From: Oceanicola sp. 502str15
Lineage (GTDB): Bacteria; Pseudomonadota; Alphaproteobacteria; Rhodobacterales; Rhodobacteraceae
Direction of reading: 5' to 3'
Length of the DNA: 64,000 nucleotides
Assembly: GCF_024105635.1 (NCBI RefSeq)
Contig: NZ_WYDQ01000001.1
Coordinates: 2,666,001-2,730,000, forward strand
Translations under genes and position numbers: made by a program
Part shown: positions 1 through 64,000 of the stretch, one piece after another
Numbering within the stretch: the stretch's first letter is position 1
Layout: the number at the start of each line of letters is the position of its first letter
The notes under the pieces: model-generated
What the model saw: the letters and a program-made list of their open reading frames with translations, nothing else
The model's database searches: none
What the model was told of the DNA's origin: nothing

Positions 1-19
1 TGTTATCCATCGCCCATAC

Positions 20-934
20 CTAGGCCTCCGCCCCCCGTTTGGAAAGCGCCTCTGCCAGAAAGTCCCAGACCACGCGGATGCGGCGCGAGCTGTGCAGCTC
101 GCCATGGGCCACCAGCCAGACCGGCACGGTCATGAAGGTGTATTCGGGCAGCACCGGCTCGATCCCCTCGCCCGGCGGCACATCCTCCTTGGCCATGATC
201 CCGACCCCCATGCCGTGGCGCATCAGCTCCCAGTAGGCCAGGCCGTTGTCGGCCACCACGCGCACCCGCTCGCGCGGGATCTCGATGCCCTTCGCGGCGA
301 GATACTCCAGCATGGTCTCGGCGCTGGCATGGCCGACCCAATCGTGGCGCGCGAGGTCTGCCAGCGTTTCGGGGCGGCCCATCCGCTCGAGGTAGGCGCT
401 CGCGGCATAGAACTTCGCCCGCTGCTCCGAGACCCGGCGGGCGATCAGCTCGGGCTCGGTGGGGCGCACGTGGCGCAGGGCGATGTCGGCCTCGCGGTTG
501 GTGAGGTCCGAGAGGGTGTTGGCGCTGAGCAGGGTGATCTCCAGTTCAGGGACGCTGCGGGCGAGGCGGGCGATGATCGGCGGCAGCACCCGCGCCGCCA
601 TCATGTCGGAGGCCGAGATCGTCACCCGCCCCTTCAGCCCCTGCGCCTGCCCCGCCGCCACCATGGCGACATGGCCCGCGTTCTCCTCCATCGCCTTGAG
701 GTGGGGGAGCAGCTCGCGCCCCGCATCGGTCAGCCGCAGGCTGCGCCCGGCGCGCTCGAAGAGGGTGATGCCAAGCGCCTCCTCCAGCGCCGAAACCTGC
801 CGCCCCAGCGTGGGCTGGGTCTGGCCCAGCCTGCGGGCGGCGGCAGAGAGCGAGCCCTCCTCGGCGGTGGCAAGGAAGGCGCGGGCCTGGTTCCAGTCAA
901 AAGAGGTTGCGGGTGGCTTCATGCATTTATGCAT
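20..934 (-). CDS. LysR-family transcriptional regulator
   Basis: A 304-residue protein of the usual LysR length. The N-terminal winged helix-turn-helix spans roughly residues 12-70 (FDWNQARAFLATAEEGSLS followed by AARRLGQTQPTLGRQV), and an effector-binding domain fills the rest (start MAARVLPPIIARL). It is divergent from the methyltransferase at 1021, which is the classical target arrangement for a LysR protein, but the ligand cannot be read from sequence. Start choice is uncertain: the longest frame begins at 934, a second ATG lies at 922, and neither has a clear Shine-Dalgarno sequence. A 14-bp palindrome covers both starts and could be an autoregulatory site. Confidence 0.9.
   Translation of the reverse strand: MHKCMKPPATSFDWNQARAFLATAEEGSLSAAARRLGQTQPTLGRQVSALEEALGITLFERAGRSLRLTDAGRELLPHLKAMEENAGHVAMVAAGQAQGLKGRVTISASDMMAARVLPPIIARLARSVPELEITLLSANTLSDLTNREADIALRHVRPTEPELIARRVSEQRAKFYAASAYLERMGRPETLADLARHDWVGHASAETMLEYLAAKGIEIPRERVRVVADNGLAYWELMRHGMGVGIMAKEDVPPGEGIEPVLPEYTFMTVPVWLVAHGELHSSRRIRVVWDFLAEALSKRGAEA
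921..934. promoter_or_regulatory. ATGCAT-TT-ATGCAT palindrome at LysR start
   Basis: Two perfect inverted ATGCAT arms separated by TT overlap the first codons of the LysR frame and face the divergent methyltransferase gene. A LysR-type operator is possible, but the T-N11-A spacing is not exact, so this is inference. Confidence 0.3.
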
Positions 935-1020
935 AGATGAAAGACGAAAAATGGCAATTCTTATGCGGTTTCCGTTTGGCTAAACCCTCCGCCAAGAGAT
1001 GCACGCAACCGGAGACAGAC

Positions 1021-1632
1021 ATGACCGACGCAAAATTCTGGAACAGGGTCGCCCCGCGCTACGCCGCCCGGCCCATCGCGGACGAACCCGCCTATGCCAC
1101 CACGCTGGAGCGCACCGCCAGCTACCTCGCCGCCGATGCCTCGGTGCTCGAGGCGGGCGCGGGCACCGGCACCACCGCCCGCCGCCTGTCGCCCCATGTC
1201 GGGCGGGTGCTGGCCACCGACATCGCCAGCGCCCTGCTCGACGTGGCCCGCAGCCGGATCGAGGCGGACGGGATCACCAACATCACGCTGGAAGAACGCG
1301 GCGTCGGGGATCTGCCCGAAGGGCCGTTCGATGCCGCCATTGCTTTCAACCTGCTGCACCTCGTGCCCGACCCCGCCGCCGCGCTTGCCGCCATGGCGGC
1401 CCGCGTCCGGCCGGGCGGCTACGTGATCACCAAGACCACGGCGCTCGCCGGGGCGTGGTATTTCCGCCCGATCATCGGGGTGATGCGGCTGTTCGGAAAG
1501 GCGCCCCGGGTGCGGTTCTTCTCGGTCGCGGAGCTTGACGCGCTGCACGAGGCCGCCGGGCTCACCATCGTGGAAACCGGCAACTACCCGGCCAAGCCGC
1601 CGGCCCGCTTCATCGTGGCGCAGAAGGCTTAA
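1021..1632 (+). CDS. class I SAM-dependent methyltransferase
   Basis: A 203-residue protein with the SAM-binding glycine-rich motif I (VLEAGAGTGTT, residues 42-52), an acidic motif (VLATDIASALLDVAR) and a typical post-motif (FDAAIAFNLLHLVPDP). It is a UbiE/type-11-like small-molecule methyltransferase; the substrate is unknown. The start at 1021 was preferred over an upstream frame because GGAGA lies 7-8 nt before this ATG. It is divergent from the LysR gene, which may control it, and its stop overlaps the convergent small membrane protein by 4 bases. Confidence 0.85.
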   Translation: MTDAKFWNRVAPRYAARPIADEPAYATTLERTASYLAADASVLEAGAGTGTTARRLSPHVGRVLATDIASALLDVARSRIEADGITNITLEERGVGDLPEGPFDAAIAFNLLHLVPDPAAALAAMAARVRPGGYVITKTTALAGAWYFRPIIGVMRLFGKAPRVRFFSVAELDALHEAAGLTIVETGNYPAKPPARFIVAQKA

Positions 1633-1958
1633 TCCTCGCCGGCCAGCTCATCGAGCAGGCGCGTTACCAGCAATGCGCCACCGGCGATTACCAGCGAGCG
1701 GCCCAGCGACACCGAGATGTTGCTGGGCGCAACCTTGTGCACCCCGTCCCGCGAGCGGCGCGCCATCCGCTTGAACAGGCTGCGGCTCGGATTGCCCGCC
1801 AGAGGCGTCGGATCGGGAATTTCCAGCGCCCGGGGCTTTGCCCGCCACAGCAGCGCCCCGGCGGCGACGAGGCCGCAGGCAACGGCCACGGGCAGCAGGC
1901 GGTTCCGGGTGTCTTCGGCGGGCAGGAGGTCTTTTGGAATGGCGGGCTTCATGTTCAT
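1629..1958 (-). CDS. small membrane protein of unknown function
   Basis: A 109-residue protein with two hydrophobic segments, about residues 22-37 (LPVAVACGLVAAGALLW) and 88-101 (SLVIAGGALLVTRLL), separated by a basic loop. The start at 1958 is set by AAAGGAG about 9 nt upstream; the longer frame to 2057 has no comparable site. I do not recognise the family. It is convergent with the methyltransferase, sharing TTAA at the stops. Confidence 0.6.
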   Translation of the reverse strand: MNMKPAIPKDLLPAEDTRNRLLPVAVACGLVAAGALLWRAKPRALEIPDPTPLAGNPSRSLFKRMARRSRDGVHKVAPSNISVSLGRSLVIAGGALLVTRLLDELAGED

Positions 1959-2119
1959 CGGCTGGGTCTCCTTTGGGAAAGAACCGCGCCGCGCCCGCGC
2001 CGGTTCCCTCGGATCGCTGCTCTCACCATGCCGCAGGGCCCGCCGGGCCTGTCGCAAACAGCCTTATCTGCGCCGGCCGGTCGCCCCGCCGTCGTCGTGC
2101 CTCGGCCGTTCGGGGCCTG

Positions 2120-2494
2120 TCAGTCTTCCGGGCAGGGCGCGCGGCCGGTGAGCCAGAGCAGGTAGGGCTCGGCCTTTTCCGGCGCGATCGGCACGAGCCG
2201 AAAGCCGGTGCCGCTGATCGGCTCCATGATCCGGGGCCGCACCACCACCTCGCCGCAGATCGACAGCCGCGCCTCCTCGCCCACATGGGCGGTGGTGAGC
2301 CGGGCGATGTCGCGGCTGAAGCGCTCCGAGATGGTAATGTCGAAGCCCGGTGGCCCGTCGAGCACCGGCGCAACGCTCACGATGTCTTCTGCCTCGGCCT
2401 CGGCGGCCACCGGGCCGATGCGGAACTCAAGCAGCGGAGCGGCCAGCGCGGGGCTGGCCGCCAGTGCCGCCACAAGGGCAGCGGCGCGGATCAA
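2120..2494 (-). CDS. secreted protein translationally coupled to adhC
   Basis: A 124-residue protein with a signal peptide ([17 protein letters not shown], about residues 2-18) and a mature part of about 105 residues with no family I recognise. I place the start at a TTG whose last two bases are the first two of the adhC stop (TTGA). No ATG or GTG precedes the signal peptide in a usable position; the frame runs on upstream through adhC only as a shadow. The overlap implies reinitiation after adhC and a periplasmic product made together with formaldehyde dehydrogenase. The link to formaldehyde is inference. Confidence 0.6.
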
Positions 2495-3618
2495 TATTCC
2501 ACCACCGCGCGGATCGACTTGCCCGCGTGCATCAGCTCGAAGCCCTCGTTGATGTCCTCGAGCTTCAGCTTGTGGGTGATCATCGGGTCGATCTCGATCT
2601 TCCCGTCCATGTACCAGTCGACGAACTTGGGCACATCGGTGCGCCCCTTGGCGCCGCCAAAGGCCGTGCCCTTCCAGACCCGCCCCGTCACCAGCTGGAA
2701 CGGGCGGGTGCTGATCTCGGCGCCCGCGGGCGCCACGCCGATGATCACGCTCACGCCCCAGCCCCGGTGCGAACATTCCAGCGCGTCGCGCATCACCTTC
2801 ACGTTGCCGGTCGCGTCGAAGGAGTAATCCACGCCGCCGATCTGGTCGAAATCCGTCTTGGTGATGTCGACGATCGCCTGCACCGTGTTGTCTACCTTGG
2901 AAGGGTTAACAAAGTGCGTCATGCCGAATTTCTTCGCCATTTCCTGCTTGTCGTCGTTCAGATCGACCCCGATGATCTTGTCGCAGCCCGCCATCCGCAG
3001 GCCCTGGATCACGTTGAGGCCAATCCCGCCGAGACCGAAGACCGCCGCCGTTGACCCAATCTCAACACCTGCCGTGTTAATGACGGCGCCGATGCCGGTG
3101 GTCACTCCGCAGCCAATGTAGCAGATCTTGTCGAAAGGGGCGTCTTCGCGCACCTTGGCCAGCGCGATTTCGGGCATCACCGTGTGGTTCGCAAAGGTGG
3201 AACAGCCCATGTAGTGATAGATCGGGGTGCCATCGAGCATCGAGAACCGGGTCGTGCCATCGGGCATCAGGCCCTGGCCCTGCGTGCCGCGAATGGCGGT
3301 GCAGAGGTTGGTCTTGCCGCTGAGGCAGGAGGCGCATTGCCGGCATTCCGGGGTGTAGAGCGGGATGACATGGTCGCCCGGCTTCAGCGTGGTCACACCC
3401 TCGCCGACCTCCAGCACAACCCCGGCGCCCTCATGGCCCAGAATGCTCGGAAACAGCCCCTCCGGGTCGTCGCCCGAGCGGGTGAACTCGTCGGTGTGGC
3501 AGATGCCGGTGGCCTTGATCTCCACCAGAACCTCGCCCGCCTTCGGGCCCTCGAGGTTCACCTCCATGATCTCAAGCGGTTTGCCGGCTTCCAGCGCTAC
3601 TGCGGCACGCGTTTTCAT
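2491..3618 (-). CDS. adhC: S-(hydroxymethyl)glutathione dehydrogenase / class III alcohol dehydrogenase
   Basis: A 375-residue zinc alcohol dehydrogenase of class III. It oxidises S-hydroxymethylglutathione, the spontaneous formaldehyde-glutathione adduct, to S-formylglutathione with NAD+, and usually also reduces GSNO. Catalytic zinc ligands are visible at Cys40 (GICHTDEF) and the LGHEGAGVV histidine; the structural zinc site is [17 protein letters not shown], and the NAD fold is [17 protein letters not shown] precedes the ATG by about 10 nt. The next pathway step, S-formylglutathione hydrolase, is encoded at 20659-21486 rather than beside it. Also named flhA or frmA in relatives. Confidence 0.96.
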
Positions 3619-3702
3619 TTGTCGAAACTCCCGTTAATCTGTCGGGCGGAACCGTGGGGGAATCTCCGCGCCGATTCAACCGGATATGGGAAGACACCCG
3701 TG

Positions 3703-4020
3703 ATGAAATCTCTCAAGGCCCTGTTTCTCCTGACCGCGCTCGCCGCCTGTCAGCCCCCCTTGGAAACGCTCCCCGAGGATCAGCTGGGCGAGACTCCGCC
3801 CGACAGCGGCCTTGTAGAACGGGAGCCCGACATCTGCGGCGCCTCCGCCTATCGCGGCGCGGCCCTCGGCCAGCCGGCCAGCGTCATCCCCACCCTCGGC
3901 GTGAACCGCGAGACCCGCGTCATCCCGCTCGGCGGCATCGTGACGCAGGAGTACAACCCCTACCGGATGAACTTCTATCTCGACGGTGCCGGGCTGATCA
4001 CGCGCCTCAGCTGCGGCTGA
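3703..4020 (+). CDS. I78-family peptidase-inhibitor-like lipoprotein
   Basis: A 105-residue protein. The N-terminus is a lipoprotein-type signal (LKALFLLTALAAC, with Cys15-16 as the probable lipidated residue). The C-terminal half has the compact I78 inhibitor pattern: DICGASAYRGAALGQP, then RVIPLGGIVTQEYNPYRMNF and a C-terminal LITRLSCG. I78 proteins are small serine-protease inhibitors resembling the Aspergillus elastase inhibitor. Periplasmic or outer-membrane anchoring is inferred. It stands alone, divergent from adhC. Confidence 0.75.
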   Translation: MKSLKALFLLTALAACQPPLETLPEDQLGETPPDSGLVEREPDICGASAYRGAALGQPASVIPTLGVNRETRVIPLGGIVTQEYNPYRMNFYLDGAGLITRLSCG

Positions 4021-4026
4021 GGCCGC

Positions 4027-4455
4027 TCATTCCTGATAGCTTGCGTGGCACGAGCGGCAGCTCTTGCCGAGCGTGGCAAAGCTGGCCTTGAGCGCGGCTT
4101 CGCTGGAGGTGTCGAGCGCCGCGGCCGCCTGTTCCAGCGCCGTGGCCTCGGCCTCGAAGGCCGGAAATTCCAGCCAGATCGCCGGGCTCGCCTCCGATTT
4201 CGGGTCGTCCTCCTCGGGGCGGAAGGCGGGCACGATCCCGGGCGCGGCGGCGCGAATCGCCGCGGCGGCGGCCTCCGCCTCGTCGGGCTCGAAGGGGCGC
4301 ATCCCGTTCAGCATCTGGCCCAGCACCTTCGTGCCGGCCTGGATCTCCTCCATCACCGCCATGCGCGCCTTCACCGCAGGGTTCTGCACCCCGTCATGGG
4401 CGGCGGCGGGAAGGGAGACGAGAAGAAGGGCGGGGAGGGTGAGACGCATGGACAT
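4027..4455 (-). CDS. cytochrome c' (c-556 type)
   Basis: A 142-residue periplasmic haem protein. It has a signal peptide (RLTLPALLLVSLPAAAHD), a four-helix-bundle-like acidic and alanine-rich body, and a single C-terminal CRSCH haem motif near residue 134-138, the hallmark position of cytochromes c'. Members bind NO or oxygen, or act in minor electron transfer. The ATG at 4455 is followed two codons later by another at 4449; in-frame codons further upstream would precede the signal sequence and are less likely. It is divergent from imuB. Confidence 0.85.
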   Translation of the reverse strand: MSMRLTLPALLLVSLPAAAHDGVQNPAVKARMAVMEEIQAGTKVLGQMLNGMRPFEPDEAEAAAAAIRAAAPGIVPAFRPEEDDPKSEASPAIWLEFPAFEAEATALEQAAAALDTSSEAALKASFATLGKSCRSCHASYQE

Positions 4456-4559
4456 GCCCGCCATCTGACCCGCGCCGCGCCCCGGGGGCAAGTCACGGCG
4501 CATGGGGATTTCGTGATCGCCGGGCAGACTCGACTCCCGCCTGCCGCTTGGTTAGACAG

Positions 4560-4574
4560 GAACAAACAATGAAC
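4560..4574 (+). promoter_or_regulatory. LexA (SOS) box upstream of imuB
   Basis: GAACAAACAATGAAC is GAAC-N7-GAAC, the exact reverse complement of the alphaproteobacterial LexA operator GTTC-N7-GTTC. It ends 11 nt before the imuB ATG, so LexA bound here would block transcription. This is strong evidence that imuB is damage-inducible and is the first gene of its transcript. Confidence 0.85.
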
Positions 4575-4585
4575 ATGTCTAGCCC

Positions 4586-6259
4586 ATGCCCAACCGCCGA
4601 ATCCTGTCGCTGTGGTTTCCCCGGCTTGCCGCCGAGCGGCTGATCCGTGCCGAGGGGGCGCTGGCCGAGGTGCCGCTGGCGGTGGTGCGCGAAAGCGGCA
4701 ACGTGGTCAGCCTCGCCTCGCTGTCGCGCGCCGCCTCCGCCGCCGGGCTGCACCCCGGCCAGCCGCTGCGCGATGCCCAGGCGGTCTGCCCCGATCTCGT
4801 CACCCGGCTGGAGCGGCCCGCGATCGAGGCGGGGTTTCTCACCGTGCTGCGGCGCTGGGCGGGCAAGTTCTCGCCCTGGATCAGCGAGGCCCCGCCCGAT
4901 GGGCTGGTGGTCGACATCACCGGCTGCGCGCATCTGTTCGGCGGCGAGGCCGAGCTGATGGCAGAGGCCGAGGCCGATTGCGCCGGGCTGGGGCTGACGG
5001 TCTGTGCCGGGCTGGCCGATACGGTGGGCGCGGCCTGGGCGCTGGCGCGGTTTGCCGGGCAGGGTCCGGGGGCGCTGCGCTCGGGCGATGCCATCGACCA
5101 GGAGGCCCATGCCACCCGCTCCCGCGCCATGAAGCGGCGGCACTGGGAGCGCGGCGGGCTGCCCTCGCCCGGCGCGGAGATCGCCGCCGCCACGGCCCGC
5201 ATCGCCCCGCCCGGCATGGCCCGCGAGCTGCTGGCCCCGCTGCCGCTCGCCGCCCTGCGCCTGCCGCCCAAGACCACCCAGCAGCTCGCCCGGCTCGGGC
5301 TGAAACGCATCGAGGAGCTGGCCGCCCAGCCCCGCGCCGCCCTCGCCCGCCGCTTCGGCGCCGACCTCGTGCTGCGGCTCGACCAGGCCTTCGGCACCGC
5401 GCCCGAGCCGGTCTCGCCCGCCCGCCCCGCACCGCGCTATGCCGTGCGCCTCACCCTGCCCGAGCCGATCGGGCTGGAGGTGGACCTTGCCGAGGGGATC
5501 GACCGGCTGCTGCCCGCGCTGGAAACCCGGCTGCGGGCGCAGGGCATGGGCGCGCGGCGGCTCCGGCTGCAACTGCTGCGCTGCGATCACACCAGCCAGG
5601 TGATCGAGCTGGGCCTCGCCCGCCCCTCCGCCGACCCCGACCGCCTGCGCCCCCTGCTGCGGATGAAGCTGGCCGAGGCCGAGGCGGGCGACGGCATCGA
5701 CGCCATCCGCCTTGTCGCCACCGTCACCGAGCCGGTCCATGCGGTGCAGCACCGGGGCCACGCGGGCGCCAGCGCCGATGCCGCAGCCCGCCTCACCAGC
5801 GACACCGCCCTCGATGACCTGATCGGACGGCTCGGGGCGCGCATCGGGCTGGAGCAGATCCGCCGGCTCTACCCCGGCGACAGCCATATCCCCGAGAAGG
5901 CCACCCAGGTCAGGGCCGCCGCATGGTCGGCCCCCGCCACCGACTGGCCCGAGCGCCCCGAGGCGCCCCGCCCGCTCACCCTCTTCGGCCCCGATCTCGT
6001 GACCCCCGACGCACCGCCCGGCACCCGCCCCGCCGCCCTGCCGCTGGCATTCCGCTGGCGCCGCCGCCGCTATCAAACCGCCTCGGCCACCGGCCCCGAG
6101 CGGATCGCCCCCGAGTGGTGGCTCGACGAGCCCGCATGGCGCTCCGGCCAGCGCGATTACTGGCAGGTCGAAACCGCCTGCGGCGCGCGGCTCTGGCTGT
6201 TCTATGCCCATGGCGGCGCGATCTCGGGCGGCTGGTTCTGCCATGGCAGGTTTGCCTGA
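4586..6259 (+). CDS. imuB: ImuB, Y-family DNA polymerase-like mutasome subunit
   Basis: A 557-residue Y-family-like protein of ImuB type. The N-terminus (ILSLWFPRLAAERLIRAEG) replaces the metal-binding aspartates of active Y-family polymerases, as in ImuB proteins, which act as a hub linking DnaE2 and the beta clamp. The palm and finger region (LVSLASLSRAASAAGLHPGQ; DGLVVDITGCAHLFGGE) and the little-finger region are recognisable. A LexA box sits directly upstream, with no Shine-Dalgarno site and only 11 nt between box and ATG. ImuA, normally encoded just upstream, is absent from this window; dnaE2 lies 11 kb away in the opposite direction. Confidence 0.9.
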   Translation: MPNRRILSLWFPRLAAERLIRAEGALAEVPLAVVRESGNVVSLASLSRAASAAGLHPGQPLRDAQAVCPDLVTRLERPAIEAGFLTVLRRWAGKFSPWISEAPPDGLVVDITGCAHLFGGEAELMAEAEADCAGLGLTVCAGLADTVGAAWALARFAGQGPGALRSGDAIDQEAHATRSRAMKRRHWERGGLPSPGAEIAAATARIAPPGMARELLAPLPLAALRLPPKTTQQLARLGLKRIEELAAQPRAALARRFGADLVLRLDQAFGTAPEPVSPARPAPRYAVRLTLPEPIGLEVDLAEGIDRLLPALETRLRAQGMGARRLRLQLLRCDHTSQVIELGLARPSADPDRLRPLLRMKLAEAEAGDGIDAIRLVATVTEPVHAVQHRGHAGASADAAARLTSDTALDDLIGRLGARIGLEQIRRLYPGDSHIPEKATQVRAAAWSAPATDWPERPEAPRPLTLFGPDLVTPDAPPGTRPAALPLAFRWRRRRYQTASATGPERIAPEWWLDEPAWRSGQRDYWQVETACGARLWLFYAHGGAISGGWFCHGRFA

Positions 6260-6276
6260 GGCGGCGGCCCGGAACG

Positions 6277-6306
6277 AAAAAGGCCCGCCGGACAAAGCCG
6301 ACGGGC
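6277..6306 (-). terminator. rho-independent terminator, minus strand
   Basis: Read on the minus strand, GCCCGTCGG and CCGGCGGGC form a 9-position stem with one mismatch and a 6-nt loop, followed by TTTTT. It lies 18 nt downstream of the imuB stop and may also act on the plus strand. Confidence 0.55.
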
Positions 6307-6383
6307 GCTCTAGTCTTGCGCCCCGGTGGGGCGACTGGGTGGGGGCTATGATGCCACCCCACCGGGGTCGAGCCGAGGGCTCG
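6277..6383 (-). ncRNA. possible minus-strand structured RNA
   Basis: In the 251-nt gap between imuB and the DUF2794 gene, minus-strand reading gives a 6-bp hairpin (CGAGCC/GGCTCG, 6369-6383), a perfect 11-bp stem (6357-6367 with 6321-6331, CCCCGGTGGGG) and then a terminator-like stem with five Ts (6277-6306). No minus-strand protein gene lies nearby to use that terminator, so a small RNA is a reasonable guess. The 5' end is unknown. Confidence 0.35.
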
Positions 6384-6510
6384 TTGCGTATCGAGGGTGA
6401 TGACAGCAGATCGCGGCGCGGTGTGGATCGGGGGGCGACGCGCCGGCGGCGAAACCGGGGCATTTTCGCGGCGCTTGATTTTGCACCGGCTTGGCCCCAC
6501 TCTTATTGTC

Positions 6511-6855
6511 ATGAACGTGCAGTCGCCCACGCCCTTTCCCGGCAATCGTACCAATGACCCGGTTGCCTTCCAGCGGCCCGAACTTTCGCTCATCCTCGGC
6601 CTCTACGGCCGCTTTGTCGCGGCTGGCGAGTGGCGAGACTACGGCATCTCGAGCCTGAAGGAGGTGGCGGTGTTCTCCATCTTCCGGCGCACCGCCGAGC
6701 ATCCGCTCTACCGGATCGAGAAGCGCCCCAAGATGCGGGCGAAGCAGGGGATGTATGCGGTGATCGGGATGGACGGGCAGGTGCTCAAGCGCGGGCACGA
6801 CCTCAAGACCGTGCTGCGCGTGCTCGAACGCAAGCTGATCCGCGCCGTCGAGTAG
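6511..6855 (+). CDS. DUF2794 family protein
   Basis: A 114-residue protein matching the alphaproteobacterial DUF2794 family: a variable N-terminus, then the conserved core LILGLYGRFVAAGEWRDYGI, VFSIFRRTAEHPLYRIEKRP and a C-terminal LKRGHDLKTVLRVLERKL. The function is unknown. The ATG at 6511 is the first in frame that keeps the family's usual length; no strong Shine-Dalgarno site is visible. The MtfA-type peptidase begins 11 nt after its stop, so the two are probably cotranscribed. Confidence 0.85.
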   Translation: MNVQSPTPFPGNRTNDPVAFQRPELSLILGLYGRFVAAGEWRDYGISSLKEVAVFSIFRRTAEHPLYRIEKRPKMRAKQGMYAVIGMDGQVLKRGHDLKTVLRVLERKLIRAVE

Positions 6856-6866
6856 CCCCGCCGCCC

Positions 6867-7682
6867 ATGCCCACCCTCATCGTTCTGGCGCTCATCGCGC
6901 TCACCGCAGCCGCCTATGGCCTGCGCAGCCTGATGCGCCGCCGCGCCCGCGCCGCGCTGCGCGAGGCCCCGCTCACCGAGGCACAGCGCGAGATCATCCG
7001 CGCCAGGGTGCCGATCATCCGCCGCCTGCCGCCCGAGCTGGCGCAGGCGCTGGAGGGGCGGGTGAACCTGTTTCTCGATCAGGTGCAGTTTCATGGCCGG
7101 GGCGGGCTGGAGGTGAGCGAGGAGATGCGCCTGTCGATCGCCGCGCAGGCCTGCCTGCTGGTGGTGAACAGCGACGCCTGGTTCTCCAACCTGCGCACCA
7201 TCCTGATCTACCCCGGCGCGTTCAAGTCGCGCCAGCGCCGGAGCGACGGCTTCGTGGTGACGGAGCGCGAGGTGGTGCGCACCGGCGAGAGCTGGGCGCG
7301 GGGGCCGGTGATCCTGAGCTGGGCCCATTCCGATGCCGGGGCCGCCGATGACAGCGACGGGCACAACGTGGTGATCCACGAGTTCGCCCACCAGATAGAC
7401 GACCTCTCCGGCCAGACCGACGGCGTGCCGCTGCTGAACCCCGACCAGAGCTTTGCCACCTGGGCGCGGGTCTTCACCGAGGCCTACGAGCGGCTCTGCG
7501 AGGTCACCCGGCGCGGCGAGCGCAGGGTAATCGACCCCTACGGCTGCGAGGGCCACGAAGAGTTCTTTGCCGTCTCGGTCGAAGTGTTCTTCGAGCAGCC
7601 CGCCGCCCTGCGCGAGGAAGAGCCCGAGGTCTACACCCAGCTATCCGCCCTGTTCCGGCTCGATCCCGCGGAGTGGCGCTGA
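6867..7682 (+). CDS. MtfA/DUF980-type zinc metallopeptidase
   Basis: A 271-residue protein with an N-terminal hydrophobic segment (LIVLALIALTAAAYGL, about residues 4-19) followed by a soluble M90 (MtfA-like) domain. The zinc motif HEFAHQID lies near residue 171, and a downstream EGHEEFFAVSVEVFFEQP near residue 225-245 supplies the third-ligand region of the family. E. coli MtfA binds the Mlc repressor and has aminopeptidase activity; this homologue is probably membrane-tethered. It follows the DUF2794 gene closely. Confidence 0.88.
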   Translation: MPTLIVLALIALTAAAYGLRSLMRRRARAALREAPLTEAQREIIRARVPIIRRLPPELAQALEGRVNLFLDQVQFHGRGGLEVSEEMRLSIAAQACLLVVNSDAWFSNLRTILIYPGAFKSRQRRSDGFVVTEREVVRTGESWARGPVILSWAHSDAGAADDSDGHNVVIHEFAHQIDDLSGQTDGVPLLNPDQSFATWARVFTEAYERLCEVTRRGERRVIDPYGCEGHEEFFAVSVEVFFEQPAALREEEPEVYTQLSALFRLDPAEWR

Positions 7683-7704
7683 CCCCCGCGCCCGCCACCC
7701 GCGC

Positions 7705-7774
7705 ACCGTCATCCTCGGGCCTGACCCGAGGATCTCTTGCACCCGGAGACCCTCGGGTCAGGCCCGAGGGTGAC
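7705..7774. repeat. REP/BIME-like inverted pair
   Basis: CCTCGGGCCTGACCCGAGG and its inverted counterpart CCTCGGGTCAGGCCCGAGG lie about 20 nt apart between two convergent genes. Each unit is itself palindromic, and the first carries a CCGTCAT flank. A single related unit occurs at 42755-42782. It may serve as a bidirectional terminator or mRNA-stabilising structure. Confidence 0.7.
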
Positions 7775-7791
7775 AGCCCGGCGCCGCCCCG

Positions 7792-8616
7792 CTACCCCAG
7801 CCGCCGCCGCGCGCGCAGCGCGTATCCCGCCGCCTCGATCCGTGCCAGCGCCGCCTCCAGCGGCTCGATCACCGTGCTCATGAAATGCCCCGTGGCATGG
7901 ATCAGCCGCGCGCCGTCCAGCGCCATCGCCACGTGGCCGGGCCAGAAATAGAGGTCTCCCGGCTGCACCGCAGCATCCAGCGCCACGGCCTCGCCCAGCG
8001 CCTCCTCCTGCATGTCGCTGTCGCCCGGGCAGTCATGCCCCTCGGCCCGTAGCGCCGCCTGCACCAGCCCCGAGCAGTCGATCCCCGCGCCCGAGTTGCC
8101 GCCCCAGAGATAGGGCGTGCCGAGAAACAGCTGCGCCACCTCCAGCCGGGGCGTGCGCGTGCCGATCTCGGTGAGATGCTGCACCGGGATGAAGCCCCCC
8201 GGCGTCTCGCACAGATCGCCCTCCTGCCCCGTCACCACCACCTGCGCCCCGAAGGAGAGCATGGCCGTCTCGCGGCACTTGATCGTCGGCTCCGGGTAAA
8301 GCTGGCTCAGCCGCGCGCTCACCCGGTGGGTCGGTGCCACCACCGCGCCCAGCGCCGCCTCGGGCACATAGCCCACGTAGCCATCGGCCGTGGCCTGCAC
8401 AAAGGCCCAGCCCGCCACCCGCTCGTAGACCACCACCCGCTGCCCCATCAGCAGCTGTCGCTCCCGGTCGCCCGCCGGGTCGCGACAGATGTCGGTGAGC
8501 GGGGCGCGCACGCAGGCCGCCTCGCCCTCCACATAGGCCTCGGCCTCCACCAGCCCCTTCAGGGCGGCGGCGGCAACGCGGGCGTTGGCGGGGGTGAGGC
8601 GTCGGTCGAGTTTCAT
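7792..8616 (-). CDS. NlpC/P60 family peptidoglycan hydrolase
   Basis: A 274-residue protein with bacterial SH3-like repeats in the first half (VVVYERVAGWAFVQATADGY; MLSFGAQVVVTGQEGDLCE) and a C-terminal NlpC/P60 domain. The catalytic Cys is in AGIDCSGLVQAAL and the His in WPGHVAMAL. It resembles YkfC-type gamma-D-glutamyl-L-diamino acid endopeptidases that trim cell-wall peptides. No signal peptide is visible, which fits cytoplasmic recycling of muropeptides. The ATG overlaps the stop of the upstream aminopeptidase (ATGA), so the two peptidases are coupled. Confidence 0.88.
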   Translation of the reverse strand: MKLDRRLTPANARVAAAALKGLVEAEAYVEGEAACVRAPLTDICRDPAGDRERQLLMGQRVVVYERVAGWAFVQATADGYVGYVPEAALGAVVAPTHRVSARLSQLYPEPTIKCRETAMLSFGAQVVVTGQEGDLCETPGGFIPVQHLTEIGTRTPRLEVAQLFLGTPYLWGGNSGAGIDCSGLVQAALRAEGHDCPGDSDMQEEALGEAVALDAAVQPGDLYFWPGHVAMALDGARLIHATGHFMSTVIEPLEAALARIEAAGYALRARRRLG

Positions 8617-9995
8617 GCAAGCACCTTGGGGAGTGCGGCCAGCAGCGCCCGCGCGCCCATGCCGACACCGCCCTTGGGGCGGCCCGGCGCGGGGCTGGGC
8701 TGCCAGCCGTATACGTCGAAATGGGTATAATCCGCACCCTCGGGCACGAAGCGGCGCAGGAAGAGCGCGGCGGTGATCGCCCCGGCCATGCCGCCCTTGG
8801 GCGCGTTGTCGAGGTCGGCGATGCCCGGCTCGATGCGCGGCTCGTAGGGCGCGTGGAAGGGCAGCCGCCAGACCGGATCGGCCACCTCTGCCCCCGCCGC
8901 GTCCAGCGCCCCGGCGAGCGCCTCATTGCCGGTGAAGAAGGGCGAGATATCATCGCCCACCGCCACCCGCGCCGCGCCGGTCAGGGTGGCGAAGCTCACG
9001 ATCATGTCGGGGCTTTCCTCGCCCGCATAGGTCAGCGCATCGGCCAGCACGAGGCGGCCCTCGGCGTCGGTGTTGTTGATCTCCACCGTCAGCCCCTTGC
9101 GCGAGGTCAAAATATCCTGCGGACGGAAGCTGTTGGAACTGACGGAGTTTTCCACCGCGGGCACCAGCACCCGCAGTTTCACCCGAAGCCCCAACGCCAT
9201 GATCATCCGCGCCAGCCCCATCACCGTGGCCGAGCCGCCCATGTCCTTCTTCATCAGCCCCATCGAGGCGCCGGGCTTCAGGTTCAGCCCGCCGGTGTCG
9301 AAGCACACGCCCTTGCCCACGAGGGTCAGCGTCGGGCCGGCCTCGCCCCAGCGCATGTCCAGCAGGCGCGGCGCCTCGGCGCTGGCCCGGCCGACCGCGT
9401 GGATCATCGGAAAGTTCTGCTCCAGCAGGGCTTCGCCGCGCACCACGCGGGCCTCTGCGCCGTGCTCGTCGGCCAGCGCCAGAAAGGCGGCCTCCAGCGC
9501 CTCGGGGCCCATGTCGGAGGTCGGGGTGTTGATCAGATCGCGGGTCAGGAACTCGCCCGCCGCGATCGCCTCCAGCCTGGCGGCGTCAAGCCCCTCGGGG
9601 CAGACAAGCCGTGCCGCCGGGGCCGGGCCCTCGACGTAGCGGGTGAAACGGTAGCTGCCAAAGAGCCAGCCCAGCGCCGCCTCCTCCGCCTCGCGCGGTT
9701 CCCAGTCGCCCTCCAGCACGTAGCTGCCCTCGGGCAACCGTGCCGGCAGGTCGCCGGTGGCAAAGCGCCGGCGCCCCCGGCTGGCCTCGCTGCCCAGCCC
9801 GAGCAGCACCGCGCCAAGCCCGCCGCCCGCGCCGGGCACAAGGCAGACCTCGCCCGCCCCGGCCTTGAAGCCGCTGGCCTGCGCCCAGGCGGCGGCCGCC
9901 TCGGGCAGCGCCTCCAGCCCCTCCGGGCCCACTGCCCGCACGGGGCAGGCATCGGCGCTGGAGGTGGCGAATTTCGGCAATGGGGTGGGGTACAT
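8613..9995 (-). CDS. leucyl aminopeptidase family (M17) protein
   Basis: A 460-residue M17 peptidase. The signature NTDAEGRLVLADAL and the metal-binding region GKGVCFDTGGLNLKPGASM with LMKKDMGG are intact, so it should be an active dizinc aminopeptidase. It begins with ATG at 9995 and ends by overlapping the NlpC/P60 gene. The pairing suggests stepwise breakdown of cell-wall-derived or other peptides, with the aminopeptidase acting on NlpC products. Confidence 0.9.
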   Translation of the reverse strand: MYPTPLPKFATSSADACPVRAVGPEGLEALPEAAAAWAQASGFKAGAGEVCLVPGAGGGLGAVLLGLGSEASRGRRRFATGDLPARLPEGSYVLEGDWEPREAEEAALGWLFGSYRFTRYVEGPAPAARLVCPEGLDAARLEAIAAGEFLTRDLINTPTSDMGPEALEAAFLALADEHGAEARVVRGEALLEQNFPMIHAVGRASAEAPRLLDMRWGEAGPTLTLVGKGVCFDTGGLNLKPGASMGLMKKDMGGSATVMGLARMIMALGLRVKLRVLVPAVENSVSSNSFRPQDILTSRKGLTVEINNTDAEGRLVLADALTYAGEESPDMIVSFATLTGAARVAVGDDISPFFTGNEALAGALDAAGAEVADPVWRLPFHAPYEPRIEPGIADLDNAPKGGMAGAITAALFLRRFVPEGADYTHFDVYGWQPSPAPGRPKGGVGMGARALLAALPKVLA

Positions 9996-10059
9996 GGGCG
10001 CTCCGTCTGGCGTGTTTTCCGCCAGACTAGAGCAACCCGATCCCCGCCGGAAGCCCGCG

Positions 10060-10440
10060 CTAGACCGACAGGTCCTGCGTGTCCCACACCTCGGTCAGCG
10101 AGCGGTCGGCAATGCGGCCCAACCGGGCGAGCGTCGCCGAAATGGCCGGAAAATCCAGCGAGCGGGCCGAGCGGTTCACGTCGCTTGCCACCCGCGACAG
10201 GCCGATCATGCCGACCTGTTCGGCAATGGCGACCAGCCCGCGGGAGAGCCGCGCCACTCCCGGCCAGTCCTGCGCCCGAAACCGCGCATCCACATCGGCC
10301 AGCCGCACCGCCAGCTCTTCCATGGCGCGGCACACCACGTCTTCCGCGCCCTGTTCGCCCAGCTGATAGTAGAGCACCCCGAGCCTCTCGGGATCGAGCC
10401 GGATATCATCCTCAACATGCAAAACCGAAACCTGCGCCAT
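10060..10440 (-). CDS. conserved alpha-helical protein, Hpt-like
   Basis: A 126-residue helical protein. The stretch GVARLSRGLVAIAEQVGMIGLSRVA resembles the helix pair of a histidine phosphotransfer domain, but the phosphorylatable histidine is not at the expected place (Arg-Leu-Ser-Arg), so any Hpt fold would be non-phosphorylating. I do not assign a function. The ATG at 10440 is preferred over the GTG at 10449 because GAGG lies 8 nt upstream of it. Confidence 0.6.
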   Translation of the reverse strand: MAQVSVLHVEDDIRLDPERLGVLYYQLGEQGAEDVVCRAMEELAVRLADVDARFRAQDWPGVARLSRGLVAIAEQVGMIGLSRVASDVNRSARSLDFPAISATLARLGRIADRSLTEVWDTQDLSV

Positions 10441-10664
10441 CTCTCGCACCTCTTCAAACGCCCCCGATTACCCGAGGCGGACTTTGCGCCAAAGGGCTGA
10501 ACATTTTCTTAGCGGGCGTGGGGGCAAAGGCCGCAATTTGCATCGAAACCGGTGCGCTTCCGGGGCCCCTGCCCGCGCCACGCCGGGGCGCATGTCGGCC
10601 TTGCCCTTTTCCCCGCAGGCCCGATGTGGTTTAGAAAATGCGCAAACGTCAGGAAGGGCACCCC

Positions 10665-11318
10665 ATGGAAAGGCTCGTCAAACCGCTGCCGGATTACCTT
10701 GTCAGCCGCTACGAGGGCTGGAAGGCCACACGCTATGAGCAGAACAAGAGCTGGTATCGCCGCCTTGCCGACGAGGGCCAGCGCCCGCCGATGATGGTGA
10801 TTGCCTGCTGCGACAGCCGGGTGAACGTGAACGAGCTGTTCGGCGCCCAGACCGGCGACATCTTCCTGCACCGCAACATCGCCAACCTCGTGCCCCCCTT
10901 CGAGCCCGATGGCGACCCGCACGGCACCTCGGCGGCGATCGAATATGCCGTGACCGTGCTGAAGGTGGCTCATCTCATCGTGGTCGGCCATTCCAACTGC
11001 GGCGGCGTGGCCGGGTGTCTCGACATGTGTTCGGGCAAGATGCCGGAGCTGGAAGAGCAGAGCAGCTTCATCGGCCGTTGGCTCGATATCCTCCGCCCCG
11101 GCTATGAGCGGGTGAAGGAGATCGAAGACCCCGAAGCGCAGATCCGCGCGCTCGAACGCGAGGCGGTGGTCGAATCGCTCTCCAACCTGATCGGATTTCC
11201 CTTCGTCGAAAGCGCCATCCAGTCCGAAGAACTCAGCCTGCACGGGCTCTGGTTCGACATCCGCGAGGGGGTGCTGGAGGGCTACAGCCCCACGGCAAAG
11301 GCCTTCGAGGCGGTCTGA
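10665..11318 (+). CDS. beta-class carbonic anhydrase
   Basis: A 217-residue enzyme interconverting CO2 and bicarbonate. All zinc-site residues are present: Cys48, Asp50 and Arg52 in CCDSRV, and His109 and Cys112 in GHSNCGG. The start at 10665 has AGGAAGGG about 8 nt upstream; the frame open further upstream lacks a site. It stands alone between the Hpt-like gene and an RHH-like gene and probably supplies bicarbonate for carboxylases. Confidence 0.95.
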   Translation: MERLVKPLPDYLVSRYEGWKATRYEQNKSWYRRLADEGQRPPMMVIACCDSRVNVNELFGAQTGDIFLHRNIANLVPPFEPDGDPHGTSAAIEYAVTVLKVAHLIVVGHSNCGGVAGCLDMCSGKMPELEEQSSFIGRWLDILRPGYERVKEIEDPEAQIRALEREAVVESLSNLIGFPFVESAIQSEELSLHGLWFDIREGVLEGYSPTAKAFEAV

Positions 11319-11409
11319 TCGCCGCGTGGGGCGGGGGCGGGCACATTCCGGCCAAAATTTGTTGTCGGCATAAACCGGGCATTAACTGAACGGAGGCATT
11401 CATGGTGGC

Positions 11410-11865
11410 ATGAAACAGCCCGCCATGAACCTCACCCTCCGGATGCCCCTCAAGCTCCTCAACAAGGCCAATCGCGCGGCCCGCGCGGCGGACCAGACCC
11501 TTGCCGAATTTCTGCGACAGGCCATTCTCTCGCAGCTCAGCGAAGCGCCCCGGGTGCCCCCCGCCGTGGTCGACAAGCGCCGCGCGCTGGCCAAGGCCAT
11601 CGAAGATTCGGTGACCTGGCCCGGGTTGCAGGCCCGGCTGCGCAAGCTGGGCTACGTGCTGCGGGCGCCGGGCGACAACGGCCGCACCGGCCAGCCGCCG
11701 CTGATTCTCAGCTCCTGGCCGGAAGAAAAGCCGCTGGTGCCCCTCACCCGCCTCGGCGTCAGCCGGGAGGATCTGACCATCAAGTTCGCCAGCCACTTCC
11801 CCGGCAAGCCGATGGAACGGCGCCCTGCCGAGGCCCCGCGCAGCCCTCAGCAGCACGCCGCCTGA
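11410..11865 (+). CDS. hypothetical protein with ribbon-helix-helix-like N-terminus
   Basis: A 151-residue basic protein. Its first 45 residues (NLTLRMPLKLLNKANRAARA, then DQTLAEFLRQAILSQL) look like a ribbon-helix-helix DNA-binding fold: a short strand followed by two helices. The remainder contains a conserved-looking LQARLRKLGYVLRAPGDNG. I do not recognise a named family. The start could also be the ATG five codons downstream. A perfect hairpin follows the stop by 6 nt. Confidence 0.6.
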   Translation: MKQPAMNLTLRMPLKLLNKANRAARAADQTLAEFLRQAILSQLSEAPRVPPAVVDKRRALAKAIEDSVTWPGLQARLRKLGYVLRAPGDNGRTGQPPLILSSWPEEKPLVPLTRLGVSREDLTIKFASHFPGKPMERRPAEAPRSPQQHAA

Positions 11866-11871
11866 AACGGT

Positions 11872-11896
11872 CGCGGCGCAGGAAACCTGCGCCGCG
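11872..11896. terminator. perfect 11-bp hairpin between convergent genes
   Basis: CGCGGCGCAGG and CCTGCGCCGCG flank an AAA loop, a very stable stem just after the RHH-like gene. There is no T-tract, so it may act with Rho or protect mRNA 3' ends from both directions. Confidence 0.5.
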
Positions 11897-12022
11897 TGTC
11901 ATCTCGGAACTGTGAGCCAGGTGCAGGGGTTTGCCTGCGCTGATCGCCGCTCGGTGCTTGCCGCAGGCCCCGGGTGGAGGCCTCGGCGCACCCCGCGCCT
12001 CGGCACATCCCTGACGGAGCGG

Positions 12023-12757
12023 TCAGCCGCGCCCGATGTAGGGCATGTTGGTCGCCATCACGGTCATGAACTGCACGTTGGCCTCCAGCGGAAGCTCGGC
12101 CATATGCAGCACCGACGATCCCACGTGGCCCACATCCATCACCGGCTCCACCTCGATGGAGCCATCGGCCTGGGGCACGCCCTTCTGCATTTTCGCCGCC
12201 ATCGGCGTCAGCGCGTTGCCGATGTCGATCTGCCCGCAGGCAATGTTGAACGGCCGGCCGTCAAGCGAGATGCTGCGGGTCAGGCCCGACACCGCATGTT
12301 TGCTCGCCGTGTAGGGCGCGGAGCCCCAGCGCGGCACATAGGCCGAAACCGAGCCGTTGTTGATGATCCGCCCGCCCTGCGGCTCCTGCCGCCGCATGGT
12401 GCCAAAGGCGGCCCGCGCCACGATGAAGGAGCCGGTCACGTTGATGTCGATCAGCTTGCGCCAGTCGTCCACGTCGATCTCGTCGATCGGCGCGCCGCCC
12501 AGCGAAACCCCGGCGTTGTTGAACACCGCATCCACCCGGCCCCAGGCCTTGGCGGCCTCGGCAAAGGCGGCATCCACCGCCGCCGAGTCGGTCACGTCGC
12601 AGGGCAGCACCAGCGCCTCGCGCCCGTTCGCGGTTTCTTCCAGCGCCTCGCGCCGCCGCCCGATCAGGCCCACGCGCCAGCCGGCGTCAAAGAAGGTTTC
12701 CGCCGTCGCGCGGCCCACGCCCGAGCCGCCGCCGGTGATGATGATGCTTTTTGCCAT
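12023..12757 (-). CDS. SDR family NAD(P)-dependent oxidoreductase
   Basis: A 244-residue classical short-chain dehydrogenase. It has the cofactor motif TGGGSGVGR (residues 8-16), NNAG (80-83), catalytic Ser near 136-138 and the YTASK pair Tyr149/Lys153. GGAGGACGGC upstream of the ATG fixes the start; a longer frame would run through a dispersed palindrome. It lies 50 nt downstream of the sugar-acid dehydratase gene in the same direction, so it may oxidise a related sugar or sugar acid; the substrate is inferred only from context. Confidence 0.88.
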   Translation of the reverse strand: MAKSIIITGGGSGVGRATAETFFDAGWRVGLIGRRREALEETANGREALVLPCDVTDSAAVDAAFAEAAKAWGRVDAVFNNAGVSLGGAPIDEIDVDDWRKLIDINVTGSFIVARAAFGTMRRQEPQGGRIINNGSVSAYVPRWGSAPYTASKHAVSGLTRSISLDGRPFNIACGQIDIGNALTPMAAKMQKGVPQADGSIEVEPVMDVGHVGSSVLHMAELPLEANVQFMTVMATNMPYIGRG

Positions 12758-12768
12758 GCCGTCCTCCC

Positions 12769-12790
12769 GTAGGGCGGGACTTGTCCCGCC
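12769..12790. repeat. dispersed palindrome, family GGCGGGAC-TT-GTCCCGCC
   Basis: GTAG followed by the perfect palindrome GGCGGGACTTGTCCCGCC. The same element is found at 20204-20225 (one base change per arm) and 22617-22638 (identical). Here it sits in the 50-nt gap inside the dehydratase-SDR unit. Confidence 0.75.
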
Positions 12791-12807
12791 GTTCGCATGT
12801 GTTTCCG

Positions 12808-14589
12808 TCAATGATTGTCGCGCGGCAGCGCCTCGCGCACCTTCTGATAGGCCGTCGCCAGCTCAAGGCAGCCGCCCTGCGCCAACTGCCCCACATGGGT
12901 CCGGTAGATCTCCTGCCAGGGCGTCTGGTGCACCAGCTGCGGCGGGCTCCAGGCTTCCTTCCGGGCGGCCCATTCGGCCTCGTCCACCAGCGCATCCATC
13001 CGGCTCGCACCGAGATCGAGGCGCACCGTGTCGCCGGTTTCCAGGTAGGCCAGGCCGCCGCCCACCACCGCCTCGGGCGAGGCATTCAGGATCGAGGGGC
13101 TCTCGCTGGTGCCGCTCTGGCGCCCGTCGCCCACCGTCGGCAGGTGGTTGATGCCCTCTTTCAGCATCGCGTCCGGCGGCTGCATGTTCACCACCTCCGC
13201 CGAGCCCGGATAGCCCACGCAGCCGACGCCGCGGATGAACAGGATGCAATGCTCGTCGATTTCCAGCGACGGATCATTGATCCGGTCGTGGTAATCCTCC
13301 GGCCCCTCGAACACGATGGCCCGCGCCTCCAGCACGCCCTCCTTGCCCGGCTCGCTCAAAAACCGCTCCTGAAAGTCCTTCGAGATGACGCTCGTCTTCA
13401 TCAGGGCCGAATCGAACAGGTTGCCCGAAAGCACCTTGAACCCGGCCTTCTCGCGCATCGGCGCGGCGCAGGTCTTGATTACCTCGGTATCCACGCTCTC
13501 CACGCCGGCAAGGTTCACGCCCATGGTGTTGCCGGTCGCCGTCATCACACCCTCATGGATGCGCCCCACCTTCATCAGCTCGCCCATCACCGCAGGCACC
13601 CCGCCCGCGCGGAAAAAGCTCTCGCCAAGGTATTCCCCGGCGGGCTGCATGTTGACCAAGAGCGGCGCGTCAAAGCCCACCGTCTCCCAGTCCTTCACGT
13701 CCAGCTCCACACCGGCATGGCGGGCGATGGCTTGCAGATGCGGCGGCGCGTTGGTCGAGCCGCCGATCGCGGTGCAGACCATGATCGCGTTTTCAAAGGC
13801 TTCGCGGCTCAGGATGTCGGAAGGTTTCAGGTCGTCCAGCACCATCTGCACGATCCGCTTGCCGGTCTCGTAGGCCATCGCCATCCGCTCGCGGAACGGC
13901 GCCGGAATGGCGGAGTTGCCGGTCAGCGACATGCCCAGCGCCTCGGCCATCGCGTTCATCGTGCTGGCCGTGCCCATCGAGTTGCAGTGCCCCAGCGAGG
14001 GCGCCGAGGCGCAAACCCGCCCCATGTATTCGTCGTAGTCGATCTTGCCCTCGGCCAGCAGCCGGCGGCTCTCCCAGATGATCGTGCCCGAGCCCGCGCG
14101 CTGACCCTTCCACCAACCATCCAGCATCGGCCCGCCGTTGAGCGCGATCGCCGGAATGTCCATGGTCGCCGCGCCCATCAGCATCGCCGGCGTGGTCTTG
14201 TCGCAGCCGGTGGTCAGCACCACCCCGTCAATCGGATAGCCGTGCAGCACCTCGACCAGCCCGAGGTAGCTCAGGTTCCGGTCCAGCGCCGCGGTCGGGC
14301 GCTTGCCGGTCTCCTGAATCGGATGCACCGGAAACTCCATCGGAATCCCGCCGCCATCGCGGATGCCCGCCTTGATCCGGTCCATCAGGAAGACATGGAT
14401 CTTGTTGCAGGGTGCAAGGTCGCTGCCCGAGTTGGCAATGCCGATGATCGGGCGCTCGCCCTGAATCTCTTCGCGGGTGAAGGCCTGGTTCTGGTAGCGC
14501 TCGATATAGAGCGCGGTCATCCCCGGGTTGTTGGGGTTGTCAAACCATTCCTGGCTGCGGAATCGCTTGTTGGCGCGGGTATCGCTCAT
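12808..14589 (-). CDS. IlvD/Edd-family sugar-acid dehydratase (L-arabinonate dehydratase-like)
   Basis: A 593-residue member of the IlvD/Edd family, which dehydrates sugar acids or dihydroxy acids with an Fe-S cluster and Mg2+. The cluster cysteines are visible in GVVLTTGCDKTTPAML, in SAPSLGHCNSMGTAST and, near the C-terminus, GVGCVGYPGSAEV. Length and sequence are closer to arabinonate/xylonate dehydratases than to IlvD. The start at 14589 follows a GGGAGG site; the frame further upstream covers the operator region. With the downstream SDR it looks like a sugar-acid catabolic pair; the exact substrate is inferred. Confidence 0.85.
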   Translation of the reverse strand: MSDTRANKRFRSQEWFDNPNNPGMTALYIERYQNQAFTREEIQGERPIIGIANSGSDLAPCNKIHVFLMDRIKAGIRDGGGIPMEFPVHPIQETGKRPTAALDRNLSYLGLVEVLHGYPIDGVVLTTGCDKTTPAMLMGAATMDIPAIALNGGPMLDGWWKGQRAGSGTIIWESRRLLAEGKIDYDEYMGRVCASAPSLGHCNSMGTASTMNAMAEALGMSLTGNSAIPAPFRERMAMAYETGKRIVQMVLDDLKPSDILSREAFENAIMVCTAIGGSTNAPPHLQAIARHAGVELDVKDWETVGFDAPLLVNMQPAGEYLGESFFRAGGVPAVMGELMKVGRIHEGVMTATGNTMGVNLAGVESVDTEVIKTCAAPMREKAGFKVLSGNLFDSALMKTSVISKDFQERFLSEPGKEGVLEARAIVFEGPEDYHDRINDPSLEIDEHCILFIRGVGCVGYPGSAEVVNMQPPDAMLKEGINHLPTVGDGRQSGTSESPSILNASPEAVVGGGLAYLETGDTVRLDLGASRMDALVDEAEWAARKEAWSPPQLVHQTPWQEIYRTHVGQLAQGGCLELATAYQKVREALPRDNH

Positions 14590-14653
14590 GGCTGGGGCCT
14601 CCCTTGCGTGCAGGGCCTCCCCGCCCTGCGTCTTGCTTGCGGCAACTTCACGG

Positions 14654-14667
14654 TTTGGTATACCAAA
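14654..14667. promoter_or_regulatory. TTTGGTATACCAAA palindrome (GntR/FadR-type operator candidate)
   Basis: A perfect 14-bp palindrome in the divergent gap between the dehydratase and the secreted-protein/azlCD operon. The TGGTATACCA core fits the TnGTnnnACnA pattern of GntR/FadR-family regulators. No gntR gene is present in this window, so the regulator must lie elsewhere. Confidence 0.5.
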
Positions 14668-14698
14668 TGCAAGGGCATTCTCGGCCGGGGAGGAACTC

Positions 14699-15172
14699 AT
14701 GACCATTCACCAGACGGCACTGGCCGTCGCTGCATGTCTGTGCAGTCTTGCGGGCCAAGCCTCTGCCAACACGGTCGAGGTCGACCTTGCGGCGGTGCAG
14801 AGCTGTGGCACCGAAAAGGGAAGCAGCGCCATTCTCTGCATCACCGAGGCGTTGCAGCCCTGTGAGGCGGTCATTCCCGAAACCCCCGCCGTGGCCGCGC
14901 TCTGCTACCAGAAACGCCGCGCCGCCTTTGAGGCCGATCTGCCCGCCGCGCTCGATGCGGTTGCCGCCCGGGAGGGCGAGACCACCGGGGCCGAAGCGCG
15001 CATCGTCGTGAAATACGAGATGCTGACCCGCGCGCTCCTGTGCGACCGCGATATGGAGCTGATGGCCCTTCGCGGCAGCAAGGAAGCCGAGATCACCCGG
15101 GCGCAACACCGCTGCATGGCCCTCGTCACCGGCGATGTCTGGTTGCGCCTGCGGATGACAACCGCTCCATGA
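14699..15172 (+). CDS. secreted cysteine-rich protein, first gene of azlCD operon
   Basis: A 157-residue protein with a clear signal peptide (LAVAACLCSLAGQASA, about residues 8-23) and six cysteines in the mature part, suggesting disulfides in the periplasm. I do not recognise the family. The start has a strong GGGGAGGAA Shine-Dalgarno site. Its stop overlaps the azlC start (ATGA), so it is translated together with the transporter genes. Confidence 0.7.
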   Translation: MTIHQTALAVAACLCSLAGQASANTVEVDLAAVQSCGTEKGSSAILCITEALQPCEAVIPETPAVAALCYQKRRAAFEADLPAALDAVAAREGETTGAEARIVVKYEMLTRALLCDRDMELMALRGSKEAEITRAQHRCMALVTGDVWLRLRMTTAP

Positions 15173-15873
15173 CTCCGCGCTCCGCCTTCTGGCGCGGCTA
15201 CCTCGACTGCGCCCCCTTCATCCTCATCGTGGTGCCCTACTCGATGATGTTCGGCGTCGTGGCCCGCGATGCCGGGCTCGACGTGCTGCAAACCTTCGCC
15301 ATGTCGGCCATCGTCATCGCCGGGGCCTCGCAGTTCACCGCGCTGGCGCTGCTGCAGGATCAGGCCCCGGTCTTCATCGCCCTGCTGGCCGCGCTCGCGG
15401 TAAACCTGCGCATGGCAATGTATTCCGCCGCGCTGGTGCCCCACATCGGCCACGCGCCGCTCGGGCTGCGGGCGCTGGCGGCCTACCTCATGGTCGATCA
15501 GGCCTTCGCCGTCGCCGTGCGCACCTACGAGGAGCGCCCGACCATGCCGAAGCCCGCGAAACTCGCCTATTACTTCGGCTGCATGGCCCTGATCTGCCCC
15601 TTCTGGTACGGCTCCACGCTGGCCGGAGCGCTGCTGCGCGAGGCGATCCCGGCAAGCTGGTCGCTGGATTTCGCCGTGCCGGTCTGCTTCATCGCGCTGG
15701 TCGCGCCGCTGCTGCGCTCGCTGCCCCACCTCGCCGCCGCCTTCGCCGCCTGCGCCGGTTCCATCGCCTTCGCCGCCCTGCCCTGGTCGCTCGGCATCTT
15801 CGCCGCCGCGCTGCTCGGCATCGTCGTCGGCGCGCAGGTCGAACTGGCCCTCAAGCGGAGGGCCGCCGCATGA
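15169..15873 (+). CDS. azlC: AzlC-family branched-chain amino acid permease subunit
   Basis: A 234-residue inner-membrane protein with the AzlC pattern: GYLDCAPFILIVVPYSMMFG at the N-terminus, the conserved AGASQFTALALL and NLRMAMYSAAL motifs, and several hydrophobic helices. AzlC with AzlD exports branched-chain amino acids or azaleucine. It overlaps both neighbours by 4 bases (ATGA). Confidence 0.9.
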   Translation: MTPRSAFWRGYLDCAPFILIVVPYSMMFGVVARDAGLDVLQTFAMSAIVIAGASQFTALALLQDQAPVFIALLAALAVNLRMAMYSAALVPHIGHAPLGLRALAAYLMVDQAFAVAVRTYEERPTMPKPAKLAYYFGCMALICPFWYGSTLAGALLREAIPASWSLDFAVPVCFIALVAPLLRSLPHLAAAFAACAGSIAFAALPWSLGIFAAALLGIVVGAQVELALKRRAAA

Positions 15874-16196
15874 TCTCCGACGCCGCCTTCTGGACCCTCA
15901 CCGCCGCCCTCGGCCTCGGCACCTTCCTGATCCGCTTCTCCTTTCTCGGCCTGCTCGGCAACCGCCAGCTCCCCGACTGGGCGCTGCTGCACCTCAAATA
16001 CGTCGGCGCGGCGGTCTTCCCCGCGCTCATCACCCCCCTGCTGCTCTGGCCGGACGCCACCGGCGGGCAGACCGACCCCATCCGCCTCCTCGCCGCCGGT
16101 GCCGCCTGTCTGGCCGGCATCCGCTTCGGCGTGGTGCCAGCCATCGTGGCCGGCATGGGCAGCCTTTACCTTCTGCAATTCATCACCGGAGCCTGA
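15870..16196 (+). CDS. azlD: AzlD-family transporter small subunit
   Basis: A 108-residue membrane protein with about four hydrophobic segments and the AzlD features TFLIRFSFL and LKYVGAAVFPALI. It completes the AzlC transporter. The ATG overlaps the azlC stop, and rraA-like follows 3 nt after its stop. Confidence 0.9.
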   Translation: MISDAAFWTLTAALGLGTFLIRFSFLGLLGNRQLPDWALLHLKYVGAAVFPALITPLLLWPDATGGQTDPIRLLAAGAACLAGIRFGVVPAIVAGMGSLYLLQFITGA

Positions 16197-16199
16197 GAC

Positions 16200-16889
16200 A
16201 TGATCGAAGAACCCCCCATCCTGCGCATCCGCCGCAGCTTTCCCCGCCCCACGCCCGAGCAGGTCGCTGCCTTCACCGGCATGCCCACCGGCTTCATCTG
16301 CGACGCGATGAACGGCAAGGGCGCGCTCGCCACCGCCATCGCCCCGCTCGACCTCGGCCAACCCGCCGTCTGCGGCCCGGCGCTGGTGGCCCAGAACGGC
16401 CCCGAAGAAATTCTGGCCACCATCGCCGCGCTCAACTCGATCCAGCCCGGCGACGTGGTGATCTCCTCGGTCGATGGCTGGCAGGGCGGCTCTGCGGCGG
16501 GCGACCAGATCTCCGGCATGATGAAGAACGCGGGCGCCGCGGGCTTCGTCACCGACGGCCCGATGCGCGACCGCGAGGGCGTGCTCGCCACTGGCCTGCC
16601 TTGCTGGTGCACCGGCCTCAACCCCAACTCGCCCTATGGCAACGGCCCGGGCGCGGTGGGCTACGGCGCCGTGGTCGGCGGCACCCAGATCGAAAGCGGC
16701 GACCTGATCGTGGCCGACGAGAACGGCGTCGTGGTTGTGCCCTTCGCCCGGATCGACGCGGTGGCCGCCAAGCTCGCCGAGGTGAAAGCCGCCGAAGACG
16801 CGCTGGAGGCCGAGGTGAAGGCGGGCAAGAAAACCATCCTCGACCTCGAGGAGATGGCCGCCGAGGGCAAGGTCGTCTTCGAGGACTGA
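16200..16889 (+). CDS. RraA-like / HMG-CHA aldolase family protein
   Basis: A 229-residue member of the RraA/4-hydroxy-4-methyl-2-oxoglutarate (HMG/CHA) aldolase family. It has the conserved ICDAMNGKGAL start and the metal and pyruvate-binding loop GFVTDGPMRDREG, with GDLIVADENGVVVVP downstream. Residues match the aldolase-like members rather than the RNase E inhibitor. It is last in the operon and probably cleaves or decarboxylates an oxo-acid; the connection to amino acid export is unclear. Confidence 0.8.
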   Translation: MIEEPPILRIRRSFPRPTPEQVAAFTGMPTGFICDAMNGKGALATAIAPLDLGQPAVCGPALVAQNGPEEILATIAALNSIQPGDVVISSVDGWQGGSAAGDQISGMMKNAGAAGFVTDGPMRDREGVLATGLPCWCTGLNPNSPYGNGPGAVGYGAVVGGTQIESGDLIVADENGVVVVPFARIDAVAAKLAEVKAAEDALEAEVKAGKKTILDLEEMAAEGKVVFED

Positions 16890-16985
16890 AATCGCGCGGG
16901 CGGGGCGAGGCTCAGGGGAGGCGCCTGCTTCGAGCAGCCGCCCCCGGCCTCACCCCGCCCGGCATCCCCCGTGCCACGCCCTGTT

Positions 16986-17053
16986 CATTTTCTTGCCGAA
17001 AATATCCAATCCCGCCGCCGCAGCCCGCGCCGCCATCCGCAGCAGGGCACCCG
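16986..17053. repeat. ~68-bp direct repeat, copy A (3' side of dnaE2)
   Basis: It begins CATTTTCTTGCCGAAAATA and ends GCAGCAGGGCACCCG. It aligns along its whole length with 20138-20204, in the same orientation and with only small indels and substitutions. The first 20 bases form a weak TTTTC/GAAAA hairpin. It starts 35 nt beyond the dnaE2 stop. Confidence 0.75.
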
Positions 17054-17087
17054 CCCCGCTCCAAACCCGCGCCCGTCCGTTTCGCCC

Positions 17088-20063
17088 TCACACCCGGCTC
17101 GTCTCGCACCTCTTGCCCCCGGCCTCCCAGCTATCCTGCCGCAGGCTGAACCCGCGCCCCTCCCCGGCCCCGGTCGCGCCCACCCGCGCGCCCGGCTCCG
17201 GCGTCAGCACCGCCCGCAGCAGCCCCACCGGATGCGCCCGCAGGCTCAGCCGCATCGCCACGTAATCCTCCACCACCTCTTCCCCCAGGCTCATCTGCGG
17301 CAGGTTCGCCACCGCCTCGGCAATCCCCTCGCCCTCCAGCGCCCCGGCAAACAGCGGCAGCGGCGCGTCGCCATGCAGCGCCTTCGCCTCCCAGAGCGCC
17401 TCGCGCCGGCTCAGCCCCAGCCCGGCAAAGGCATCGGCCTCCGCCAGCGCCTCCATCAGGCGCGGCGCCACCCCGGCCCGCCGCCACACCGCCGCCACGT
17501 CGAGGTAGCCATTGCCCCGCGCCGCACAGATCCACCGCGCCTCCTCCTCGCGCATCGCCTTGATCTGCCGAAACCCCAGCCGCAGCGCCAGCCTGCCGCC
17601 CGCGCCCGGCTCCATCGTGTTGTCCCAGTAGCTCTCGTTGATATCGACCGGCCGCACCTCGACCCCATGCTCGCGGGCGTCCCGCACGATCTGCGCCGGG
17701 GCATAAAACCCCATCGGCTGGGCATTGAGCAGCGCGCAGGCAAAGATGCCGGGGTGGTGGCGCTTCAGCCATGCGCTGGCATAGACCAGCAGCGCAAAGC
17801 TCGCCGCGTGGCTCTCGGGAAAGCCGTAGGAGCCGAATCCCTCGATCTGGCCAAAGCAGCGGGCGGCGAAGTCCTCGTCATAGCCGTTCTTCCGCATCCC
17901 CTTCATGAACCGCTCGCGAAAGTCGCTCACCCGCCCGAGCTTCTTGAAGGTCGCCAGCGCCCGGCGCAGCTGGTCGGCCTCATCGGGCGAAAACCCGGCG
18001 CCGATGATCGCGATCTGCATCGCCTGTTCCTGAAACAGCGGCACCCCCAGCGTCTTGGCCAGCACCTCGCCCAGCGCGTCGGACGGAAACTCCACCTTCT
18101 CCTCCCCGTTCCGCCGCCGCAGGAACGGGTGCACCATGTCGCCCTGAATCGGCCCGGGGCGGATGATCGCCACTTCGATCACCAGGTCATAAAAGCAGCG
18201 CGGCCGCATCCGGGGCAGAAAGTTCATCTGCGCCCGGCTCTCCACCTGAAACACGCCAAGGCTGTCGGCGCGGCAGAGCATGTCGTAAACCTTCGGATCT
18301 TCCGGCGGCAGCGTGGCAAGGTCGAACCGCTGGCCATGATGCTCGGCCAGCAGGTCGAAGGCCTTGCGGATGCAACTCAGCATTCCCAGCGCCAGCACGT
18401 CGACCTTCAAGATGCCCAGCGTGTCGATATCGTCCTTGTCCCATGGAATGACGGTGCGGTCCTCCATCGTCGCATTCTCCACCGGCACCAGCTCATCGAG
18501 CCGCCCTTCGGTGATGATGAACCCGCCCACATGCTGGCTCAGGTGGCGCGGAAACCCCTGGATTTCCTCGATGATCTGCATCGTCAGCGCCAGCCGCCTG
18601 TCGCCCGGGTCCAGCCCCATCTCGCGCAGCCGGGCCTCCATCATCTGCCCCTTGATCGAGCCCCACCCCCAGATCTGCGAGGACATGGCCGACAGCGTAT
18701 CGTCCGAAAGTCCCATCGCCCGGCCCACCTCCCGCGTGGCCCGCTTGCCGCGATAGTGGATCACCGTGGCGCACAGCCCGGCCCGATGGCGCCCGTAGCG
18801 CTCATAGATATGCTGGATCACCTCCTCGCGCCGCTCATGCTCGAAATCCACGTCGATATCCGGCGGCTCGTCGCGCGCCTCGCTGACGAACCGCTCAAAC
18901 ACCATGGTCCCGATCTCCGGGCTCACAGAGGTGACGCCAAGGCAGTAGCACACCACCGAGTTTGCCGCCGAGCCGCGCCCCTGGCAAAGGATGCCGCGCG
19001 AGCGGGCAAACTCCACCACGTCATGCACCGTCAGGAAATAGGGCTCGTAGCCCAGCTTCCCGATCAGCTCCAACTCGTGCTCCAGCATCCCCTGCACCCG
19101 CTCCGGCGCCCCCGAGGGGTAGCGCCAGGCCAGCCCCGCCCGCGCCAACCGCGCCAGCCGCTCGCCCGCGCTCTCGCCGCCGCTCACCTCCGAGGGGTAT
19201 TCATAGCGCAGCTCATCGAGCGAAAACCGGCAACGCGCCGCCACCTCCCCCGCCCGCGCCACCGCCGCCTCGTGGCCTGCGAAAAGCCGCAGCATCTCCG
19301 CCTCCGAGCGCAGCCGCTGCTCGCCATTGGCCTGCGCGGCGCGGCCCAGCTCGTCCACCCGGCAGCCCTGCCGGATCGCGGTGAGCACATCGGCCATCCG
19401 CCGCCGCGCGCCGTGATGCATGAGCGGGCGGGCCGAGGCGACCAGCGGCAGGCCCAGCCGCGCCGCCGCCTGCGCCAGCCGGGCAATCCGCCCCGCATCG
19501 CGCCCGTCATAACGCGGCGCGGCACAGAGGCTCACCGCCCCGCCGAACCGCCGCATCAGCCGCCGCGCCACCGGCTCCCAACGGGCAACCGGATGCACCA
19601 GAAGCTCCATCCCCTCGCCCCACTCCACAAGGTCGTCCACATGCAGCAGGCAGGCGCCTTTCTCGGCCCTGAGCCGCCCGAGCGAGAGCAACCGGCAGAG
19701 CCGCCCCCAGGCCGTCCGGTCGCGCGGCAGCACCGTCGCCTGAAAGCCGCAACTCAGCACGATCCGCGCGCCCGGCAGCAGCCGCGGCACACAGTCCACA
19801 TCCGGCGAGGGCGCCCGCGCAAACCCCTCCGGGCACACCGGCCCGATCTCCCCGTCCTGCGCAATCGCCGCCCGCCGCGCCTCGACCGAACGCGCAATCT
19901 CCCGGCCCCGCTGATGCGCCCGCACGATCCCCGCAACCGAGTTCTCATCGGCAATCGCCACGGCCTCCACCCCCATCAGCCCGGCACGCTCCATCAACTC
20001 CTCGGGATGCGAGGCCCCGGTGAGAAAGGTGAAGTTCGAAGTGGCAGAGAGTTCGGCAAACAC
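17088..20063 (-). CDS. dnaE2: error-prone DNA polymerase III alpha subunit DnaE2, C-terminally shortened
   Basis: A 991-residue C-family polymerase. It has the N-terminal PHP region (FAELSATSNFTFLTGASHPEEL), the catalytic palm PDIDVDFEHERREEV, FFLTVHDVVEFARSRGILCQ upstream of it, and thumb/finger regions through LGEEVVEDYVAMRLSLRAHP. It copies damaged DNA with ImuB in the SOS mutasome. Family members run to about 1,080 residues and end in an OB-fold domain; here the protein stops soon after LRAHPVGLLRA with an unrelated tail, so that domain is missing. The start is GTG at 20063 with AAGGA upstream and a LexA-like box 23 nt before it. Confidence 0.93.
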   Translation of the reverse strand: MFAELSATSNFTFLTGASHPEELMERAGLMGVEAVAIADENSVAGIVRAHQRGREIARSVEARRAAIAQDGEIGPVCPEGFARAPSPDVDCVPRLLPGARIVLSCGFQATVLPRDRTAWGRLCRLLSLGRLRAEKGACLLHVDDLVEWGEGMELLVHPVARWEPVARRLMRRFGGAVSLCAAPRYDGRDAGRIARLAQAAARLGLPLVASARPLMHHGARRRMADVLTAIRQGCRVDELGRAAQANGEQRLRSEAEMLRLFAGHEAAVARAGEVAARCRFSLDELRYEYPSEVSGGESAGERLARLARAGLAWRYPSGAPERVQGMLEHELELIGKLGYEPYFLTVHDVVEFARSRGILCQGRGSAANSVVCYCLGVTSVSPEIGTMVFERFVSEARDEPPDIDVDFEHERREEVIQHIYERYGRHRAGLCATVIHYRGKRATREVGRAMGLSDDTLSAMSSQIWGWGSIKGQMMEARLREMGLDPGDRRLALTMQIIEEIQGFPRHLSQHVGGFIITEGRLDELVPVENATMEDRTVIPWDKDDIDTLGILKVDVLALGMLSCIRKAFDLLAEHHGQRFDLATLPPEDPKVYDMLCRADSLGVFQVESRAQMNFLPRMRPRCFYDLVIEVAIIRPGPIQGDMVHPFLRRRNGEEKVEFPSDALGEVLAKTLGVPLFQEQAMQIAIIGAGFSPDEADQLRRALATFKKLGRVSDFRERFMKGMRKNGYDEDFAARCFGQIEGFGSYGFPESHAASFALLVYASAWLKRHHPGIFACALLNAQPMGFYAPAQIVRDAREHGVEVRPVDINESYWDNTMEPGAGGRLALRLGFRQIKAMREEEARWICAARGNGYLDVAAVWRRAGVAPRLMEALAEADAFAGLGLSRREALWEAKALHGDAPLPLFAGALEGEGIAEAVANLPQMSLGEEVVEDYVAMRLSLRAHPVGLLRAVLTPEPGARVGATGAGEGRGFSLRQDSWEAGGKRCETSRV

Positions 20064-20085
20064 GGGCGATTCCTTCGCCCCATAT

Positions 20086-20100
20086 TTTCACGTTTTGTTC
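20086..20100 (-). promoter_or_regulatory. degenerate LexA box upstream of dnaE2
   Basis: On the plus strand the site reads TTTC-ACGTTTT-GTTC, seven of eight matches to GTTC-N7-GTTC, 23-37 nt before the dnaE2 GTG. Its position agrees with known damage induction of dnaE2 genes. Confidence 0.6.
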
Positions 20101-20137
20101 TCACGCTCAACGGGGGCCGCCACACGCCATCCCGCTG

Positions 20138-20204
20138 CATTTTCTTGCTGAAAATACTCCATCCCGCCCCCTCCGCCCGCGCCACATCGGCAGCAGGGCA
20201 CCCG
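20138..20204. repeat. ~67-bp direct repeat, copy B (5' side of dnaE2)
   Basis: It reads CATTTTCTTGCTGAAAATAC and ends GCAGCAGGGCACCCG, matching copy A at 16986-17053. Together the two copies enclose dnaE2 and its promoter. The core alone recurs at 40412-40433. Confidence 0.75.
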
Positions 20205-20225
20205 TAGGGCGGGATTTATCCCGCC
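20204..20225. repeat. dispersed palindrome, GGCGGGAT-TT-ATCCCGCC copy
   Basis: Same family as 12769 and 22617, with a compensated base change in both arms, which indicates that pairing is conserved. The yaiI stop codon lies inside it. Confidence 0.7.
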
Positions 20226-20662
20226 GCCCGAAGGGCCCGGTCCAGCCCGTCGACAAAGCGCGCCCTGTCGGCCTTCGAAAACGGCTTTGCGCCGCCGCCC
20301 TGCTTCAGCGGGTTCGCCGCGCGCAGGTCGGTCATCAGGTCGCGCGTGGCCAGCGCCGCCCCCATGTTGCGCGGGGTCAGCCGCTCGCCATCGGGCTTCA
20401 CCACCAGCGCTCCGGCCTCCACGCAGCGCGCGGCAAGCGGGATATCGGCGGTCACCACCACGTCGCCCTTGCCCGCGTTCTCGGCAATGAAGTCATCGGC
20501 CACGTCCAGCCCCTCGCTGACATAGACCACCTCCACCAACGGGTTCTCGCTCGGGCGCAGCCCGCCGTTGCACACGATCTTCACCGCCACCTTCACCCGG
20601 CTGGCCACCTGCTCCACCTCGGCCTTCACCGGGCAGGCATCTCCGTCGACCCAGATCGTCAC
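20216..20662 (-). CDS. yaiI: YaiI/YqxD (UPF0178) family protein
   Basis: A 148-residue protein with the family's NYN/PIN-like start [18 protein letters not shown], the conserved [25 protein letters not shown] and a C-terminal [12 protein letters not shown]. The acidic cluster suggests a metal-dependent nuclease fold, but the function is not established. The start is GTG in a GTGA overlap with the fghA stop, so the two genes are coupled. Confidence 0.9.
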
Positions 20663-21486
20663 TTTGCCCAGAGCGCCTCGGCATGAAAGCCCACGTGCTC
20701 CTCCATGAAGCTGGAGACAAAGAAATACGAATGGTCATAGCCCTTCTGCATCCGGAAGATCCCCTCCTGCCGCCGCGCCGCCATCGCCTCGGCCAGCGCC
20801 TCGGGCTTCAGCAGCTCCAGAAACTGGTCATCCCCGCCCTGGTCCACCAGCACCGGCCCGTCAAAACCTCTCTCGCGCATCAGCAGCGTCGAATCATGAG
20901 CCTCCCAGCCACTCTCACCCAGATAGGCGCCAAGCTGCTTCCTGCCCCAGTCGCTCTGGCTCGGATGGGCAATCGGCGCGAAGGCCGACACACTCGCAAA
21001 CCGCCCGGGCAGAGACATCGCCAGCGTCAGTGCCCCGTGGCCGCCCATCGAATGGCCGGTGATGCCCTGCCGCTCCATATCCACCGCAAACTCGGCACCG
21101 ATCAGCGCGGGCAGCTCCTCGGCCACATAGTCCCACATCCTGAAGTGCTTCGCCCAAGGCTCCTGCGTGGCATTCACGTAAAACCCCGCGCCTTTGCCAA
21201 GGTCATAGGCCTCATCATCCGCCACATCCTCGCCGCGCGGGGAGGTGTCGGGGAAGACCAGCGCAATCCCCTGCTCCGCGGCCCAGCCCTGCGCGCCCGC
21301 CTTGGTCATCGCGTTCTCATGGGTGCAGGTCAGCCCGCTGAGATACCACAGCACCGGCACCGGCCCGTCGCGCGCCTCTTCCGGCAGGAACAGCCCGAAG
21401 GTCATGTCGCACCCGCAGGCCTCCGAGCCATGCCGGTACACGCCCTGAACCCCGCCGAACGCCCTGTTTTCCGCAACCGTTTCCAT
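20659..21486 (-). CDS. fghA: S-formylglutathione hydrolase
   Basis: A 275-residue alpha/beta hydrolase of the esterase D type that cleaves S-formylglutathione to formate and glutathione, the step after AdhC (2491-3618). It has the family start [20 protein letters not shown], the nucleophile elbow [11 protein letters not shown] and a C-terminal histidine in [18 protein letters not shown] sits before the ATG at 21486; the longer upstream frame is not needed. It is divergent from the small secreted gene at 21683. Confidence 0.94.
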
Positions 21487-21584
21487 CTGCCCGCTCTCCT
21501 CTTGCCGCGCTGTCGGGGCGACTATCCCGGCCCCCTGCCCGAATGTCCACCGTGCGCGGATGCAGGGGCTCCCGGGCAAAAAAG

Positions 21585-21659
21585 TGAACCAAGCGGTTCA
21601 GAAACCCCTTGCAAAACGAACCGAACAGTTTAGATACCCTTCTGAACCGAGTGGTTCAG
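21585..21659 (+). promoter_or_regulatory. promoter with three TetR-like inverted repeats
   Basis: Three related sites: TGAACC-AAGC-GGTTCA (21585-21600), GAACC-GAAC-AGTTT (21618-21631, imperfect) and CTGAACCGAGTGGTTCAG (21642-21659, 7-bp arms). The middle one sits between a possible -35 TTGCAA (21609) and -10 TAGATA (21631). The tetR-family gene 300 nt downstream is the natural candidate repressor. Confidence 0.65.
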
Positions 21660-21682
21660 TTCAGATTCGAAAGGATAAACCG

Positions 21683-21886
21683 ATGCTCCGCATCTCCGCC
21701 CTCACCGTTCTCATCGCCCTCGGCGCGTCCCTTCAGGCTGCCAACGCAGGCAGCTTCGGGGTCGACCTGCCGCGCGTGACCTTCACCAGCGCCGCCACCG
21801 CCAGCCCGACCACCCCCGAGCTGCCCGACCGCGCCTGCACCTCCCCCACCACCATCTCCACCGACGCCTGCGCTGCCTCCAGGTGA
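21683..21886 (+). CDS. small secreted protein under operator control
   Basis: A 67-residue protein. Residues 1-22 are a signal peptide (ISALTVLIALGASLQAANA), leaving a mature chain of about 45 residues, GSFGVDLPRVTFTSAATASP onward, rich in Thr, Ser and Pro and with two cysteines. I do not recognise the family. AAAGGAT precedes the ATG. Three operator-like repeats lie directly upstream and a TetR gene lies downstream, so it appears to be a tightly regulated exported product. Confidence 0.65.
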   Translation: MLRISALTVLIALGASLQAANAGSFGVDLPRVTFTSAATASPTTPELPDRACTSPTTISTDACAASR

Positions 21887-21915
21887 GCGCACCCTGCATC
21901 CCGTCACCGGCAGAA

Positions 21916-21950
21916 AGTTCCGGCAGGGCCCGCATTGCCTTGCCGGAACT
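21916..21950 (+). terminator. 10-bp hairpin after small secreted gene
   Basis: AGTTCCGGCA and TGCCGGAACT form a perfect stem with a 15-nt loop, 30 nt after the stop codon. There is no T-tract, so it may be an attenuator or mRNA-end structure rather than a strong terminator. Confidence 0.4.
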
Positions 21951-21964
21951 AAACTGTCTGGTTT
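21951..21964 (+). promoter_or_regulatory. AAAC-N6-GTTT repeat upstream of tetR-family gene
   Basis: AAACTGTCTGGTTT lies 29 nt before the TetR start and overlaps a TATAG stretch. It shares the AAC...GTT half-sites of the operators at 21585-21659, so autoregulation is plausible. Confidence 0.45.
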
Positions 21965-21992
21965 ATAGTTGGTCAGGGGAACGGAGTAAGAC

Positions 21993-22613
21993 ATGAACGC
22001 ACCGGCAGGTGAAATCAAACGCGGCAGAAAGTTCGATCAGGTGCTGGAAGGCGCCCGCAAGATCTTCCTGGCCGACGGATTCGAAGGCGCCAGTGTCGAC
22101 CTGATCGCCAAGGAGGCAGGCGTCTCCAAGGCCACGCTCTACAGCTATTTCCCCGACAAGGGCCTGCTGTTCATGGAGGTCGCCACCTGCGAGTGCCAGC
22201 GCCAGGCCGAGGCCGCCGTCACCCAGATCGACCCGACCCGCCCGGTGCGCGACGTGCTCCGGCTGGTGGCCGAACGGATGCAGGACTTCATGCTCTCCGA
22301 CCTCGGGCGCGGCATGTTCCGCATCTGCGTCGCCGAAAGCGGCCGCTTTCCCGAACTCGGGCAGGAGTTCTACAAGTACGGCCCCCGCTTCGTGCGCGAC
22401 AGCATCGTGCCGTTTCTGGAAAACGCCACATCCCGCGGCGAGCTGCACGATATCGAGGATTACGAGCTGGCCGCCTACCAGTTCATGGAGCTGTGCAAGG
22501 CCGAACTCTGGGTCAAATGCCTGATGGGCCTTGAATCCGAGTTCACCCCCGAGCGCCGCAAGAAGGTGATCGACGGCGCGATCGACATGTTCATGGCGCG
22601 CTACGGTACCTGA
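21993..22613 (+). CDS. TetR/AcrR-family transcriptional regulator
   Basis: A 206-residue regulator. It has an N-terminal TetR helix-turn-helix (FDQVLEGARKIFLADGFEGA, then VDLIAKEAGVSKATLYSYFPDK, about residues 15-60) and a C-terminal ligand and dimer domain of AefR-like type (LGRGMFRICVAESGRFPELG). It follows the small secreted gene in the same direction and carries a related inverted repeat in its own promoter. Its ligand is unknown. Palindromic DNA of the GGCGGGAC family starts 4 nt after the stop. Confidence 0.9.
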   Translation: MNAPAGEIKRGRKFDQVLEGARKIFLADGFEGASVDLIAKEAGVSKATLYSYFPDKGLLFMEVATCECQRQAEAAVTQIDPTRPVRDVLRLVAERMQDFMLSDLGRGMFRICVAESGRFPELGQEFYKYGPRFVRDSIVPFLENATSRGELHDIEDYELAAYQFMELCKAELWVKCLMGLESEFTPERRKKVIDGAIDMFMARYGT

Positions 22614-22616
22614 TCC

Positions 22617-22638
22617 GTAGGGCGGGACTTGTCCCGCC
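22617..22638. repeat. dispersed palindrome, GGCGGGAC-TT-GTCCCGCC copy
   Basis: GTAG plus GGCGGGACTTGTCCCGCC, identical to the copy at 12769-12790. It lies between the convergent tetR-family and idi genes, where it could act as a bidirectional terminator. Confidence 0.75.
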
Positions 22639-22661
22639 GCCCGAGGCCCGGCAGCCGGCCC

Positions 22662-23192
22662 CTACCCCGAGAAGATCCCGCGATGCTCCGCCATGTAGAT
22701 CCGCAGCCACGGGGTAAACCGCTCCGGCGCCTCTGAAATCTCTTCGGCCAGCGCCTCGAGCGTGAGCCAGCGCACGGCCTGCACCTCTGCCGGGTCGGGC
22801 GCCAGCTCGGGCACCACGTCCAGCGTGCCGCGAAACATCGCCACCACCTCGTGCTCCACCATGCCGCCGCCCACTTCGGCGCGGTATTCCACCTCGCCCA
22901 CCGGCTCCAGCGCCACGCCCGCCAGCCCCAGCTCCTCGCCCAAGCGCCGGGCGGCGCAGGCGGCATCGGGCTCGCCCCAATGCGGGTGGGTGCAACAGCT
23001 GTTCGCCCAGAGCCCCGGCGTATGGTACTTGCCCGCCGCCCGCTGCTGCACCAGCAGCCGCTCGCCGGCAAAGACAAAGACCGAAACCGCCTTGTGCCGC
23101 AGCCCCTCGCGGTGCGCGGCCAGCTTTTCCACCGGCTGCAACACCCCGTCTCTCCAGGCCGGGATCATCCCGGTTTCGCCATCCGCGCTCAT
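22662..23192 (-). CDS. idi: isopentenyl-diphosphate delta-isomerase, type I
   Basis: A 176-residue Nudix-fold enzyme that interconverts IPP and DMAPP in isoprenoid synthesis. It has the conserved RHKAVSVFVF start, the active-site LWANSCCTHPHWGE (catalytic Cys in NSCCTHP), the Nudix-derived helix AARRLGEELGL and VEHEVVAMFRG. The start at 23192 follows GGGGAG; an upstream ATG six codons away is possible. It is monocistronic here, without carotenoid genes alongside. Confidence 0.93.
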   Translation of the reverse strand: MSADGETGMIPAWRDGVLQPVEKLAAHREGLRHKAVSVFVFAGERLLVQQRAAGKYHTPGLWANSCCTHPHWGEPDAACAARRLGEELGLAGVALEPVGEVEYRAEVGGGMVEHEVVAMFRGTLDVVPELAPDPAEVQAVRWLTLEALAEEISEAPERFTPWLRIYMAEHRGIFSG

Positions 23193-23395
23193 CGCCGCTC
23201 CCCGTGTCACAGGCCCGCCTCTCTATAAAAACCGCCGCCCGCTCACAAGGGCGCAGAGGGTCGCGGCCGGGCCTGCGCGCGCGCCGTCACGGCGGCTAAC
23301 ACACCGCGTCGCCTTGTTGATTCCCAAGCCCGCGAAAAGCCGCTAGAGTTTGTTCAACGATAAACACGGCAACCACGAGCAGGCCCCCACCGCGC

Positions 23396-24412
23396 ATGAC
23401 CGCGCTGAAGGAATATCAAAGGCTGGAAAGCGTCGGCCTCTGGCAACCCACGCCCGAGGCCCAGCGCCAGAACGTCACCGTCAGTTTCGGTGACGCCTCC
23501 CTGTCGATCTCCGACGGGGCGGGCCGGGCGCTGTCGCATTGGTCGCTGGCGGCGGTCGAGCGGGTCAACCCGGGCGAGGTTCCCGCGCTCTATGCCCCCT
23601 CCGCCGAGGCGGTCGAACTGCTCGAGATCGAAGACGACACCATGATCGAGGCGGTCGAGCGGGTGCGCCAGGTCATTGCCCGGAGCCGCCCGCGCGAGGG
23701 CTGGCTGCGCCGCATCATCCTTTGGGGCGGATCGGCGGCGCTGGCCGTGGCCGCCGTGGTCTGGCTGCCCGATGCGCTCACCTCGCACACCGTCCGCGTG
23801 GTGCCCGAGCCGACCCGCGCCGCGCTGGGCGGGCAGGTGTTTCGCGCCATCGGTCGGGTCTCGGGCGCGCCCTGCCGCAGCCCCCGGGGCGATCGGGCGC
23901 TTGCCCGGCTCTACACCCGGCTGCTCGCCCCCACCAAGGGCGGCCTGCTGGTGCTGCGCGGCGGCATCCGCGATACCGTGGCCCTGCCCGGCGGCCTGAT
24001 CCTGATGAACCGGGCGCTGGTCGAAGATTACGAAAACCCCGATGTCGCCGCCGGCTACGTGCTGGCCGAGGCCGCCCGCTCGGCGCAATCCGACCCGCTC
24101 GAAAGGCTGCTCGATCACGCCGGCCTCATCGCCACCATCCGCCTGCTCACCACCGGCGAGCTGCCCGAGGCCACGCTCGATGCCTATGCCGAGGCGCTGG
24201 TGGCCGCGCCCCCCGCTGCGGTGCCCACCGAGGCCCTGCTCGACGGTTTCGAGGCGGCACGGGTCGCCTCCACCCCCTATGCCTACGCGCTGGATGTCTC
24301 CGGCGAGAGCACCCTGCCGCTGATCGAGGCCGACCCGATGCGCGGCGGCGGTGCCCAGCAGGTGCTGGCCGATGCCGACTGGGTAGCTCTCCAAGGCATC
24401 TGCGGCGAGTAG
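23396..24412 (+). CDS. membrane-anchored M48-like protein lacking the zinc motif
   Basis: A 338-residue protein. There is one transmembrane helix near residues 108-124 (IILWGGSAALAVAAVVWLP) with a cytoplasmic N-domain of about 100 residues. The C-terminal part follows the M48 (Oma1/HtpX-like) layout: RGGIRDTVALPGGLILMNRA, then DVAAGYVLAEAARSAQSDPL where active M48 proteins have HExxH. Here that segment is LAEAARS, with no histidines, so the domain is probably catalytically dead. The Shine-Dalgarno region is weak. The role could be scaffold or inhibitor; this is inference. Confidence 0.65.
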   Translation: MTALKEYQRLESVGLWQPTPEAQRQNVTVSFGDASLSISDGAGRALSHWSLAAVERVNPGEVPALYAPSAEAVELLEIEDDTMIEAVERVRQVIARSRPREGWLRRIILWGGSAALAVAAVVWLPDALTSHTVRVVPEPTRAALGGQVFRAIGRVSGAPCRSPRGDRALARLYTRLLAPTKGGLLVLRGGIRDTVALPGGLILMNRALVEDYENPDVAAGYVLAEAARSAQSDPLERLLDHAGLIATIRLLTTGELPEATLDAYAEALVAAPPAAVPTEALLDGFEAARVASTPYAYALDVSGESTLPLIEADPMRGGGAQQVLADADWVALQGICGE

Positions 24413-24480
24413 CCCGCCCGCCCCCGGCACCCGGCACCCCCACCACCCGGCACCCGCGCCAATCCCACCCCCCAAACGCG

Positions 24481-24514
24481 TCGCGCCTCGCGGGATGATC
24501 TCCGCGAGGCGCGA
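24481..24514. terminator. 12-bp perfect hairpin between convergent genes
   Basis: TCGCGCCTCGCG pairs exactly with CGCGAGGCGCGA around a 10-nt loop, in the 147-nt gap between the M48-like and SPOR genes. It is probably a bidirectional terminator; a T-rich stretch begins 25 nt later on the plus strand. Confidence 0.6.
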
Positions 24515-24559
24515 TTGCCTGTATGGTTCTGCCTGAACTCTTTTTTCTTCTTCTTGGTC

Positions 24560-26092
24560 TTACCTCACGAAGGCGTCCGAAAAGCCCATGGCTCGCGCCT
24601 TGCGCACGCCGTCATTCAGCGCGCCCCCGGCCAGCGGCCCGGCCATCACGATGGTCAGCGCCTTGCCGCCACGGGTGATCCCCTGCGTGCGCACCGGCAG
24701 CCCGGCCCCGCGCAGCCGCGCTGCGGTCTGCCTGGCGTTGGAGGCAACCCCGAAGGTGCCCACCTGAATGTAGCGCCCGCCAGCCGCCGCGGCGGGATTC
24801 GAGGGAGCGGGCGAAGCCTTGGCCTGCTTCACCACGGTCTTGGCCACGGTCTTCTTCGGGGCCGACTTGGTGGAGACGCTGATGATCTCGCCCGTGCTCT
24901 TGTTGCGCACGATCTTCTTCACCACGCGCCGCGTCTTGGGCGCAGCCTGCTCGGCGGCCCGGGGCGCGGTGCTGGTCGACACCACGGTCTTGCGCACGCT
25001 CTTGGTGCTGGCTGAGGTGCGGCGCACAACGGTGCGCGGGCCGAGGTCACGCTGCTGTTCGGCGTAGTCGGTGTAGGGATAGACCATCTCCGAGCGCAGC
25101 GCCGTCACGTCGCGGCCCGAGCGCACGTCGATCAGCCGGTGCGGCACGTCCTGGGTCCAGACAAGGGCCATCTGCTCGCGACCGGCCTGGGTGCGCTCGC
25201 CCCGGTTGGGGTTGAGCCGCCCGTCGGTCCAGACGCGCTTGTAGCCGCGCGGGGTGCGCACCTGTGCGGGTCCGGGGGCGGTGGCCACCTGGGTGCCCGC
25301 GGCAGGCTTTGCCTCCCGGCGCACCACGCGCGGGGCCGAGGCCTTGCGGGTGGTGGTGGTGCGGGGCTGGGCCCCGGCGGCCGCGTCACGCGAGATCACG
25401 ATGACGGTCTTGCCGTTGCGGGTGATGGTGCGGCCACCGCGCACCCGCTTCTGCGCGGGATCGGCCGCGGCCACGACTTCGCTCGCGCTGGCACGCCTGG
25501 TGCGCAGCGGCGTCTCTTCCGGCGTCGTGCCCCGGCGGATCACCCGGTAGGTGGTCTTCTTGCCGCGCGGCTCGCTCACCGATCCGGCGACGGTCGCCAT
25601 CGGCTTGTTGGCCGGGCTGGTCCGCTTGGGCTGGCTGCGGGCCACCTCACGTGTGACCGTGCGGGTCTGGGTCTTGGGCGCCGCCGTCTTGGGGGCGGTC
25701 GTCGCCACGCGGCGGGTGGTGGTGGTCGCGGGCTTGGCGGGCGTCGTCGCCGCCTGCCGCCGCACAACCCGCGTCTTGGGCTCGGCAGCCGGGGCCGCCG
25801 TGGTCGCAGGCGCATCCGCCACAACCGGGGCCTCGGGCTTGGGCGCCTCCGCAAAGGTCGGGCGCACGCCGCAGATCTGGTTGCGCGACCGCGACATCCG
25901 CGGCACCCATGTCACCGCCCCGTCAAAGCCTGCGCGCACGAACACGCAGCCCTTGCTGTCAACGTATTGTGCGCCCCCGTAGGACGCGGGCGGAAACTCC
26001 GCCGGTGTTCCTGCTGATTGTGCAGCCGCCGTCGTTCCCGCGAAAAGAGATACCACGGCTATTGCTGTCGACACTGCTCTTGCCAACATCAT
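24560..26092 (-). CDS. SPOR-domain envelope protein with long basic low-complexity region
   Basis: A 510-residue exported protein. It has a signal peptide ([20 protein letters not shown], about residues 3-25), a short conserved domain with [22 protein letters not shown] and a cysteine pair, then about 330 residues rich in Arg, Thr, Ala, Pro and Lys. The C-terminal SPOR domain is [20 protein letters not shown] through [20 protein letters not shown], which binds denuded septal peptidoglycan. The start is one of two adjacent ATGs at 26092 and 26089. It is likely involved in division or wall remodelling. Confidence 0.85.
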
Positions 26093-26157
26093 CCAAGCCC
26101 CCACTATATTTGGGGGAAAGATGCCGGATTGGAAACAATCCGTAAAGGGCAAATCGC

Positions 26158-26790
26158 CTATTTAGTACCGAACATACGGTCGCCCGCATCCCCTAGGCCC
26201 GGCACGATGTAGCCCAGCTCGTTGAGCCTGTCATCGAGGGCCGCGGTGACGATCGGCACATCGGGGTGCGCCTCCTGCATCCGGGCCACCCCTTCGGGCG
26301 CGGCCAAAAGGCATAGGAAACGGATGTTTACCGCCCCGGCCTCCTTCAACTTGGTGATCGCGGCGGCGCTCGAATTGCCGGTCGCCAGCATCGGATCGAC
26401 GGCAATCACCATCCGGTCGCCCAGCTCCGCAGGCACCTTGAAATAATATTCCACCGGCTGAAGCGTCTTCTCGTCGCGGTAGAGGCCCACAAAGCCCACC
26501 CGCGCACTCGGGATCAGCTCCAGCACCCCGTCGAGCAGCCCGTTTCCGGCCCGCAAGATCGAGATCAGCGCCAGCTTCTTGCCGTCCAGCACCGGCGCAT
26601 CCATCGGCTGCAACGGGGTCTCGATCCGCTTGGTCGTTATCGGCAGCTCGCGCGTGACTTCATAGGCCAGAAGCTGGCTGATCTCCCGCAACAGCTGCCG
26701 AAACACCGCCGTCGGCGTCTCCTTCTCGCGCATCAGGCTCAGTTTGTGCTGCACCAGCGGATGGTCAACGACGGTCAGGTGCCTGGTCAT
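26158..26790 (-). CDS. upp: uracil phosphoribosyltransferase
   Basis: A 210-residue type I phosphoribosyltransferase that makes UMP from uracil and PRPP. It has the PRPP loop [13 protein letters not shown], the [13 protein letters not shown] region, and the C-terminal uracil-binding [17 protein letters not shown]. It is the last gene of the nucleoside salvage operon; its ATG overlaps the add stop by 4 bases. Confidence 0.97.
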
Positions 26791-27773
26791 GCTTTGAGCC
26801 TCTTCACTATGTCTTCCCGGGTTTTCTCGTCGCAGAAGGCCGCCGCGATGGCATCTTGGTTCAGCGCGGCAAAGTCTTCCTCGTTCCAGCCGAACACCTC
26901 GTTCAGCTTGTCGTATTCCTGCGTCATCGTGGTGTGAAAGAACGGCGGATCATCGGTGCTCACCGTCACCGGAATGCCGTTTTCGCGCAGCTTCTCGATC
27001 GGATGGTCGCGCCAGTACCGGAACACGCCCAGCGCGATGTTCGAGCCGGGGCAGACCTCCAGCGTGATGTTCTCCCGCGCCAGCCGCTCCATCAGCGCCC
27101 CGTCATGGGCCGCGCCCACGCCATGGCCGATCCGCTCGATGCCGGGGAGCTGGTCGAGCGTGTCGCGCACCATCTGCGCCCCGCCCCATTCGCCGGCATG
27201 GCAGGTCAACCGCAGCCCGGCCTCGCGGGCGCAGTCGAAGGCCCAGGCATAATCGCCGGGCTTGCCCACGGTCTCCGCCCCCGCCATGCCGAAGCCGGTG
27301 ATGAAGTCGCCCACGGTTTCCGCCGCGCAGACCGCCGGGGCCCTGGCCTTCTCGGGGCCGAAGTGGCGGATGCAGGTGATGATCCCCTTCAGCGTGATCC
27401 CCAGATCCTTCTCCGCGCTCTCGGCCGCCTCGGCCATGGCCGCGCAATATTCCCACCAGGCCTTCACATCGCCGCCGCCGCAAAAGTCGGGGCTCAGGAA
27501 GGTCTCGGCATAGATCACCCCCTGCTCGGCGCATTCCTCCAGCACCACGCGGGTCAGCCTTGCGTAGTCTTCCGGCGTGGTCAGCACCGAGGTCGCCGCC
27601 TCGTAGACCTTCAGAAATTCGTCAAACCCGTCATAGGCATAGTTGCCCTGCGCGTCGAAGATCCCGCCGATATCGGCCTTCTTCTCCTTGGCCAGCGCCC
27701 GGATGAAGGCGGGCGGCGCCGCGCCTTCCAGATGCAGGTGCAGCTCAACCTTCGGCACATCCCTAAAGCTCAC
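26787..27773 (-). CDS. add: adenosine deaminase
   Basis: A 328-residue amidohydrolase converting adenosine and deoxyadenosine to inosines. Zinc and catalytic residues are seen in [31 protein letters not shown] and VSTDDPPFF. The start is GTG at 27773 in a GTGA overlap with the deoB stop, with AAGGAG 7 nt upstream; the open frame continuing into deoB is spurious. It is coupled to both neighbours. Confidence 0.94.
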
Positions 27774-28966
27774 AGAAAGCTCCTTCCCGGCCCCTTTGCC
27801 GGCACGTTCAGATGGGCCGCCACGCTTGCAGCCACATCGACAAATCCGCAATGCCCGATCTCGCCCGCGCCCTTGCCCACGATCACCACCGGCACCCGCT
27901 CGCGGGTGTGGTCGGTGCCCCGCCACGTCGGGTCGTTGCCGTGATCGGCGGTGAACACCATCATGTCGCCCTCGCGCAGACGGTCGAGGAGCGGCGGCAG
28001 GCAGGAGTCGAACCACTCCAGCGCCCGGGCATAGCCCGACACGTCGCGGCGGTGGCCATAGAGGCTGTCGAACTCGACGAAATTGGCGAAGGTCAGGCTG
28101 CCCTCTTCCGCCGTGTCGACCAGCCCCGACAGCGCCTCCATCAGCGCCGCGTCATCGCCCTTCACCACGTCGTCAATGCCATGCCCGGCGAAGATGTCCT
28201 TGATCTTGCCCACCGCATGCACCTTGCGCCCGGCGGCCTGCACCCAGTCGCAGAGCGTCGGCTCGGGCGGGGCGATGGCAAAGTCGCGGCGGTTGGTGGT
28301 GCGGGTAAACCCGGTTTCGGCACTGCCGACAAAGGGGCGGGCAATGACCCGGCCCACCTTCATCGCATGCATCGTCGGGGCGATCTCGTCGCAGAGGTCG
28401 AGCAGCCGTTCGAGCCCGAAGGTCTCTTCATGGGCCGCGATCTGCAACACGCTGTCAGCCGAGGTGTAGACAATCGGCCAGCCCGTCGCCATGTGCCGCG
28501 CGCCCTCTTCCTCGAGGATCACCGTGCCGCTGGAATGCCGGTTGCCAAGGGTGCCGCCCACATCGGCCATGCTGGCCAGCGCATCCAGAATGTATTGCGG
28601 AAAGGCCGGTTCCTCGTCGGGAAAGTAGTGCCAGTCCCAGGGCACCGGCACGCCCGCCAGCTCCCAATGGCCCGAAGGCGTGTCCTTGCCCGGTGAAATC
28701 TCGGTGGCGCAGCCCCACAGCCCGCTCGGGCGGCCGGACAGGCCTTCGCCTGCGTATCCGCTGGCCAGCGCCACCGCATCGGCCAGCCCCAGCCCGTCGA
28801 GCACCGGCATCTTCAGCGGGCCGCTGCGGCCCTCTTCCGCCGCGCCCTCGGCGCAGGCCTGCGCGATGTGGCCCAGCGTGTTGGCCCCCTCGTCGCCAAA
28901 GTCGGCGGCATCGGGGGCGCCGCCGCATCCCACGCTATCCATGACAACCAGAAAGGCTCGCGGCAT
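27770..28966 (-). CDS. deoB: phosphopentomutase
   Basis: A 398-residue alkaline-phosphatase-superfamily enzyme interconverting (deoxy)ribose 1- and 5-phosphates. It has the metal-binding VVMDSVGCGGAPDAADFGD, the phosphorylated-Thr region EISPGKDTPSGHWEL and the C-terminal FTADHGNDPTWRGTDHTRE. The ATG directly abuts the deoA stop. It handles the pentose-1-phosphate released by DeoA. Confidence 0.97.
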   Translation of the reverse strand: MPRAFLVVMDSVGCGGAPDAADFGDEGANTLGHIAQACAEGAAEEGRSGPLKMPVLDGLGLADAVALASGYAGEGLSGRPSGLWGCATEISPGKDTPSGHWELAGVPVPWDWHYFPDEEPAFPQYILDALASMADVGGTLGNRHSSGTVILEEEGARHMATGWPIVYTSADSVLQIAAHEETFGLERLLDLCDEIAPTMHAMKVGRVIARPFVGSAETGFTRTTNRRDFAIAPPEPTLCDWVQAAGRKVHAVGKIKDIFAGHGIDDVVKGDDAALMEALSGLVDTAEEGSLTFANFVEFDSLYGHRRDVSGYARALEWFDSCLPPLLDRLREGDMMVFTADHGNDPTWRGTDHTRERVPVVIVGKGAGEIGHCGFVDVAASVAAHLNVPAKGPGRSFL

Positions 28967-30280
28967 CTACTCCACCCGTCCAAGCACCAGCTTTGGAGGG
29001 TTTACCGGGGTCTCGCTCAATTTGAAAGCCGCGCGGATCACCGGGGCGAAGGCTTCGGCCTGTGCCCGCCGCGCGGCGTTGATCCGCGCCAGCGGGCGCT
29101 CTGCGTCCACCCGGTCGCCGATCTGGGCAATCTGGCTGAGGCCGACGGCCGGGTTGATCCGGTCGCGCGCGCGCTTGCGCCCGCCGCCCATGGCCACCAC
29201 CGCCATGCCCAGCGCCTCGGTGTCGATCGCGGCCACAAAGCCCGCGCCCTCGGGCGCCACGGCCAGCGTTGCGGGGGCGGCCGGGAGGCGGTCGCGCCAG
29301 CGGCTCAGAAAGTCCGAAGGCCCCCCCATCGCCGCCACCATCCGGCCCATCCGCTCGGCGGCATGTCCGCTGCGGATCTTGTCCAGCACCATGTCGGCCC
29401 CGTCAAAGGCGTTCTTGGTCACGCCGACCATCGCCAGCAGCTCGCCGCCGAGCTTGGCCGACAGGTGGCTGAGCGGCCCCGAGGCGCCCGAGCCGGTGAG
29501 CGTGTCCATTGCCTCCGTCACCTCCACCGCATTGCCCGCCGAGCGCACCAGCGGCTGGCTCATGTCGGTGAGCAGCGCCCGCGTGGCGCAGCCCGCGCCA
29601 TTGGCGGTTTCCACCAGCGAGGTGGCCAGTTCGCGGGCGGCCTCCGGGGTCTTCATGAAGGCGCCGGCGCCGAACTTCACGTCGAGCACGAGGCTGTCGA
29701 GCCCGGCGGCCAGCTTCTTGGAGAGGATCGAGGCGGTGATCAGGTCGAGGCTCTCGACCGTGCCGGTCACGTCGCGCACCGCGTAAAGCCGCTTGTCGGC
29801 CGGGGCGATGTCGACCGAGGCCGAGGCAATCGCGCAGCCCACCTCGCGGGTGATCTGCTGCAACTTGTCCACGCTGATCTCCGAGCTGAACCCGGGGATC
29901 GCCTCCAGCTTGTCGAGCGTGCCGCCGGTGTGGCCAAGGCCGCGCCCCGAGATCATCGGCACATAGACCCCGCAGGCCGCCAGCGCCGGGGCGAGCACGA
30001 GGCTCACGCAGTCGCCCACGCCGCCGGTCGAGTGCTTGTCCACCACCGGGCCGGGCAGATCCCACTTCAGCACCTCGCCGCTGTCGCGCATCGCCAGCGT
30101 CAGCGCCACCCGCGCCTGTGCGCCCAGCGGCGCGTGGCACAGACCCATGGCAAAGGCCCCCACCTGCGCGTCGCTCACGCCCTCCTCGGCCAGCGCACGC
30201 GCGAACCAGTCGACCGCCTCCGCACTCAAGCTCTCGCCTCGCCGCAGGGCGCCCAGGACCGTCCGCGCATCCATGTTCAC
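28967..30280 (-). CDS. deoA: thymidine phosphorylase
   Basis: A 437-residue pyrimidine nucleoside phosphorylase releasing thymine and deoxyribose-1-phosphate. It has the signature phosphate-binding DKHSTGGVGDCVSL, the glycine-rich MISGRGLGHTGGTLDKLE and the C-terminal helical domain. The start is GTG at 30280 in a GTGA overlap with the cdd stop; an ATG two codons later (30274) with GGA upstream is an alternative. Confidence 0.96.
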   Translation of the reverse strand: MNMDARTVLGALRRGESLSAEAVDWFARALAEEGVSDAQVGAFAMGLCHAPLGAQARVALTLAMRDSGEVLKWDLPGPVVDKHSTGGVGDCVSLVLAPALAACGVYVPMISGRGLGHTGGTLDKLEAIPGFSSEISVDKLQQITREVGCAIASASVDIAPADKRLYAVRDVTGTVESLDLITASILSKKLAAGLDSLVLDVKFGAGAFMKTPEAARELATSLVETANGAGCATRALLTDMSQPLVRSAGNAVEVTEAMDTLTGSGASGPLSHLSAKLGGELLAMVGVTKNAFDGADMVLDKIRSGHAAERMGRMVAAMGGPSDFLSRWRDRLPAAPATLAVAPEGAGFVAAIDTEALGMAVVAMGGGRKRARDRINPAVGLSQIAQIGDRVDAERPLARINAARRAQAEAFAPVIRAAFKLSETPVNPPKLVLGRVE

Positions 30281-30696
30281 ATTCCGTCTTCAGAAGGGCT
30301 GACCATATGGCCCGTGCCGAACGCACCGGGCAGCAGCGCCCCCACCGTGGTTTCCATCACCTCGCCCTGAAGCGTGGCCAGCGTCACCTTCACATCCTTG
30401 CCCGCAAACTCCGCCAGCTTCTGGCGGCAGCCGCCGCAGGGCGGCACCGGCGAGGGGCTGTCGGCGATCACCGCCACTTCGGCAATCTCGGTCTCGCCGC
30501 CCATCACCATCGCCGCAATCGCGCCCGCCTCGGCGCAGGTGCCCTCGGGGTAGGCCACGTTTTCCACGTTCACCCCCTGGTAGATCGCACCGGAGGCGGC
30601 GCGGATCGCGGCCCCCACCTTGAACTGCGAGTACGGGGCATAGGCCTTCACCCGGGCGTCCCGCGCCGCCTTCACCAAAAGCATCATTGTCTCCAT
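30277..30696 (-). CDS. cdd: cytidine deaminase
   Basis: A 139-residue homotetramer-type cytidine deaminase. Zinc and catalytic residues are in YPEGTCAEAGAIAA (Cys and Glu) and PCGGCRQKLAEFA (two Cys). It makes uridine and deoxyuridine for the downstream phosphorylase and Upp. It is first in the five-gene salvage operon; its promoter must lie in the 361-nt gap shared with maeB. Confidence 0.96.
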   Translation of the reverse strand: METMMLLVKAARDARVKAYAPYSQFKVGAAIRAASGAIYQGVNVENVAYPEGTCAEAGAIAAMVMGGETEIAEVAVIADSPSPVPPCGGCRQKLAEFAGKDVKVTLATLQGEVMETTVGALLPGAFGTGHMVSPSEDGM

Positions 30697-31057
30697 GCTG
30701 TCCGCGGCTTCATTCGGGTCTGCCCCGGCCGCCTGTCATGCGCCAAAATGCGCCGGTCACATCCTAAAATCCGGGGCCCGGTGGAGCGATCCTCGCTCAG
30801 GCATCGGGGGCCCCGCCATCAATCGCCGTAGCAGATCGAGGGCGACCGAAAACCGAAACGTCGCGTCCCGGCCCCGGCATCAATACCACCTCCGATGCTA
30901 ACCTCAAAATTCTGTGCCCGAAACACCAAATTGCAATATGCAAACGTCTGATGACACAGGACGGGCGATGCGCCTTGCAGGCTTGAACGAAATCGCGTTC
31001 TGTGTCATTCCGCCGCCAAAAGGGTGGTTTAACGTTAAACCATTTTTGGGAGGCTCC
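30697..31057. other. divergent control region between cdd and maeB
   Basis: A 361-nt gap without a gene. It holds a TTGCA-ATA-TGCAA inverted repeat (30931-30943), a long imperfect stem (30951-30962 with 30997-31008; arms ATGACACAGGAC and GTTCTGTGTCAT, one G-U pair) and the 18-bp palindrome at 31025. The cdd-proximal 230 nt show nothing I can name. Confidence 0.6.
31025..31042. promoter_or_regulatory. TGGTTTAACGTTAAACCA operator-like palindrome
   Basis: A perfect 18-bp palindrome with a central CpG, typical of LacI-family operators, ending 15 nt before the maeB ATG and abutting its Shine-Dalgarno site. Repressor binding here would block maeB transcription. The regulator is not in this window. 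Confidence 0.6.
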
Positions 31058-33337
31058 ATGACCGACACGCCCGATAGCCCGGCCGAAAGCGCCGCGCTGC
31101 TCTATCACGCCAACCCCAAGCCGGGAAAACTCGAGATCCGGGCGACCAAGCCGCTGGCCAATGGCCGCGACCTCTCGCTGGCCTATTCGCCCGGCGTGGC
31201 CGAGGCCTGCACCGCCATCGCCGAAAACAACGCGCTGGCCACCCGCTACACCGCGCGGGGCAACCTCGTCGCCGTCGTGTCCAACGGCACCGCCGTTCTG
31301 GGGCTGGGCAACATCGGCGCGCTGGCCTCCAAGCCGGTGATGGAGGGCAAGGCCGTCCTCTTCAAGAAATTCGCCAACATCGACTGCTTCGACATCGAGC
31401 TGAACGAGACCGACCCCGAGAAGCTGGCCGAGATCGTCTGCGCGCTCGAGCCCACCTTCGGCGCCATCAACCTCGAAGACATCAAGGCCCCCGACTGCTT
31501 CATCGTCGAAAAGATCTGCCGCGAGCGGATGAACATCCCCGTCTTCCACGATGACCAGCACGGCACCGCCATCGTCGTCGGCGCGGCGGCCACCAACGCG
31601 CTCCACCTCGCCGGCAAGGACTGGGCCGACATCAAGGTGGTGAGCACCGGCGGCGGCGCGGCGGGCATCGCCTGCCTGAACATGCTCCTCAAGCTCGGCG
31701 TCAAGCGCGAGAACGTCTGGCTCTGCGACATCGCCGGGCTGGTCTACGAGGGCCGCGAGGCCGACATGACCCCGCAAAAGGCCGCCTTCGCCCAAGGCAC
31801 CGAACCGGCCACCCTGGCCGATGTGATCGAGGGCGCCGACCTCTTCCTCGGCCTCTCCGGCCCCGGCGTGCTGAAGCCCGAACACGTGGCGAAAATGGCC
31901 GCCAAGCCGATCATCTTCGCCCTGGCCAACCCGACGCCCGAGATCCTGCCCGAGGCCGCCCGCGAGGTTGCCCCCGATGCGATCATCGCCACCGGGCGCT
32001 CCGACTACCCGAACCAGGTCAACAACGTCCTCTGCTTCCCCTTTATCTTCCGCGGCGCGCTCGATTGCGGCGCGAGCGAGATCAACGACGCCATGCAGCT
32101 CGGCTGCATCGAGGGCATCGCCGCGCTGGCCCGGGCCACCACCTCCGCCGAGGCCGCCGCCGCCTACAAGGGCGAGCAGCTCACCTTCGGCACCGATTAC
32201 CTGATCCCCAAGCCCTTCGATCCGCGCCTGATGGGCGTGGTCGCCTCCGCCGTGGCCAAGGCCGCCTGCGAAAGCGGCGTCGCCGCCCGCCCGATCGAGG
32301 ACTTCACCGCCTACAAGGCCCAGCTCGACCGCTCGGTCTTCAAGTCCGCCCTGCTGATGCGGCCCGTGTTCGAGGCCGCCGCCCAGGCCGAGCGCAAGAT
32401 CGTCTTTGCCGAGGGCGAAGACGAGCGCGTGCTGCGCGCCGCCGATGCGATGCTCGAGCAAACCACCGATCTTCCCATCCTCATCGGGCGTCCCGAGGTG
32501 GTCGAAAGCCGCTGCGAGCGCGCCGGCCTCAAGATCCGTCCGGGCCGCGACTTCGAGATCGTGAACCCCGAGAACGACCCGCGCTACCGCGACTACTGGG
32601 AAACCTATCACACGCTCATGGCCCGGCGCGGTGTCACCCCCGATCTCGCCCGTGCCGTGATGCGCACCAACACCACCGCCATCGGCGCGGTCATGGTGCA
32701 TCGCGGCGATGCCGACAGCATGGTCTGCGGCACCTTCGGCCAGTTCCTGTGGCACCTCAACTACGTCCGCCAGATCCTCGCCGACAAGGTGCATCACCCG
32801 ATCGCCGCGCTCTCGCTGATGATCCTCGAAGACGGGCCGCTGTTCATTGCCGACACCCAGGTTCACCAGTTCCCCGAGGCCCGCGAGATCTGCGAAACCG
32901 TGATCGGCGCCGCCCGCCACGTGCGTCGCTTCGGCCTCGAGCCCAAGATCGCGCTCTGCTCGCACTCGCAGTTCGGCAACCTCGACAGCGCCGGCGGCCG
33001 GCGGATGCGCGAGGCGCTCGAAATGCTCGACGACCGGGATCTGGATTTTGCCTATGAGGGCGAGATGCACGTCGATTCCGCGCTCGATCCGGCCCTGCGC
33101 GAGCGCCTGCTTCCCGAGTCCCGGTTCTCGGGGGCGGCCAACGTGCTCATCTTCTCCTCCGCCGACGCCGCCTCGGGCGTGCGCAACATCCTCAAGATGA
33201 AGGCTGGCGGGCTCGAAGTCGGGCCGATCCTCATGGGCATGGGCAACAAGGCCCATATCGTGACCCCCTCGATCACCGCCCGCGGCCTGCTCAACATGTC
33301 GGCGCTCGCCGGCACGCCGGTGCACCACTACAGCTAG
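31058..33337 (+). CDS. maeB: NADP-dependent malic enzyme with phosphotransacetylase-like domain
   Basis: A 759-residue MaeB-type enzyme. The N-terminal malic enzyme domain (about 1-430) has [12 protein letters not shown], the [15 protein letters not shown] metal region ([14 protein letters not shown]) and the Rossmann [14 protein letters not shown]. The C-terminal phosphotransacetylase-like domain (about 440-755) carries [20 protein letters not shown] and [20 protein letters not shown]; in MaeB proteins it is regulatory, sensing acetyl-CoA. It decarboxylates malate to pyruvate, making NADPH. GGGAGG precedes the ATG; upstream sequence is an operator, not coding. Confidence 0.95.
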
Positions 33338-33415
33338 GCCTGACGCGGCGCGGAACGTCCGCACCACAAGGCACCGCGCCGCCCCGCTCCGGGCCGGCGC
33401 GGGCCTTTCACATGA

Positions 33416-33475
33416 TTACTTCTTGGTTGCCGGTTTGCTGCCGGGCTTCGCGGGCTTCTGTTTCTTGTCGCCCAT
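33416..33475 (-). CDS. possible 19-residue lysine-rich peptide
   Basis: MGDKKQKPAKPGSKPATKK, preceded by TCGAGGACACCCG, a good Shine-Dalgarno site 7-8 nt from the ATG. Nine of the 19 residues are Lys or Pro-flanking Lys. It lies just beyond the Hint gene terminator, so it would need its own promoter. It is too short to judge by composition. Confidence 0.3.
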   Translation of the reverse strand: MGDKKQKPAKPGSKPATKK

Positions 33476-33618
33476 GTCGGGTGTCCTCGATGAAAAAGCG
33501 ACCGGCACCACGCCGGTCCCCTTCATCAAATGCGAATCGCAGGCCGTCGCGCAATCTCCATGCAGGCTGTCACATGAAATGTGATCGCGCGGGCGTCCGG
33601 GGGGAGCGGGTGGCAGAC

Positions 33619-33654
33619 AAAAAGCCACCCGCGCTGCAGGGGCAGCGCGGGTGG
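33619..33654 (-). terminator. rho-independent terminator of the Hint gene
   Basis: On the minus strand, CCACCCGCGCTGC and GCAGCGCGGGTGG form a perfect 13-bp stem around a 4-nt loop, followed by C and TTTTT. It is positioned 55 nt after the Hint gene stop. Confidence 0.85.
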
Positions 33655-33708
33655 TCCGGCCCAAACCTGGGGGGCAAAGGCCGGCTTTCCAGGGCGTCTG
33701 CTGGAGCC

Positions 33709-34665
33709 CTAGAAAAACGAGGCCAGAACCGCCGCCTCCCGGCGGCTTGCAACCGGCGCATTCAAGGTCATGGTCAACTCCGGAAAGAGCTGCGCCGCCT
33801 CCTGCGATCCGGCATCCAGCCGAAACTCGGGCGTTTCCGGGTTGAGGTAGAGGCTCTCGGCCAGCAGCCCGTTGGCCACCAGCGAGACATGTTCGGCACA
33901 GACAAGGTGATGATAGCGGACGCTGCGCGCCTCCCGGTCCACCCGCACCCCCTTGTCGTTCACCAGCCCCTTGGCCGCCGCAAGGCACCGCTCGGTGCCC
34001 AGCACCATCTCCGCCGGGCTCCCGCGCAGCTCCACCCGGTGCTGCGGCGACAGGTAGGTGTCGCGAAACGGCAGGCCGTCGCCCAGGCTGTTGCGTGCGA
34101 TGCGGATGGGCCGCCACTTGTCGAAGGCCGGATGGGAGGGGATTTCGACCTTGCGGGACGAGGCCCAAAGCACCTCGTGGGCCCGCCCGTCCGCATCGCA
34201 CACCCAGTCGCCCGTGCCGACCTCTCCCACCGGGCAATAGCCGTTCGGGGTGAGGATCATGGTCTCGGGGCCAAAGCAGATCGGGGTGAACACCTCGTAG
34301 GGCGTGGCGTCGATATCCACGATCAGCGCCACCGCGCCCAGCAGGTTCGGCTCGCCGTCGGGGTAGTGGAAATAGGTGTTCCCCCCCGCCTCGAACACGA
34401 CCACATCGCTCTGCGGCCCGAGCGGCACGATGATGATCCCCGCATCCACCCCCGGCTGCACCGTGCCGCTGCCGATATAGTTGATCGGATCGCCGTTGAA
34501 CGTGGCGGTGCCATCGTCGATGTCGCCCAGAAAGCCGTCGTCATCCTCCAGCGTGCCGGTCTGGCTGGCGCCAAATCCGTTGAGCAGAATGGTCTGCCCG
34601 CCAAAGAGATCGGTGCCCACAAGGGATCCGATGTATTCCGTCACAGTGATATCCGCCGTCGCCAT
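33709..34665 (-). CDS. Hint-domain (hedgehog/intein-like) protein
   Basis: A 318-residue protein. Residues 1-125 are an acidic, glycine-rich beta region (DDDGFLGDIDDGTATFNGD) resembling repeat-rich secreted proteins. The Hint domain begins at Cys130 (CFGPETMILTPNGYCPVGEV) and includes DTYLSPQHRVELRG and YHHLVCAEHVSLVANGLLAE. Such stand-alone Hint proteins are common in Rhodobacterales, and their N-terminal Cys may support self-cleavage. No classical signal peptide is seen. The start at 34665 follows a GGGGGCC stretch; the role is unknown. Confidence 0.85.
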   Translation of the reverse strand: MATADITVTEYIGSLVGTDLFGGQTILLNGFGASQTGTLEDDDGFLGDIDDGTATFNGDPINYIGSGTVQPGVDAGIIIVPLGPQSDVVVFEAGGNTYFHYPDGEPNLLGAVALIVDIDATPYEVFTPICFGPETMILTPNGYCPVGEVGTGDWVCDADGRAHEVLWASSRKVEIPSHPAFDKWRPIRIARNSLGDGLPFRDTYLSPQHRVELRGSPAEMVLGTERCLAAAKGLVNDKGVRVDREARSVRYHHLVCAEHVSLVANGLLAESLYLNPETPEFRLDAGSQEAAQLFPELTMTLNAPVASRREAAVLASFF

Positions 34666-35313
34666 GATTTGGCCCCCACCTGTCTGGATGCCCCCACCCA
34701 GAACCCGCACAAGTTGAAACAAGGGTAGGAGATGAAATCAGGGGATGCCGAGTCCACAACCTAAGGCTGAGTGGATTCTTGCCGATAACACGTTAAGGAG
34801 GAGGTCGCCGGCGCGCGCACCCGCGATCTGACAGGCAGATTCCGCGCCACGACTGTTCATCGTTTCGGGCCAATCCGCGCGCGCGAGGCCCACCGTCGCC
34901 ATCGGGATGCGGAGCGAATCTGCCCCAAATCAAAAGTTGCGTGAGATGTGTAAAATCATGTGTGCCAAATGCAACCATGGCGGGAACTTGCCACCCACCA
35001 CCGAGATCAGGCAATTTTTCGCGCGCGGCACCCGGAAGCGGCCCGGCGCGGCGCAGGAGAGCGCGGGTCTCGCGCCATGACGGCCGAGAATCGGCCTGTC
35101 CCCACCACGGGTGACAGCCGGATTGGCCGAAATTTTGCAAACCGCGGGGCAAAACCATGTCCACCAGCGAAGTTTCCGGGGTTTTGCAAATATTTGCAGG
35201 GCATTTCCGCCAAATCTGCAAACCTCATGAGCCATTCTGCCGCGCCCCACGCCAGAACGCTTGCCAGAACGGCCCGCCGCTCCCTAAGACAAGGCCGGAG
35301 GAGGAGGCATATC
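34666..35313. other. 648-nt divergent gap between Hint gene and prpE
   Basis: There is no credible ORF on either strand. The prpE-proximal 180 nt hold four TTTGCAAA-like motifs (35134-35222). The Hint-proximal 290 nt are GC-rich with no clear signal. Confidence 0.5.
35134..35222 (+). promoter_or_regulatory. TTTGCAAA motif cluster (ScfR/PccR/RamB-type sites)
   Basis: TTTGCAAA occurs exactly at 35134 and 35183, with one-or-two-mismatch copies TTTGCAGG at 35193 and TCTGCAAA at 35215. Short-chain fatty acyl-CoA regulators (PccR of Rhodobacter sphaeroides; RamB) recognise TTTGCAAA repeats, and prpE feeds propionyl-CoA, so acyl-CoA-responsive control is likely. Confidence 0.65.
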
Positions 35314-37212
35314 ATGGCATACAAGGACGTATACGACGCCTGGAAGGCAAACCCGGAGGCATACTGGATGGAGGCCGCCGAGGCCGTCGCCTGGACCACG
35401 CCTCCCAGCAAGGCGCTCTTCGACAGGGGCAACCACCTCTACGAGTGGTTCGCCGATGGCATGATCAACACCTGCTACAACGCCGTCGACCGCCACGTCG
35501 AAGCCGGGCGCGGCGCGCAGGTTGCCCTGATCCACGACAGCCCGATCACCGGCACCAAGAGCACCATCACCTTTGCCGAGCTTCAAACCCGCGTCGCCGC
35601 CCTCGCCGGGGCCCTGCGCGCCAAGGGCATCGAAAAGGGCGACCGCGTCATCATCTACATGCCCATGGTTCCCGAGGCGATCGAGGCCATGCTCGCCTGC
35701 GCCCGCATCGGCGCGATCCACTCGGTGGTCTTCGGCGGGTTTGCCGCCCATGAGCTGGCCGTGCGGATCGACGATGCCACCCCCAAGGCCATCATCGCCG
35801 CCTCCTGCGGGCTCGAGCCGGGGCGGGTGGTGCACTACAAACCCCTGCTCGACGGCGCCATCGAGGCCGCCAGCCACAAGCCCGAGTTCTGCGTCATCCT
35901 CCAGCGCCCGCAGGAGGTGGTGCCGCTGGAGCCGGGCCGCGACCACGACTGGCACGCCTTCCAGCAGGGCACCGACCCGGCCGAATGCCTGCCCGTCGAG
36001 GGCAACCACCCCGCCTACATCCTCTATACCTCCGGCACCACCGGCCAGCCCAAGGGCGTGGTGCGCCACACCGGCGGCCATATCGTGGCGCTGAACTGGA
36101 CCATGAAGAACATCTACAACGTCGATCCCGGCGATGTGTTCTGGGCCGCCTCCGATGTCGGCTGGGTCGTCGGCCACAGCTACATCTGCTACGGCCCCCT
36201 GATCCACGGCAACACCACCGTCGTCTTCGAGGGCAAGCCCGTCGGCACCCCAGATGCCGGCACCTTCTGGCGGGTGATCTCCGAGCACAAGGTGAAGAGC
36301 TTCTTCACCGCCCCCACCGCCTTTCGCGCCGTGAAGCGCGAAGACCCGAGGGGCGAGCTGGTCGGCAACTACGACCTCTCCTGCCTCAACGCGATCTACC
36401 TCGCCGGCGAGCGGGCCGACCCCGACACCATCATGTGGACCCAGAAGATGACCGGAAAGCCGGTCTACGATCACTGGTGGCAGACCGAGACGGGCTGGAC
36501 CATCGCGGGCAACCCGGTCGGGATCGAGGCGCTGCCGGTCAAGATGGGCTCGCCCACCGTGGCCATGCCCGGCTACGACGTGCAGATCCTCGACGAGGGC
36601 GGCGCACCCGTCGCGCCCGGCGAACTCGGCGCCATCGCCATCAAGCTGCCCCTGCCGCCCGGCACCCTGCCCGGCCTCTGGAACGCCGAGGAGCGCTACC
36701 GCAAGAGCTACCTCAACCACTTCCCCGGCTACTACGAAACCGGCGATGCCGGCATGATCGACGACGAGGGCTACCTCTACATCATGGCTCGCACCGACGA
36801 TGTCATCAACGTCGCCGGGCACCGCCTGTCGACCGGCGCGATGGAAGAGGTGCTGGCCTCCCACCCCGAGGTGGCCGAATGCGCGGTGATCGGCGTGGCC
36901 GACGCGCTGAAGGGGCAGATGCCGCTCGGCTTCCTCTGCCTCAACGCGGGCACCAACACCCCGCATGAAGATATCGTGAACGACTGCGTCAAGCTGGTGC
37001 GCAACCAGATCGGCCCGGTCGCCGCCTTCAAGCTCGCCTGCGTGGTCGACCGCCTGCCCAAGACCCGCTCCGGCAAGATCCTGCGGGCCACCATGGTCTC
37101 CATCGCCGACGGCAAACCCTACAAGATGCCCGCCACGATCGACGATCCCGCCATCCTCGATGAAATCCGCCAGGCCCTTTCTGCATTGGGCTTCCCCGAA
37201 AATGCCGCATGA
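35314..37212 (+). CDS. prpE: propionate--CoA ligase (propionyl-CoA synthetase)
   Basis: A 632-residue ANL-superfamily ligase activating propionate via an adenylate. It has the PrpE-type N-terminus YKDVYDAWKANPEAYW, the AMP-binding YILYTSGTTGQPKGVVRHTG, DHWWQTETGW, YYETGDAGMIDDEGYLYIMA and the catalytic lysine in TRSGKILRATM. It is distinguished from acetyl-CoA synthetase by length and N-terminus. The start at 35314 follows GGAGGAGG. The TTTGCAAA cluster upstream suggests control by a propionyl- or acetyl-CoA-sensing regulator. Confidence 0.93.
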   Translation: MAYKDVYDAWKANPEAYWMEAAEAVAWTTPPSKALFDRGNHLYEWFADGMINTCYNAVDRHVEAGRGAQVALIHDSPITGTKSTITFAELQTRVAALAGALRAKGIEKGDRVIIYMPMVPEAIEAMLACARIGAIHSVVFGGFAAHELAVRIDDATPKAIIAASCGLEPGRVVHYKPLLDGAIEAASHKPEFCVILQRPQEVVPLEPGRDHDWHAFQQGTDPAECLPVEGNHPAYILYTSGTTGQPKGVVRHTGGHIVALNWTMKNIYNVDPGDVFWAASDVGWVVGHSYICYGPLIHGNTTVVFEGKPVGTPDAGTFWRVISEHKVKSFFTAPTAFRAVKREDPRGELVGNYDLSCLNAIYLAGERADPDTIMWTQKMTGKPVYDHWWQTETGWTIAGNPVGIEALPVKMGSPTVAMPGYDVQILDEGGAPVAPGELGAIAIKLPLPPGTLPGLWNAEERYRKSYLNHFPGYYETGDAGMIDDEGYLYIMARTDDVINVAGHRLSTGAMEEVLASHPEVAECAVIGVADALKGQMPLGFLCLNAGTNTPHEDIVNDCVKLVRNQIGPVAAFKLACVVDRLPKTRSGKILRATMVSIADGKPYKMPATIDDPAILDEIRQALSALGFPENAA

Positions 37213-37351
37213 TTGCCTTTGCAGGGTCCGGAATACCTGCCCTTAAAGACGTGTAGCCCGACAGTTAGGGTTTGTTTAGTGTCGCCGTTCATGCAACCCT
37301 TGCGGGAAATCAGGATCGACGGCTTTGCGCCACTCACGGCGGAGTTTCTTC

Positions 37352-38947
37352 ATGGCTGAAGACTGGTTGCCCGGCCCGCCCCCGTCTCCGAACGGGGCCG
37401 ATGCCGACAACGGAATTGAACTCTTCTCGCACGACATCCGGTCGGCCGTGGCCGACGTGGTTGGCGGGCTGCGGCTCGTGGATTTCTCCCAGCTCGACGC
37501 GGCCACCGCAGCGCAGCTTCAGCGTGTCTCCACCGCCGGTGAAAGCCTCGCCCGCCTGCTCGACAGCGCCCTCGACCAGCTCGGCGGCGCCCGCAGCGAG
37601 TCCGAGCCGGTGCCGCTCATGGCGATCCTGCGCAACCTCGAGCGGCGCTGGTCCGGCCACGCCCGCGAGCGCTCCATGTCGCTGCGCCTCGATATCGCCG
37701 CCGACCTGCCCACCGTGCTGCACCTCGATTCCGCCGCGCTCGACCGGGTGCTGGCCAATCTCCTGTCCAATGCCTTCAAATACGCCGACTGGGGCGAGGT
37801 GCTGCTGCGGGTCGACATGCGCTCGGGCGAAGAGCTGCGCTTCCGGGTCTGCGATCAGGGCCCCGGCTTCACCGATGCGGCGCTCGAACGCCTGTTCGAG
37901 CGCGGCGGCCGCCCCGGCGGACAGACCAAGCCCGGCAGCGGGCTGGGGCTGCACATCGCCAAGGAGGTCGCCACCCGCCTCGGCGGCCAGCTTCAGGTCT
38001 CCAATGCGCGCGAGGGCGGCGCCGAGGTCTCGCTGCTGCTGCCCCGCCCGGCCTGGGCCTGGGCGCCCGCCTCCGGGGCCGATCTCGCCAGCCCCGACGC
38101 GCCGCCGGTGCTGCCCGACCTCTCCGGCCTCACCGCCCTCGTGGCCGAGGACAACCCGACCAACCAGCTCCTCTTCACCCAGATGCTCGACCACCTCGGC
38201 GCCTCCTGGAAGCTCGCGCCCGACGGGGCCGAGGCGCTGCGCCTGCTCTCGGGCGGCGGCTTCGACTTCGCGCTGGTCGACATCGACATGCCCGAGCTGC
38301 CCGGCACCGAGGTCATCGCCCGCACCCGCGCGCTCGCCGGCGAAACCCGCCTCATCCCGATCCTCGCCGTCACCGCCTACGTGCTGCAAGAGCACCGCGA
38401 GCGGATCTACGACGCCGGGGCCGATGGCATTCTCGCCAAGCCGGTCGGCTCGCTGGCCGGGTTCGGGCAGACCATCGCCACCCTGATGCTGCGCACCCGT
38501 GGCGCCGCGCCCGAACAGATCGAGCCCCAACCCGCCCACCGCCCGGCCCATTCCGAGGGCGAGCACCCCAATTTCTGCCCCGAACGGCTCGAGCGGCTGA
38601 TCTCGATCTCCGGCAAGGACGGCGGCCGCGAGTTCCTCTCCCGCCTGCACGCCGACCTCTGCCGCTGTCGCGCCACGCTTGCCACGGCCGCCGCGGCAGG
38701 CAATGCTGACGAGGTGCGTGCCCAGACCCATGTGATCATATCGCTCTCCGGCGCCGTCGGGGCCTTGCCGCTGCAAGACCTCGCCAACCTCGCCAACGCC
38801 GCCGCCCACCGCTCCGAGCCCAGCGAGAGCCAGGCCCGCACCCTCGCCGAGATCGACACCCGCCTCGCCGGGCTGATCGCCGCCATCGCCGGCGAGATCT
38901 GCGCCCGCTTCCCCGATGCCACCGCGCCGCCGGAGGCCGCCGGATGA
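37352..38947 (+). CDS. hybrid histidine kinase (HisKA-HATPase-REC-Hpt)
   Basis: A 531-residue soluble kinase with no transmembrane segment or recognisable sensor. Domain order: dimerisation/phosphoacceptor (IELFSHDIRSAVADVV, His27), HATPase (N box LANLLSNAFKYADWGEV, G boxes VCDQGPGFTD and KPGSGLGLHIAKEV), a receiver near residues 255-375 (LVAEDNPTNQ; LVDIDMPELPGTE) and a C-terminal Hpt domain (EVRAQTHVIISLSGAVGALPL). It overlaps the sigma-54 regulator by 4 bases, so it forms a phosphorelay with it. GGAG lies about 8 nt before the ATG at 37352. Confidence 0.88.
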   Translation: MAEDWLPGPPPSPNGADADNGIELFSHDIRSAVADVVGGLRLVDFSQLDAATAAQLQRVSTAGESLARLLDSALDQLGGARSESEPVPLMAILRNLERRWSGHARERSMSLRLDIAADLPTVLHLDSAALDRVLANLLSNAFKYADWGEVLLRVDMRSGEELRFRVCDQGPGFTDAALERLFERGGRPGGQTKPGSGLGLHIAKEVATRLGGQLQVSNAREGGAEVSLLLPRPAWAWAPASGADLASPDAPPVLPDLSGLTALVAEDNPTNQLLFTQMLDHLGASWKLAPDGAEALRLLSGGGFDFALVDIDMPELPGTEVIARTRALAGETRLIPILAVTAYVLQEHRERIYDAGADGILAKPVGSLAGFGQTIATLMLRTRGAAPEQIEPQPAHRPAHSEGEHPNFCPERLERLISISGKDGGREFLSRLHADLCRCRATLATAAAAGNADEVRAQTHVIISLSGAVGALPLQDLANLANAAAHRSEPSESQARTLAEIDTRLAGLIAAIAGEICARFPDATAPPEAAG

Positions 38948-40359
38948 CTGCGGTTCTGCTGATCGAAGACGTGCCCTCGATGCAGCTTGTGTACCAGAGC
39001 GTGCTCCAGACGGCGGGCCACCATGTCGAAGTCGCCTCCACCGCAGCCGAGGGGCTGCGCCAGTTCCGCACCCACCGCCCCGGCGTCGTGCTGGTCGACC
39101 TCATGCTGCCCGACCGCGACGGGCTGGAGCTGATCGAGGAGTTCATCGCCGCCGATCCCTTCACCCATGTCATCGTCATCACCGCCAACGGCTCGATCAA
39201 CCGCGCCGTCGAGGCGATGCGGGCCGGGGCCTGGGAATTCTTGGTGAAGCCCTTCGACGAGGGCCGCCTGCTCGATGCCGTCTCCGGCGCCGTCTCCGAC
39301 CACGCCCGCGCCTCCGGCCAGCCCGCAGGCCCCGGCGGCCCCATGCCCGACCCCACGCCGCCCATGCCCTCCACCGAGCACACCGGCCTCATCGGCTCCT
39401 CCTCGGCGATGCGCGAGGTGATGCACAAGATCGGCTCGGTCTCGCGCTCCATGGCCACCGTCTTCATCTCCGGCGAAAGCGGCACCGGCAAGGAGCTCTG
39501 CGCCCGCGCCGTCCACGACATGTCCTCGCGCGCCAACGGCCCCTTCATCGCCCTGAACTGCGGCGCCATCCCCGCCGACCTGCTCGAAAGCGAGGTCTTC
39601 GGCCACCTCAAGGGCAGCTTCACCGGCGCGCTCAACGACAAGCCCGGCGCGGCCGCCGCCGCCGACGGCGGCACTTTCTTCCTCGACGAGATCTGCGAAA
39701 TGGACCTCGGGCTGCAAACCAAGCTCCTCCGCTTCCTGCAAACCTCCACCATCCAGCCCGTCGGCTCCACCAAGCCCCGCAAGGTGAGCGTGCGCATCCT
39801 CTGCGCCACCAACCGCGACCCGCTGGCCGAGGTGCGCGCCGGCCGCTTCCGCGAAGACCTCTACTACCGCCTCCACGTGGTCCCGCTGCACCTGCCCCCC
39901 CTGCGCGAGCGCGGCCGCGACGTGGTCGAAATCGCCCGCCAGGCCCTCGCAGAGTTCGCCGCCGAAGAGGGCAAGGGCTTCACCTCCCTCTCCCCCGAGG
40001 TCGAAGACCTGTTCTGCGCCCTCTCCTGGCCCGGCAACGTGCGCCAGCTCCTCAACGTGCTGCGCAACGTGGCGGTGCTCCACGATGGCACCGAGGTCAC
40101 ACTGCAAATGCTGCCGATGGAGCTGCACCACGAGGTCGAGGCCAATGCCGAGGCCGCCCAGATGCGCAGCGCCCCGGCCCCCGCCCTGCCCGGCAACGGG
40201 CTGGAGCCGCTGATGGGCAAGAGCATGGCCGAGATCGAACGCCTGGTGATCGAAGAAACCATCGCCCGCCACGACGGCTCGGTGCCCAAGGCCGCCCGCA
40301 TCCTCGGCCTCTCACCCTCTACCATCTACCGCAAACGCGAAGGCTGGGAGCGGGACTGA
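38944..40359 (+). CDS. LuxO-like sigma-54-dependent response regulator
   Basis: A 471-residue NtrC-type regulator: receiver (phospho-acceptor Asp52 in VLVDLMLPDRDG), AAA+ domain (Walker A GESGTGKE, Walker B GGTFFLDEICEM) and a Fis-type HTH (VPKAARILGLSPSTIYRKR). Length, VIVITANGSINRAVEAMRAG and LLRFLQTSTIQPVGSTKPRK resemble Vibrio LuxO. The sigma-54 contact motif is GSFTGA instead of GAFTGA. It is coupled to the upstream kinase (ATGA). Targets are unknown; no small-RNA genes of the qrr type are visible here. Confidence 0.9.
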   Translation: MTAVLLIEDVPSMQLVYQSVLQTAGHHVEVASTAAEGLRQFRTHRPGVVLVDLMLPDRDGLELIEEFIAADPFTHVIVITANGSINRAVEAMRAGAWEFLVKPFDEGRLLDAVSGAVSDHARASGQPAGPGGPMPDPTPPMPSTEHTGLIGSSSAMREVMHKIGSVSRSMATVFISGESGTGKELCARAVHDMSSRANGPFIALNCGAIPADLLESEVFGHLKGSFTGALNDKPGAAAAADGGTFFLDEICEMDLGLQTKLLRFLQTSTIQPVGSTKPRKVSVRILCATNRDPLAEVRAGRFREDLYYRLHVVPLHLPPLRERGRDVVEIARQALAEFAAEEGKGFTSLSPEVEDLFCALSWPGNVRQLLNVLRNVAVLHDGTEVTLQMLPMELHHEVEANAEAAQMRSAPAPALPGNGLEPLMGKSMAEIERLVIEETIARHDGSVPKAARILGLSPSTIYRKREGWERD

Positions 40360-40411
40360 CCTGCGAGCCTCCCCAAAAGGCAAACACAGGCGGGCCCCCA
40401 CACCCCCCGTT

Positions 40412-40433
40412 CATTTTCTTGCGAAAAATACTC
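40412..40433. repeat. core of the CATTTTCTTGC-GAAAATA element, third copy
   Basis: CATTTTCTTGCGAAAAATAC lies between the convergent LuxO-like and nadK genes. It matches only the first 20 nt of the longer repeats flanking dnaE2. Confidence 0.6.
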
Positions 40434-40531
40434 TCCCCAAACCCGCCAGACAGCCCGCCACCGGCCAAGGCGCGCCTGCGCATGGCCCGGCGGGGTGGGT
40501 GGGTGGGCGCCGGGCCATGCGCAGGGGTGCC

Positions 40532-41290
40532 TCAGGCGAACTGCTCGCGAATGAGCCGCTCCTCCAGCCCGTGGCCGGGGTCGAACAATATCCGATGGGT
40601 GATGCTCTCGTCCGAGCGCACGATCACCGTCACCACGTTCTCCACCGCCCGGCTGTCGGCCTCGGCCCGCACCGGGCGCTTCTTCGGCTGAAGCACGTCA
40701 AAGCGCACCTCCGCGGCCATCGGCAGCAGGGCGCCCCGCCAGCGGCGCGGGCGAAAGGCGGCAATCGGGGTCAGCGCCAGCACCTCGGCCCCGATCGGCA
40801 GGATCGGCCCGTGGGCGGAATAGTTGTAGGCCGTGCTCCCCGCCGGCGTGCACAGCAGTGCCCCGTCGCAAACCAGCTCCTCCATCCGCTCCCGCCCATC
40901 CACCTGAATGCGCAGCTTGGCCGCCTGCGGCCCCTGTCGCAGCAGGCTCACCTCGTTGATCGCCAGCGCCTCCTCGGTGCCGCCATCGGCGGTAAAGGCC
41001 CGCATCCTCAGCGGATGCAACACCTCCTCCTCCGCCGCATCCAGCCGCTCCTTCAGGCTCGGCTCGCTGTATTCGTTCATCAAGAACCCGATGGTCCCGC
41101 AGTTCATCCCGTAAACCGGCGTATCCAGATGCTCGGTGTCGCGCAGGGTCTGCAACATGTGCCCATCGCCGCCCAGCGCCACGATCACCTCGGCCTCTTC
41201 CACCGCCGCATCGCCGTATTCCCCGGCCAGGTGGCGGCGCGCCTCCTCGGCAATCTGGGTCTCCGCAGCCATGAAGGCGATCTTGTCCAA
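40532..41290 (-). CDS. nadK: NAD kinase
   Basis: A 252-residue ATP-NAD kinase making NADP+. It has the diagnostic GGDG ([14 protein letters not shown]), the [12 protein letters not shown] segment and [14 protein letters not shown]. The start is TTG at 41290, set by GGAGG 7 nt upstream and by the fit to family N-termini ([11 protein letters not shown]); the first ATG, five codons in, would lack a site. An open frame extending 1.5 kb further upstream is spurious. Confidence 0.93.
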
Positions 41291-41370
41291 GGGGTATCCT
41301 CCGGGTTTCCCCAAAGACTTCGCCCGCGCCGATCCGAAACACAAGACCGCCGATATGCCGCCATTCCGGC

Positions 41371-41421
41371 CAAAAGCGGCGCTTTGCCGCTTTTGCCCCG
41401 CCCTGCCATGGGGTAAACCCC
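41371..41421 (+). promoter_or_regulatory. two hairpins in the glyA leader
   Basis: CAAAAGCGGC/GCCGCTTTTG is a perfect 10-bp stem with a GCTTT loop (41371-41395) whose 3' arm ends in TTTTG, resembling an intrinsic terminator. GGGG-TAAA-CCCC follows (41410-41421). They lie 35-85 nt before glyA, so attenuation is possible; a bidirectional boundary with nadK is the alternative. Confidence 0.4.
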
Positions 41422-41455
41422 GCCCAACCGTTCCCCAGCCAAAGAGGCCCGCCCC

Positions 41456-42745
41456 ATGAACGCGCCCCACCGTGACAGCGGATTCTTCACCGAAGAGCTT
41501 TCCTCCCGCGACCCCGAGATCGCCAAGGCCATCACCCAGGAACTGGGCCGCCAGCGCGACGAGATCGAGCTGATCGCGTCGGAGAACATCGTCTCCAAGG
41601 CCGTGCTCGAAGCCCAGGGCTCCGTGCTCACCAACAAATATGCCGAAGGCTACCCGGGCAAGCGCTACTACGGCGGCTGCCAGTTCGTCGACATCGCCGA
41701 ACAGCTCGCCATCGACCGCGCCAAGGAGCTCTTCGGCTGCGAGTTCGCCAACGTCCAGCCCAACTCCGGCTCCCAGATGAACCAGGCCGTCTTCCTCGCC
41801 CTGCTCCAGCCGGGCGACACCTTCATGGGTCTCGACCTGAACAGCGGCGGCCACCTCACCCACGGCTCGCCGGTCAACATGTCGGGCAAGTGGTTCAACG
41901 TGGTCTCCTACGGCGTGCGCCAGCAAGACCAGCTTCTCGATATGGAAGACATCCGCGCCAAGGCGCTGGAGAACAAGCCCAAGCTCATCGTCGCCGGCGG
42001 CACCGCCTATTCCCGCGTCTGGGATTGGGCCGCCTTCCGCGAAATCGCCGATGAAGTCGGCGCCTACCTGATGGTCGACATGGCCCATATCGCGGGCCTC
42101 GTCGCGGGCGGCGTGCATCCCTCGCCCCTGCCCCACGCCCATGTCTGCACCACCACCACCCACAAGTCGCTCCGCGGCCCTCGGGGCGGCATGGTGCTGA
42201 CGAATGACGCCGACATCGCCAAAAAGATCAACTCCGCGGTCTTCCCCGGCCTCCAGGGCGGCCCGCTGATGCACGTGATCGCCGCCAAGGCTGTGGCCTT
42301 CGGCGAGGCCCTGCGCCCCGAGTTCAAGAGCTACGCCGCACAGGTCGTGAAGAACGCGCAAGCCATGGCCGACCAGCTCCAGAAGGGCGGGATCGACATC
42401 GTCTCCGGCGGCACCGACAACCACCTCTGCCTCGCCGACCTGCGCCCCAAGGGCGTCACCGGCAAGGCCGCCGAGGCCGCCCTTGGCCGCGCCCACATCA
42501 CCACCAACAAGAACGGCGTGCCGTTTGACCCCGAAAAGCCCTTCGTGACCTCCGGCATCCGCCTCGGCGCACCCGCAGGCACCACGCGCGGCTTCGGAGA
42601 GCCCGAGTTCCGCCAGATCGCCGACTGGATCGTGCAGGTGGTCGATGGCCTGGCGGCGAACGGCGAAGAGGGCAACACCGAGGTCGAGAAAAAGGTGAAG
42701 GCCGAGGTCTCCGACCTCTGCGCCCGCTTCCCGCTCTACGAGTGA
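41456..42745 (+). CDS. glyA: serine hydroxymethyltransferase
   Basis: A 429-residue PLP enzyme converting serine and tetrahydrofolate to glycine and methylene-THF. It has [16 protein letters not shown], the PLP-lysine motif [14 protein letters not shown], and the C-terminal [18 protein letters not shown]. It ends with a strong terminator. A weak AGAGG lies 9 nt upstream of the ATG. It is monocistronic; it supplies one-carbon units. Confidence 0.97.
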
Positions 42746-42754
42746 TCCACCCAC

Positions 42755-42782
42755 ACCGTCATTCTCGGGCCTGACCCGAGGA
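42755..42782. repeat. REP-like palindrome, single unit
   Basis: ACCGTCATTCTCGGGCCTGA followed by CCCGAGGA matches the unit at 7705-7732 with one change. It sits between the glyA stop and its terminator. Confidence 0.65.
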
Positions 42783-42795
42783 CCTCCAAACACCC

Positions 42796-42824
42796 AAAAC
42801 CCCGCCCCACCCGGCGGGGTTTTT
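42796..42824 (+). terminator. rho-independent terminator of glyA
   Basis: ACCCCGCC (42799-42806) pairs with GGCGGGGT (42813-42820) around a 6-nt loop, followed by TTTTT. Confidence 0.9.
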
Positions 42825-42863
42825 CATGTCCCCCACCGCGCGGTCCGTAGATTAATGCCGACC

Positions 42864-42923
42864 ATGTCAAAAAATGTATGCACAGGCTGTGTACGCCCGG
42901 TGCACGCATTGTGCCTGTGACAT
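42864..42923. other. inverted-repeat segment between glyA terminator and zapE
   Basis: CACAGGC (42881) and GCCTGTG (42913) are exact inverted arms 25 nt apart, with ATGTCA (42864) and TGACAT (42918) as an outer pair. The interior repeats TGTRYGC. No protein gene fits. It could be a structured RNA or the downstream boundary of zapE. Confidence 0.35.
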
Positions 42924-42945
42924 TTCTGCGGTTAACGGCCCTTCG

Positions 42946-44037
42946 TTACCCCGCCGAACGCCCCCACTCCGCGTCCTGCATCTCGCGCAACCGGCTCGCC
43001 GTGCGCTCGAATTCAAAGGTGCCTTCCCCTTCCAGGTAAAGGCTTTCCGGCTGGTCCGCCGCCGAGCAGATCAGCCGCACGCGCCCTTCGTAGAGCGCGT
43101 CGATCAGGGTCACGAACCGCTTCGCCTCGTTGAAGTTCGACCGCCCCAGACAGGGAATGTCATCCACCATCAAGACCCGCGCCGCCTCGGCAATCGCAAG
43201 GTAGTCCGCCGGCCCAAGCGGCTTGCCGCACAGCTCGTAAAAACTGGCCCGCCCGACCCCGTTGGAAAAGCGCGGCAGCTCCACCTCGCGGCTCTTCACC
43301 ACAAGCGTCAAAGGCGCCGCATCGGGGCCGGCGAGGTCATTCCACACCGCATCCATCTGCCGCCGCGCCTCGGGCCCAAGTGGCGAGAAGTAAACCGGAT
43401 TTCCCGCCAGCCGGTGCTGGCGATAGTCGGTGTCGGCAGCCAGTTCGCGCACCTCCATGCGGCTCTCCAGCAGCTCGATGAAGGGCACGAAAAGCTGCCG
43501 GTTCAGCCCGTCCTTGTACAGATCCTTCGGCGGCCGGTTCGAGGTGGTCACAACCGCCACCCCCGCCGCAAAGAGCTGCTCGAACAGCCGCCCCACGATC
43601 ATCGCATCGGTGATATCGGTGATCTGCATCTCGTCGAAACACAGCAGCTCCACCTTCTCCGCCACATCCTCGGCCACCGGGCGAATGGCATCATCCACCC
43701 CGGTCTTGCGCACCTCGTGCAGCGCGCCGTGGATCTCCTGCATGAAGGCATGAAAGTGCACCCGGCGCTTTTTCGGGCTGTTAACGGTTTCGTAGAACAA
43801 ATCCATCAACATGGACTTGCCCCGACCCACTCCGCCCCAAAGGTAGAGGCCCTTCACCGGCTCGGGTGCAGCCTTTCCGCCGAACAGGCCGCGCAACCCG
43901 GCTTTCGGCGCCGGTCGTGCCTCCAGCGCGGCCCGCACCCGCTCGAACGCGGGCAAGGCGTCCCTCTGTGCCGGGTCGTCCTTCAAGGTGCCTTCGCCTA
44001 CGCGGGCATCGTAAATTTCGGGCAGCGTCGCGCTCAT
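42946..44037 (-). CDS. zapE: cell division protein ZapE (AFG1-like ATPase)
   Basis: A 363-residue AFG1/ZapE ATPase. Walker A is LYLWGGVGRGKSMLMDLF, Walker B is ELLCFDEMQITDITDAMI, followed by the sensor region VVTTSNRPPKDLYKDGLNR and the family C-terminus. In E. coli ZapE binds FtsZ and supports division under stress. AGGAC lies 6 nt before the ATG at 44037; the upstream frame contains a dispersed palindrome. Confidence 0.93.
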   Translation of the reverse strand: MSATLPEIYDARVGEGTLKDDPAQRDALPAFERVRAALEARPAPKAGLRGLFGGKAAPEPVKGLYLWGGVGRGKSMLMDLFYETVNSPKKRRVHFHAFMQEIHGALHEVRKTGVDDAIRPVAEDVAEKVELLCFDEMQITDITDAMIVGRLFEQLFAAGVAVVTTSNRPPKDLYKDGLNRQLFVPFIELLESRMEVRELAADTDYRQHRLAGNPVYFSPLGPEARRQMDAVWNDLAGPDAAPLTLVVKSREVELPRFSNGVGRASFYELCGKPLGPADYLAIAEAARVLMVDDIPCLGRSNFNEAKRFVTLIDALYEGRVRLICSAADQPESLYLEGEGTFEFERTASRLREMQDAEWGRSAG

Positions 44038-44060
44038 GCTGTCCTGTAACCCGGCTTCAG

Positions 44061-44080
44061 GACGGGTGAAACCCACCACC
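44061..44080. repeat. dispersed palindrome, GGGTGAAACCC family
   Basis: GACGGGTGAAACCCACCACC, nearly identical to 55929-55948. It lies in the zapE/MFS divergent gap. Confidence 0.6.
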
Positions 44081-44106
44081 TGTGATCCTGACCATCACGA
44101 AATGCG

Positions 44107-44135
44107 ATTTGACCTGTTCCATGACTTGGTCAAAT
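44107..44135. promoter_or_regulatory. ATTTGACC-N13-GGTCAAAT operator candidate
   Basis: Perfect 8-bp inverted arms, spacer 13 nt, followed directly by the TAACATGTTA palindrome (44135-44144) that ends at the MFS start codon. TTGACC could also serve as a -35 element. Regulator unknown. Confidence 0.5.
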
Positions 44136-44143
44136 AACATGTT

Positions 44144-45388
44144 ATGGACACTCGCACCCCTCTCCTCACCCCGGTCCTGATCGGCGGTTGCCTCGTCATC
44201 CTCGTCGGCTTCGCCATCCGGGCGAGCTTCGGGGTGTTCCAGATCCCCATCGCGCAGGAGTTCAACTGGCCCCGCGCCGAGTTCTCCCTCGCCATCGCCA
44301 TCCAGAACCTCGCATGGGGCATCGGCCAGCCGATCTTCGGCGCGATCGCCGAGAAGATCGGGGATCGCAAGGCCATCATCATGGGCGCCGTGCTCTATGC
44401 CATCGGCCTCGTCCTCTCCTCCGTCGCCGTCTCGCCGCTTCAGCACCAGCTGCTTGAAATCCTTGTCGGCTTCGGCGTCGCGGGCACCGGCTTCGGGGTC
44501 ATCCTCGCGGTGGTGGGCCGCGCCTCCTCGGACGAGAACCGCTCCATGTCGCTCGCCATCGCCACCGCCGCCGGCTCCGCCGGGCAGGTCTTCGGGGCGC
44601 CGCTGGCCGAGTGGATGCTGGGCTTCATGACATGGCAATCTGTCTTCCTCGTCTTCGCCGTCGCAATCCTCGCCGTGCTCGCGGTGCTGCCGATGATGCG
44701 CTCGCCCCAGCAGGCCAGCCGCGCCGAGCTTGAGGAATCCATCGGCCAGGTGCTCATCCGCGCCGCCAAGGACCCCTCCTTCACCCTGATCTTCCTCGGC
44801 TTCTTTTCCTGCGGCTACCAGCTCGCCTTCGTCACCGCCCACTTCCCCGCGCTGGTGGCCGAGATGTGCTCTCCCATTCAGGCCGGCGGCATGCTCGCGG
44901 GCCTCGGCATTTCCACCACCTCCGCCCTCGGGGCCATCGCCATCTCGCTGATCGGGCTGGCAAATATCGCCGGCACCCTCGCGGCGGGCTGGGCCGGCAA
45001 GCGCTACACCAAGAAATACCTGCTCGCGGGGATCTACACCGCCCGCACCATCATCGCCGGGGCCTTCATCCTGTTTCCGATCACCCCCGCCACGGTGCTG
45101 ATCTTCTCGGTGCTGATGGGCTCGCTCTGGCTGGCCACCGTGCCGCTCACCTCGGGCCTCGTCGCGCACATCTACGGGCTGCGCTACATGGGCACGCTCT
45201 ACGGCATCGTCTTCTTCAGCCACCAGCTCGGCAGCTTCATGGGGGTCTGGCTCGGCGGGCGGATGTATGACATCTATGGCGACTATACGATGGTCTGGTG
45301 GATCGGTGTCGGCGTGGGGGCCTTCTCGGCGCTCGTGCATCTCCCGATCCGCGAAAACCGCACGCCGCCACAAGGACTTGCCGCTTGA
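44144..45388 (+). CDS. major facilitator superfamily transporter
   Basis: A 414-residue protein with about 12 hydrophobic segments. It has the MFS signature loop after TM2 (AIAEKIGDRKAIIMG) and the OFA/monocarboxylate-like N-terminus FGVFQIPIAQEFNWPRAEFS. The substrate is not evident; carboxylates are typical of this group. No Shine-Dalgarno site precedes the ATG, which lies at the edge of a palindrome, so a leaderless or very short-leader mRNA is possible. It is coupled to the Sel1-like gene by TTGA. Confidence 0.88.
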   Translation: MDTRTPLLTPVLIGGCLVILVGFAIRASFGVFQIPIAQEFNWPRAEFSLAIAIQNLAWGIGQPIFGAIAEKIGDRKAIIMGAVLYAIGLVLSSVAVSPLQHQLLEILVGFGVAGTGFGVILAVVGRASSDENRSMSLAIATAAGSAGQVFGAPLAEWMLGFMTWQSVFLVFAVAILAVLAVLPMMRSPQQASRAELEESIGQVLIRAAKDPSFTLIFLGFFSCGYQLAFVTAHFPALVAEMCSPIQAGGMLAGLGISTTSALGAIAISLIGLANIAGTLAAGWAGKRYTKKYLLAGIYTARTIIAGAFILFPITPATVLIFSVLMGSLWLATVPLTSGLVAHIYGLRYMGTLYGIVFFSHQLGSFMGVWLGGRMYDIYGDYTMVWWIGVGVGAFSALVHLPIRENRTPPQGLAA

Positions 45389-46026
45389 TCCGCACCCTGC
45401 TCGCCGCCGCCCTCCTGCTTCTCAGCCCGCTCTCCGCCACCGCGAACGACACCCTCTCATGGGCCCGGGCCCAGCCCCAGCCGATGCGCACCGTGTTGCT
45501 GCGCATCGCCAAGGATCCGGCGCTGGTGAGCACTCTCAAGCAATGCCCCGGCGCGCTCTACCGGCGCAGCACCACCCGCTACCGCACCGACAAGAGCTGC
45601 GCCCGCAAGCCCAACGCCTGCCTCGATCGGTGCCTGAAGGGCGACCAGTCCTCCTGCTTCAACCTCGCCAACGCGATGCAAACCGCCGCGCCGCTGGAGG
45701 AGGAAAGCCAGTTCGCCTACCCGCTATATGCCCGCGCCTGCGCGCTCGGCAACGCCAACGCCTGCGTCAACGCGGCGGCCACCGCCCGCAACGGAAGCTG
45801 GCGCCCCGGCACCCGCCCCGCCCGCGCCACCGCGCCGCGCTGCCAGATCCAGACCTACACCGACGCCTGCGCCAACGGCGCCGCATGGGGCTGCTTCATG
45901 GAGGGCAACATCTACCGTGACGGCGCGCCGGGCACCGCCCGCAGCCAGGCCCGGGCCGATGCGCTCTACACCCGCGCCTGCGCCCTCGCGCCCAAGTCCG
46001 GGGCGTGCCGGCCCGACTACCGCTAA
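45385..46026 (+). CDS. secreted cysteine-rich Sel1/TPR-like protein
   Basis: A 213-residue exported protein. The start is TTG overlapping the MFS stop (TTGA), immediately giving a signal peptide IRTLLAAALLLLSPLSATA. The mature part has Sel1-like helical repeats with regularly spaced cysteines (CLDRCLKGDQSSCFNLANAM; YARACALGNANACVNAAA; YTDACANGAAWGCFMEGNIY; YTRACALAPKSGAC), resembling Hcp-type cysteine-paired repeats. The function is unknown. It is convergent with the hydrolase and shares 4 bases with it. Confidence 0.75.
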   Translation: MIRTLLAAALLLLSPLSATANDTLSWARAQPQPMRTVLLRIAKDPALVSTLKQCPGALYRRSTTRYRTDKSCARKPNACLDRCLKGDQSSCFNLANAMQTAAPLEEESQFAYPLYARACALGNANACVNAAATARNGSWRPGTRPARATAPRCQIQTYTDACANGAAWGCFMEGNIYRDGAPGTARSQARADALYTRACALAPKSGACRPDYR

Positions 46027-46955
46027 AGCCTTGGCGTAAAGCCCGAAAGCGCCTTGAGCACCTCGCGCGGATGGGTGTGCGGCAGCCCGTGGCCCGCCGC
46101 CTCCACCGTCACCTGCTCGGCCCCCGGCGCAATCCGCGCCAGCTTCTTCGAAGCGGCCCCGGCAATCAGCCCGTCCTCGCCACCCCAGACCGCCAGCATC
46201 GGCAGCCCCCGCGCCTCCAGCGCCTTCAGCGTGGGCCGCATATCCTCCGCCAGCATGTGCCGCAGCGACGAAAGCACCGCCCGCCGATAGCCCCGCGTCC
46301 GGCTCTCCAGCGCCAGCCGCGCCGTGATGTTCTCCACCGATGAGGGCCCCTGCCGCGCCGCCTTACGCGCCGCCGCCCGCAGCCCGATCCCCGAGAAGGT
46401 GGCCCAGAGCCAGTCGCCCAGCACCGGGGTTGCCGTGCAGAAGCGGGTGAACCCGTCCATCCGGTGGCCCAGCCCGGCGGGGGCCAGCATGGCAAGGCCG
46501 CGCACCTGCGCCGGGTTGGCCTCTGCAAAGGCCGCCGCAATCGCCGCGCCCATCGAGTAGCCCACCAGCAGCACCGGCTTGCCCCCGGCCTCGGCCTCGA
46601 TCACCCCGGCAAGCTGGCGGGTGAACAGGGCTCGGTTCTGCGCCCCGCCCGGCGTGTCCGATCCGCCCCGCCCCCACAGGTCATGGCGCACCACCTGCCA
46701 GCCCTGCACCACCAACCCGGCGGCAATGGCGTCGAACACCCAGGCCGGGGTGGTCAGCCCGTGCACCAGCACCGCCACCCGGCGACCCTTCAGCCCGTCC
46801 TTTGTCACATGGGTGCGCCCGTCGGCCAGCCGCAGCATCCGCCCGGCCAGCCCCTGCCGCGCCGCCTGTCGCGGGCGGCACATGAGCCATGCAAACAAGG
46901 GCGGCCCAACAAGTACGGCGGCCAGCGCCGCGGCGATCCAGAGCCCGGGCGTCAC
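46023..46955 (-). CDS. alpha/beta hydrolase with N-terminal membrane segment
   Basis: A 310-residue hydrolase. It has an N-terminal hydrophobic helix (LWIAAALAAVLVGPPLFAWL, residues 5-24), oxyanion region VAVLVHGLTTPAW, nucleophile elbow LLVGYSMGAAIAA, acid VWGGEDGLI and histidine VEAAGHGLPHTHP. An esterase or lipase acting near the membrane is likely. The start is GTG in a GTGA overlap with the cyclodeaminase stop. Last gene of a three-gene unit. Confidence 0.88.
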   Translation of the reverse strand: MTPGLWIAAALAAVLVGPPLFAWLMCRPRQAARQGLAGRMLRLADGRTHVTKDGLKGRRVAVLVHGLTTPAWVFDAIAAGLVVQGWQVVRHDLWGRGGSDTPGGAQNRALFTRQLAGVIEAEAGGKPVLLVGYSMGAAIAAAFAEANPAQVRGLAMLAPAGLGHRMDGFTRFCTATPVLGDWLWATFSGIGLRAAARKAARQGPSSVENITARLALESRTRGYRRAVLSSLRHMLAEDMRPTLKALEARGLPMLAVWGGEDGLIAGAASKKLARIAPGAEQVTVEAAGHGLPHTHPREVLKALSGFTPRL

Positions 46956-47863
46956 GCCCCGACCCGGTCGAGAATATGCCGGGCGGTCATCAGGTCCAGA
47001 TGCGCCCCGCCGCCGTTCTTGGCCACGGTGATCTCCTCCGCGCTCTCCCGGCGCACGGCGTCGAGCTGGTAGTAATCCGCCACGATATCGCCCTCACCGA
47101 TCACCCCCCGCGCCAGCGGATCCTTCAGCTCCCCGATATGCCCCACCGTGGTGGCGCGGGAATCCACAAACAGCCGCGCCCGTGTCAGCACCGCGTCATC
47201 CGCCTCGCGCATGTCGGGCCGATAGGCCCCGATCAGGTCGATATGCTGGCCCGGTTGCAGCCACTCGCCCTTCAGCACCGGCTCCGTGCTCATCGTCGCC
47301 GTGGCGATGATATCGGCCGCCGCAACCGCCTCGGCCAGATCCTCCGCCACCGCGGCGCCGGTCTTTTCCGCAAGCGCCTCGGCCCGCGCTTTTGTGCGGT
47401 TCCACAGCGTGAACTTCGCCCCCGAAAAGGCCGCCCCATAGGCCTCGATCAGCGTGCCCGCCACCGTGCCCGCCCCGAGGATCAGGATGTTGCGGCTCTC
47501 GGGCCGCGCCAGCCGGCGGGCCGCTAGCAGGCTGTCGCCCGCCGTCTTCCACTTGGTCACGAGGTGAAAGTCCACGAAGGCCTCCGCCTCGCCGGTGCGG
47601 TCGGAAAACAGCGTCACCGCGCCGTTCACCGCAGGCTTGCCCGCCGCCGCATTGCCCGGAAAGATCGTCGCCGTCTTCACCAGCGAGCCCAGCCCGTCGA
47701 TCCATGCCGCCCGGCTCAGAAGCGTGTCGTCGCGACGGTAAAGAAAGCTGTCTTCGATCTCGGCCCGGGGCAGCGCGTGGCCCGCGGCCAGCGCGTCGGT
47801 CAGGGCGATCCAGTCCAGCGCGGCTTCGCCCTGTTCATAAGTTATAAACTTCGGTGTGGTCAT
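46952..47863 (-). CDS. ornithine cyclodeaminase / mu-crystallin family protein
   Basis: A 303-residue NAD(P)-dependent enzyme of the OCD/mu-crystallin family. The nucleotide-binding ILILGAGTVAGTLIEAY, the SRAAWIDGLGSLVKTATIFPGN substrate region and TATMSTEPVLKGEWL are present. Members cyclise ornithine or reduce/oxidise imino acids; the substrate here is not fixed. The ATG overlaps the HAD stop (ATGA) and its own stop overlaps the hydrolase start. Confidence 0.85.
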   Translation of the reverse strand: MTTPKFITYEQGEAALDWIALTDALAAGHALPRAEIEDSFLYRRDDTLLSRAAWIDGLGSLVKTATIFPGNAAAGKPAVNGAVTLFSDRTGEAEAFVDFHLVTKWKTAGDSLLAARRLARPESRNILILGAGTVAGTLIEAYGAAFSGAKFTLWNRTKARAEALAEKTGAAVAEDLAEAVAAADIIATATMSTEPVLKGEWLQPGQHIDLIGAYRPDMREADDAVLTRARLFVDSRATTVGHIGELKDPLARGVIGEGDIVADYYQLDAVRRESAEEITVAKNGGGAHLDLMTARHILDRVGA

Positions 47864-48480
47864 CTTGCGTTGTCCTCGGTGAGCAGGCCCTCGGTCACGA
47901 GCCTTTTCGCCAACCCCTCCGGCCCCTCGAACAGATGGGTCTGCCAGCCGCGCGATTTGGCCATGGCAATGTTGTCGGACCGGTCGTCTGCAAACAGCAG
48001 CTCGCCCGGTGCCACGCCGCAGTCGTCCTCGACGGCGGCGTAAATCTCGGGGTCGGGCTTGGCCATCTTCATATGGCCGGAAATATAGCGCCGGTCGAAC
48101 TCGGCCAGAAACGGGTAGTGGCTCTCGCCCAGCTCGAAGCTCTGGATACCGAAGTTCGACAGAGCGAAGACGGGCACACCGCCCGCCCGGAGCGCCCTGA
48201 GCAGGCGCACCGAATGGTCGATGGCAGGCTGCGCCATCTCGATCCAGCGGTCGTGCCAAAGCGTGATCTCACCGCGCCAGTCGGGGTTGGCCGCCGCCGT
48301 CTCCATCACCATGTCGCGAAAGGTCTCGCCCCGGTCCACGCGGTCGTTCATCCCGTGCAGGTCGACCTCGGCAAACAGCCGCTCCCGCCGCTCCCGCCCG
48401 ATCTCGGCATCATAGAACCGCTCGGGGTTCCACTCGATGAGCACATTGCCGATGTCGAAGATGACGGCGCTGACAGGCAT
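47860..48480 (-). CDS. HAD-family hydrolase
   Basis: A 206-residue haloacid-dehalogenase-type phosphatase: motif I FDIGNVLIEWNP (an Asp followed by IG, lacking the usual second DxD Asp at +2, as in YihX-like members), motif II ALSNFG, motif III lysine in HMKMAKPDPEIY and motif IV LLFADDRSDNI. The YihX-like alpha-D-glucose-1-phosphatases are closest in pattern. AAAGGAAT precedes the ATG. First gene of the operon with the cyclodeaminase and hydrolase. Confidence 0.85.
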   Translation of the reverse strand: MPVSAVIFDIGNVLIEWNPERFYDAEIGRERRERLFAEVDLHGMNDRVDRGETFRDMVMETAAANPDWRGEITLWHDRWIEMAQPAIDHSVRLLRALRAGGVPVFALSNFGIQSFELGESHYPFLAEFDRRYISGHMKMAKPDPEIYAAVEDDCGVAPGELLFADDRSDNIAMAKSRGWQTHLFEGPEGLAKRLVTEGLLTEDNAR

Positions 48481-48615
48481 GGGGATTCCTTTCCGGGGAG
48501 GCTTCGGGCGAACTCAACCATCTGACGTTGCGGCCCTCAACCCCTGGCGCGCCCCGCCCCGGTTGCCCGCCCCGCCCCCGGAGCTACACTTACCTCAACG
48601 GCAGAGGAGGCCCCC

Positions 48616-49791
48616 ATGGACGATATCGTGATTCTCGACGGCGCGCGCACCGCCATCGGCACCTTCGGCGGGGCGCTCTCCGCCACCGCCCCCACCGCCC
48701 TCGGCGCCGCCGTGGCCCGCGAGGCCATGGCCCGCTCCGGCGTCGAGCCGGGCCAGATCGGCCATGTCGTCTACGGCCATGTCATCAACACCGAACCGCG
48801 CGACATGTATCTCTCCCGCGTCGCCGCGATCGACGCTGGCATCCCCGAGAGCACCCCGGCGATGAACGTCAACCGCCTCTGCGGCTCCGGCGCGCAGGCC
48901 ATCGTCTCGGCCACGCAGGCGCTTGCCCTTGGCGATGCCGACTTTGCCATCGCCGGCGGCGCCGAAAGCATGAGCCGCTCGCCCTACATCATGCCGGAAG
49001 CCCGCTGGGGTCAGAAGATGGGCGATATCAAGTCCCTGGACATGATGCTCGGCGCGCTCAACTGTCCCTTCGGCACCGGCCACATGGGCATCACGGCCGA
49101 AAATGTCGCCGCCGAACATCAGGTCAGCCGCGCCGATCAGGACAATTTCGCGCTCGAAAGCCAGAACCGGGCCGCCGCAGCGATTGCCGAGGGCCGCTTC
49201 CAGAGCCAGATCGTTCCGGTCGAGATCCGCGTGAAGCGCGAGATGGTCCCCTTCGCCACCGACGAGCACCCCAAGGCCACCTCCGCCGAAAAGCTCGCCG
49301 GCCTGCGCCCCGCCTTCCAGAAAGACGGCACGGTGACGGCAGGCAACGCGAGCGGAATCAACGATGGCGCCGCCGCGCTGGTGATGGCCCGCGCCGAAGC
49401 CGCCGAAAAGGCCGGCCTGAAGCCCCGCGCCCGCGTCATCGGCTATGCCCACGCAGGCGTTTCGCCCCATGTCATGGGCATCGGCCCGGTCCCCGCCGTG
49501 CAAGCGCTCTGCGCGCGCACCGGGCTTTCGGTCGATGATTTCGACGTGATCGAAAGCAACGAGGCCTTCGCCGCGCAGGCCATCGCCGTCAATCGCGGGC
49601 TCGGGTTGGATGGGGCAAAGGTCAACCCCAACGGCGGCGCGATTGCCCTTGGTCACCCGGTCGGGGCAACCGGCGCGATCATCACCATCAAGGCGCTCTA
49701 CGAGCTTGAAAGAACAGGCGGAAAACGTGCGCTTGTGACCATGTGCATCGGCGGCGGCCAGGGCATTGCGCTGGCGCTCGAGGCGCTCTGA
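48616..49791 (+). CDS. acetyl-CoA acyltransferase / thiolase
   Basis: A 391-residue thiolase. The nucleophile is Cys89 (NRLCGSGAQAIVSAT), with VNPNGGAIALGHPVGATG and the C-terminal CIGGGQGIAL. It condenses or cleaves acyl-CoA units, in beta-oxidation, PHB synthesis or the ethylmalonyl-CoA pathway; sequence alone suggests a BktB/PhaA-like role. GAGGAGG precedes the ATG. It is not in an operon. Confidence 0.93.
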   Translation: MDDIVILDGARTAIGTFGGALSATAPTALGAAVAREAMARSGVEPGQIGHVVYGHVINTEPRDMYLSRVAAIDAGIPESTPAMNVNRLCGSGAQAIVSATQALALGDADFAIAGGAESMSRSPYIMPEARWGQKMGDIKSLDMMLGALNCPFGTGHMGITAENVAAEHQVSRADQDNFALESQNRAAAAIAEGRFQSQIVPVEIRVKREMVPFATDEHPKATSAEKLAGLRPAFQKDGTVTAGNASGINDGAAALVMARAEAAEKAGLKPRARVIGYAHAGVSPHVMGIGPVPAVQALCARTGLSVDDFDVIESNEAFAAQAIAVNRGLGLDGAKVNPNGGAIALGHPVGATGAIITIKALYELERTGGKRALVTMCIGGGQGIALALEAL

Positions 49792-49806
49792 ACCCGGCGG
49801 AGGGCT

Positions 49807-50499
49807 TCACTCGAAGCTGAAGCTCTCCAGCACCCGCCCGCTCAGCGAAGACGGAAAATCATCGGGCGAGGTGATCGGCACCGCCTCCTCCGAGATCTGC
49901 GCCAGCGCCACCACGCCCGCCTCGACCTCGGGGTTGGGCAGGCCCACAAGCCGCCAGTGCATCTTGCCGAAATCGGGGTGGGCATAGGTGCCGAAGATCT
50001 CCACCGCCGTATGCCCTCCCACCTCGACCTTGCGGGTGTTGCTGCGGCTGGCCTCGGCCTTGCCGTCGATCAGCCCGGGCACGATGAGGGCGCTCATGAT
50101 CTCCATCAGGTAGTTCAGCCGGGGCTCTTCATCGTCTGACATCGGCAGGGTCAGCTCGCTGAACGTCACCGCCTCGATCAGCCCGCCCGCCTCGGTCGAG
50201 AACACGAACTTCACCAGCCCCACCTGCGGCGTTTCCACCACCCGGCTCTGGTAGCTGCCATCGCCCGACAGCGGCACCACCACGGCAAAGGGCGCGGCCT
50301 CGGGCTTGCCGTGCTTGGTCAGGTAGTCGGCATCCGCCTTGAAGGTCTCGCCCGCCACCACATCCTGCGACGCCCGCAGGTTCAGCTTGAACCCGGCAAG
50401 CTCCTCGGCCTGCACCGCGCTCTGCGATTGCGCCGCAAGCGGGCTGGCAAGGGTGAGGGAGAGCGTGAGGGCCGTCAGAATGGCAGTGAAGCGCGGCAT
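49807..50499 (-). CDS. secreted protein, paralogue of the next gene
   Basis: A 230-residue exported protein with a signal peptide (FTAILTALTLSLTLASPLAA, about residues 4-23). The C-terminal half (VEVGGHTAVEIFGTYAHPD, LVGLPNPEVEAGVVALAQI, LSGRVLESFSF) lines up with the neighbour at 50568-51299, so the two are tandem paralogues. I do not recognise a named family. It shares direction with its paralogue, 68 nt downstream. Confidence 0.7.
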   Translation of the reverse strand: MPRFTAILTALTLSLTLASPLAAQSQSAVQAEELAGFKLNLRASQDVVAGETFKADADYLTKHGKPEAAPFAVVVPLSGDGSYQSRVVETPQVGLVKFVFSTEAGGLIEAVTFSELTLPMSDDEEPRLNYLMEIMSALIVPGLIDGKAEASRSNTRKVEVGGHTAVEIFGTYAHPDFGKMHWRLVGLPNPEVEAGVVALAQISEEAVPITSPDDFPSSLSGRVLESFSFE

Positions 50500-50567
50500 G
50501 AAAAGGCATCCGTCTTTGAAAAGGGCTGCACCCACTCTACGCAGTCCCGCCCCAAGAGGGGAAGCCC

Positions 50568-51299
50568 CTACTCCGACCCCGCACCGCCCTGCTCCTGCGC
50601 ACTCTCGCGCACCGGCGGAGCGGTGAGTCGCAGGGTCGACAGCGCCTTGCCGGTCAGGCTGGGGCCAAAGTCGCCGCCCTCGATCGCCAGATGCGCCTGG
50701 TTGATATGGCTTACGGCATAAAGGCTTTCGGCGCGCTCCGGGTCGGGCAGCGCGATGAAGCGATAGCTGTAGCGTGCCTCGTCGCGCGGATCGAGGTAGG
50801 TGCCGCGCAGCTCCATCGCCCGGTAGCCCTCGCCCGCGCCCACCCGCACCTCGCGAACCGGCTCGGCGGTGACATCCTCGAATTTCCGGCCCAGCAGCGC
50901 GGGCCCCTGCTCGGCGAGCTTGGGGCCGATGGCGGCAAGGCGCTCGTCCATGTCCGCAAGCGGAATACGGATCGGCGCCATGAACAGGCTTTCAAGGAAG
51001 GTCTCGTCGATGGCCCGGAAGTTGAACTGCACCACGCCGCCCTCGGGCAGCTCTTCTACGCCGATGGTATGGGTCTGCTCGGGCCGCTTGGGCAGGATCA
51101 CGGTGAAGGCCACGCCCGGCGCCTGCCCGGTGCGCGACACAAAGCCCTGATCCACGCGGTAGGTGCGCCCAATCACCACCTGCTCGCCCACCGCGCCGCT
51201 CACGTCGGCCGGGCCGCCACGACGCATCGCCTCCCGGGCAACCAGAAGGCTCCCCGCGATGAGGACGGCAAGGATGATTAGGTTAATCGGACGAAACAT
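50568..51299 (-). CDS. membrane-anchored protein, paralogue of the previous gene
   Basis: A 243-residue protein with an uncleaved-looking N-terminal anchor (INLIILAVLIAGSLLVARE, residues 5-23) and a periplasmic domain. It shares MELRGTYLDPRDEARYSYRF, IALPDPERAESLYAVSHI and LTGKALSTLRL with the secreted paralogue in the same order. The start at 51299 was preferred to a frame from 51353 because it places the anchor at the N-terminus. Function unknown. Confidence 0.7.
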   Translation of the reverse strand: MFRPINLIILAVLIAGSLLVAREAMRRGGPADVSGAVGEQVVIGRTYRVDQGFVSRTGQAPGVAFTVILPKRPEQTHTIGVEELPEGGVVQFNFRAIDETFLESLFMAPIRIPLADMDERLAAIGPKLAEQGPALLGRKFEDVTAEPVREVRVGAGEGYRAMELRGTYLDPRDEARYSYRFIALPDPERAESLYAVSHINQAHLAIEGGDFGPSLTGKALSTLRLTAPPVRESAQEQGGAGSE

Positions 51300-51412
51300 C
51301 GGCCACTCTGCTCGGTTTTTCGCAACACTATTCAAGCGCCGCGCCGCCCGCAATGCGCAGTTGCACCGCGCCCCGCTTCAATGCTCTATGATGCCGAGCA
51401 GGGGGCAGGCAC

Positions 51413-52750
51413 ATGGCAGAAATATCGGCGAAAAAGCGCATCTGGGGCTGGTTCTTCTTCGATTGGGCCTCCCAGCCCTACAACACCCTGTTGCTCACCT
51501 TCATCTTCGCGCCCTACGTCGGCTCGGTGCTGGAAGACGGCAGCCAGGCCCAGGCGGCCTGGGGCTTCGGCGTGGGCGCAGCGGGCATCGTGATTGCCAT
51601 TCTGGCGCCGATCCTCGGGGCCATGGCCGACACCTCGGGGCGGCGGGTACGCTGGATCTGGGGCTTCTCGGTGCTCTACGTCCTCGGCGCCTACGGCCTC
51701 TGGTGGGCCGAGCCGACCGACTTCGACCTGACCCGCACGCTCATCCTCTTCGCCATCGGCCTGATCGGCATGGAGTTTGCCACGATCTTCACCAACTCCA
51801 TGCTCCCCGACCTCGGCACCCGCGAGGAGATCGGCCGCATCTCCGGCAACGGCTGGGCCTTCGGCTACGTGGGTGGGCTGTTTGCGCTGGTCATCATGCT
51901 GGTCTTCCTCGCCGAAAGCCCGACAACCGGCAAGACCATGGCCGGGTTCTCGCCGCTCTTCGGGCTCGATCCCGAAACCCGCGAAGGCACCCGCGCCGTG
52001 GGGCCGCTCACCGCGATATGGTACGTGATCTTCATGGTGCCCTTCTTCCTCTGGGTCCGCGATCCGCGCCGCGAGAAGCCCTCTGCCGGCGCGGTGAAAA
52101 AGGCGCTCTCCGGGCTGGGCAACACCCTGCGCACCTTGCCGCAATCGCCCTCGCTGCTGGCCTATCTGACCTCGTCGATGTTCTACCGCGATGCGCTGAA
52201 CGGCATGTATACCTTCGGCGGCATCTACGCCGCGGGCGTGCTCGGCTGGTCGGTGGTGCAAACCGGCATCTTCGGCATTCTCGCCATCATCACCGGCGCC
52301 GTCTTCGCCTGGCTCGGCGGGCGGGCCGATACCACATTCGGCCCCAAGCCGGTGATCGTGACCTGCGTGATCGTGCTGACCGGCGTGGCCATTTCGGTGG
52401 TGACGGTCAGCCGCGAGTCGGTCTTCCTCCTGCCCGTCGGCCCCGAGAGCCAGCTGCCCGACTTCGCCTTCTACTTCCTCGGCGCGGTGATCGGCGCGGC
52501 AGGCGGGGTGCTTCAGGCGGCCTCGCGCACCATGATGGTCCGTCAGGCCAACCCGGCCCGGATGACAGAGGCCTTCGGGCTCTACGCGCTGGCCGGCAAG
52601 GCCACCTCCTTCATCGCCCCCATCTCCATCGGCGTGGCCACCACGCTCACCGGATCACAGCAACTTGGGGTCTCGCCGCTGATCGCCCTCTTCATTATCG
52701 GCCTCGTTCTGCTACTCTGGGTCAAACCGGACGGAGCAGAAACGCAATGA
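51413..52750 (+). CDS. UMF1-family MFS permease
   Basis: A 445-residue transporter of the UMF1/Atg22-like family: N-terminal WGWFFFDWASQPYNTLLLTF, LAPILGAMADTSGRRV and LPDLGTREEIGRISGNGWAF, with about 12 transmembrane segments. Substrates are unknown; amino acids are suggested for Atg22 relatives. Its stop overlaps the mepA start (ATGA). Confidence 0.9.
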   Translation: MAEISAKKRIWGWFFFDWASQPYNTLLLTFIFAPYVGSVLEDGSQAQAAWGFGVGAAGIVIAILAPILGAMADTSGRRVRWIWGFSVLYVLGAYGLWWAEPTDFDLTRTLILFAIGLIGMEFATIFTNSMLPDLGTREEIGRISGNGWAFGYVGGLFALVIMLVFLAESPTTGKTMAGFSPLFGLDPETREGTRAVGPLTAIWYVIFMVPFFLWVRDPRREKPSAGAVKKALSGLGNTLRTLPQSPSLLAYLTSSMFYRDALNGMYTFGGIYAAGVLGWSVVQTGIFGILAIITGAVFAWLGGRADTTFGPKPVIVTCVIVLTGVAISVVTVSRESVFLLPVGPESQLPDFAFYFLGAVIGAAGGVLQAASRTMMVRQANPARMTEAFGLYALAGKATSFIAPISIGVATTLTGSQQLGVSPLIALFIIGLVLLLWVKPDGAETQ

Positions 52751-53655
52751 TGATCCGAGCAGCCCTGATCGCCCTTTCCATAGCTCTCCTGCCCGCGCTG
52801 GCCCCCGCGCCCGCAGAGGCGCAGCAGAAGGCCAACCGCCTCTTCGGCTCGCATCCCGAGGGTTCGAGGCAGCGCCCCGAGTCGATCGGCTTTTACTCCA
52901 AGGGCTGCGCCGCCGGCCTTGTCGAGCTGCCCGAAACCGGGCCGACATGGCAGGCCATGCGCCTTTCGCGCAACCGCAACTGGGGCCACCCCGACACCAT
53001 CGAATTCATCCAGCGGCTGTCGTCGGGCGTGCGCAAGTTCGGCTGGCCCGGCCTCTACATCGGCGACATCTCGCAGCCCCGCGGCGGCCCCATGGTGTCA
53101 GGCCATGCCAGCCATCAGGTCGGGCTGGATATCGACATCTGGATGGACAAGCCCCGCAGCCTCCGCCTGACACGCAACCAGCGCGAAAACCTCTCGGCCA
53201 CCTCGGTGCGCGCCTCCAGCCAGAAAACCGTCAACGGCAATTGGACCCCGGCCCATGCCGCCGTGCTGGAACTTGCCGCCCGCGACCCGGCCGTGGATCG
53301 CATCTTCGTGACGCCCCCGGTCAAGATCTACCTCTGCGAGCGAGCCAAGCGGCGCGACAAGAAATGGCTGCAGAAGATCCGCCCGCTCTACGGCCACCAC
53401 TATCACTTTCACGTCCGCCTCAAGTGCCCCAAGGGCTCGCGCGAGTGCGTGACCCAGCAGCCCACGGTCAACGAGCTTTCCAACGGGGGCGACGGCTGCG
53501 ACGAGACGCTCCAGTGGTGGGTGACAGACTACCTGAACCCGCCCAAGGTGAAGGCCGCCCCCAAGAAAGCCCCCGCGCCCAAAAAGAGGCACCCGCGCGA
53601 TTTCACCATGGCTGACCTGCCCCGCTCATGCGTCGGCGTTCTAAACTCGGACTGA
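52747..53655 (+). CDS. mepA: penicillin-insensitive murein endopeptidase
   Basis: A 302-residue exported LAS-type zinc endopeptidase that cuts D-alanyl-meso-DAP crosslinks. It has a signal peptide (ALIALSIALLPALAPAPAEA), metal ligands in SGHASHQVGLDIDIWM and HHYHFHVRLKCP, and a lysine/proline-rich tail. It begins in a 4-base overlap with the UMF1 gene, and its last 28 nt overlap the phytase-like gene, so the three are probably one transcript. Confidence 0.93.
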   Translation: MMIRAALIALSIALLPALAPAPAEAQQKANRLFGSHPEGSRQRPESIGFYSKGCAAGLVELPETGPTWQAMRLSRNRNWGHPDTIEFIQRLSSGVRKFGWPGLYIGDISQPRGGPMVSGHASHQVGLDIDIWMDKPRSLRLTRNQRENLSATSVRASSQKTVNGNWTPAHAAVLELAARDPAVDRIFVTPPVKIYLCERAKRRDKKWLQKIRPLYGHHYHFHVRLKCPKGSRECVTQQPTVNELSNGGDGCDETLQWWVTDYLNPPKVKAAPKKAPAPKKRHPRDFTMADLPRSCVGVLNSD

Positions 53656-54533
53656 CGCTCACCGCGCTCGCACTGCTTTCCGGTCTCGCCCTCGCGGCGG
53701 GGCAAGGGGGTGGGCGCGTGGCGGCGGTGAGCCTCGGCAGCAGCAATGCCGAAACCCGCTTTGGCGGGTTTTCCGGCATCGAGGTTTCCGACGACGGCAC
53801 CCGGTTCTGGGCGCTGTCCGACCGCGCCGCGCTGGCCGAGGGGCGGCTCGTCCGCAACGGGGCGGGCAGGCTCACCGGGGTCGAGATCACCGGCCATTCC
53901 CGCCTGACCGACCCGGACGGCCACGCGGTCAACGGCTACGAGAGCGATGCCGAGGGGCTGGCCCGACGGGCCGATGGCCGGTTCTACGTATCGTTCGAGG
54001 GCTATCACCGCATCTGGACCTGGCGCGGCGAAGACATCATGCAGGGCGGCGAAGCGGCCTGGCTGCCCCGCCACCCCGACTTCAAGACGCTGCAGAACAA
54101 CTCGGCGCTCGAAGCCCTCGCGATCAGCCCCGACGGGGCGCTCTACACCCTGCCGGAACGCTCGGGCAGCTACAGCACCCCCTTCCCCGTCTATCGCTAC
54201 GCCGAGGGCGCATGGGCCAAGGTCGGCGCGGTGGAGCGGCAGGGCGAGTGGCTGCCCGTGGGCGCGGACTTTGACGACAGGGGCCGGTTGACCCTGCTCT
54301 GGCGCCATTTCACCGGCTACGGCTTTTCCAGCCGCATCACCCGCCACGAGATGACCGGCTCCATCTGGCCCGCACGCGTGCTCTACGAGACCAACCCGCT
54401 CACCCACGGCAACCTCGAAGGCCTGTCGCTCTGGCGCGACGCCGATGGGCAGCTGCGGGCGGTCATGGTGTCGGACGACAACTTCAAGGGCTACCAGCGC
54501 AGCGAGATCGTCGAGGTGCTGCTGCCCGACTGA
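53628..54533 (+). CDS. esterase-like activity of phytase family protein
   Basis: A 301-residue exported protein with an Arg-rich N-terminus and signal peptide (LGLTLTALALLSGLALAAGQ). The beta-propeller-like pattern of the esterase-like phytase family (COG4246) is seen: RFGGFSGIEVSDDGTRFWAL, YESDAEGLARRADGRFYVSF, ALEALAISPDGALYTLPERS and GNLEGLSLWRDADGQLRAVM. The overlap with mepA suggests periplasmic coexpression. Substrate unknown. Confidence 0.85.
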   Translation: MRRRSKLGLTLTALALLSGLALAAGQGGGRVAAVSLGSSNAETRFGGFSGIEVSDDGTRFWALSDRAALAEGRLVRNGAGRLTGVEITGHSRLTDPDGHAVNGYESDAEGLARRADGRFYVSFEGYHRIWTWRGEDIMQGGEAAWLPRHPDFKTLQNNSALEALAISPDGALYTLPERSGSYSTPFPVYRYAEGAWAKVGAVERQGEWLPVGADFDDRGRLTLLWRHFTGYGFSSRITRHEMTGSIWPARVLYETNPLTHGNLEGLSLWRDADGQLRAVMVSDDNFKGYQRSEIVEVLLPD

Positions 54534-54574
54534 AGGCTTGCAATGCAGGCTAGGCGGCGCTATTCCCCCGCCGT

Positions 54575-54600
54575 CCCGCAGGGTGCGGGGCCAAGTCCCC
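54575..54600 (+). promoter_or_regulatory. competing hairpins before the queuosine-precursor transporter
   Basis: CCCGCA-GGG-TGCGGG (54575-54589) and GGGG...CCCC (54587-54600) share bases, so only one can form. This could be a small regulatory leader, but it does not match a riboswitch I recognise. Confidence 0.25.
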
Positions 54601-54627
54601 GACCACCTTGATAAAACGGGCCATATC

Positions 54628-55254
54628 ATGAAGACCAATCTCGTCATCGGCGTTCTCGCCATGGCCGCCGTCGTGGTGGCTTCCAACATCCTCGTCCAGC
54701 ACCTTCTGGGCGATTGGCTGACCTGGGGCGCGCTCACCTACCCCGTCGCCTTCCTCGTTACCGACACGATGAACCGCCTCTACGGCGCGCGCACCGCCCG
54801 CAAGGTGGTGGTCGCCGGCTTCCTCGTCGGCGTCGCCTGCTCCTTCGTCGGCTCGCAGATCCAGGGCGAGTTCGGCCCGCTGGTCACGCTCCGCGTGGCG
54901 CTCGGCTCCGGCCTCGCTTTTCTTTCCGCCCAATTGTTGGACGTTGCGGTCTTCGACCGGATGCGTGCGCGGGCATGGTGGCAAGCGCCGCTGGGCTCCA
55001 CCCTGGTCGGCAGCACCGTCGACACGGTGATCTTCTTCTCCATCGCCTTCGCCGCCACCTTCAACGGCATCGAGCCGGCCAACGTGCCGGGCTGGGCGCA
55101 GGAGGCGATTCCGCTTTTGGGGCAAGGCCCGGCGGCCCCGCTCTGGGTGTCGCTCGCGGTGGCCGACTGGGGCGTGAAGCTGGCGCTCGCGGCCCTCGCT
55201 CTGGTGCCCTTCCGCCTGCTGACCGCAAATCTCGCGGGTGCAGAAAAAGTTTGA
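54628..55254 (+). CDS. queuosine precursor transporter (VUT/YhhQ family)
   Basis: A 208-residue membrane protein with about six helices and the VUT family signature ALTYPVAFLVTDTMNRLYGA and SQLLDVAVFDR-type motif (SAQLLDVAVFDRMRA). It imports preQ0 or preQ1 for queuosine modification of tRNA. The start at 54628 lacks a strong Shine-Dalgarno site. The arfB leader begins at its stop codon. Confidence 0.88.
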   Translation: MKTNLVIGVLAMAAVVVASNILVQHLLGDWLTWGALTYPVAFLVTDTMNRLYGARTARKVVVAGFLVGVACSFVGSQIQGEFGPLVTLRVALGSGLAFLSAQLLDVAVFDRMRARAWWQAPLGSTLVGSTVDTVIFFSIAFAATFNGIEPANVPGWAQEAIPLLGQGPAAPLWVSLAVADWGVKLALAALALVPFRLLTANLAGAEKV

Positions 55255-55256
55255 CA
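55251..55256 (+). promoter_or_regulatory. possible -35 element of the arfB leader transcript
   Basis: A perfect TTGACA overlaps the transporter stop codon. No good -10 is visible 16-18 nt downstream, so the promoter call is tentative. Confidence 0.3.
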
Positions 55257-55302
55257 GGGGGAGCCTTCCTGATTCACGCTGAACTTGCGTTTTTCAACAG
55301 CT

Positions 55303-55318
55303 GAAAGGAGGTGATCCA
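55303..55318 (+). promoter_or_regulatory. extended Shine-Dalgarno site of the leader ORF
   Basis: GAAAGGAGGTGATCCA complements the conserved 16S rRNA 3' end over about 16 nt, far beyond the usual 4-7. The AGGAGG core is 7 nt from the GTG at 55319. Confidence 0.75.
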
Positions 55319-55375
55319 GTGTCGAGAGCTACATTGGAGAGAGGTGTCGGGACAACAGTGGAGGTTCGCTCGTAG
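55319..55375 (+). CDS. 18-residue leader peptide upstream of arfB
   Basis: GTG-initiated ORF encoding MSRATLERGVGTTVEVRS, ending in TAG. The extended Shine-Dalgarno match immediately upstream makes translation very likely. The peptide has no signal sequence or known motif. It ends 116 nt before arfB, with two hairpin/T-tract structures between. It probably acts as a regulatory leader or a ribosome-loading site; function is inferred. Confidence 0.55.
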   Translation: MSRATLERGVGTTVEVRS

Positions 55376-55385
55376 GGCTACCCCT

Positions 55386-55405
55386 GCGGCGTGAACGTCG
55401 CTTTT
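55386..55405 (+). terminator. first hairpin/T-tract after the leader ORF
   Basis: GCGGCG-TGAA-CGTCGC (one G-U pair) followed by TTTT, 10 nt after the leader stop codon. Short, so possibly an attenuator component. Confidence 0.4.
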
Positions 55406-55445
55406 GGCTGAGGTCTAACCGACCCCGCCTCCATTAAGTTCGATA

Positions 55446-55476
55446 GGGCCGTTCCGACATCCGGGGCGGCCCTTTT
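55446..55476 (+). terminator. terminator-like hairpin just before arfB
   Basis: GGGCCGTTCC (55446-55455) pairs with GGGGCGGCCC (55463-55472), ten pairs including two G-U, 7-nt loop, then TTTT. It lies 16 nt before the arfB ATG, in the position of an attenuator. Confidence 0.55.
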
Positions 55477-55491
55477 GACAGGAAAGAACAG

Positions 55492-55917
55492 ATGCCGATC
55501 AAGGTAAACGAGCAGATCACCATCGAGGATTGGGAAGTGAGCGAGGTCTTCACCACCTCGCAGGGGCCGGGCGGGCAGAACGTCAACAAGGTGGCCACCG
55601 CCGTCGAGCTGCGCTTCGCCGCCGCCAATTCGCCCAACCTGCCGCCGCCGGTCAAATCCCGCTTGCGCAGGCTCGCCGGGCGGCGCTGGACCGAGGGCGG
55701 CGAGTTGCTGCTGCTGGTGCAGGAAACCCGTTCACAGGCGCAGAACCGCGAGATCGCCCGCGAGCGGCTGGCCGAGCTGATCCGCAAGGCCTGCGAAAAG
55801 CCCAAGCGCCGCATCGCCACCCGCCCCACCCTCGGCTCCAAGAAGCGCCGCTTGAAGGCCAAGAAAGTGCGCGGCGAGGTCAAGGCCATGCGCGGCAAGG
55901 TCGACCCCGACGGGTGA
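55492..55917 (+). CDS. arfB: alternative ribosome-rescue peptidyl-tRNA hydrolase ArfB
   Basis: A 141-residue ArfB/YaeJ protein that hydrolyses peptidyl-tRNA on stalled ribosomes lacking a stop codon. The catalytic GGQ is at residues 27-29 (TSQGPGGQNVNKVAT), and the basic C-terminal tail that enters the empty mRNA channel (GSKKRRLKAKKVRGEVKAMR) is intact. AGGAAAG precedes the ATG. The unusual leader at 55251-55476 suggests control linked to ribosome availability. Confidence 0.93.
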   Translation: MPIKVNEQITIEDWEVSEVFTTSQGPGGQNVNKVATAVELRFAAANSPNLPPPVKSRLRRLAGRRWTEGGELLLLVQETRSQAQNREIARERLAELIRKACEKPKRRIATRPTLGSKKRRLKAKKVRGEVKAMRGKVDPDG

Positions 55918-55924
55918 TGCGCCT

Positions 55925-55948
55925 GTAGGGTGGGTGAAACCCACCACC
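55925..55948. repeat. dispersed palindrome, GGGTGAAACCC family
   Basis: GTAG followed by GGTGGGTGAAACCCACCACC, between the convergent arfB and tauE-like genes. It shares 18 of 20 positions with 44061-44080 and the GTAGGG lead with the GGCGGGAC family. Confidence 0.65.
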
Positions 55949-55952
55949 CCGG

Positions 55953-56783
55953 TCACCCCAAGGCCGACCAGAGCATCTTGAGCGCCGAAAGAAACAGAAA
56001 CGCCGCAAAGGCCAGCTTCAGCCGCGCCGGATCGAGGCTATGCGCGATCTTTGAGCCCACCGGCGCGGTAAAGACCGAGGCCGAGAAGATCAGCACCGCC
56101 GCGGGCAGCGAGACATAGCCCAGTGAATAGGGCGGGCGCAGCGGCACGCCGAGGCCCGACCAGATGAAGCCGATCACCGCCGGCACCGCGATCACCAGCC
56201 CGAAGGCCGCCGCCGTGCCCACCGCCCGGTGCACCGGAAAGGAAAAGGCGGTGAGCGTGGGCACCGAAAGCGTGCCCCCGCCAATTCCCATCAGCGCCGA
56301 GAACACCCCGATGAATCCCGGCACCAGCCCGCGCGTCACCGGCCCCTTGGGCAGCTCGTCGGCCAGCACGATCTTTTTGGGCAGGGCCATGTTGATGGCC
56401 ACCAGCAGCGCGATGACGCCGAAAATCAGAGTCAGCCCGCTCGAGGCGATCACCTTCGAGAGCAACCCGCCAATGAGCGCGCCCACAAAGATCACCGGCG
56501 CCCAGCTCTTCAGCAGGTCGGCGTCGATCGCGCCCTTCTTGTGGTGGCTCCGCGCCGAGCTGATGCTTGTGGGAATGATCGTCGCCAGCGATGTCGCCAC
56601 CGCCACATGCATCGCCACCGCATCGGGCACCCCGAGCCATCCGAACAGCCAGAACAGCACCGGCACGATCACGATGCCGCCGCCAACGCCCAGAAGCCCG
56701 GCCAGCACCCCGGCCACGGCCCCCGTCGCCACCAGCCCCACGGCGAGCGCGATCAGCAGACCCAATGAATAGGTGTCGCTCAA
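55953..56783 (-). CDS. TauE/SafE-family membrane exporter
   Basis: A 276-residue protein with about eight hydrophobic segments and the duplicated TauE/SafE motifs GVLAGLLGVGGGIVIVPVLF and FSALMGIGGGTLSVPTLTAF. Relatives export sulfite or sulfonates. The start is TTG overlapping the pncB stop (TTGA); the open frame continuing upstream lies inside pncB. Coupling to pncB suggests a link with NAD precursor handling, which is inference. Confidence 0.85.
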   Translation of the reverse strand: MSDTYSLGLLIALAVGLVATGAVAGVLAGLLGVGGGIVIVPVLFWLFGWLGVPDAVAMHVAVATSLATIIPTSISSARSHHKKGAIDADLLKSWAPVIFVGALIGGLLSKVIASSGLTLIFGVIALLVAINMALPKKIVLADELPKGPVTRGLVPGFIGVFSALMGIGGGTLSVPTLTAFSFPVHRAVGTAAAFGLVIAVPAVIGFIWSGLGVPLRPPYSLGYVSLPAAVLIFSASVFTAPVGSKIAHSLDPARLKLAFAAFLFLSALKMLWSALG

Positions 56784-58072
56784 ACGATAACCTCCTGCGC
56801 CTGCTGCGCCCCCACGTCGAAGACCCGCTTGTAGCGCGCGATCTCCTCCGCCGGGCCCATCGCCTTCTTCGGGTTGTCCGAGAGCTTCACCGTCGGCCGT
56901 CCGTTGGCCGACACCGCCTTGCAGACTAGGCTGAACGGCGCCAATGCGTCCTGTGGGGTGAGGCCGCGGAAATCGTTGGTCAGCAGCGTGCCCCAGCCGA
57001 AAGACACCCGAACCCGGCCCCGAAACTGCGCCGCAAGCTCTTCGATCTTTTCCACGTCGAGCCCGTCGGAGAAGATCACCAGCTTCTTGGTCGGGTCTTC
57101 GCCGCGCGACTTCCACCACTTGATCGCCACCTCGGCCCCCTCCGCCGGATCGCCCGAGTCGATGCGGATGCCGGTCCAGCCCGCGAGCCAGTCGGGTGCG
57201 TTGTCCAGAAAGCCCTGGGTGCCGTAGGTGTCGGGCAGGATCATGCGCAGGTTGCCGTCATGCTCCTCGTGCCAGTCGGAGAGCACGTCATAGGGGGCTT
57301 GGGCCAACGCGGCGTCATCCTCGGCCAGCGCGGCATAGACCATGGGCAGCTCGTGGGCATTCGTGCCGATCGCCTCGAGGTCGCGGTTCTTGGCGATCAG
57401 GCAGTTGGAGGTGCCGGTGAACTTGTCGCCAAGCCCCTCCACCATCGCCCGCACGCACCAGTCCTGCCACAGGAAGCTGTGCCGCCGCCGGGTGCCGAAA
57501 TCCGCCAGCTTCAACCCGTCGACCTCCTTCAGCCGCTCGATCTTTTCCCAGAGCTTGGTCATCGCGCGGGCATAGAGCACCTGAAGCTCGAACCGCGCCA
57601 TCTGGTTCAGCACCGCCCGGCCCCGCAGCTCCATCAGCACCGCCAGCGCCGGAATTTCCCAAAGCATCACCTCGGGCCAGGAGCCTTCGAAGGTCAGCTC
57701 ATACTGGTCGCCCACCCGCTCGAGGTGATAGGCGGGCAGCCGCAGGTTCTCGAACCACTCCATGAAGTCGGACCGGAACATCTGCCGCTTGCCATAAAAC
57801 GTGTTGCCCCGCAGCCAGGTGCTCTCGCCCCGGGTCAGCGAGAGCGAGCGGATATGGTCGAGCTGTTCGCGTAGCTCCCCCTCGTCGATCAGCTTGGCCA
57901 GCGGCACCGACTTGGTGCGGTTGATCAGGCTGAACGTCACCTGCGTGTCGGGCTTGTTGCGAAACACCGACTGGCACATCAGCAGCTTGTAGAAATCGGT
58001 GTCGATGAGCGACCTTACGATGGGGTCGATCTTCCACTTGTGATTGTAGACGCGGCTGGCGATGTCGACCAT
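56780..58072 (-). CDS. pncB: nicotinate phosphoribosyltransferase
   Basis: A 430-residue NAPRTase making nicotinate mononucleotide from nicotinate and PRPP. It has the N-terminal IDTDFYKLLMCQSVF, the catalytic LADFGTRRRHSFLWQ (phosphorylated histidine region) and the GIRIDSGDPAEGAEVA phosphoribose site. GGAGGACC precedes the ATG. It works downstream of PncA, encoded two genes upstream in the same unit. Confidence 0.96.
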   Translation of the reverse strand: MVDIASRVYNHKWKIDPIVRSLIDTDFYKLLMCQSVFRNKPDTQVTFSLINRTKSVPLAKLIDEGELREQLDHIRSLSLTRGESTWLRGNTFYGKRQMFRSDFMEWFENLRLPAYHLERVGDQYELTFEGSWPEVMLWEIPALAVLMELRGRAVLNQMARFELQVLYARAMTKLWEKIERLKEVDGLKLADFGTRRRHSFLWQDWCVRAMVEGLGDKFTGTSNCLIAKNRDLEAIGTNAHELPMVYAALAEDDAALAQAPYDVLSDWHEEHDGNLRMILPDTYGTQGFLDNAPDWLAGWTGIRIDSGDPAEGAEVAIKWWKSRGEDPTKKLVIFSDGLDVEKIEELAAQFRGRVRVSFGWGTLLTNDFRGLTPQDALAPFSLVCKAVSANGRPTVKLSDNPKKAMGPAEEIARYKRVFDVGAQQAQEVIV

Positions 58073-58139
58073 CTGGTCCTCCGGAGTGCTGCCGGGTGGT
58101 TATTTCAAGCGGGGCCGGGGGAGTCCAGCGGGAGGCGGG

Positions 58140-58853
58140 TCATGTCGCGTCTTTCAGGTTCACCCGCGCCGAAAGCTCTTCGCGGGTTTCCACCCGCTCG
58201 GAGTAGCGGTCTACCAGGTGATCCTTGATGTCGCGGGTCAGCAGGGTGAAGCGCACCAGCTCCTCCATCACGTCGACCATCCGGTTATAGAAGGGCGAAG
58301 GCTTCATCCGCCCGTTTTCGAACTCGTTCGAGGCCCGCGCCACCGAACTCTGGTTCGGTATCGTCAGCAGCCGCATCCAGCGGCCCAGAATGCGCATCTG
58401 GTTCACCGAGTTGAAGCTTTGCGACCCACCCGAAACCTGCATCAGCGCCAGTGTCTTGCCCTGCGTGGGCCGCACCCCGCCAATCGGTGAAAGCGGAATC
58501 CAGTCCACCTGGTTCTTGAGGATGCCGGTCATCGCGCCGTGGCGTTCGGGGGATGACCAGACCATGCCCTCGCACCACATCACCATCTCGCGCAACTCAA
58601 CCACCTTGGGGTGATCTGCGGGCGCATCGTCGGGCAGGGGCAGGCCGGAGGGGTTGAAAATGCGGGTCTCGCAGCCGAGCCTTTCCAGCACCCGCGCCGC
58701 CTCTTCGACCATCAGGCGGGAATAGGCCACCTCCCGCAACGAGCCGTAGAGCAGCAGAATCCGCGCCGGATGGCCGCTTTGCTCCCGTGGAAAAAGCTGG
58801 TCGGGTTCGGGCGCGCGAAAGCTGGCCTCGTCGAGGTGTGGGGTATCGGTCAT
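58140..58853 (-). CDS. arsH: ArsH-like NADPH-dependent FMN reductase
   Basis: A 237-residue flavodoxin-fold protein of the ArsH type: [22 protein letters not shown] (FMN phosphate loop), [33 protein letters not shown] and [14 protein letters not shown] loop ([18 protein letters not shown]). ArsH oxidises organoarsenicals or reduces metal ions and quinones. No other ars gene is near; it lies between pncA and pncB, so a redox role in this unit is possible. GGAGG precedes the ATG at 58853. Confidence 0.9.
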
Positions 58854-58904
58854 CTGGCCTCCGGGCCGGTGTTTCGGATGGCAGAACAAGCCTGCCCTAC
58901 AGGT

Positions 58905-59504
58905 TCACTCCACCAGCACGCCCGCACCGCGCATACCCTCCATGGCCGCCTTCAGCGAGCCGTCGAGGTCGATGGCGCGGCAAAGGTCGGTGCGCACGGT
59001 CACGGTGAAGCCGAGCTTGGCGGCATCGACGGCGGAGAAGTTCACGCAGTAATCGGTCGCCAGCCCCACCATGGTCAGCTTCTCGATCCCGCGCGTGCGC
59101 AGGTAGCCCTCCAACCCGGTCGGGGTGGTGTGATCGTTCTCGAAGAAGGCCGAATAGCTGTCGATCCGCGGGTTGTAGCCCTTACGCAGGATCAGGTCGG
59201 CGCGCGTGGTGTCCAGATCGGCATGACACTCCGCCCCCGCGCTGCCCTGAATGCAGTGATCAGGCCAGAGCACCTGCGGGCCATAGGGCATGTCGATCAT
59301 CGAGAACGGCTCGGCCCCGGGGTGGCCCGAGGCGAAGGACGAATGCCCCTCGGGGTGCCAGTCCTGCGTCAGCACGACGGCGGGAAACTCCGCCATCAGC
59401 GCGTTGATGCCCGGAACAATCGTATCGCCCCCCTCAACGGCAAGCGCCCCGCCGGGGCAAAAGTCGTTCTGCACGTCGATCACGATGAGGGCACTGTCGG
59501 GCAT
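58905..59504 (-). CDS. pncA: nicotinamidase
   Basis: A 199-residue isochorismatase-fold amidase converting nicotinamide to nicotinate. The triad is visible: Asp in LIVIDVQNDFCPGG, Lys in LRKGYNP and Cys in LATDYCVNFSA, with metal ligands in VLTQDWHPEGH. AGGAGA is 6 nt before the ATG at 59504. First gene of the pncA-arsH-pncB-tauE unit. Confidence 0.95.
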   Translation of the reverse strand: MPDSALIVIDVQNDFCPGGALAVEGGDTIVPGINALMAEFPAVVLTQDWHPEGHSSFASGHPGAEPFSMIDMPYGPQVLWPDHCIQGSAGAECHADLDTTRADLILRKGYNPRIDSYSAFFENDHTTPTGLEGYLRTRGIEKLTMVGLATDYCVNFSAVDAAKLGFTVTVRTDLCRAIDLDGSLKAAMEGMRGAGVLVE

Positions 59505-59630
59505 GGGCGGTCTCCTGTGGCTGGCGCGAAAGGTAGCAGCGAGGCGGGGCGGGTCAATCTCTGCGGGTTGAACTTGCCCGCGCCCGACCCAATTGGAAGG
59601 AGCGGGAGGACAGAGCAAAAGGAAAACCCA

Positions 59631-60173
59631 ATGAAATCAATCGGCGTGATCGTCGGCAGCCTGCGTGAAGGCTCGCTCAACCGCAAACTGGCCGAAGCCG
59701 TGGCCGGGATCGCCTCGGACCTGATGGACTTCTCCCCCATCGAGATCGGCGAACTGCCCCATTACAACGACGATCTCTGGTCCGGTCCGCCCGCCGAAGT
59801 CACCGCCTTCAAAAGCGCCATTGATGCGGTCGACGGTTTTCTCTTCGTGATCCCCGAATACAACCGCAACCTGCCCGGCTTCGTTGCCAACGCGCTCGAC
59901 TGGGGCTCGCGGCCTTGGGGCAAGAGCACCTGGGTCGGCAAGCCCGCCGCCGTGATGAGCGCCTCGCCCGGTGCGATCAGCGGGGCCGTTGCCGCCCAGC
60001 ACATGCGGATGCGGGGCGTGGCGCTGGGGATGCACGTGATGGGCCATCCCGAGGTCTACATGCGCACCGACGGCGAGTTTTTCTCCGAAACCGGCGAGAT
60101 CGCCCGGGAAGATACCGCGAAGTTCCTGCGGACATGGGCAGAGACCTTCGCCACCTTCGCCGAGAAGTTCTGA
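59631..60173 (+). CDS. NADPH-dependent FMN reductase (ChrR/YieF-like)
   Basis: A 180-residue flavodoxin-like quinone or chromate reductase: IGVIVGSLREGSLNRKLAEA, FVIPEYNRNLPGFVANALDW and AVMSASPGAISGAVAAQHM. AAAGGAAA precedes the ATG. It is divergent from pncA; with ArsH it gives two flavin reductases flanking the NAD-salvage operon. Confidence 0.92.
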   Translation: MKSIGVIVGSLREGSLNRKLAEAVAGIASDLMDFSPIEIGELPHYNDDLWSGPPAEVTAFKSAIDAVDGFLFVIPEYNRNLPGFVANALDWGSRPWGKSTWVGKPAAVMSASPGAISGAVAAQHMRMRGVALGMHVMGHPEVYMRTDGEFFSETGEIAREDTAKFLRTWAETFATFAEKF

Positions 60174-60211
60174 ACCCCTTCTTTGCATTGCCTGAGGGCG
60201 CGGCGAGCGCT

Positions 60212-61120
60212 ATGCCGCGCCCCATGTTCACCGTCGCCGCGCTCTACAAGTTTGCCCCCTTCCCCGACCCCGCCGCGCTGCAGGGGCCGCTGAAGGCGCT
60301 CTGCGAGGCCAAGGGGCTCTGCGGCTCGCTGCTGCTCGCGCCCGAGGGGATCAACGGCACAGTCGCCGGGCCGCGCGCCGGGATCGACGCGCTGATTGCG
60401 CATATCAAGACACTCCCGGGCTGCGCGGACCTTGAATGGAAGGAAAGCGAGGCACCCGAGCGCCCCTTCCGCCGCATGAAGGTGCGCCTCAAGCGCGAGA
60501 TCGTCACCCTCGGTATCGAGGGCGTGGACCCGACGGCCTCGGTCGGCACCTATGTGGCCCCCGCCGAGTGGAACGCGCTGATCGACGCGCCCGACGTGGC
60601 GGTGATCGACACCCGCAACGATTACGAGGTCGCCATCGGAACCTTCGAGGGCGCCGTTAACCCCGAAACCGCGAGCTTCGGCGAGTTTCCGGCCTGGTGG
60701 CAAGCCAACAAGGCGCAGTTCGACGGCAAGCGGGTGGCGATGTTCTGCACCGGCGGCATCCGCTGCGAGAAATCCACCAACTACCTGAAGTCGCAGGGGG
60801 TTGAAGAGGTGTTCCACCTTCAGGGCGGCATCCTGAAGTATCTCGAAGAGGTGCCGGAGGCGACCAGCCGCTGGAACGGCGAGTGCTATGTCTTCGACAG
60901 CCGCGTCTCGGTTGGCCACGGGCTGACACCGGGCGACTACCGGCTTTGCCACGCCTGCGGGCGTCCGGTTTCAGCCGCCGACCGTGACGCCCCCGCCTAT
61001 GAGGAAGGCGTGCAATGCCCGGCCTGCGTGGGCGAGTATTCCGCCGAAGACCGCGCCCGCTTCCGCGAACGCCAGCGCCAGCTTGCACTCGCCCGCACCC
61101 GCGCTAACTCCGCGCAATGA
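60212..61120 (+). CDS. trhO: tRNA uridine(34) hydroxylase TrhO (rhodanese-like)
   Basis: A 302-residue YceA/TrhO protein that makes 5-hydroxyuridine in tRNA with O2. It has the N-terminal acylphosphatase-like domain (GSLLLAPEGINGTVAG), the rhodanese domain with active Cys in VAMFCTGGIRCEKSTNYL, and C-terminal zinc-like cysteine pairs (LCHACGRP, VQCPACVGEY). Start at 60212 or the ATG four codons later. Its stop overlaps the hemerythrin gene (ATGA). Confidence 0.93.
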   Translation: MPRPMFTVAALYKFAPFPDPAALQGPLKALCEAKGLCGSLLLAPEGINGTVAGPRAGIDALIAHIKTLPGCADLEWKESEAPERPFRRMKVRLKREIVTLGIEGVDPTASVGTYVAPAEWNALIDAPDVAVIDTRNDYEVAIGTFEGAVNPETASFGEFPAWWQANKAQFDGKRVAMFCTGGIRCEKSTNYLKSQGVEEVFHLQGGILKYLEEVPEATSRWNGECYVFDSRVSVGHGLTPGDYRLCHACGRPVSAADRDAPAYEEGVQCPACVGEYSAEDRARFRERQRQLALARTRANSAQ

Positions 61121-61692
61121 CACCAGATCCCACCCTGAACCTGCCAGACCGCGAGACCCTGCCCGATGCCCTGCGCATCCTGCTCGCCGACTACCCGCGC
61201 GACACGTGGGAAGCCCACCCGCATTTTGCCGGGCTCGTCGAATTCTGGCTCGACCGCCACCTGATGTTCCGCAAGCTGCTGGGCCTGCTTAACACCGAAA
61301 CCCAGAGCCTGCTCGACGGCGCAGACCCGGCCCGCTTCGGCACCGCGCTGCCACGCTATGGCGGGATGCTGCTGCAACAGCTCCACGGCCACCACCAGAT
61401 CGAAGACCAGCACTACTTTCCGATTCTCCAGCAGAAGGCGCCGGGAATCGCGCGCGGGTTCGAGCTGATGGAGGCCGACCACGTGCAACTCGATCCGGCG
61501 CTGGCCGCGTTTGCCGACACCGCCAACGCGGCCCTCAGCAAGATCGCCGAAGGCGGCAATGCCAAGGACAGCGTCGCGCCCTTTGCCGCTTCGCTGGAAA
61601 GCCTCGGCAAGCTGCTCGACCGTCACCTGACGGACGAAGAAGAGCTGGTGGTGCCGGTCGTGCTCAAGCTCGGCCCCGACACCATCGGCTGA
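61117..61692 (+). CDS. hemerythrin-domain protein
   Basis: A 191-residue helical protein with hemerythrin-like iron ligands: HLMFRKLL region, LLQQLHGHHQIEDQHYFPIL, LMEADHVQLDP and LDRHLTDEEELVVPVVL. Probably a diiron oxygen, NO or ROS-related protein. Coupling with TrhO, an O2-dependent enzyme, suggests a functional link with oxygen; this is inference. Confidence 0.88.
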   Translation: MTPDPTLNLPDRETLPDALRILLADYPRDTWEAHPHFAGLVEFWLDRHLMFRKLLGLLNTETQSLLDGADPARFGTALPRYGGMLLQQLHGHHQIEDQHYFPILQQKAPGIARGFELMEADHVQLDPALAAFADTANAALSKIAEGGNAKDSVAPFAASLESLGKLLDRHLTDEEELVVPVVLKLGPDTIG

Positions 61693-61704
61693 GCGGCCCC
61701 CGGA

Positions 61705-62469
61705 TCAGCCGGTGAAACGCTCCCGCGCCGCAATCGCGCCCGCCCGCAGGATGGACGCATCGAGCGTCACGGCCACAAACACCGCGCCCGCCTCCTCGGC
61801 CTCCTTCTGGAAGGTCGGGTCCAGCGTCAGGATGCCGGGCGCCTTGCCCGCCGCCTTGATCCGCCGGATGCCATCGCAGATCGCCGCCTTCACCTCCGGG
61901 TGGGTCGGCTGACCGGCATAGCCCATCGAGGCGGCAAAATCCGCAGGGCCGATGAACACACCGTCAACGCCATCGACCGCCGCAATCTCGTCGGCCTGCT
62001 CCATCGCCTCAACCGTCTCGATCTGCACCAGAAGGCAGATCTCGCGCTCGGCGTTCTGGATGTAATCCTTCACCGCGCCATAGCGGCTGGCCCGGGTGGT
62101 GCCGCCCACGCCGCGCACGCCCTTGGGCGGGTAGCGCACGTGCTTCACCGCAAGCTCGGCCTCTTCCACGCTCTGCACATAGGGAATCAGCAGCGTCTGC
62201 GCGCCCTGATCGAGCAGGCGCTTGATCTCCAGCATGTCGTTCCAGCCGGGCCGTGCGATGGTGCTCACCGGGTAGCCACCGGCGGCCTGCATCAGTGGCA
62301 GGAGGCCCGGAATCGTCACCGGGGTGTGCTCGCTGTCGAGCAGGATCCAGTCGTACCCGGTGCCCGCAAGCAGCTCGACCACGCTCGGATCGGGGATCGT
62401 GTTCCAGATGCCAACCTGCAAGCGGCCCTCTGCGATTGCGGCCTTGAAGGCATTTTTCGGCATGTCCAT
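61705..62469 (-). CDS. HpcH/HpaI-family aldolase
   Basis: A 254-residue class II pyruvate aldolase: VGIWNTIPDPSVVELLAGTG, WILLDSEHTP, the catalytic QIETVEAMEQADEI with metal-binding Glu, and GVDGVFIGPADFAASMG. It cleaves 4-hydroxy-2-oxo acids into pyruvate and an aldehyde. GGGAGAG precedes the ATG at 62469. It might act on the product of the sugar-acid dehydratase at 12808-14589, but this is not shown by position. Confidence 0.9.
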   Translation of the reverse strand: MDMPKNAFKAAIAEGRLQVGIWNTIPDPSVVELLAGTGYDWILLDSEHTPVTIPGLLPLMQAAGGYPVSTIARPGWNDMLEIKRLLDQGAQTLLIPYVQSVEEAELAVKHVRYPPKGVRGVGGTTRASRYGAVKDYIQNAEREICLLVQIETVEAMEQADEIAAVDGVDGVFIGPADFAASMGYAGQPTHPEVKAAICDGIRRIKAAGKAPGILTLDPTFQKEAEEAGAVFVAVTLDASILRAGAIAARERFTG

Positions 62470-62619
62470 GGTTCTCTCCCTGCTCCGTCCGAGTGGACTA
62501 TCCGCGATCCGCCCGCCGATGCCAAGCCGATGTGACACCGGGATAAAATCGCCCACACTCCGCCACATTGACGCCCCGCGCCGCCGCTACGCCGGAGGCC
62601 CAATAAGAAAGGGTGCACA

Positions 62620-63573
62620 TTGTCGGAAAATCTCTTCTGGGCCTGGCACATGCCCTATCGCCTCATGCGCCTTCGTCGCCGCATCGTTGCATTTTCCGCC
62701 CTGCCGCTTCTGGGGGCCGCCGCTTCGGTTGCCCTGCATCCGGGCACCGCGCCGCTGGGTGATCCGCTGACCCTTGTGATCATCATGGCGCTCTGGACCG
62801 GGCTGGTGGTCTGGCACCACGCCACCTTTCCCGGCGGCTGGACAGAAGCGCTGCCGATGACCGTGATGTTCACCGCCCTGCTCGCCACCACCGGCGGGAT
62901 GGCGCTGCCAGCCGAGGGCCCGGCGCTGATGGACCCGCAGGTGCAATGGCAGATCCTGCGCTTTCTCCTGACCTTCCTTGCCGGCACCTTCCTGCTGGTC
63001 TGGCTCCTGCCCACGGCCCTTGTCGCCCTGCCCAACCGCACCTTCCGCACCCGCCACAGCACATGGGCCCCGGTCGCGCCCGAGCTGCTGGAGGCCGCCA
63101 TGGTCATGCGCCCCGGCGAGACCAAGGGGCACCACCGCTGCGGCCAGCCCGATGCAGACGGCTTCTTTCCGGTCTGGTTCACCGCCAACTTTCCCGATGA
63201 CGAAACCTTCGAGCCCTGCGAGCGCGAGATGGGCTATAAAGCCCGCGTGGTGGAAGAGGCCGACGGCGGCCTGCTCACGCAGTGCATCCTGCCCGAGAGC
63301 GGCTCCAGCTCCGTCGCACACCAGCGGTTCATCCCCGAGCAATGCGGCACGCGCTACGAGATTGAAGAGGTGCACGACAACTTCAACCACTTCACCCGGC
63401 TGCTCTTCTGGCTCGATGATGCGCAGGAAGACTATGTGACCGCCTTCGTCGACGAGATCGAAGGGCACCCGCCCCGCGCCATCAAGTTGCAGGTGCAGGA
63501 CATGTTGCTCTCCCGCCTCGCAGGCTGGATGGTGAGGAATGATCTCGCCGGGCCGAACGCGGGCAAAAACTAG
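62620..63573 (+). CDS. membrane protein with large soluble C-terminal domain
   Basis: A 317-residue protein with about four hydrophobic segments in the first 135 residues (LPLLGAAASVALHPG, LTLVIIMALWTGLVVWHHAT, MTVMFTALLATTGGMALP, FLLTFLAGTFLLVWLLPTAL). The hydrophilic domain has histidines and cysteines (GETKGHHRCGQPDADGFFPV; EPCEREMGYKA). I do not recognise the family. The start is TTG at 62620 with GAAAGGG upstream; an ATG at 62650 is possible. It is convergent with the methyltransferase and shares 4 bases. Confidence 0.65.
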   Translation: MSENLFWAWHMPYRLMRLRRRIVAFSALPLLGAAASVALHPGTAPLGDPLTLVIIMALWTGLVVWHHATFPGGWTEALPMTVMFTALLATTGGMALPAEGPALMDPQVQWQILRFLLTFLAGTFLLVWLLPTALVALPNRTFRTRHSTWAPVAPELLEAAMVMRPGETKGHHRCGQPDADGFFPVWFTANFPDDETFEPCEREMGYKARVVEEADGGLLTQCILPESGSSSVAHQRFIPEQCGTRYEIEEVHDNFNHFTRLLFWLDDAQEDYVTAFVDEIEGHPPRAIKLQVQDMLLSRLAGWMVRNDLAGPNAGKN

Positions 63574-64000
63574 GCCGCCCGCACCGCAAAACCGCGCTCC
63601 AGCGCAATCAGCCGCTCCTTGCGCCACAGCCCGCCGCCGTATCCGGTCAGGCTGCCATCGGCACCGATGACCCGGTGGCAGGGGATGATCAGCGCAAGCT
63701 GGTTGGCCCCGTTGGCCCGTGCCACGGCCCGCACCGCCTGCGGCCTGCCAATCGCCTCGGCCACCTGACTGTAGCTGCGGGTCTGCCCCGCCGGGATCTC
63801 GCGCAGCGCGGCCCAGACCGCGCGGGTGAACTCCGAGCCGTGCAGCGCCAGCGGCGTGCCGAACTCCGCGCTCTGCCCGGCAAAGTAGCGCCCCAGTTCC
63901 GCCGCCACCTGCTCGGTCGGGGCCGGGCGGCCAAAGCCGAGCGATCCCTTGGCCTGCGCGTGCAGCCGTTGCAGCTCTCGCGGCAGGGCCTTGCGCCCGA
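63570..64000 (-). CDS. methylated-DNA--protein-cysteine methyltransferase, partial (window edge)
   Basis: The C-terminal 143 residues of an Ogt/Ada-type protein continuing beyond 64000. The active site IIPCHRVIGADGSLTGYGGG and the HTH REIPAGQTRSYSQVAEAIG are intact. The frame is open to the window end (LQRLHAQAKGSLGFGRPAPT upstream), so it is longer than a start at 63908 would give. An N-terminal Ada-like regulatory domain cannot be excluded. It removes alkyl groups from O6-guanine. Confidence 0.92.
   Translation of the reverse strand, partial: GRKALPRELQRLHAQAKGSLGFGRPAPTEQVAAELGRYFAGQSAEFGTPLALHGSEFTRAVWAALREIPAGQTRSYSQVAEAIGRPQAVRAVARANGANQLALIIPCHRVIGADGSLTGYGGGLWRKERLIALERGFAVRAA

Follow-up and report, generated by a model that had tools for sequence, protein, structure and literature searches.

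A conserved short gene with an extended Shine-Dalgarno sequence and a predicted RNA fold upstream of arfB in Rhodobacteraceae

Between a yhhQ-type queuosine precursor transporter gene and arfB, which encodes an alternative ribosome-rescue hydrolase, the genome of Oceanicola sp. 502str15 carries an 18-codon ORF preceded by a very long Shine-Dalgarno (SD) sequence and followed by a hairpin with a T-tract. Positions given here are those of the window, the whole 64,000-nt stretch of DNA that was analysed, and all features described lie on its forward strand. The yhhQ gene occupies 54628-55254 (TIGR00697, 99 bits against a cut-off of 51; PF02592) and arfB 55492-55917 (NF006718, 176 bits against a cut-off of 100; PF00472), and besides yhhQ, profile searches identify a gene for a phytase-like protein upstream of the element. 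The original prediction read the intervening region as a leader of arfB and as a feedback device, in which ribosomes on the short ORF would decide between termination and readthrough into the rescue gene. Is the element a leader of arfB, or a gene of its own that stands next to it?

The ORF, which is of the rreR type discussed below, begins with GTG at 55319 and ends with TAG at 55373-55375 (55319-55375; MSRATLERGVGTTVEVRS). The sequence GAAAGGAGGTGATCCA fills 55303-55318, with the SD core GGAGG followed by the 7 nt TGATCCA and the GTG, which is the arrangement originally described. The complementarity to the 3' end of 16S rRNA, first put at about 16 nt, extends over 17 nt at 55303-55319 (GAAAGGAGGTGATCCAG), as judged on the 16S tails of relatives because the window genome's own 16S gene was not found in the genome copy searched. 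The tail itself, CTGGATCACCTCCTTTCT, was used within a 48-mer query, which matches at 100% plasmid-borne rRNA genes in members of the family, among them Alloyangia pacifica and Cereibacter sphaeroides. Only one A/G position and the G/A of the start codon vary in the SD among 68 relatives, which were picked by the SD pattern; shorter 16S matches occur outside these pattern-picked sequences, down to 11 nt in three loci inspected by eye (L018, L212 and L241). Since GAAAGGAGGTGATCCA is also the complement of the end of the 16S gene, an antisense 16S artefact was considered, and rejected because what follows is a GTG with a conserved ORF, not rRNA, and because Rfam has no match in the window at its gathering threshold.

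The 19-mer that includes the start codon occurs once in the window's own genome and, in one copy each, in 72 of 120 Rhodobacteraceae genomes; a reversed control pattern is found 0 times in every listed genome, and the occurrence of the 19-mer is not chance. A covariance model of 60 nt around the SD and the early ORF (R1), built from 34 pattern-carrying sequences, matches 97 of the 120 genomes, again once per genome. Taken together, 100 of the 120 genomes have the element (72 by pattern and 28 more by R1 only), a count that includes two weak R1 matches (G104, E = 2e-4; G088, E = 3e-4, which has the exact pattern) and three genomes with the pattern and no R1 match (G014, G023 and G113, where the ORFs differ in the two that were read). 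A second sample was drawn from the order, and its 61 rows, all of the same family, include 59 with the element. The element is thus real and conserved, and a lack of conservation in relatives, which would have spoken against the original prediction, is excluded. Farther afield, the 19-mer is present in at least 119 stretches of named genome contigs; the 80 titles among the matches listed comprise 72 that we assign to Alphaproteobacteria from our knowledge of the names, four given just as Proteobacteria or Pseudomonadota, and four from other groups. The ORF behind the SD is mostly very short, and its length is typical of the clade: Rhodobacteraceae have 18 codons, Bradyrhizobium types (MS-x-x-KRCHLAGIAR) have 14, and other groups for the most part 20-26, the exceptions ranging from 11 to 59.

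The flanks of the ORF have features of a transcription unit. A -35-like TTGACA at 55251-55256, read from the sequence, overlaps the yhhQ stop codon and stands at -52. Of 71 relatives, 58 have this hexamer, with at most one mismatch, 5' of the SD, where shuffles would give 12.3; its usual position there is -47 to -49. When relatives are aligned on TTGACA, a possible -10 hexamer (CACGCT, 55275-55280) recurs in its A at position 2 and its T at position 6, and transcription would be expected to start at about 55287. At the other end, an intrinsic terminator at 55446-55476 consists of an 11-bp stem (55446-55456 with 55462-55472), a loop of 5 and TTTT, and ends 15 nt before arfB. Double changes occur at all nine aligned pairs in the 68 relatives, and the arms pair better with each other than with the partners of the nearest relatives in 62 of 68. 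Because of this pair-keeping variation it is a real terminator-type hairpin, as originally proposed, with 11 pairs in place of the ten then counted. The sigma-70 consensus scan reported no promoter at the element and the simple terminator scan did not list 55446-55476, because these scans required a sigma-70 -10 and five T in eight positions. The conserved -35 and the covarying terminator together predict a separate short transcript, of about 190 nt and with its own promoter and terminator. A second hairpin with a T-tract, predicted at 55386-55401, did not hold up as a terminator: TTTT is present there in only 2 of the 68 rows, the window (L001) and L002, and these bases sit in other helices of the minimum-energy fold of the window.

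What lies between promoter and terminator was examined in an alignment of 68 rows (A1), made with MAFFT from 77 distinct Rhodobacteraceae-type loci after leaving out six without a recognised terminator tail, so that 71 remained, and then L033, L035 and L003. RNAalifold returns four helices, namely P0, P1, Px and the terminator. P0 pairs GGAGGUG of the SD core (GGAGGTG, 55307-55313 in the window) with C(A/G)C(C/U)UCC, an internal copy of the 16S anti-SD just 5' of the terminator (CGCCTCC, 55426-55432). P1 pairs the end of the SD and the start codon (UCCAGUGU; in the window TCCAGTGT, 55315-55322) with codons 5-7 (ACATTGGA, 55331-55338), and Px pairs UCGG with CCGR (TCGG at 55347-55350 with CCGA at 55419-55422). 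Overall, 97.6% of 1900 cells are paired, whereas shuffles reach 94.2% and slid registers 40-55%, although the fold and its pair counts derive from one and the same alignment; 0 of 500 shuffles reach any of five measures, and the slid registers are beaten too. P0 is paired in 98.7% of cells, and its common 3' variants CACCTCC, CGCCTCC and CATCTCC all pair with the SD core, with wobble where needed. The variation is on the 3' side only because the SD is invariant in the rows chosen, so P0 is supported by one-sided wobble changes and by the single-sequence fold, with a permutation z of -1.6; by eye, a good 3' strand is absent in L226 and L227. P1 is paired in 97.4% of cells, with four of its eight pairs never varying and one having double changes. 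Px is paired in 96.0% of cells and has double changes in all four pairs, with no gain over the partners of the nearest relatives (p = 0.59).

Two further helices, P2 and P3, were assessed with a duplex-energy test, because MAFFT aligns those columns poorly. The test compares each sequence's own partner with permuted partners and with the partners of its eight nearest relatives. P2, whose 5' strand covers ORF codons 12-16 (55352-55366; partner within about 55390-55410), has an own duplex of -13.7 against -9.6 for permuted partners (z = -13) and beats the nearest relatives' partners in 54 of 68 sequences (p = 7e-9); in the window it is weak, with -7.9 kcal/mol and four pairs in the single-sequence fold. 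P3 takes in the end of the ORF including the stop codon (55366-55377; partner 55381-55393) and gives -12.3 against -8.2 (z = -13.9), with the own partner better in 60 of 68 (p = 1e-9). Control pairings gave permutation z values of 0.5 and -0.7, and the nearest-relative control gave p = 0.13. Folded alone, the window RNA reaches -87.1 kcal/mol (z = -4.6), and 0 of 200 shuffles are as stable; the helices formed are P0, P1, Px, P3, the terminator and a shortened P2. Two alternative pairings were rejected. With GAGGUG in the ORF as the partner of CACCUCC in place of the SD, 82% is paired, which does not exceed the shuffles; pairing of the anti-SD strand to the 3' arm of the terminator has no support either (z = -0.9). 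Comparison supports a covarying fold that takes in the entire translation unit.

Outside the Rhodobacteraceae type, covariation of this kind between the ORF and downstream sequence recurs. In the clade with 25-codon-type ORFs, codons 5-11 pair with a stretch before a conserved GACAATG-like anchor (z = -8.0; anchor present in 44 of 55 sequences), and the own partner beats those of the nearest relatives in 36 of 44 (p = 6e-5). RNAalifold on 54 sequences of this clade returned only three pairs, owing to a variable middle that defeated alignment with MAFFT. In the other clades examined by eye, no internal anti-SD strand was seen, and ORF codons pair downstream.

The ORF itself varies little in length. 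It has 18 codons in 73 of 76 distinct relatives and 20 in three, in a set of 76 distinct ORFs from 87 loci that were picked by hairpin homology and not by length. Codon 19 is TAG in 34, TGA in 28 and TAA in 11 of them, and TGG in 0 against 13 expected from column frequencies, uncorrected for kinship. We rest the claim of a fixed stop on this homology-chosen set because our codon table covers 72 ORFs that were filtered for a length of 18 codons and for Leu-Glu near positions 6-7, and so is biased towards a fixed stop and towards these residues. A search string matched 18 of 34 loci, 15 of them with 18 codons and L226 with 12; L236 and L240 have 18 codons only if a shifted ATG is taken (by eye). 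In the 72 ORFs of the codon table, Ser2 is kept in 65, Gly11 in 69 and Thr12 in 68, and Leu6-Glu7, by which these ORFs were chosen, is constant as well. Among 60 close pairs, codons 13-18 have 38 synonymous and 73 non-synonymous changes, a synonymous share of 0.34 with 0.31 expected, and look neutral, without selection on the peptide. Codons 2-12 have 41 synonymous and 19 non-synonymous changes (0.68 against 0.31), an excess that could reflect peptide selection or free, unpaired third positions. Mean entropy is 0.83, 0.90 and 0.88 at codon positions 1, 2 and 3. In the Bradyrhizobium types (n = 7 distinct), codons 5-14 are unchanged, synonymous sites included, while the stop appears as each of the three triplets; since RCHLAGIAR in the peptide served to pick these loci, only silent variation was open to codons 6-14. 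Our reading of the ORF pattern is selection on RNA pairing and on the position of the translation stop.

How closely the element is tied to arfB was determined in the same genomes, 111 of the 120 having an ArfB match. Of the 100 that carry the element, 76 have arfB downstream on the same strand at no more than 500 nt (53 of 72 found by pattern and 23 of 28 found by R1 only) and seven have it at 0.5-5 kb, which gives 83 within 5 kb. The remaining 17 do not have it within 5 kb downstream: in five it sits at another place on the element's contig, in 10 on a different contig, and two give no match; only the five are certain separations, as the 10 are draft genomes with arfB on another contig. At the level of loci, arfB is downstream in 60 of 71 and absent from the 73 to 3547 nt of flank examined in the other 11. 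The gap from terminator to arfB in the 60 is below 40 nt in 26, 40-99 nt in 18, 100-249 nt in 12 and at least 250 nt in four, the values for L033 and L035 being unreliable since their terminator tail was cut wrongly. Gaps below 40 nt make readthrough of the terminator into arfB likely in those loci. Yet within 2.5 kb on each side of 17 loci in the named collection, yhhQ is present in 16, arfB in 13 and the phytase-like gene in 12, so the linkage to arfB is strong but not special. The 14- and 25-codon-type loci have no arfB match in downstream flanks of 0.1 to 8 kb, where a distant ArfB could escape such a search, and two Hyphomonadaceae loci (L119 and L166) have arfB upstream on the opposite strand.

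These data bear on the idea of an attenuator in which ribosomes on the ORF set the choice of either terminating at 55446-55476 or reading through into arfB. The frequent position of arfB within 500 nt on the same strand, the covarying terminator and the short gaps, which leave scant space for a separate promoter, all agree with it, and to this extent the proposed leader stands: ORF, SD and terminator are conserved with arfB usually close by. An attenuator also calls for a constant link to the regulated gene and for an antiterminator whose conserved pairing excludes the terminator, and here the comparison points the other way. The element has its own -35, and yhhQ is linked to it at least as tightly as arfB; arfB is missing from the 5 kb downstream in 17 of 100 genomes (five for certain), has no match in the examined flanks of other-clade loci and lies upstream on the other strand in the two Hyphomonadaceae loci, so that neither the 500-nt nor the 5-kb count amounts to constant linkage. 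The one antiterminator candidate, CYGGCCC with the 5' arm of the terminator, gives z = +3.1 against permuted partners and p = 0.43 against those of the nearest relatives, although it is one of several possible designs. In the window, the stop codon lies 70 nt 5' of the terminator stem, a distance at which a terminating ribosome cannot reach that stem, and the 18-codon ORF has no run of control codons. As for the feedback device, the design does look like a reader of ribosome binding, but the antiterminator candidate, the part on which attenuation would turn, has no support. As the comparison revealed no conserved coupling to the terminator, an arfB attenuator is possible but unsupported, and we consider it quite unlikely; a role of the element as arfB leader is not established, and the results advise against taking the proximity of arfB as a sign of attenuation.

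Two other explanations leave arfB aside. The 18-residue peptide might be the product of a small-protein gene, with the long SD merely boosting translation; the synonymous excess in codons 2-12, the conserved Ser2, Gly11 and Thr12 and the fixed start and stop fit this. Against it, the three codon positions differ little in entropy, codons 13-18 look neutral, and the bases that are conserved fall in P1, Px, P2 and P3. In addition, the 18-aa SP-3 of D. shibae, probably RreR, and the 14-aa SP-1 of B. japonicum, which would correspond to RreB, are described as unstructured in PMC7217052. We regard a peptide product as unlikely. Alternatively, the RNA might hold 30S subunits as a decoy, or its freed CACCUCC might target the SDs of other mRNAs as a base-pairing sRNA, with translation incidental. 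The 17-nt 16S match and the internal anti-SD strand would suit such a role, as would the anti-SD 10-mers used by the SisA-D sRNAs of Caulobacter (PMC12559287) and the classification of CC2171 as an sRNA in Rfam. A decoy has no need of a stop at a fixed codon made with all three triplets, however, and by eye no such anti-SD strand was seen in the other clades inspected, where ORF codons pair downstream; to us this makes a decoy or sRNA improbable.

The best explanation, which we hold to be probable though far from certain, is an autonomous rreR-type short gene between yhhQ and arfB. The comparison supports a fold that masks the SD core (P0) and the start codon (P1) and pairs the later half of the ORF, with its stop codon, to downstream sequence (P2 and P3). 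A free 30S subunit could displace P0 and P1 with the 3' tail of its 16S rRNA, which would enter at the exposed GAAA; the computed duplex of the SD with the 16S tail has -32.8 kcal/mol and P0 alone -11.2 kcal/mol. One ribosome would then translate the 18 codons and halt at a fixed place inside P3, so that the translation event and the stop position would matter more than the last third of the peptide. The shape and life-span of the transcript would follow 30S binding, and in Rhodobacteraceae terminator readthrough probably feeds arfB too. The length of the SD may reflect a double demand, since it has to match both the 16S tail and the structure of the RNA itself. Speaking against this model are the relatives with an 11-nt 16S match, the 12-codon ORF of L226, the poor P0 3' strand of L226 and L227, the weak permutation score of P0 and the nearest-relative result for Px. 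More speculatively, and with little confidence on our part, the element might act as a ribosome-availability switch across Alphaproteobacteria, with the 16S tail as ligand, one set of 17 bases complementary to the 16S 3' end as well as to the masking strands, free 30S read as strand displacement, the ORF as a timed pass of one ribosome to a fixed stop and not as a coding sequence, and the opened state favouring arfB in Rhodobacteraceae. The fold makes rre genes open to test as a device, since it predicts the bases that mask SD, start and stop, offers a reason for the length of the SD, and predicts that the stop position counts for more than the end of the peptide. To our knowledge, rre genes have an extreme ribosome-binding site yet no settled role.

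The covarying fold that masks SD, start and stop, the arfB/yhhQ neighbourhood and the link to CC2171 appear to be new here, although they may have been printed before; titles and abstract openings in the open-licence literature contained none on the fold or on an arfB leader. Among known systems, trpL-type leader-peptide attenuators also combine a short ORF, a terminator and a gene downstream. In contrast to these, the element has no supported antiterminator and no control-codon run, and in some loci it exists without the downstream gene nearby. It is very probably a member of an already described gene family, and we take it to be rreR of the small mRNAs with an 'extended Shine-Dalgarno'. Hahn et al. 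2017 reportedly described rreB (14 aa, Bradyrhizobiaceae) and rreR (18 aa, Rhodobacter/Roseobacter lineage) as having a tiny ORF with a GTG start behind a very long SD that is complementary to the 3' end of 16S rRNA. For rreB, co-sedimentation with 30S and a start-to-stop-codon effect on stability are reported, in line with a transcript whose shape and life-span follow 30S binding, and its extended SD is said to have lowered translation, not raised it, which weighs against the peptide as the product. The element shares with rreB and rreR the long 16S-matching SD and the GTG, and with rreR the 18 codons; at least 16 nt of 16S complementarity directly before the start codon are expected of rre genes and 17 nt are present, and the 18-codon ORF of the Rhodobacter/Roseobacter lineage is found in 73 of 76 ORFs, with R1 matching 97 of 120 genomes. 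Hahn et al. 2017 (RNA Biol 14:1353, doi 10.1080/15476286.2016.1256534) is cited by PMC7298713 and PMC7217052. The Caulobacter SisA-D sRNAs (PMC12559287) use anti-SD 10-mers and so resemble the element in carrying anti-SD sequence in a small RNA, a likeness drawn from their description; the anti-SD strand of the element differs in pairing with its own SD.

A further relative is found in Rfam, where no family reaches its gathering threshold anywhere in the window. When 55200-55520 is searched permissively, RF01867 (the Caulobacter sRNA CC2171) aligns over 55295-55472 with 41 bits and E = 1.7e-7, short of its gathering score of 75 bits. The alignment runs over model positions 1-159, with the SD at the 5' end and the terminator at the 3' end, and skips most of the middle of the element, that is, the ORF and the helices; a 5' CAACA, an extended SD with a GUG start and a terminator are common to both. 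On this alignment, the element can be taken as a distant, sub-threshold relative of CC2171. Across the class, CC2171 matches 49 of 240 genomes at E <= 0.001 and seven of 240 above the cut-off, the best with up to 90 bits, and of 14 control genomes only Caulobacter vibrioides. The family is also predicted in Mesorhizobium huakuii (PMC5596092) and is named in the Rfam 15 paper (PMC11701678) among families with an R-scape-improved structure, so that a partly covarying structure is already known for it. The resemblance would link an sRNA that Rfam holds as 'non-coding', CC2171, with translated mini-mRNAs.

The original prediction read the extended Shine-Dalgarno (SD) element as a leader of the ribosome-rescue gene arfB. 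In two Hyphomonadaceae loci (L119 and L166) arfB is found close by, but it sits upstream of the element and is encoded on the other strand, and therefore a leader relation is impossible at these two loci. At L091, L103, L108 and L155, the distance from the terminator to arfB is 0.56–0.95 kb. The SD is complementary to the 16S rRNA 3′ end of relatives; a 16S rRNA gene was not found in the searched sequence of the Oceanicola sp. 502str15 genome, which is listed as 100% complete, and the gene is perhaps withheld or masked there.

Ten loci (L114, L121, L126, L127, L141, L151, L153, L170, L185 and L186) carry the Bradyrhizobium-type ORF of 14 codons. Among the seven distinct sequences compared, which were selected by the peptide motif RCHLAGIAR, codons 5–14 are without any nucleotide change. 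In this Bradyrhizobium type, a downstream CCAGCGAG is complementary to CTCGCTGG inside the ORF.

Extended SDs followed by short ORFs of 11 to 24 codons also occur in MAGs that are non-alphaproteobacterial by label, namely Phycisphaerales (L099 and L157), Nitrosomonadales (L144) and Deltaproteobacteria (L168), and these occurrences could be either genuine or misbinned contigs. Longer ORFs, of 57–59 codons, stand behind the same extended SD at L136, L164 (Azospirillum), L175 and L113 (Geminicoccaceae MAG); they have signal-peptide-like starts (for example, MSHGASPVVAALFGLAALLTAGIANA) and are followed by a hairpin and T-run. The hyper-SD is put to a different use in these four loci.
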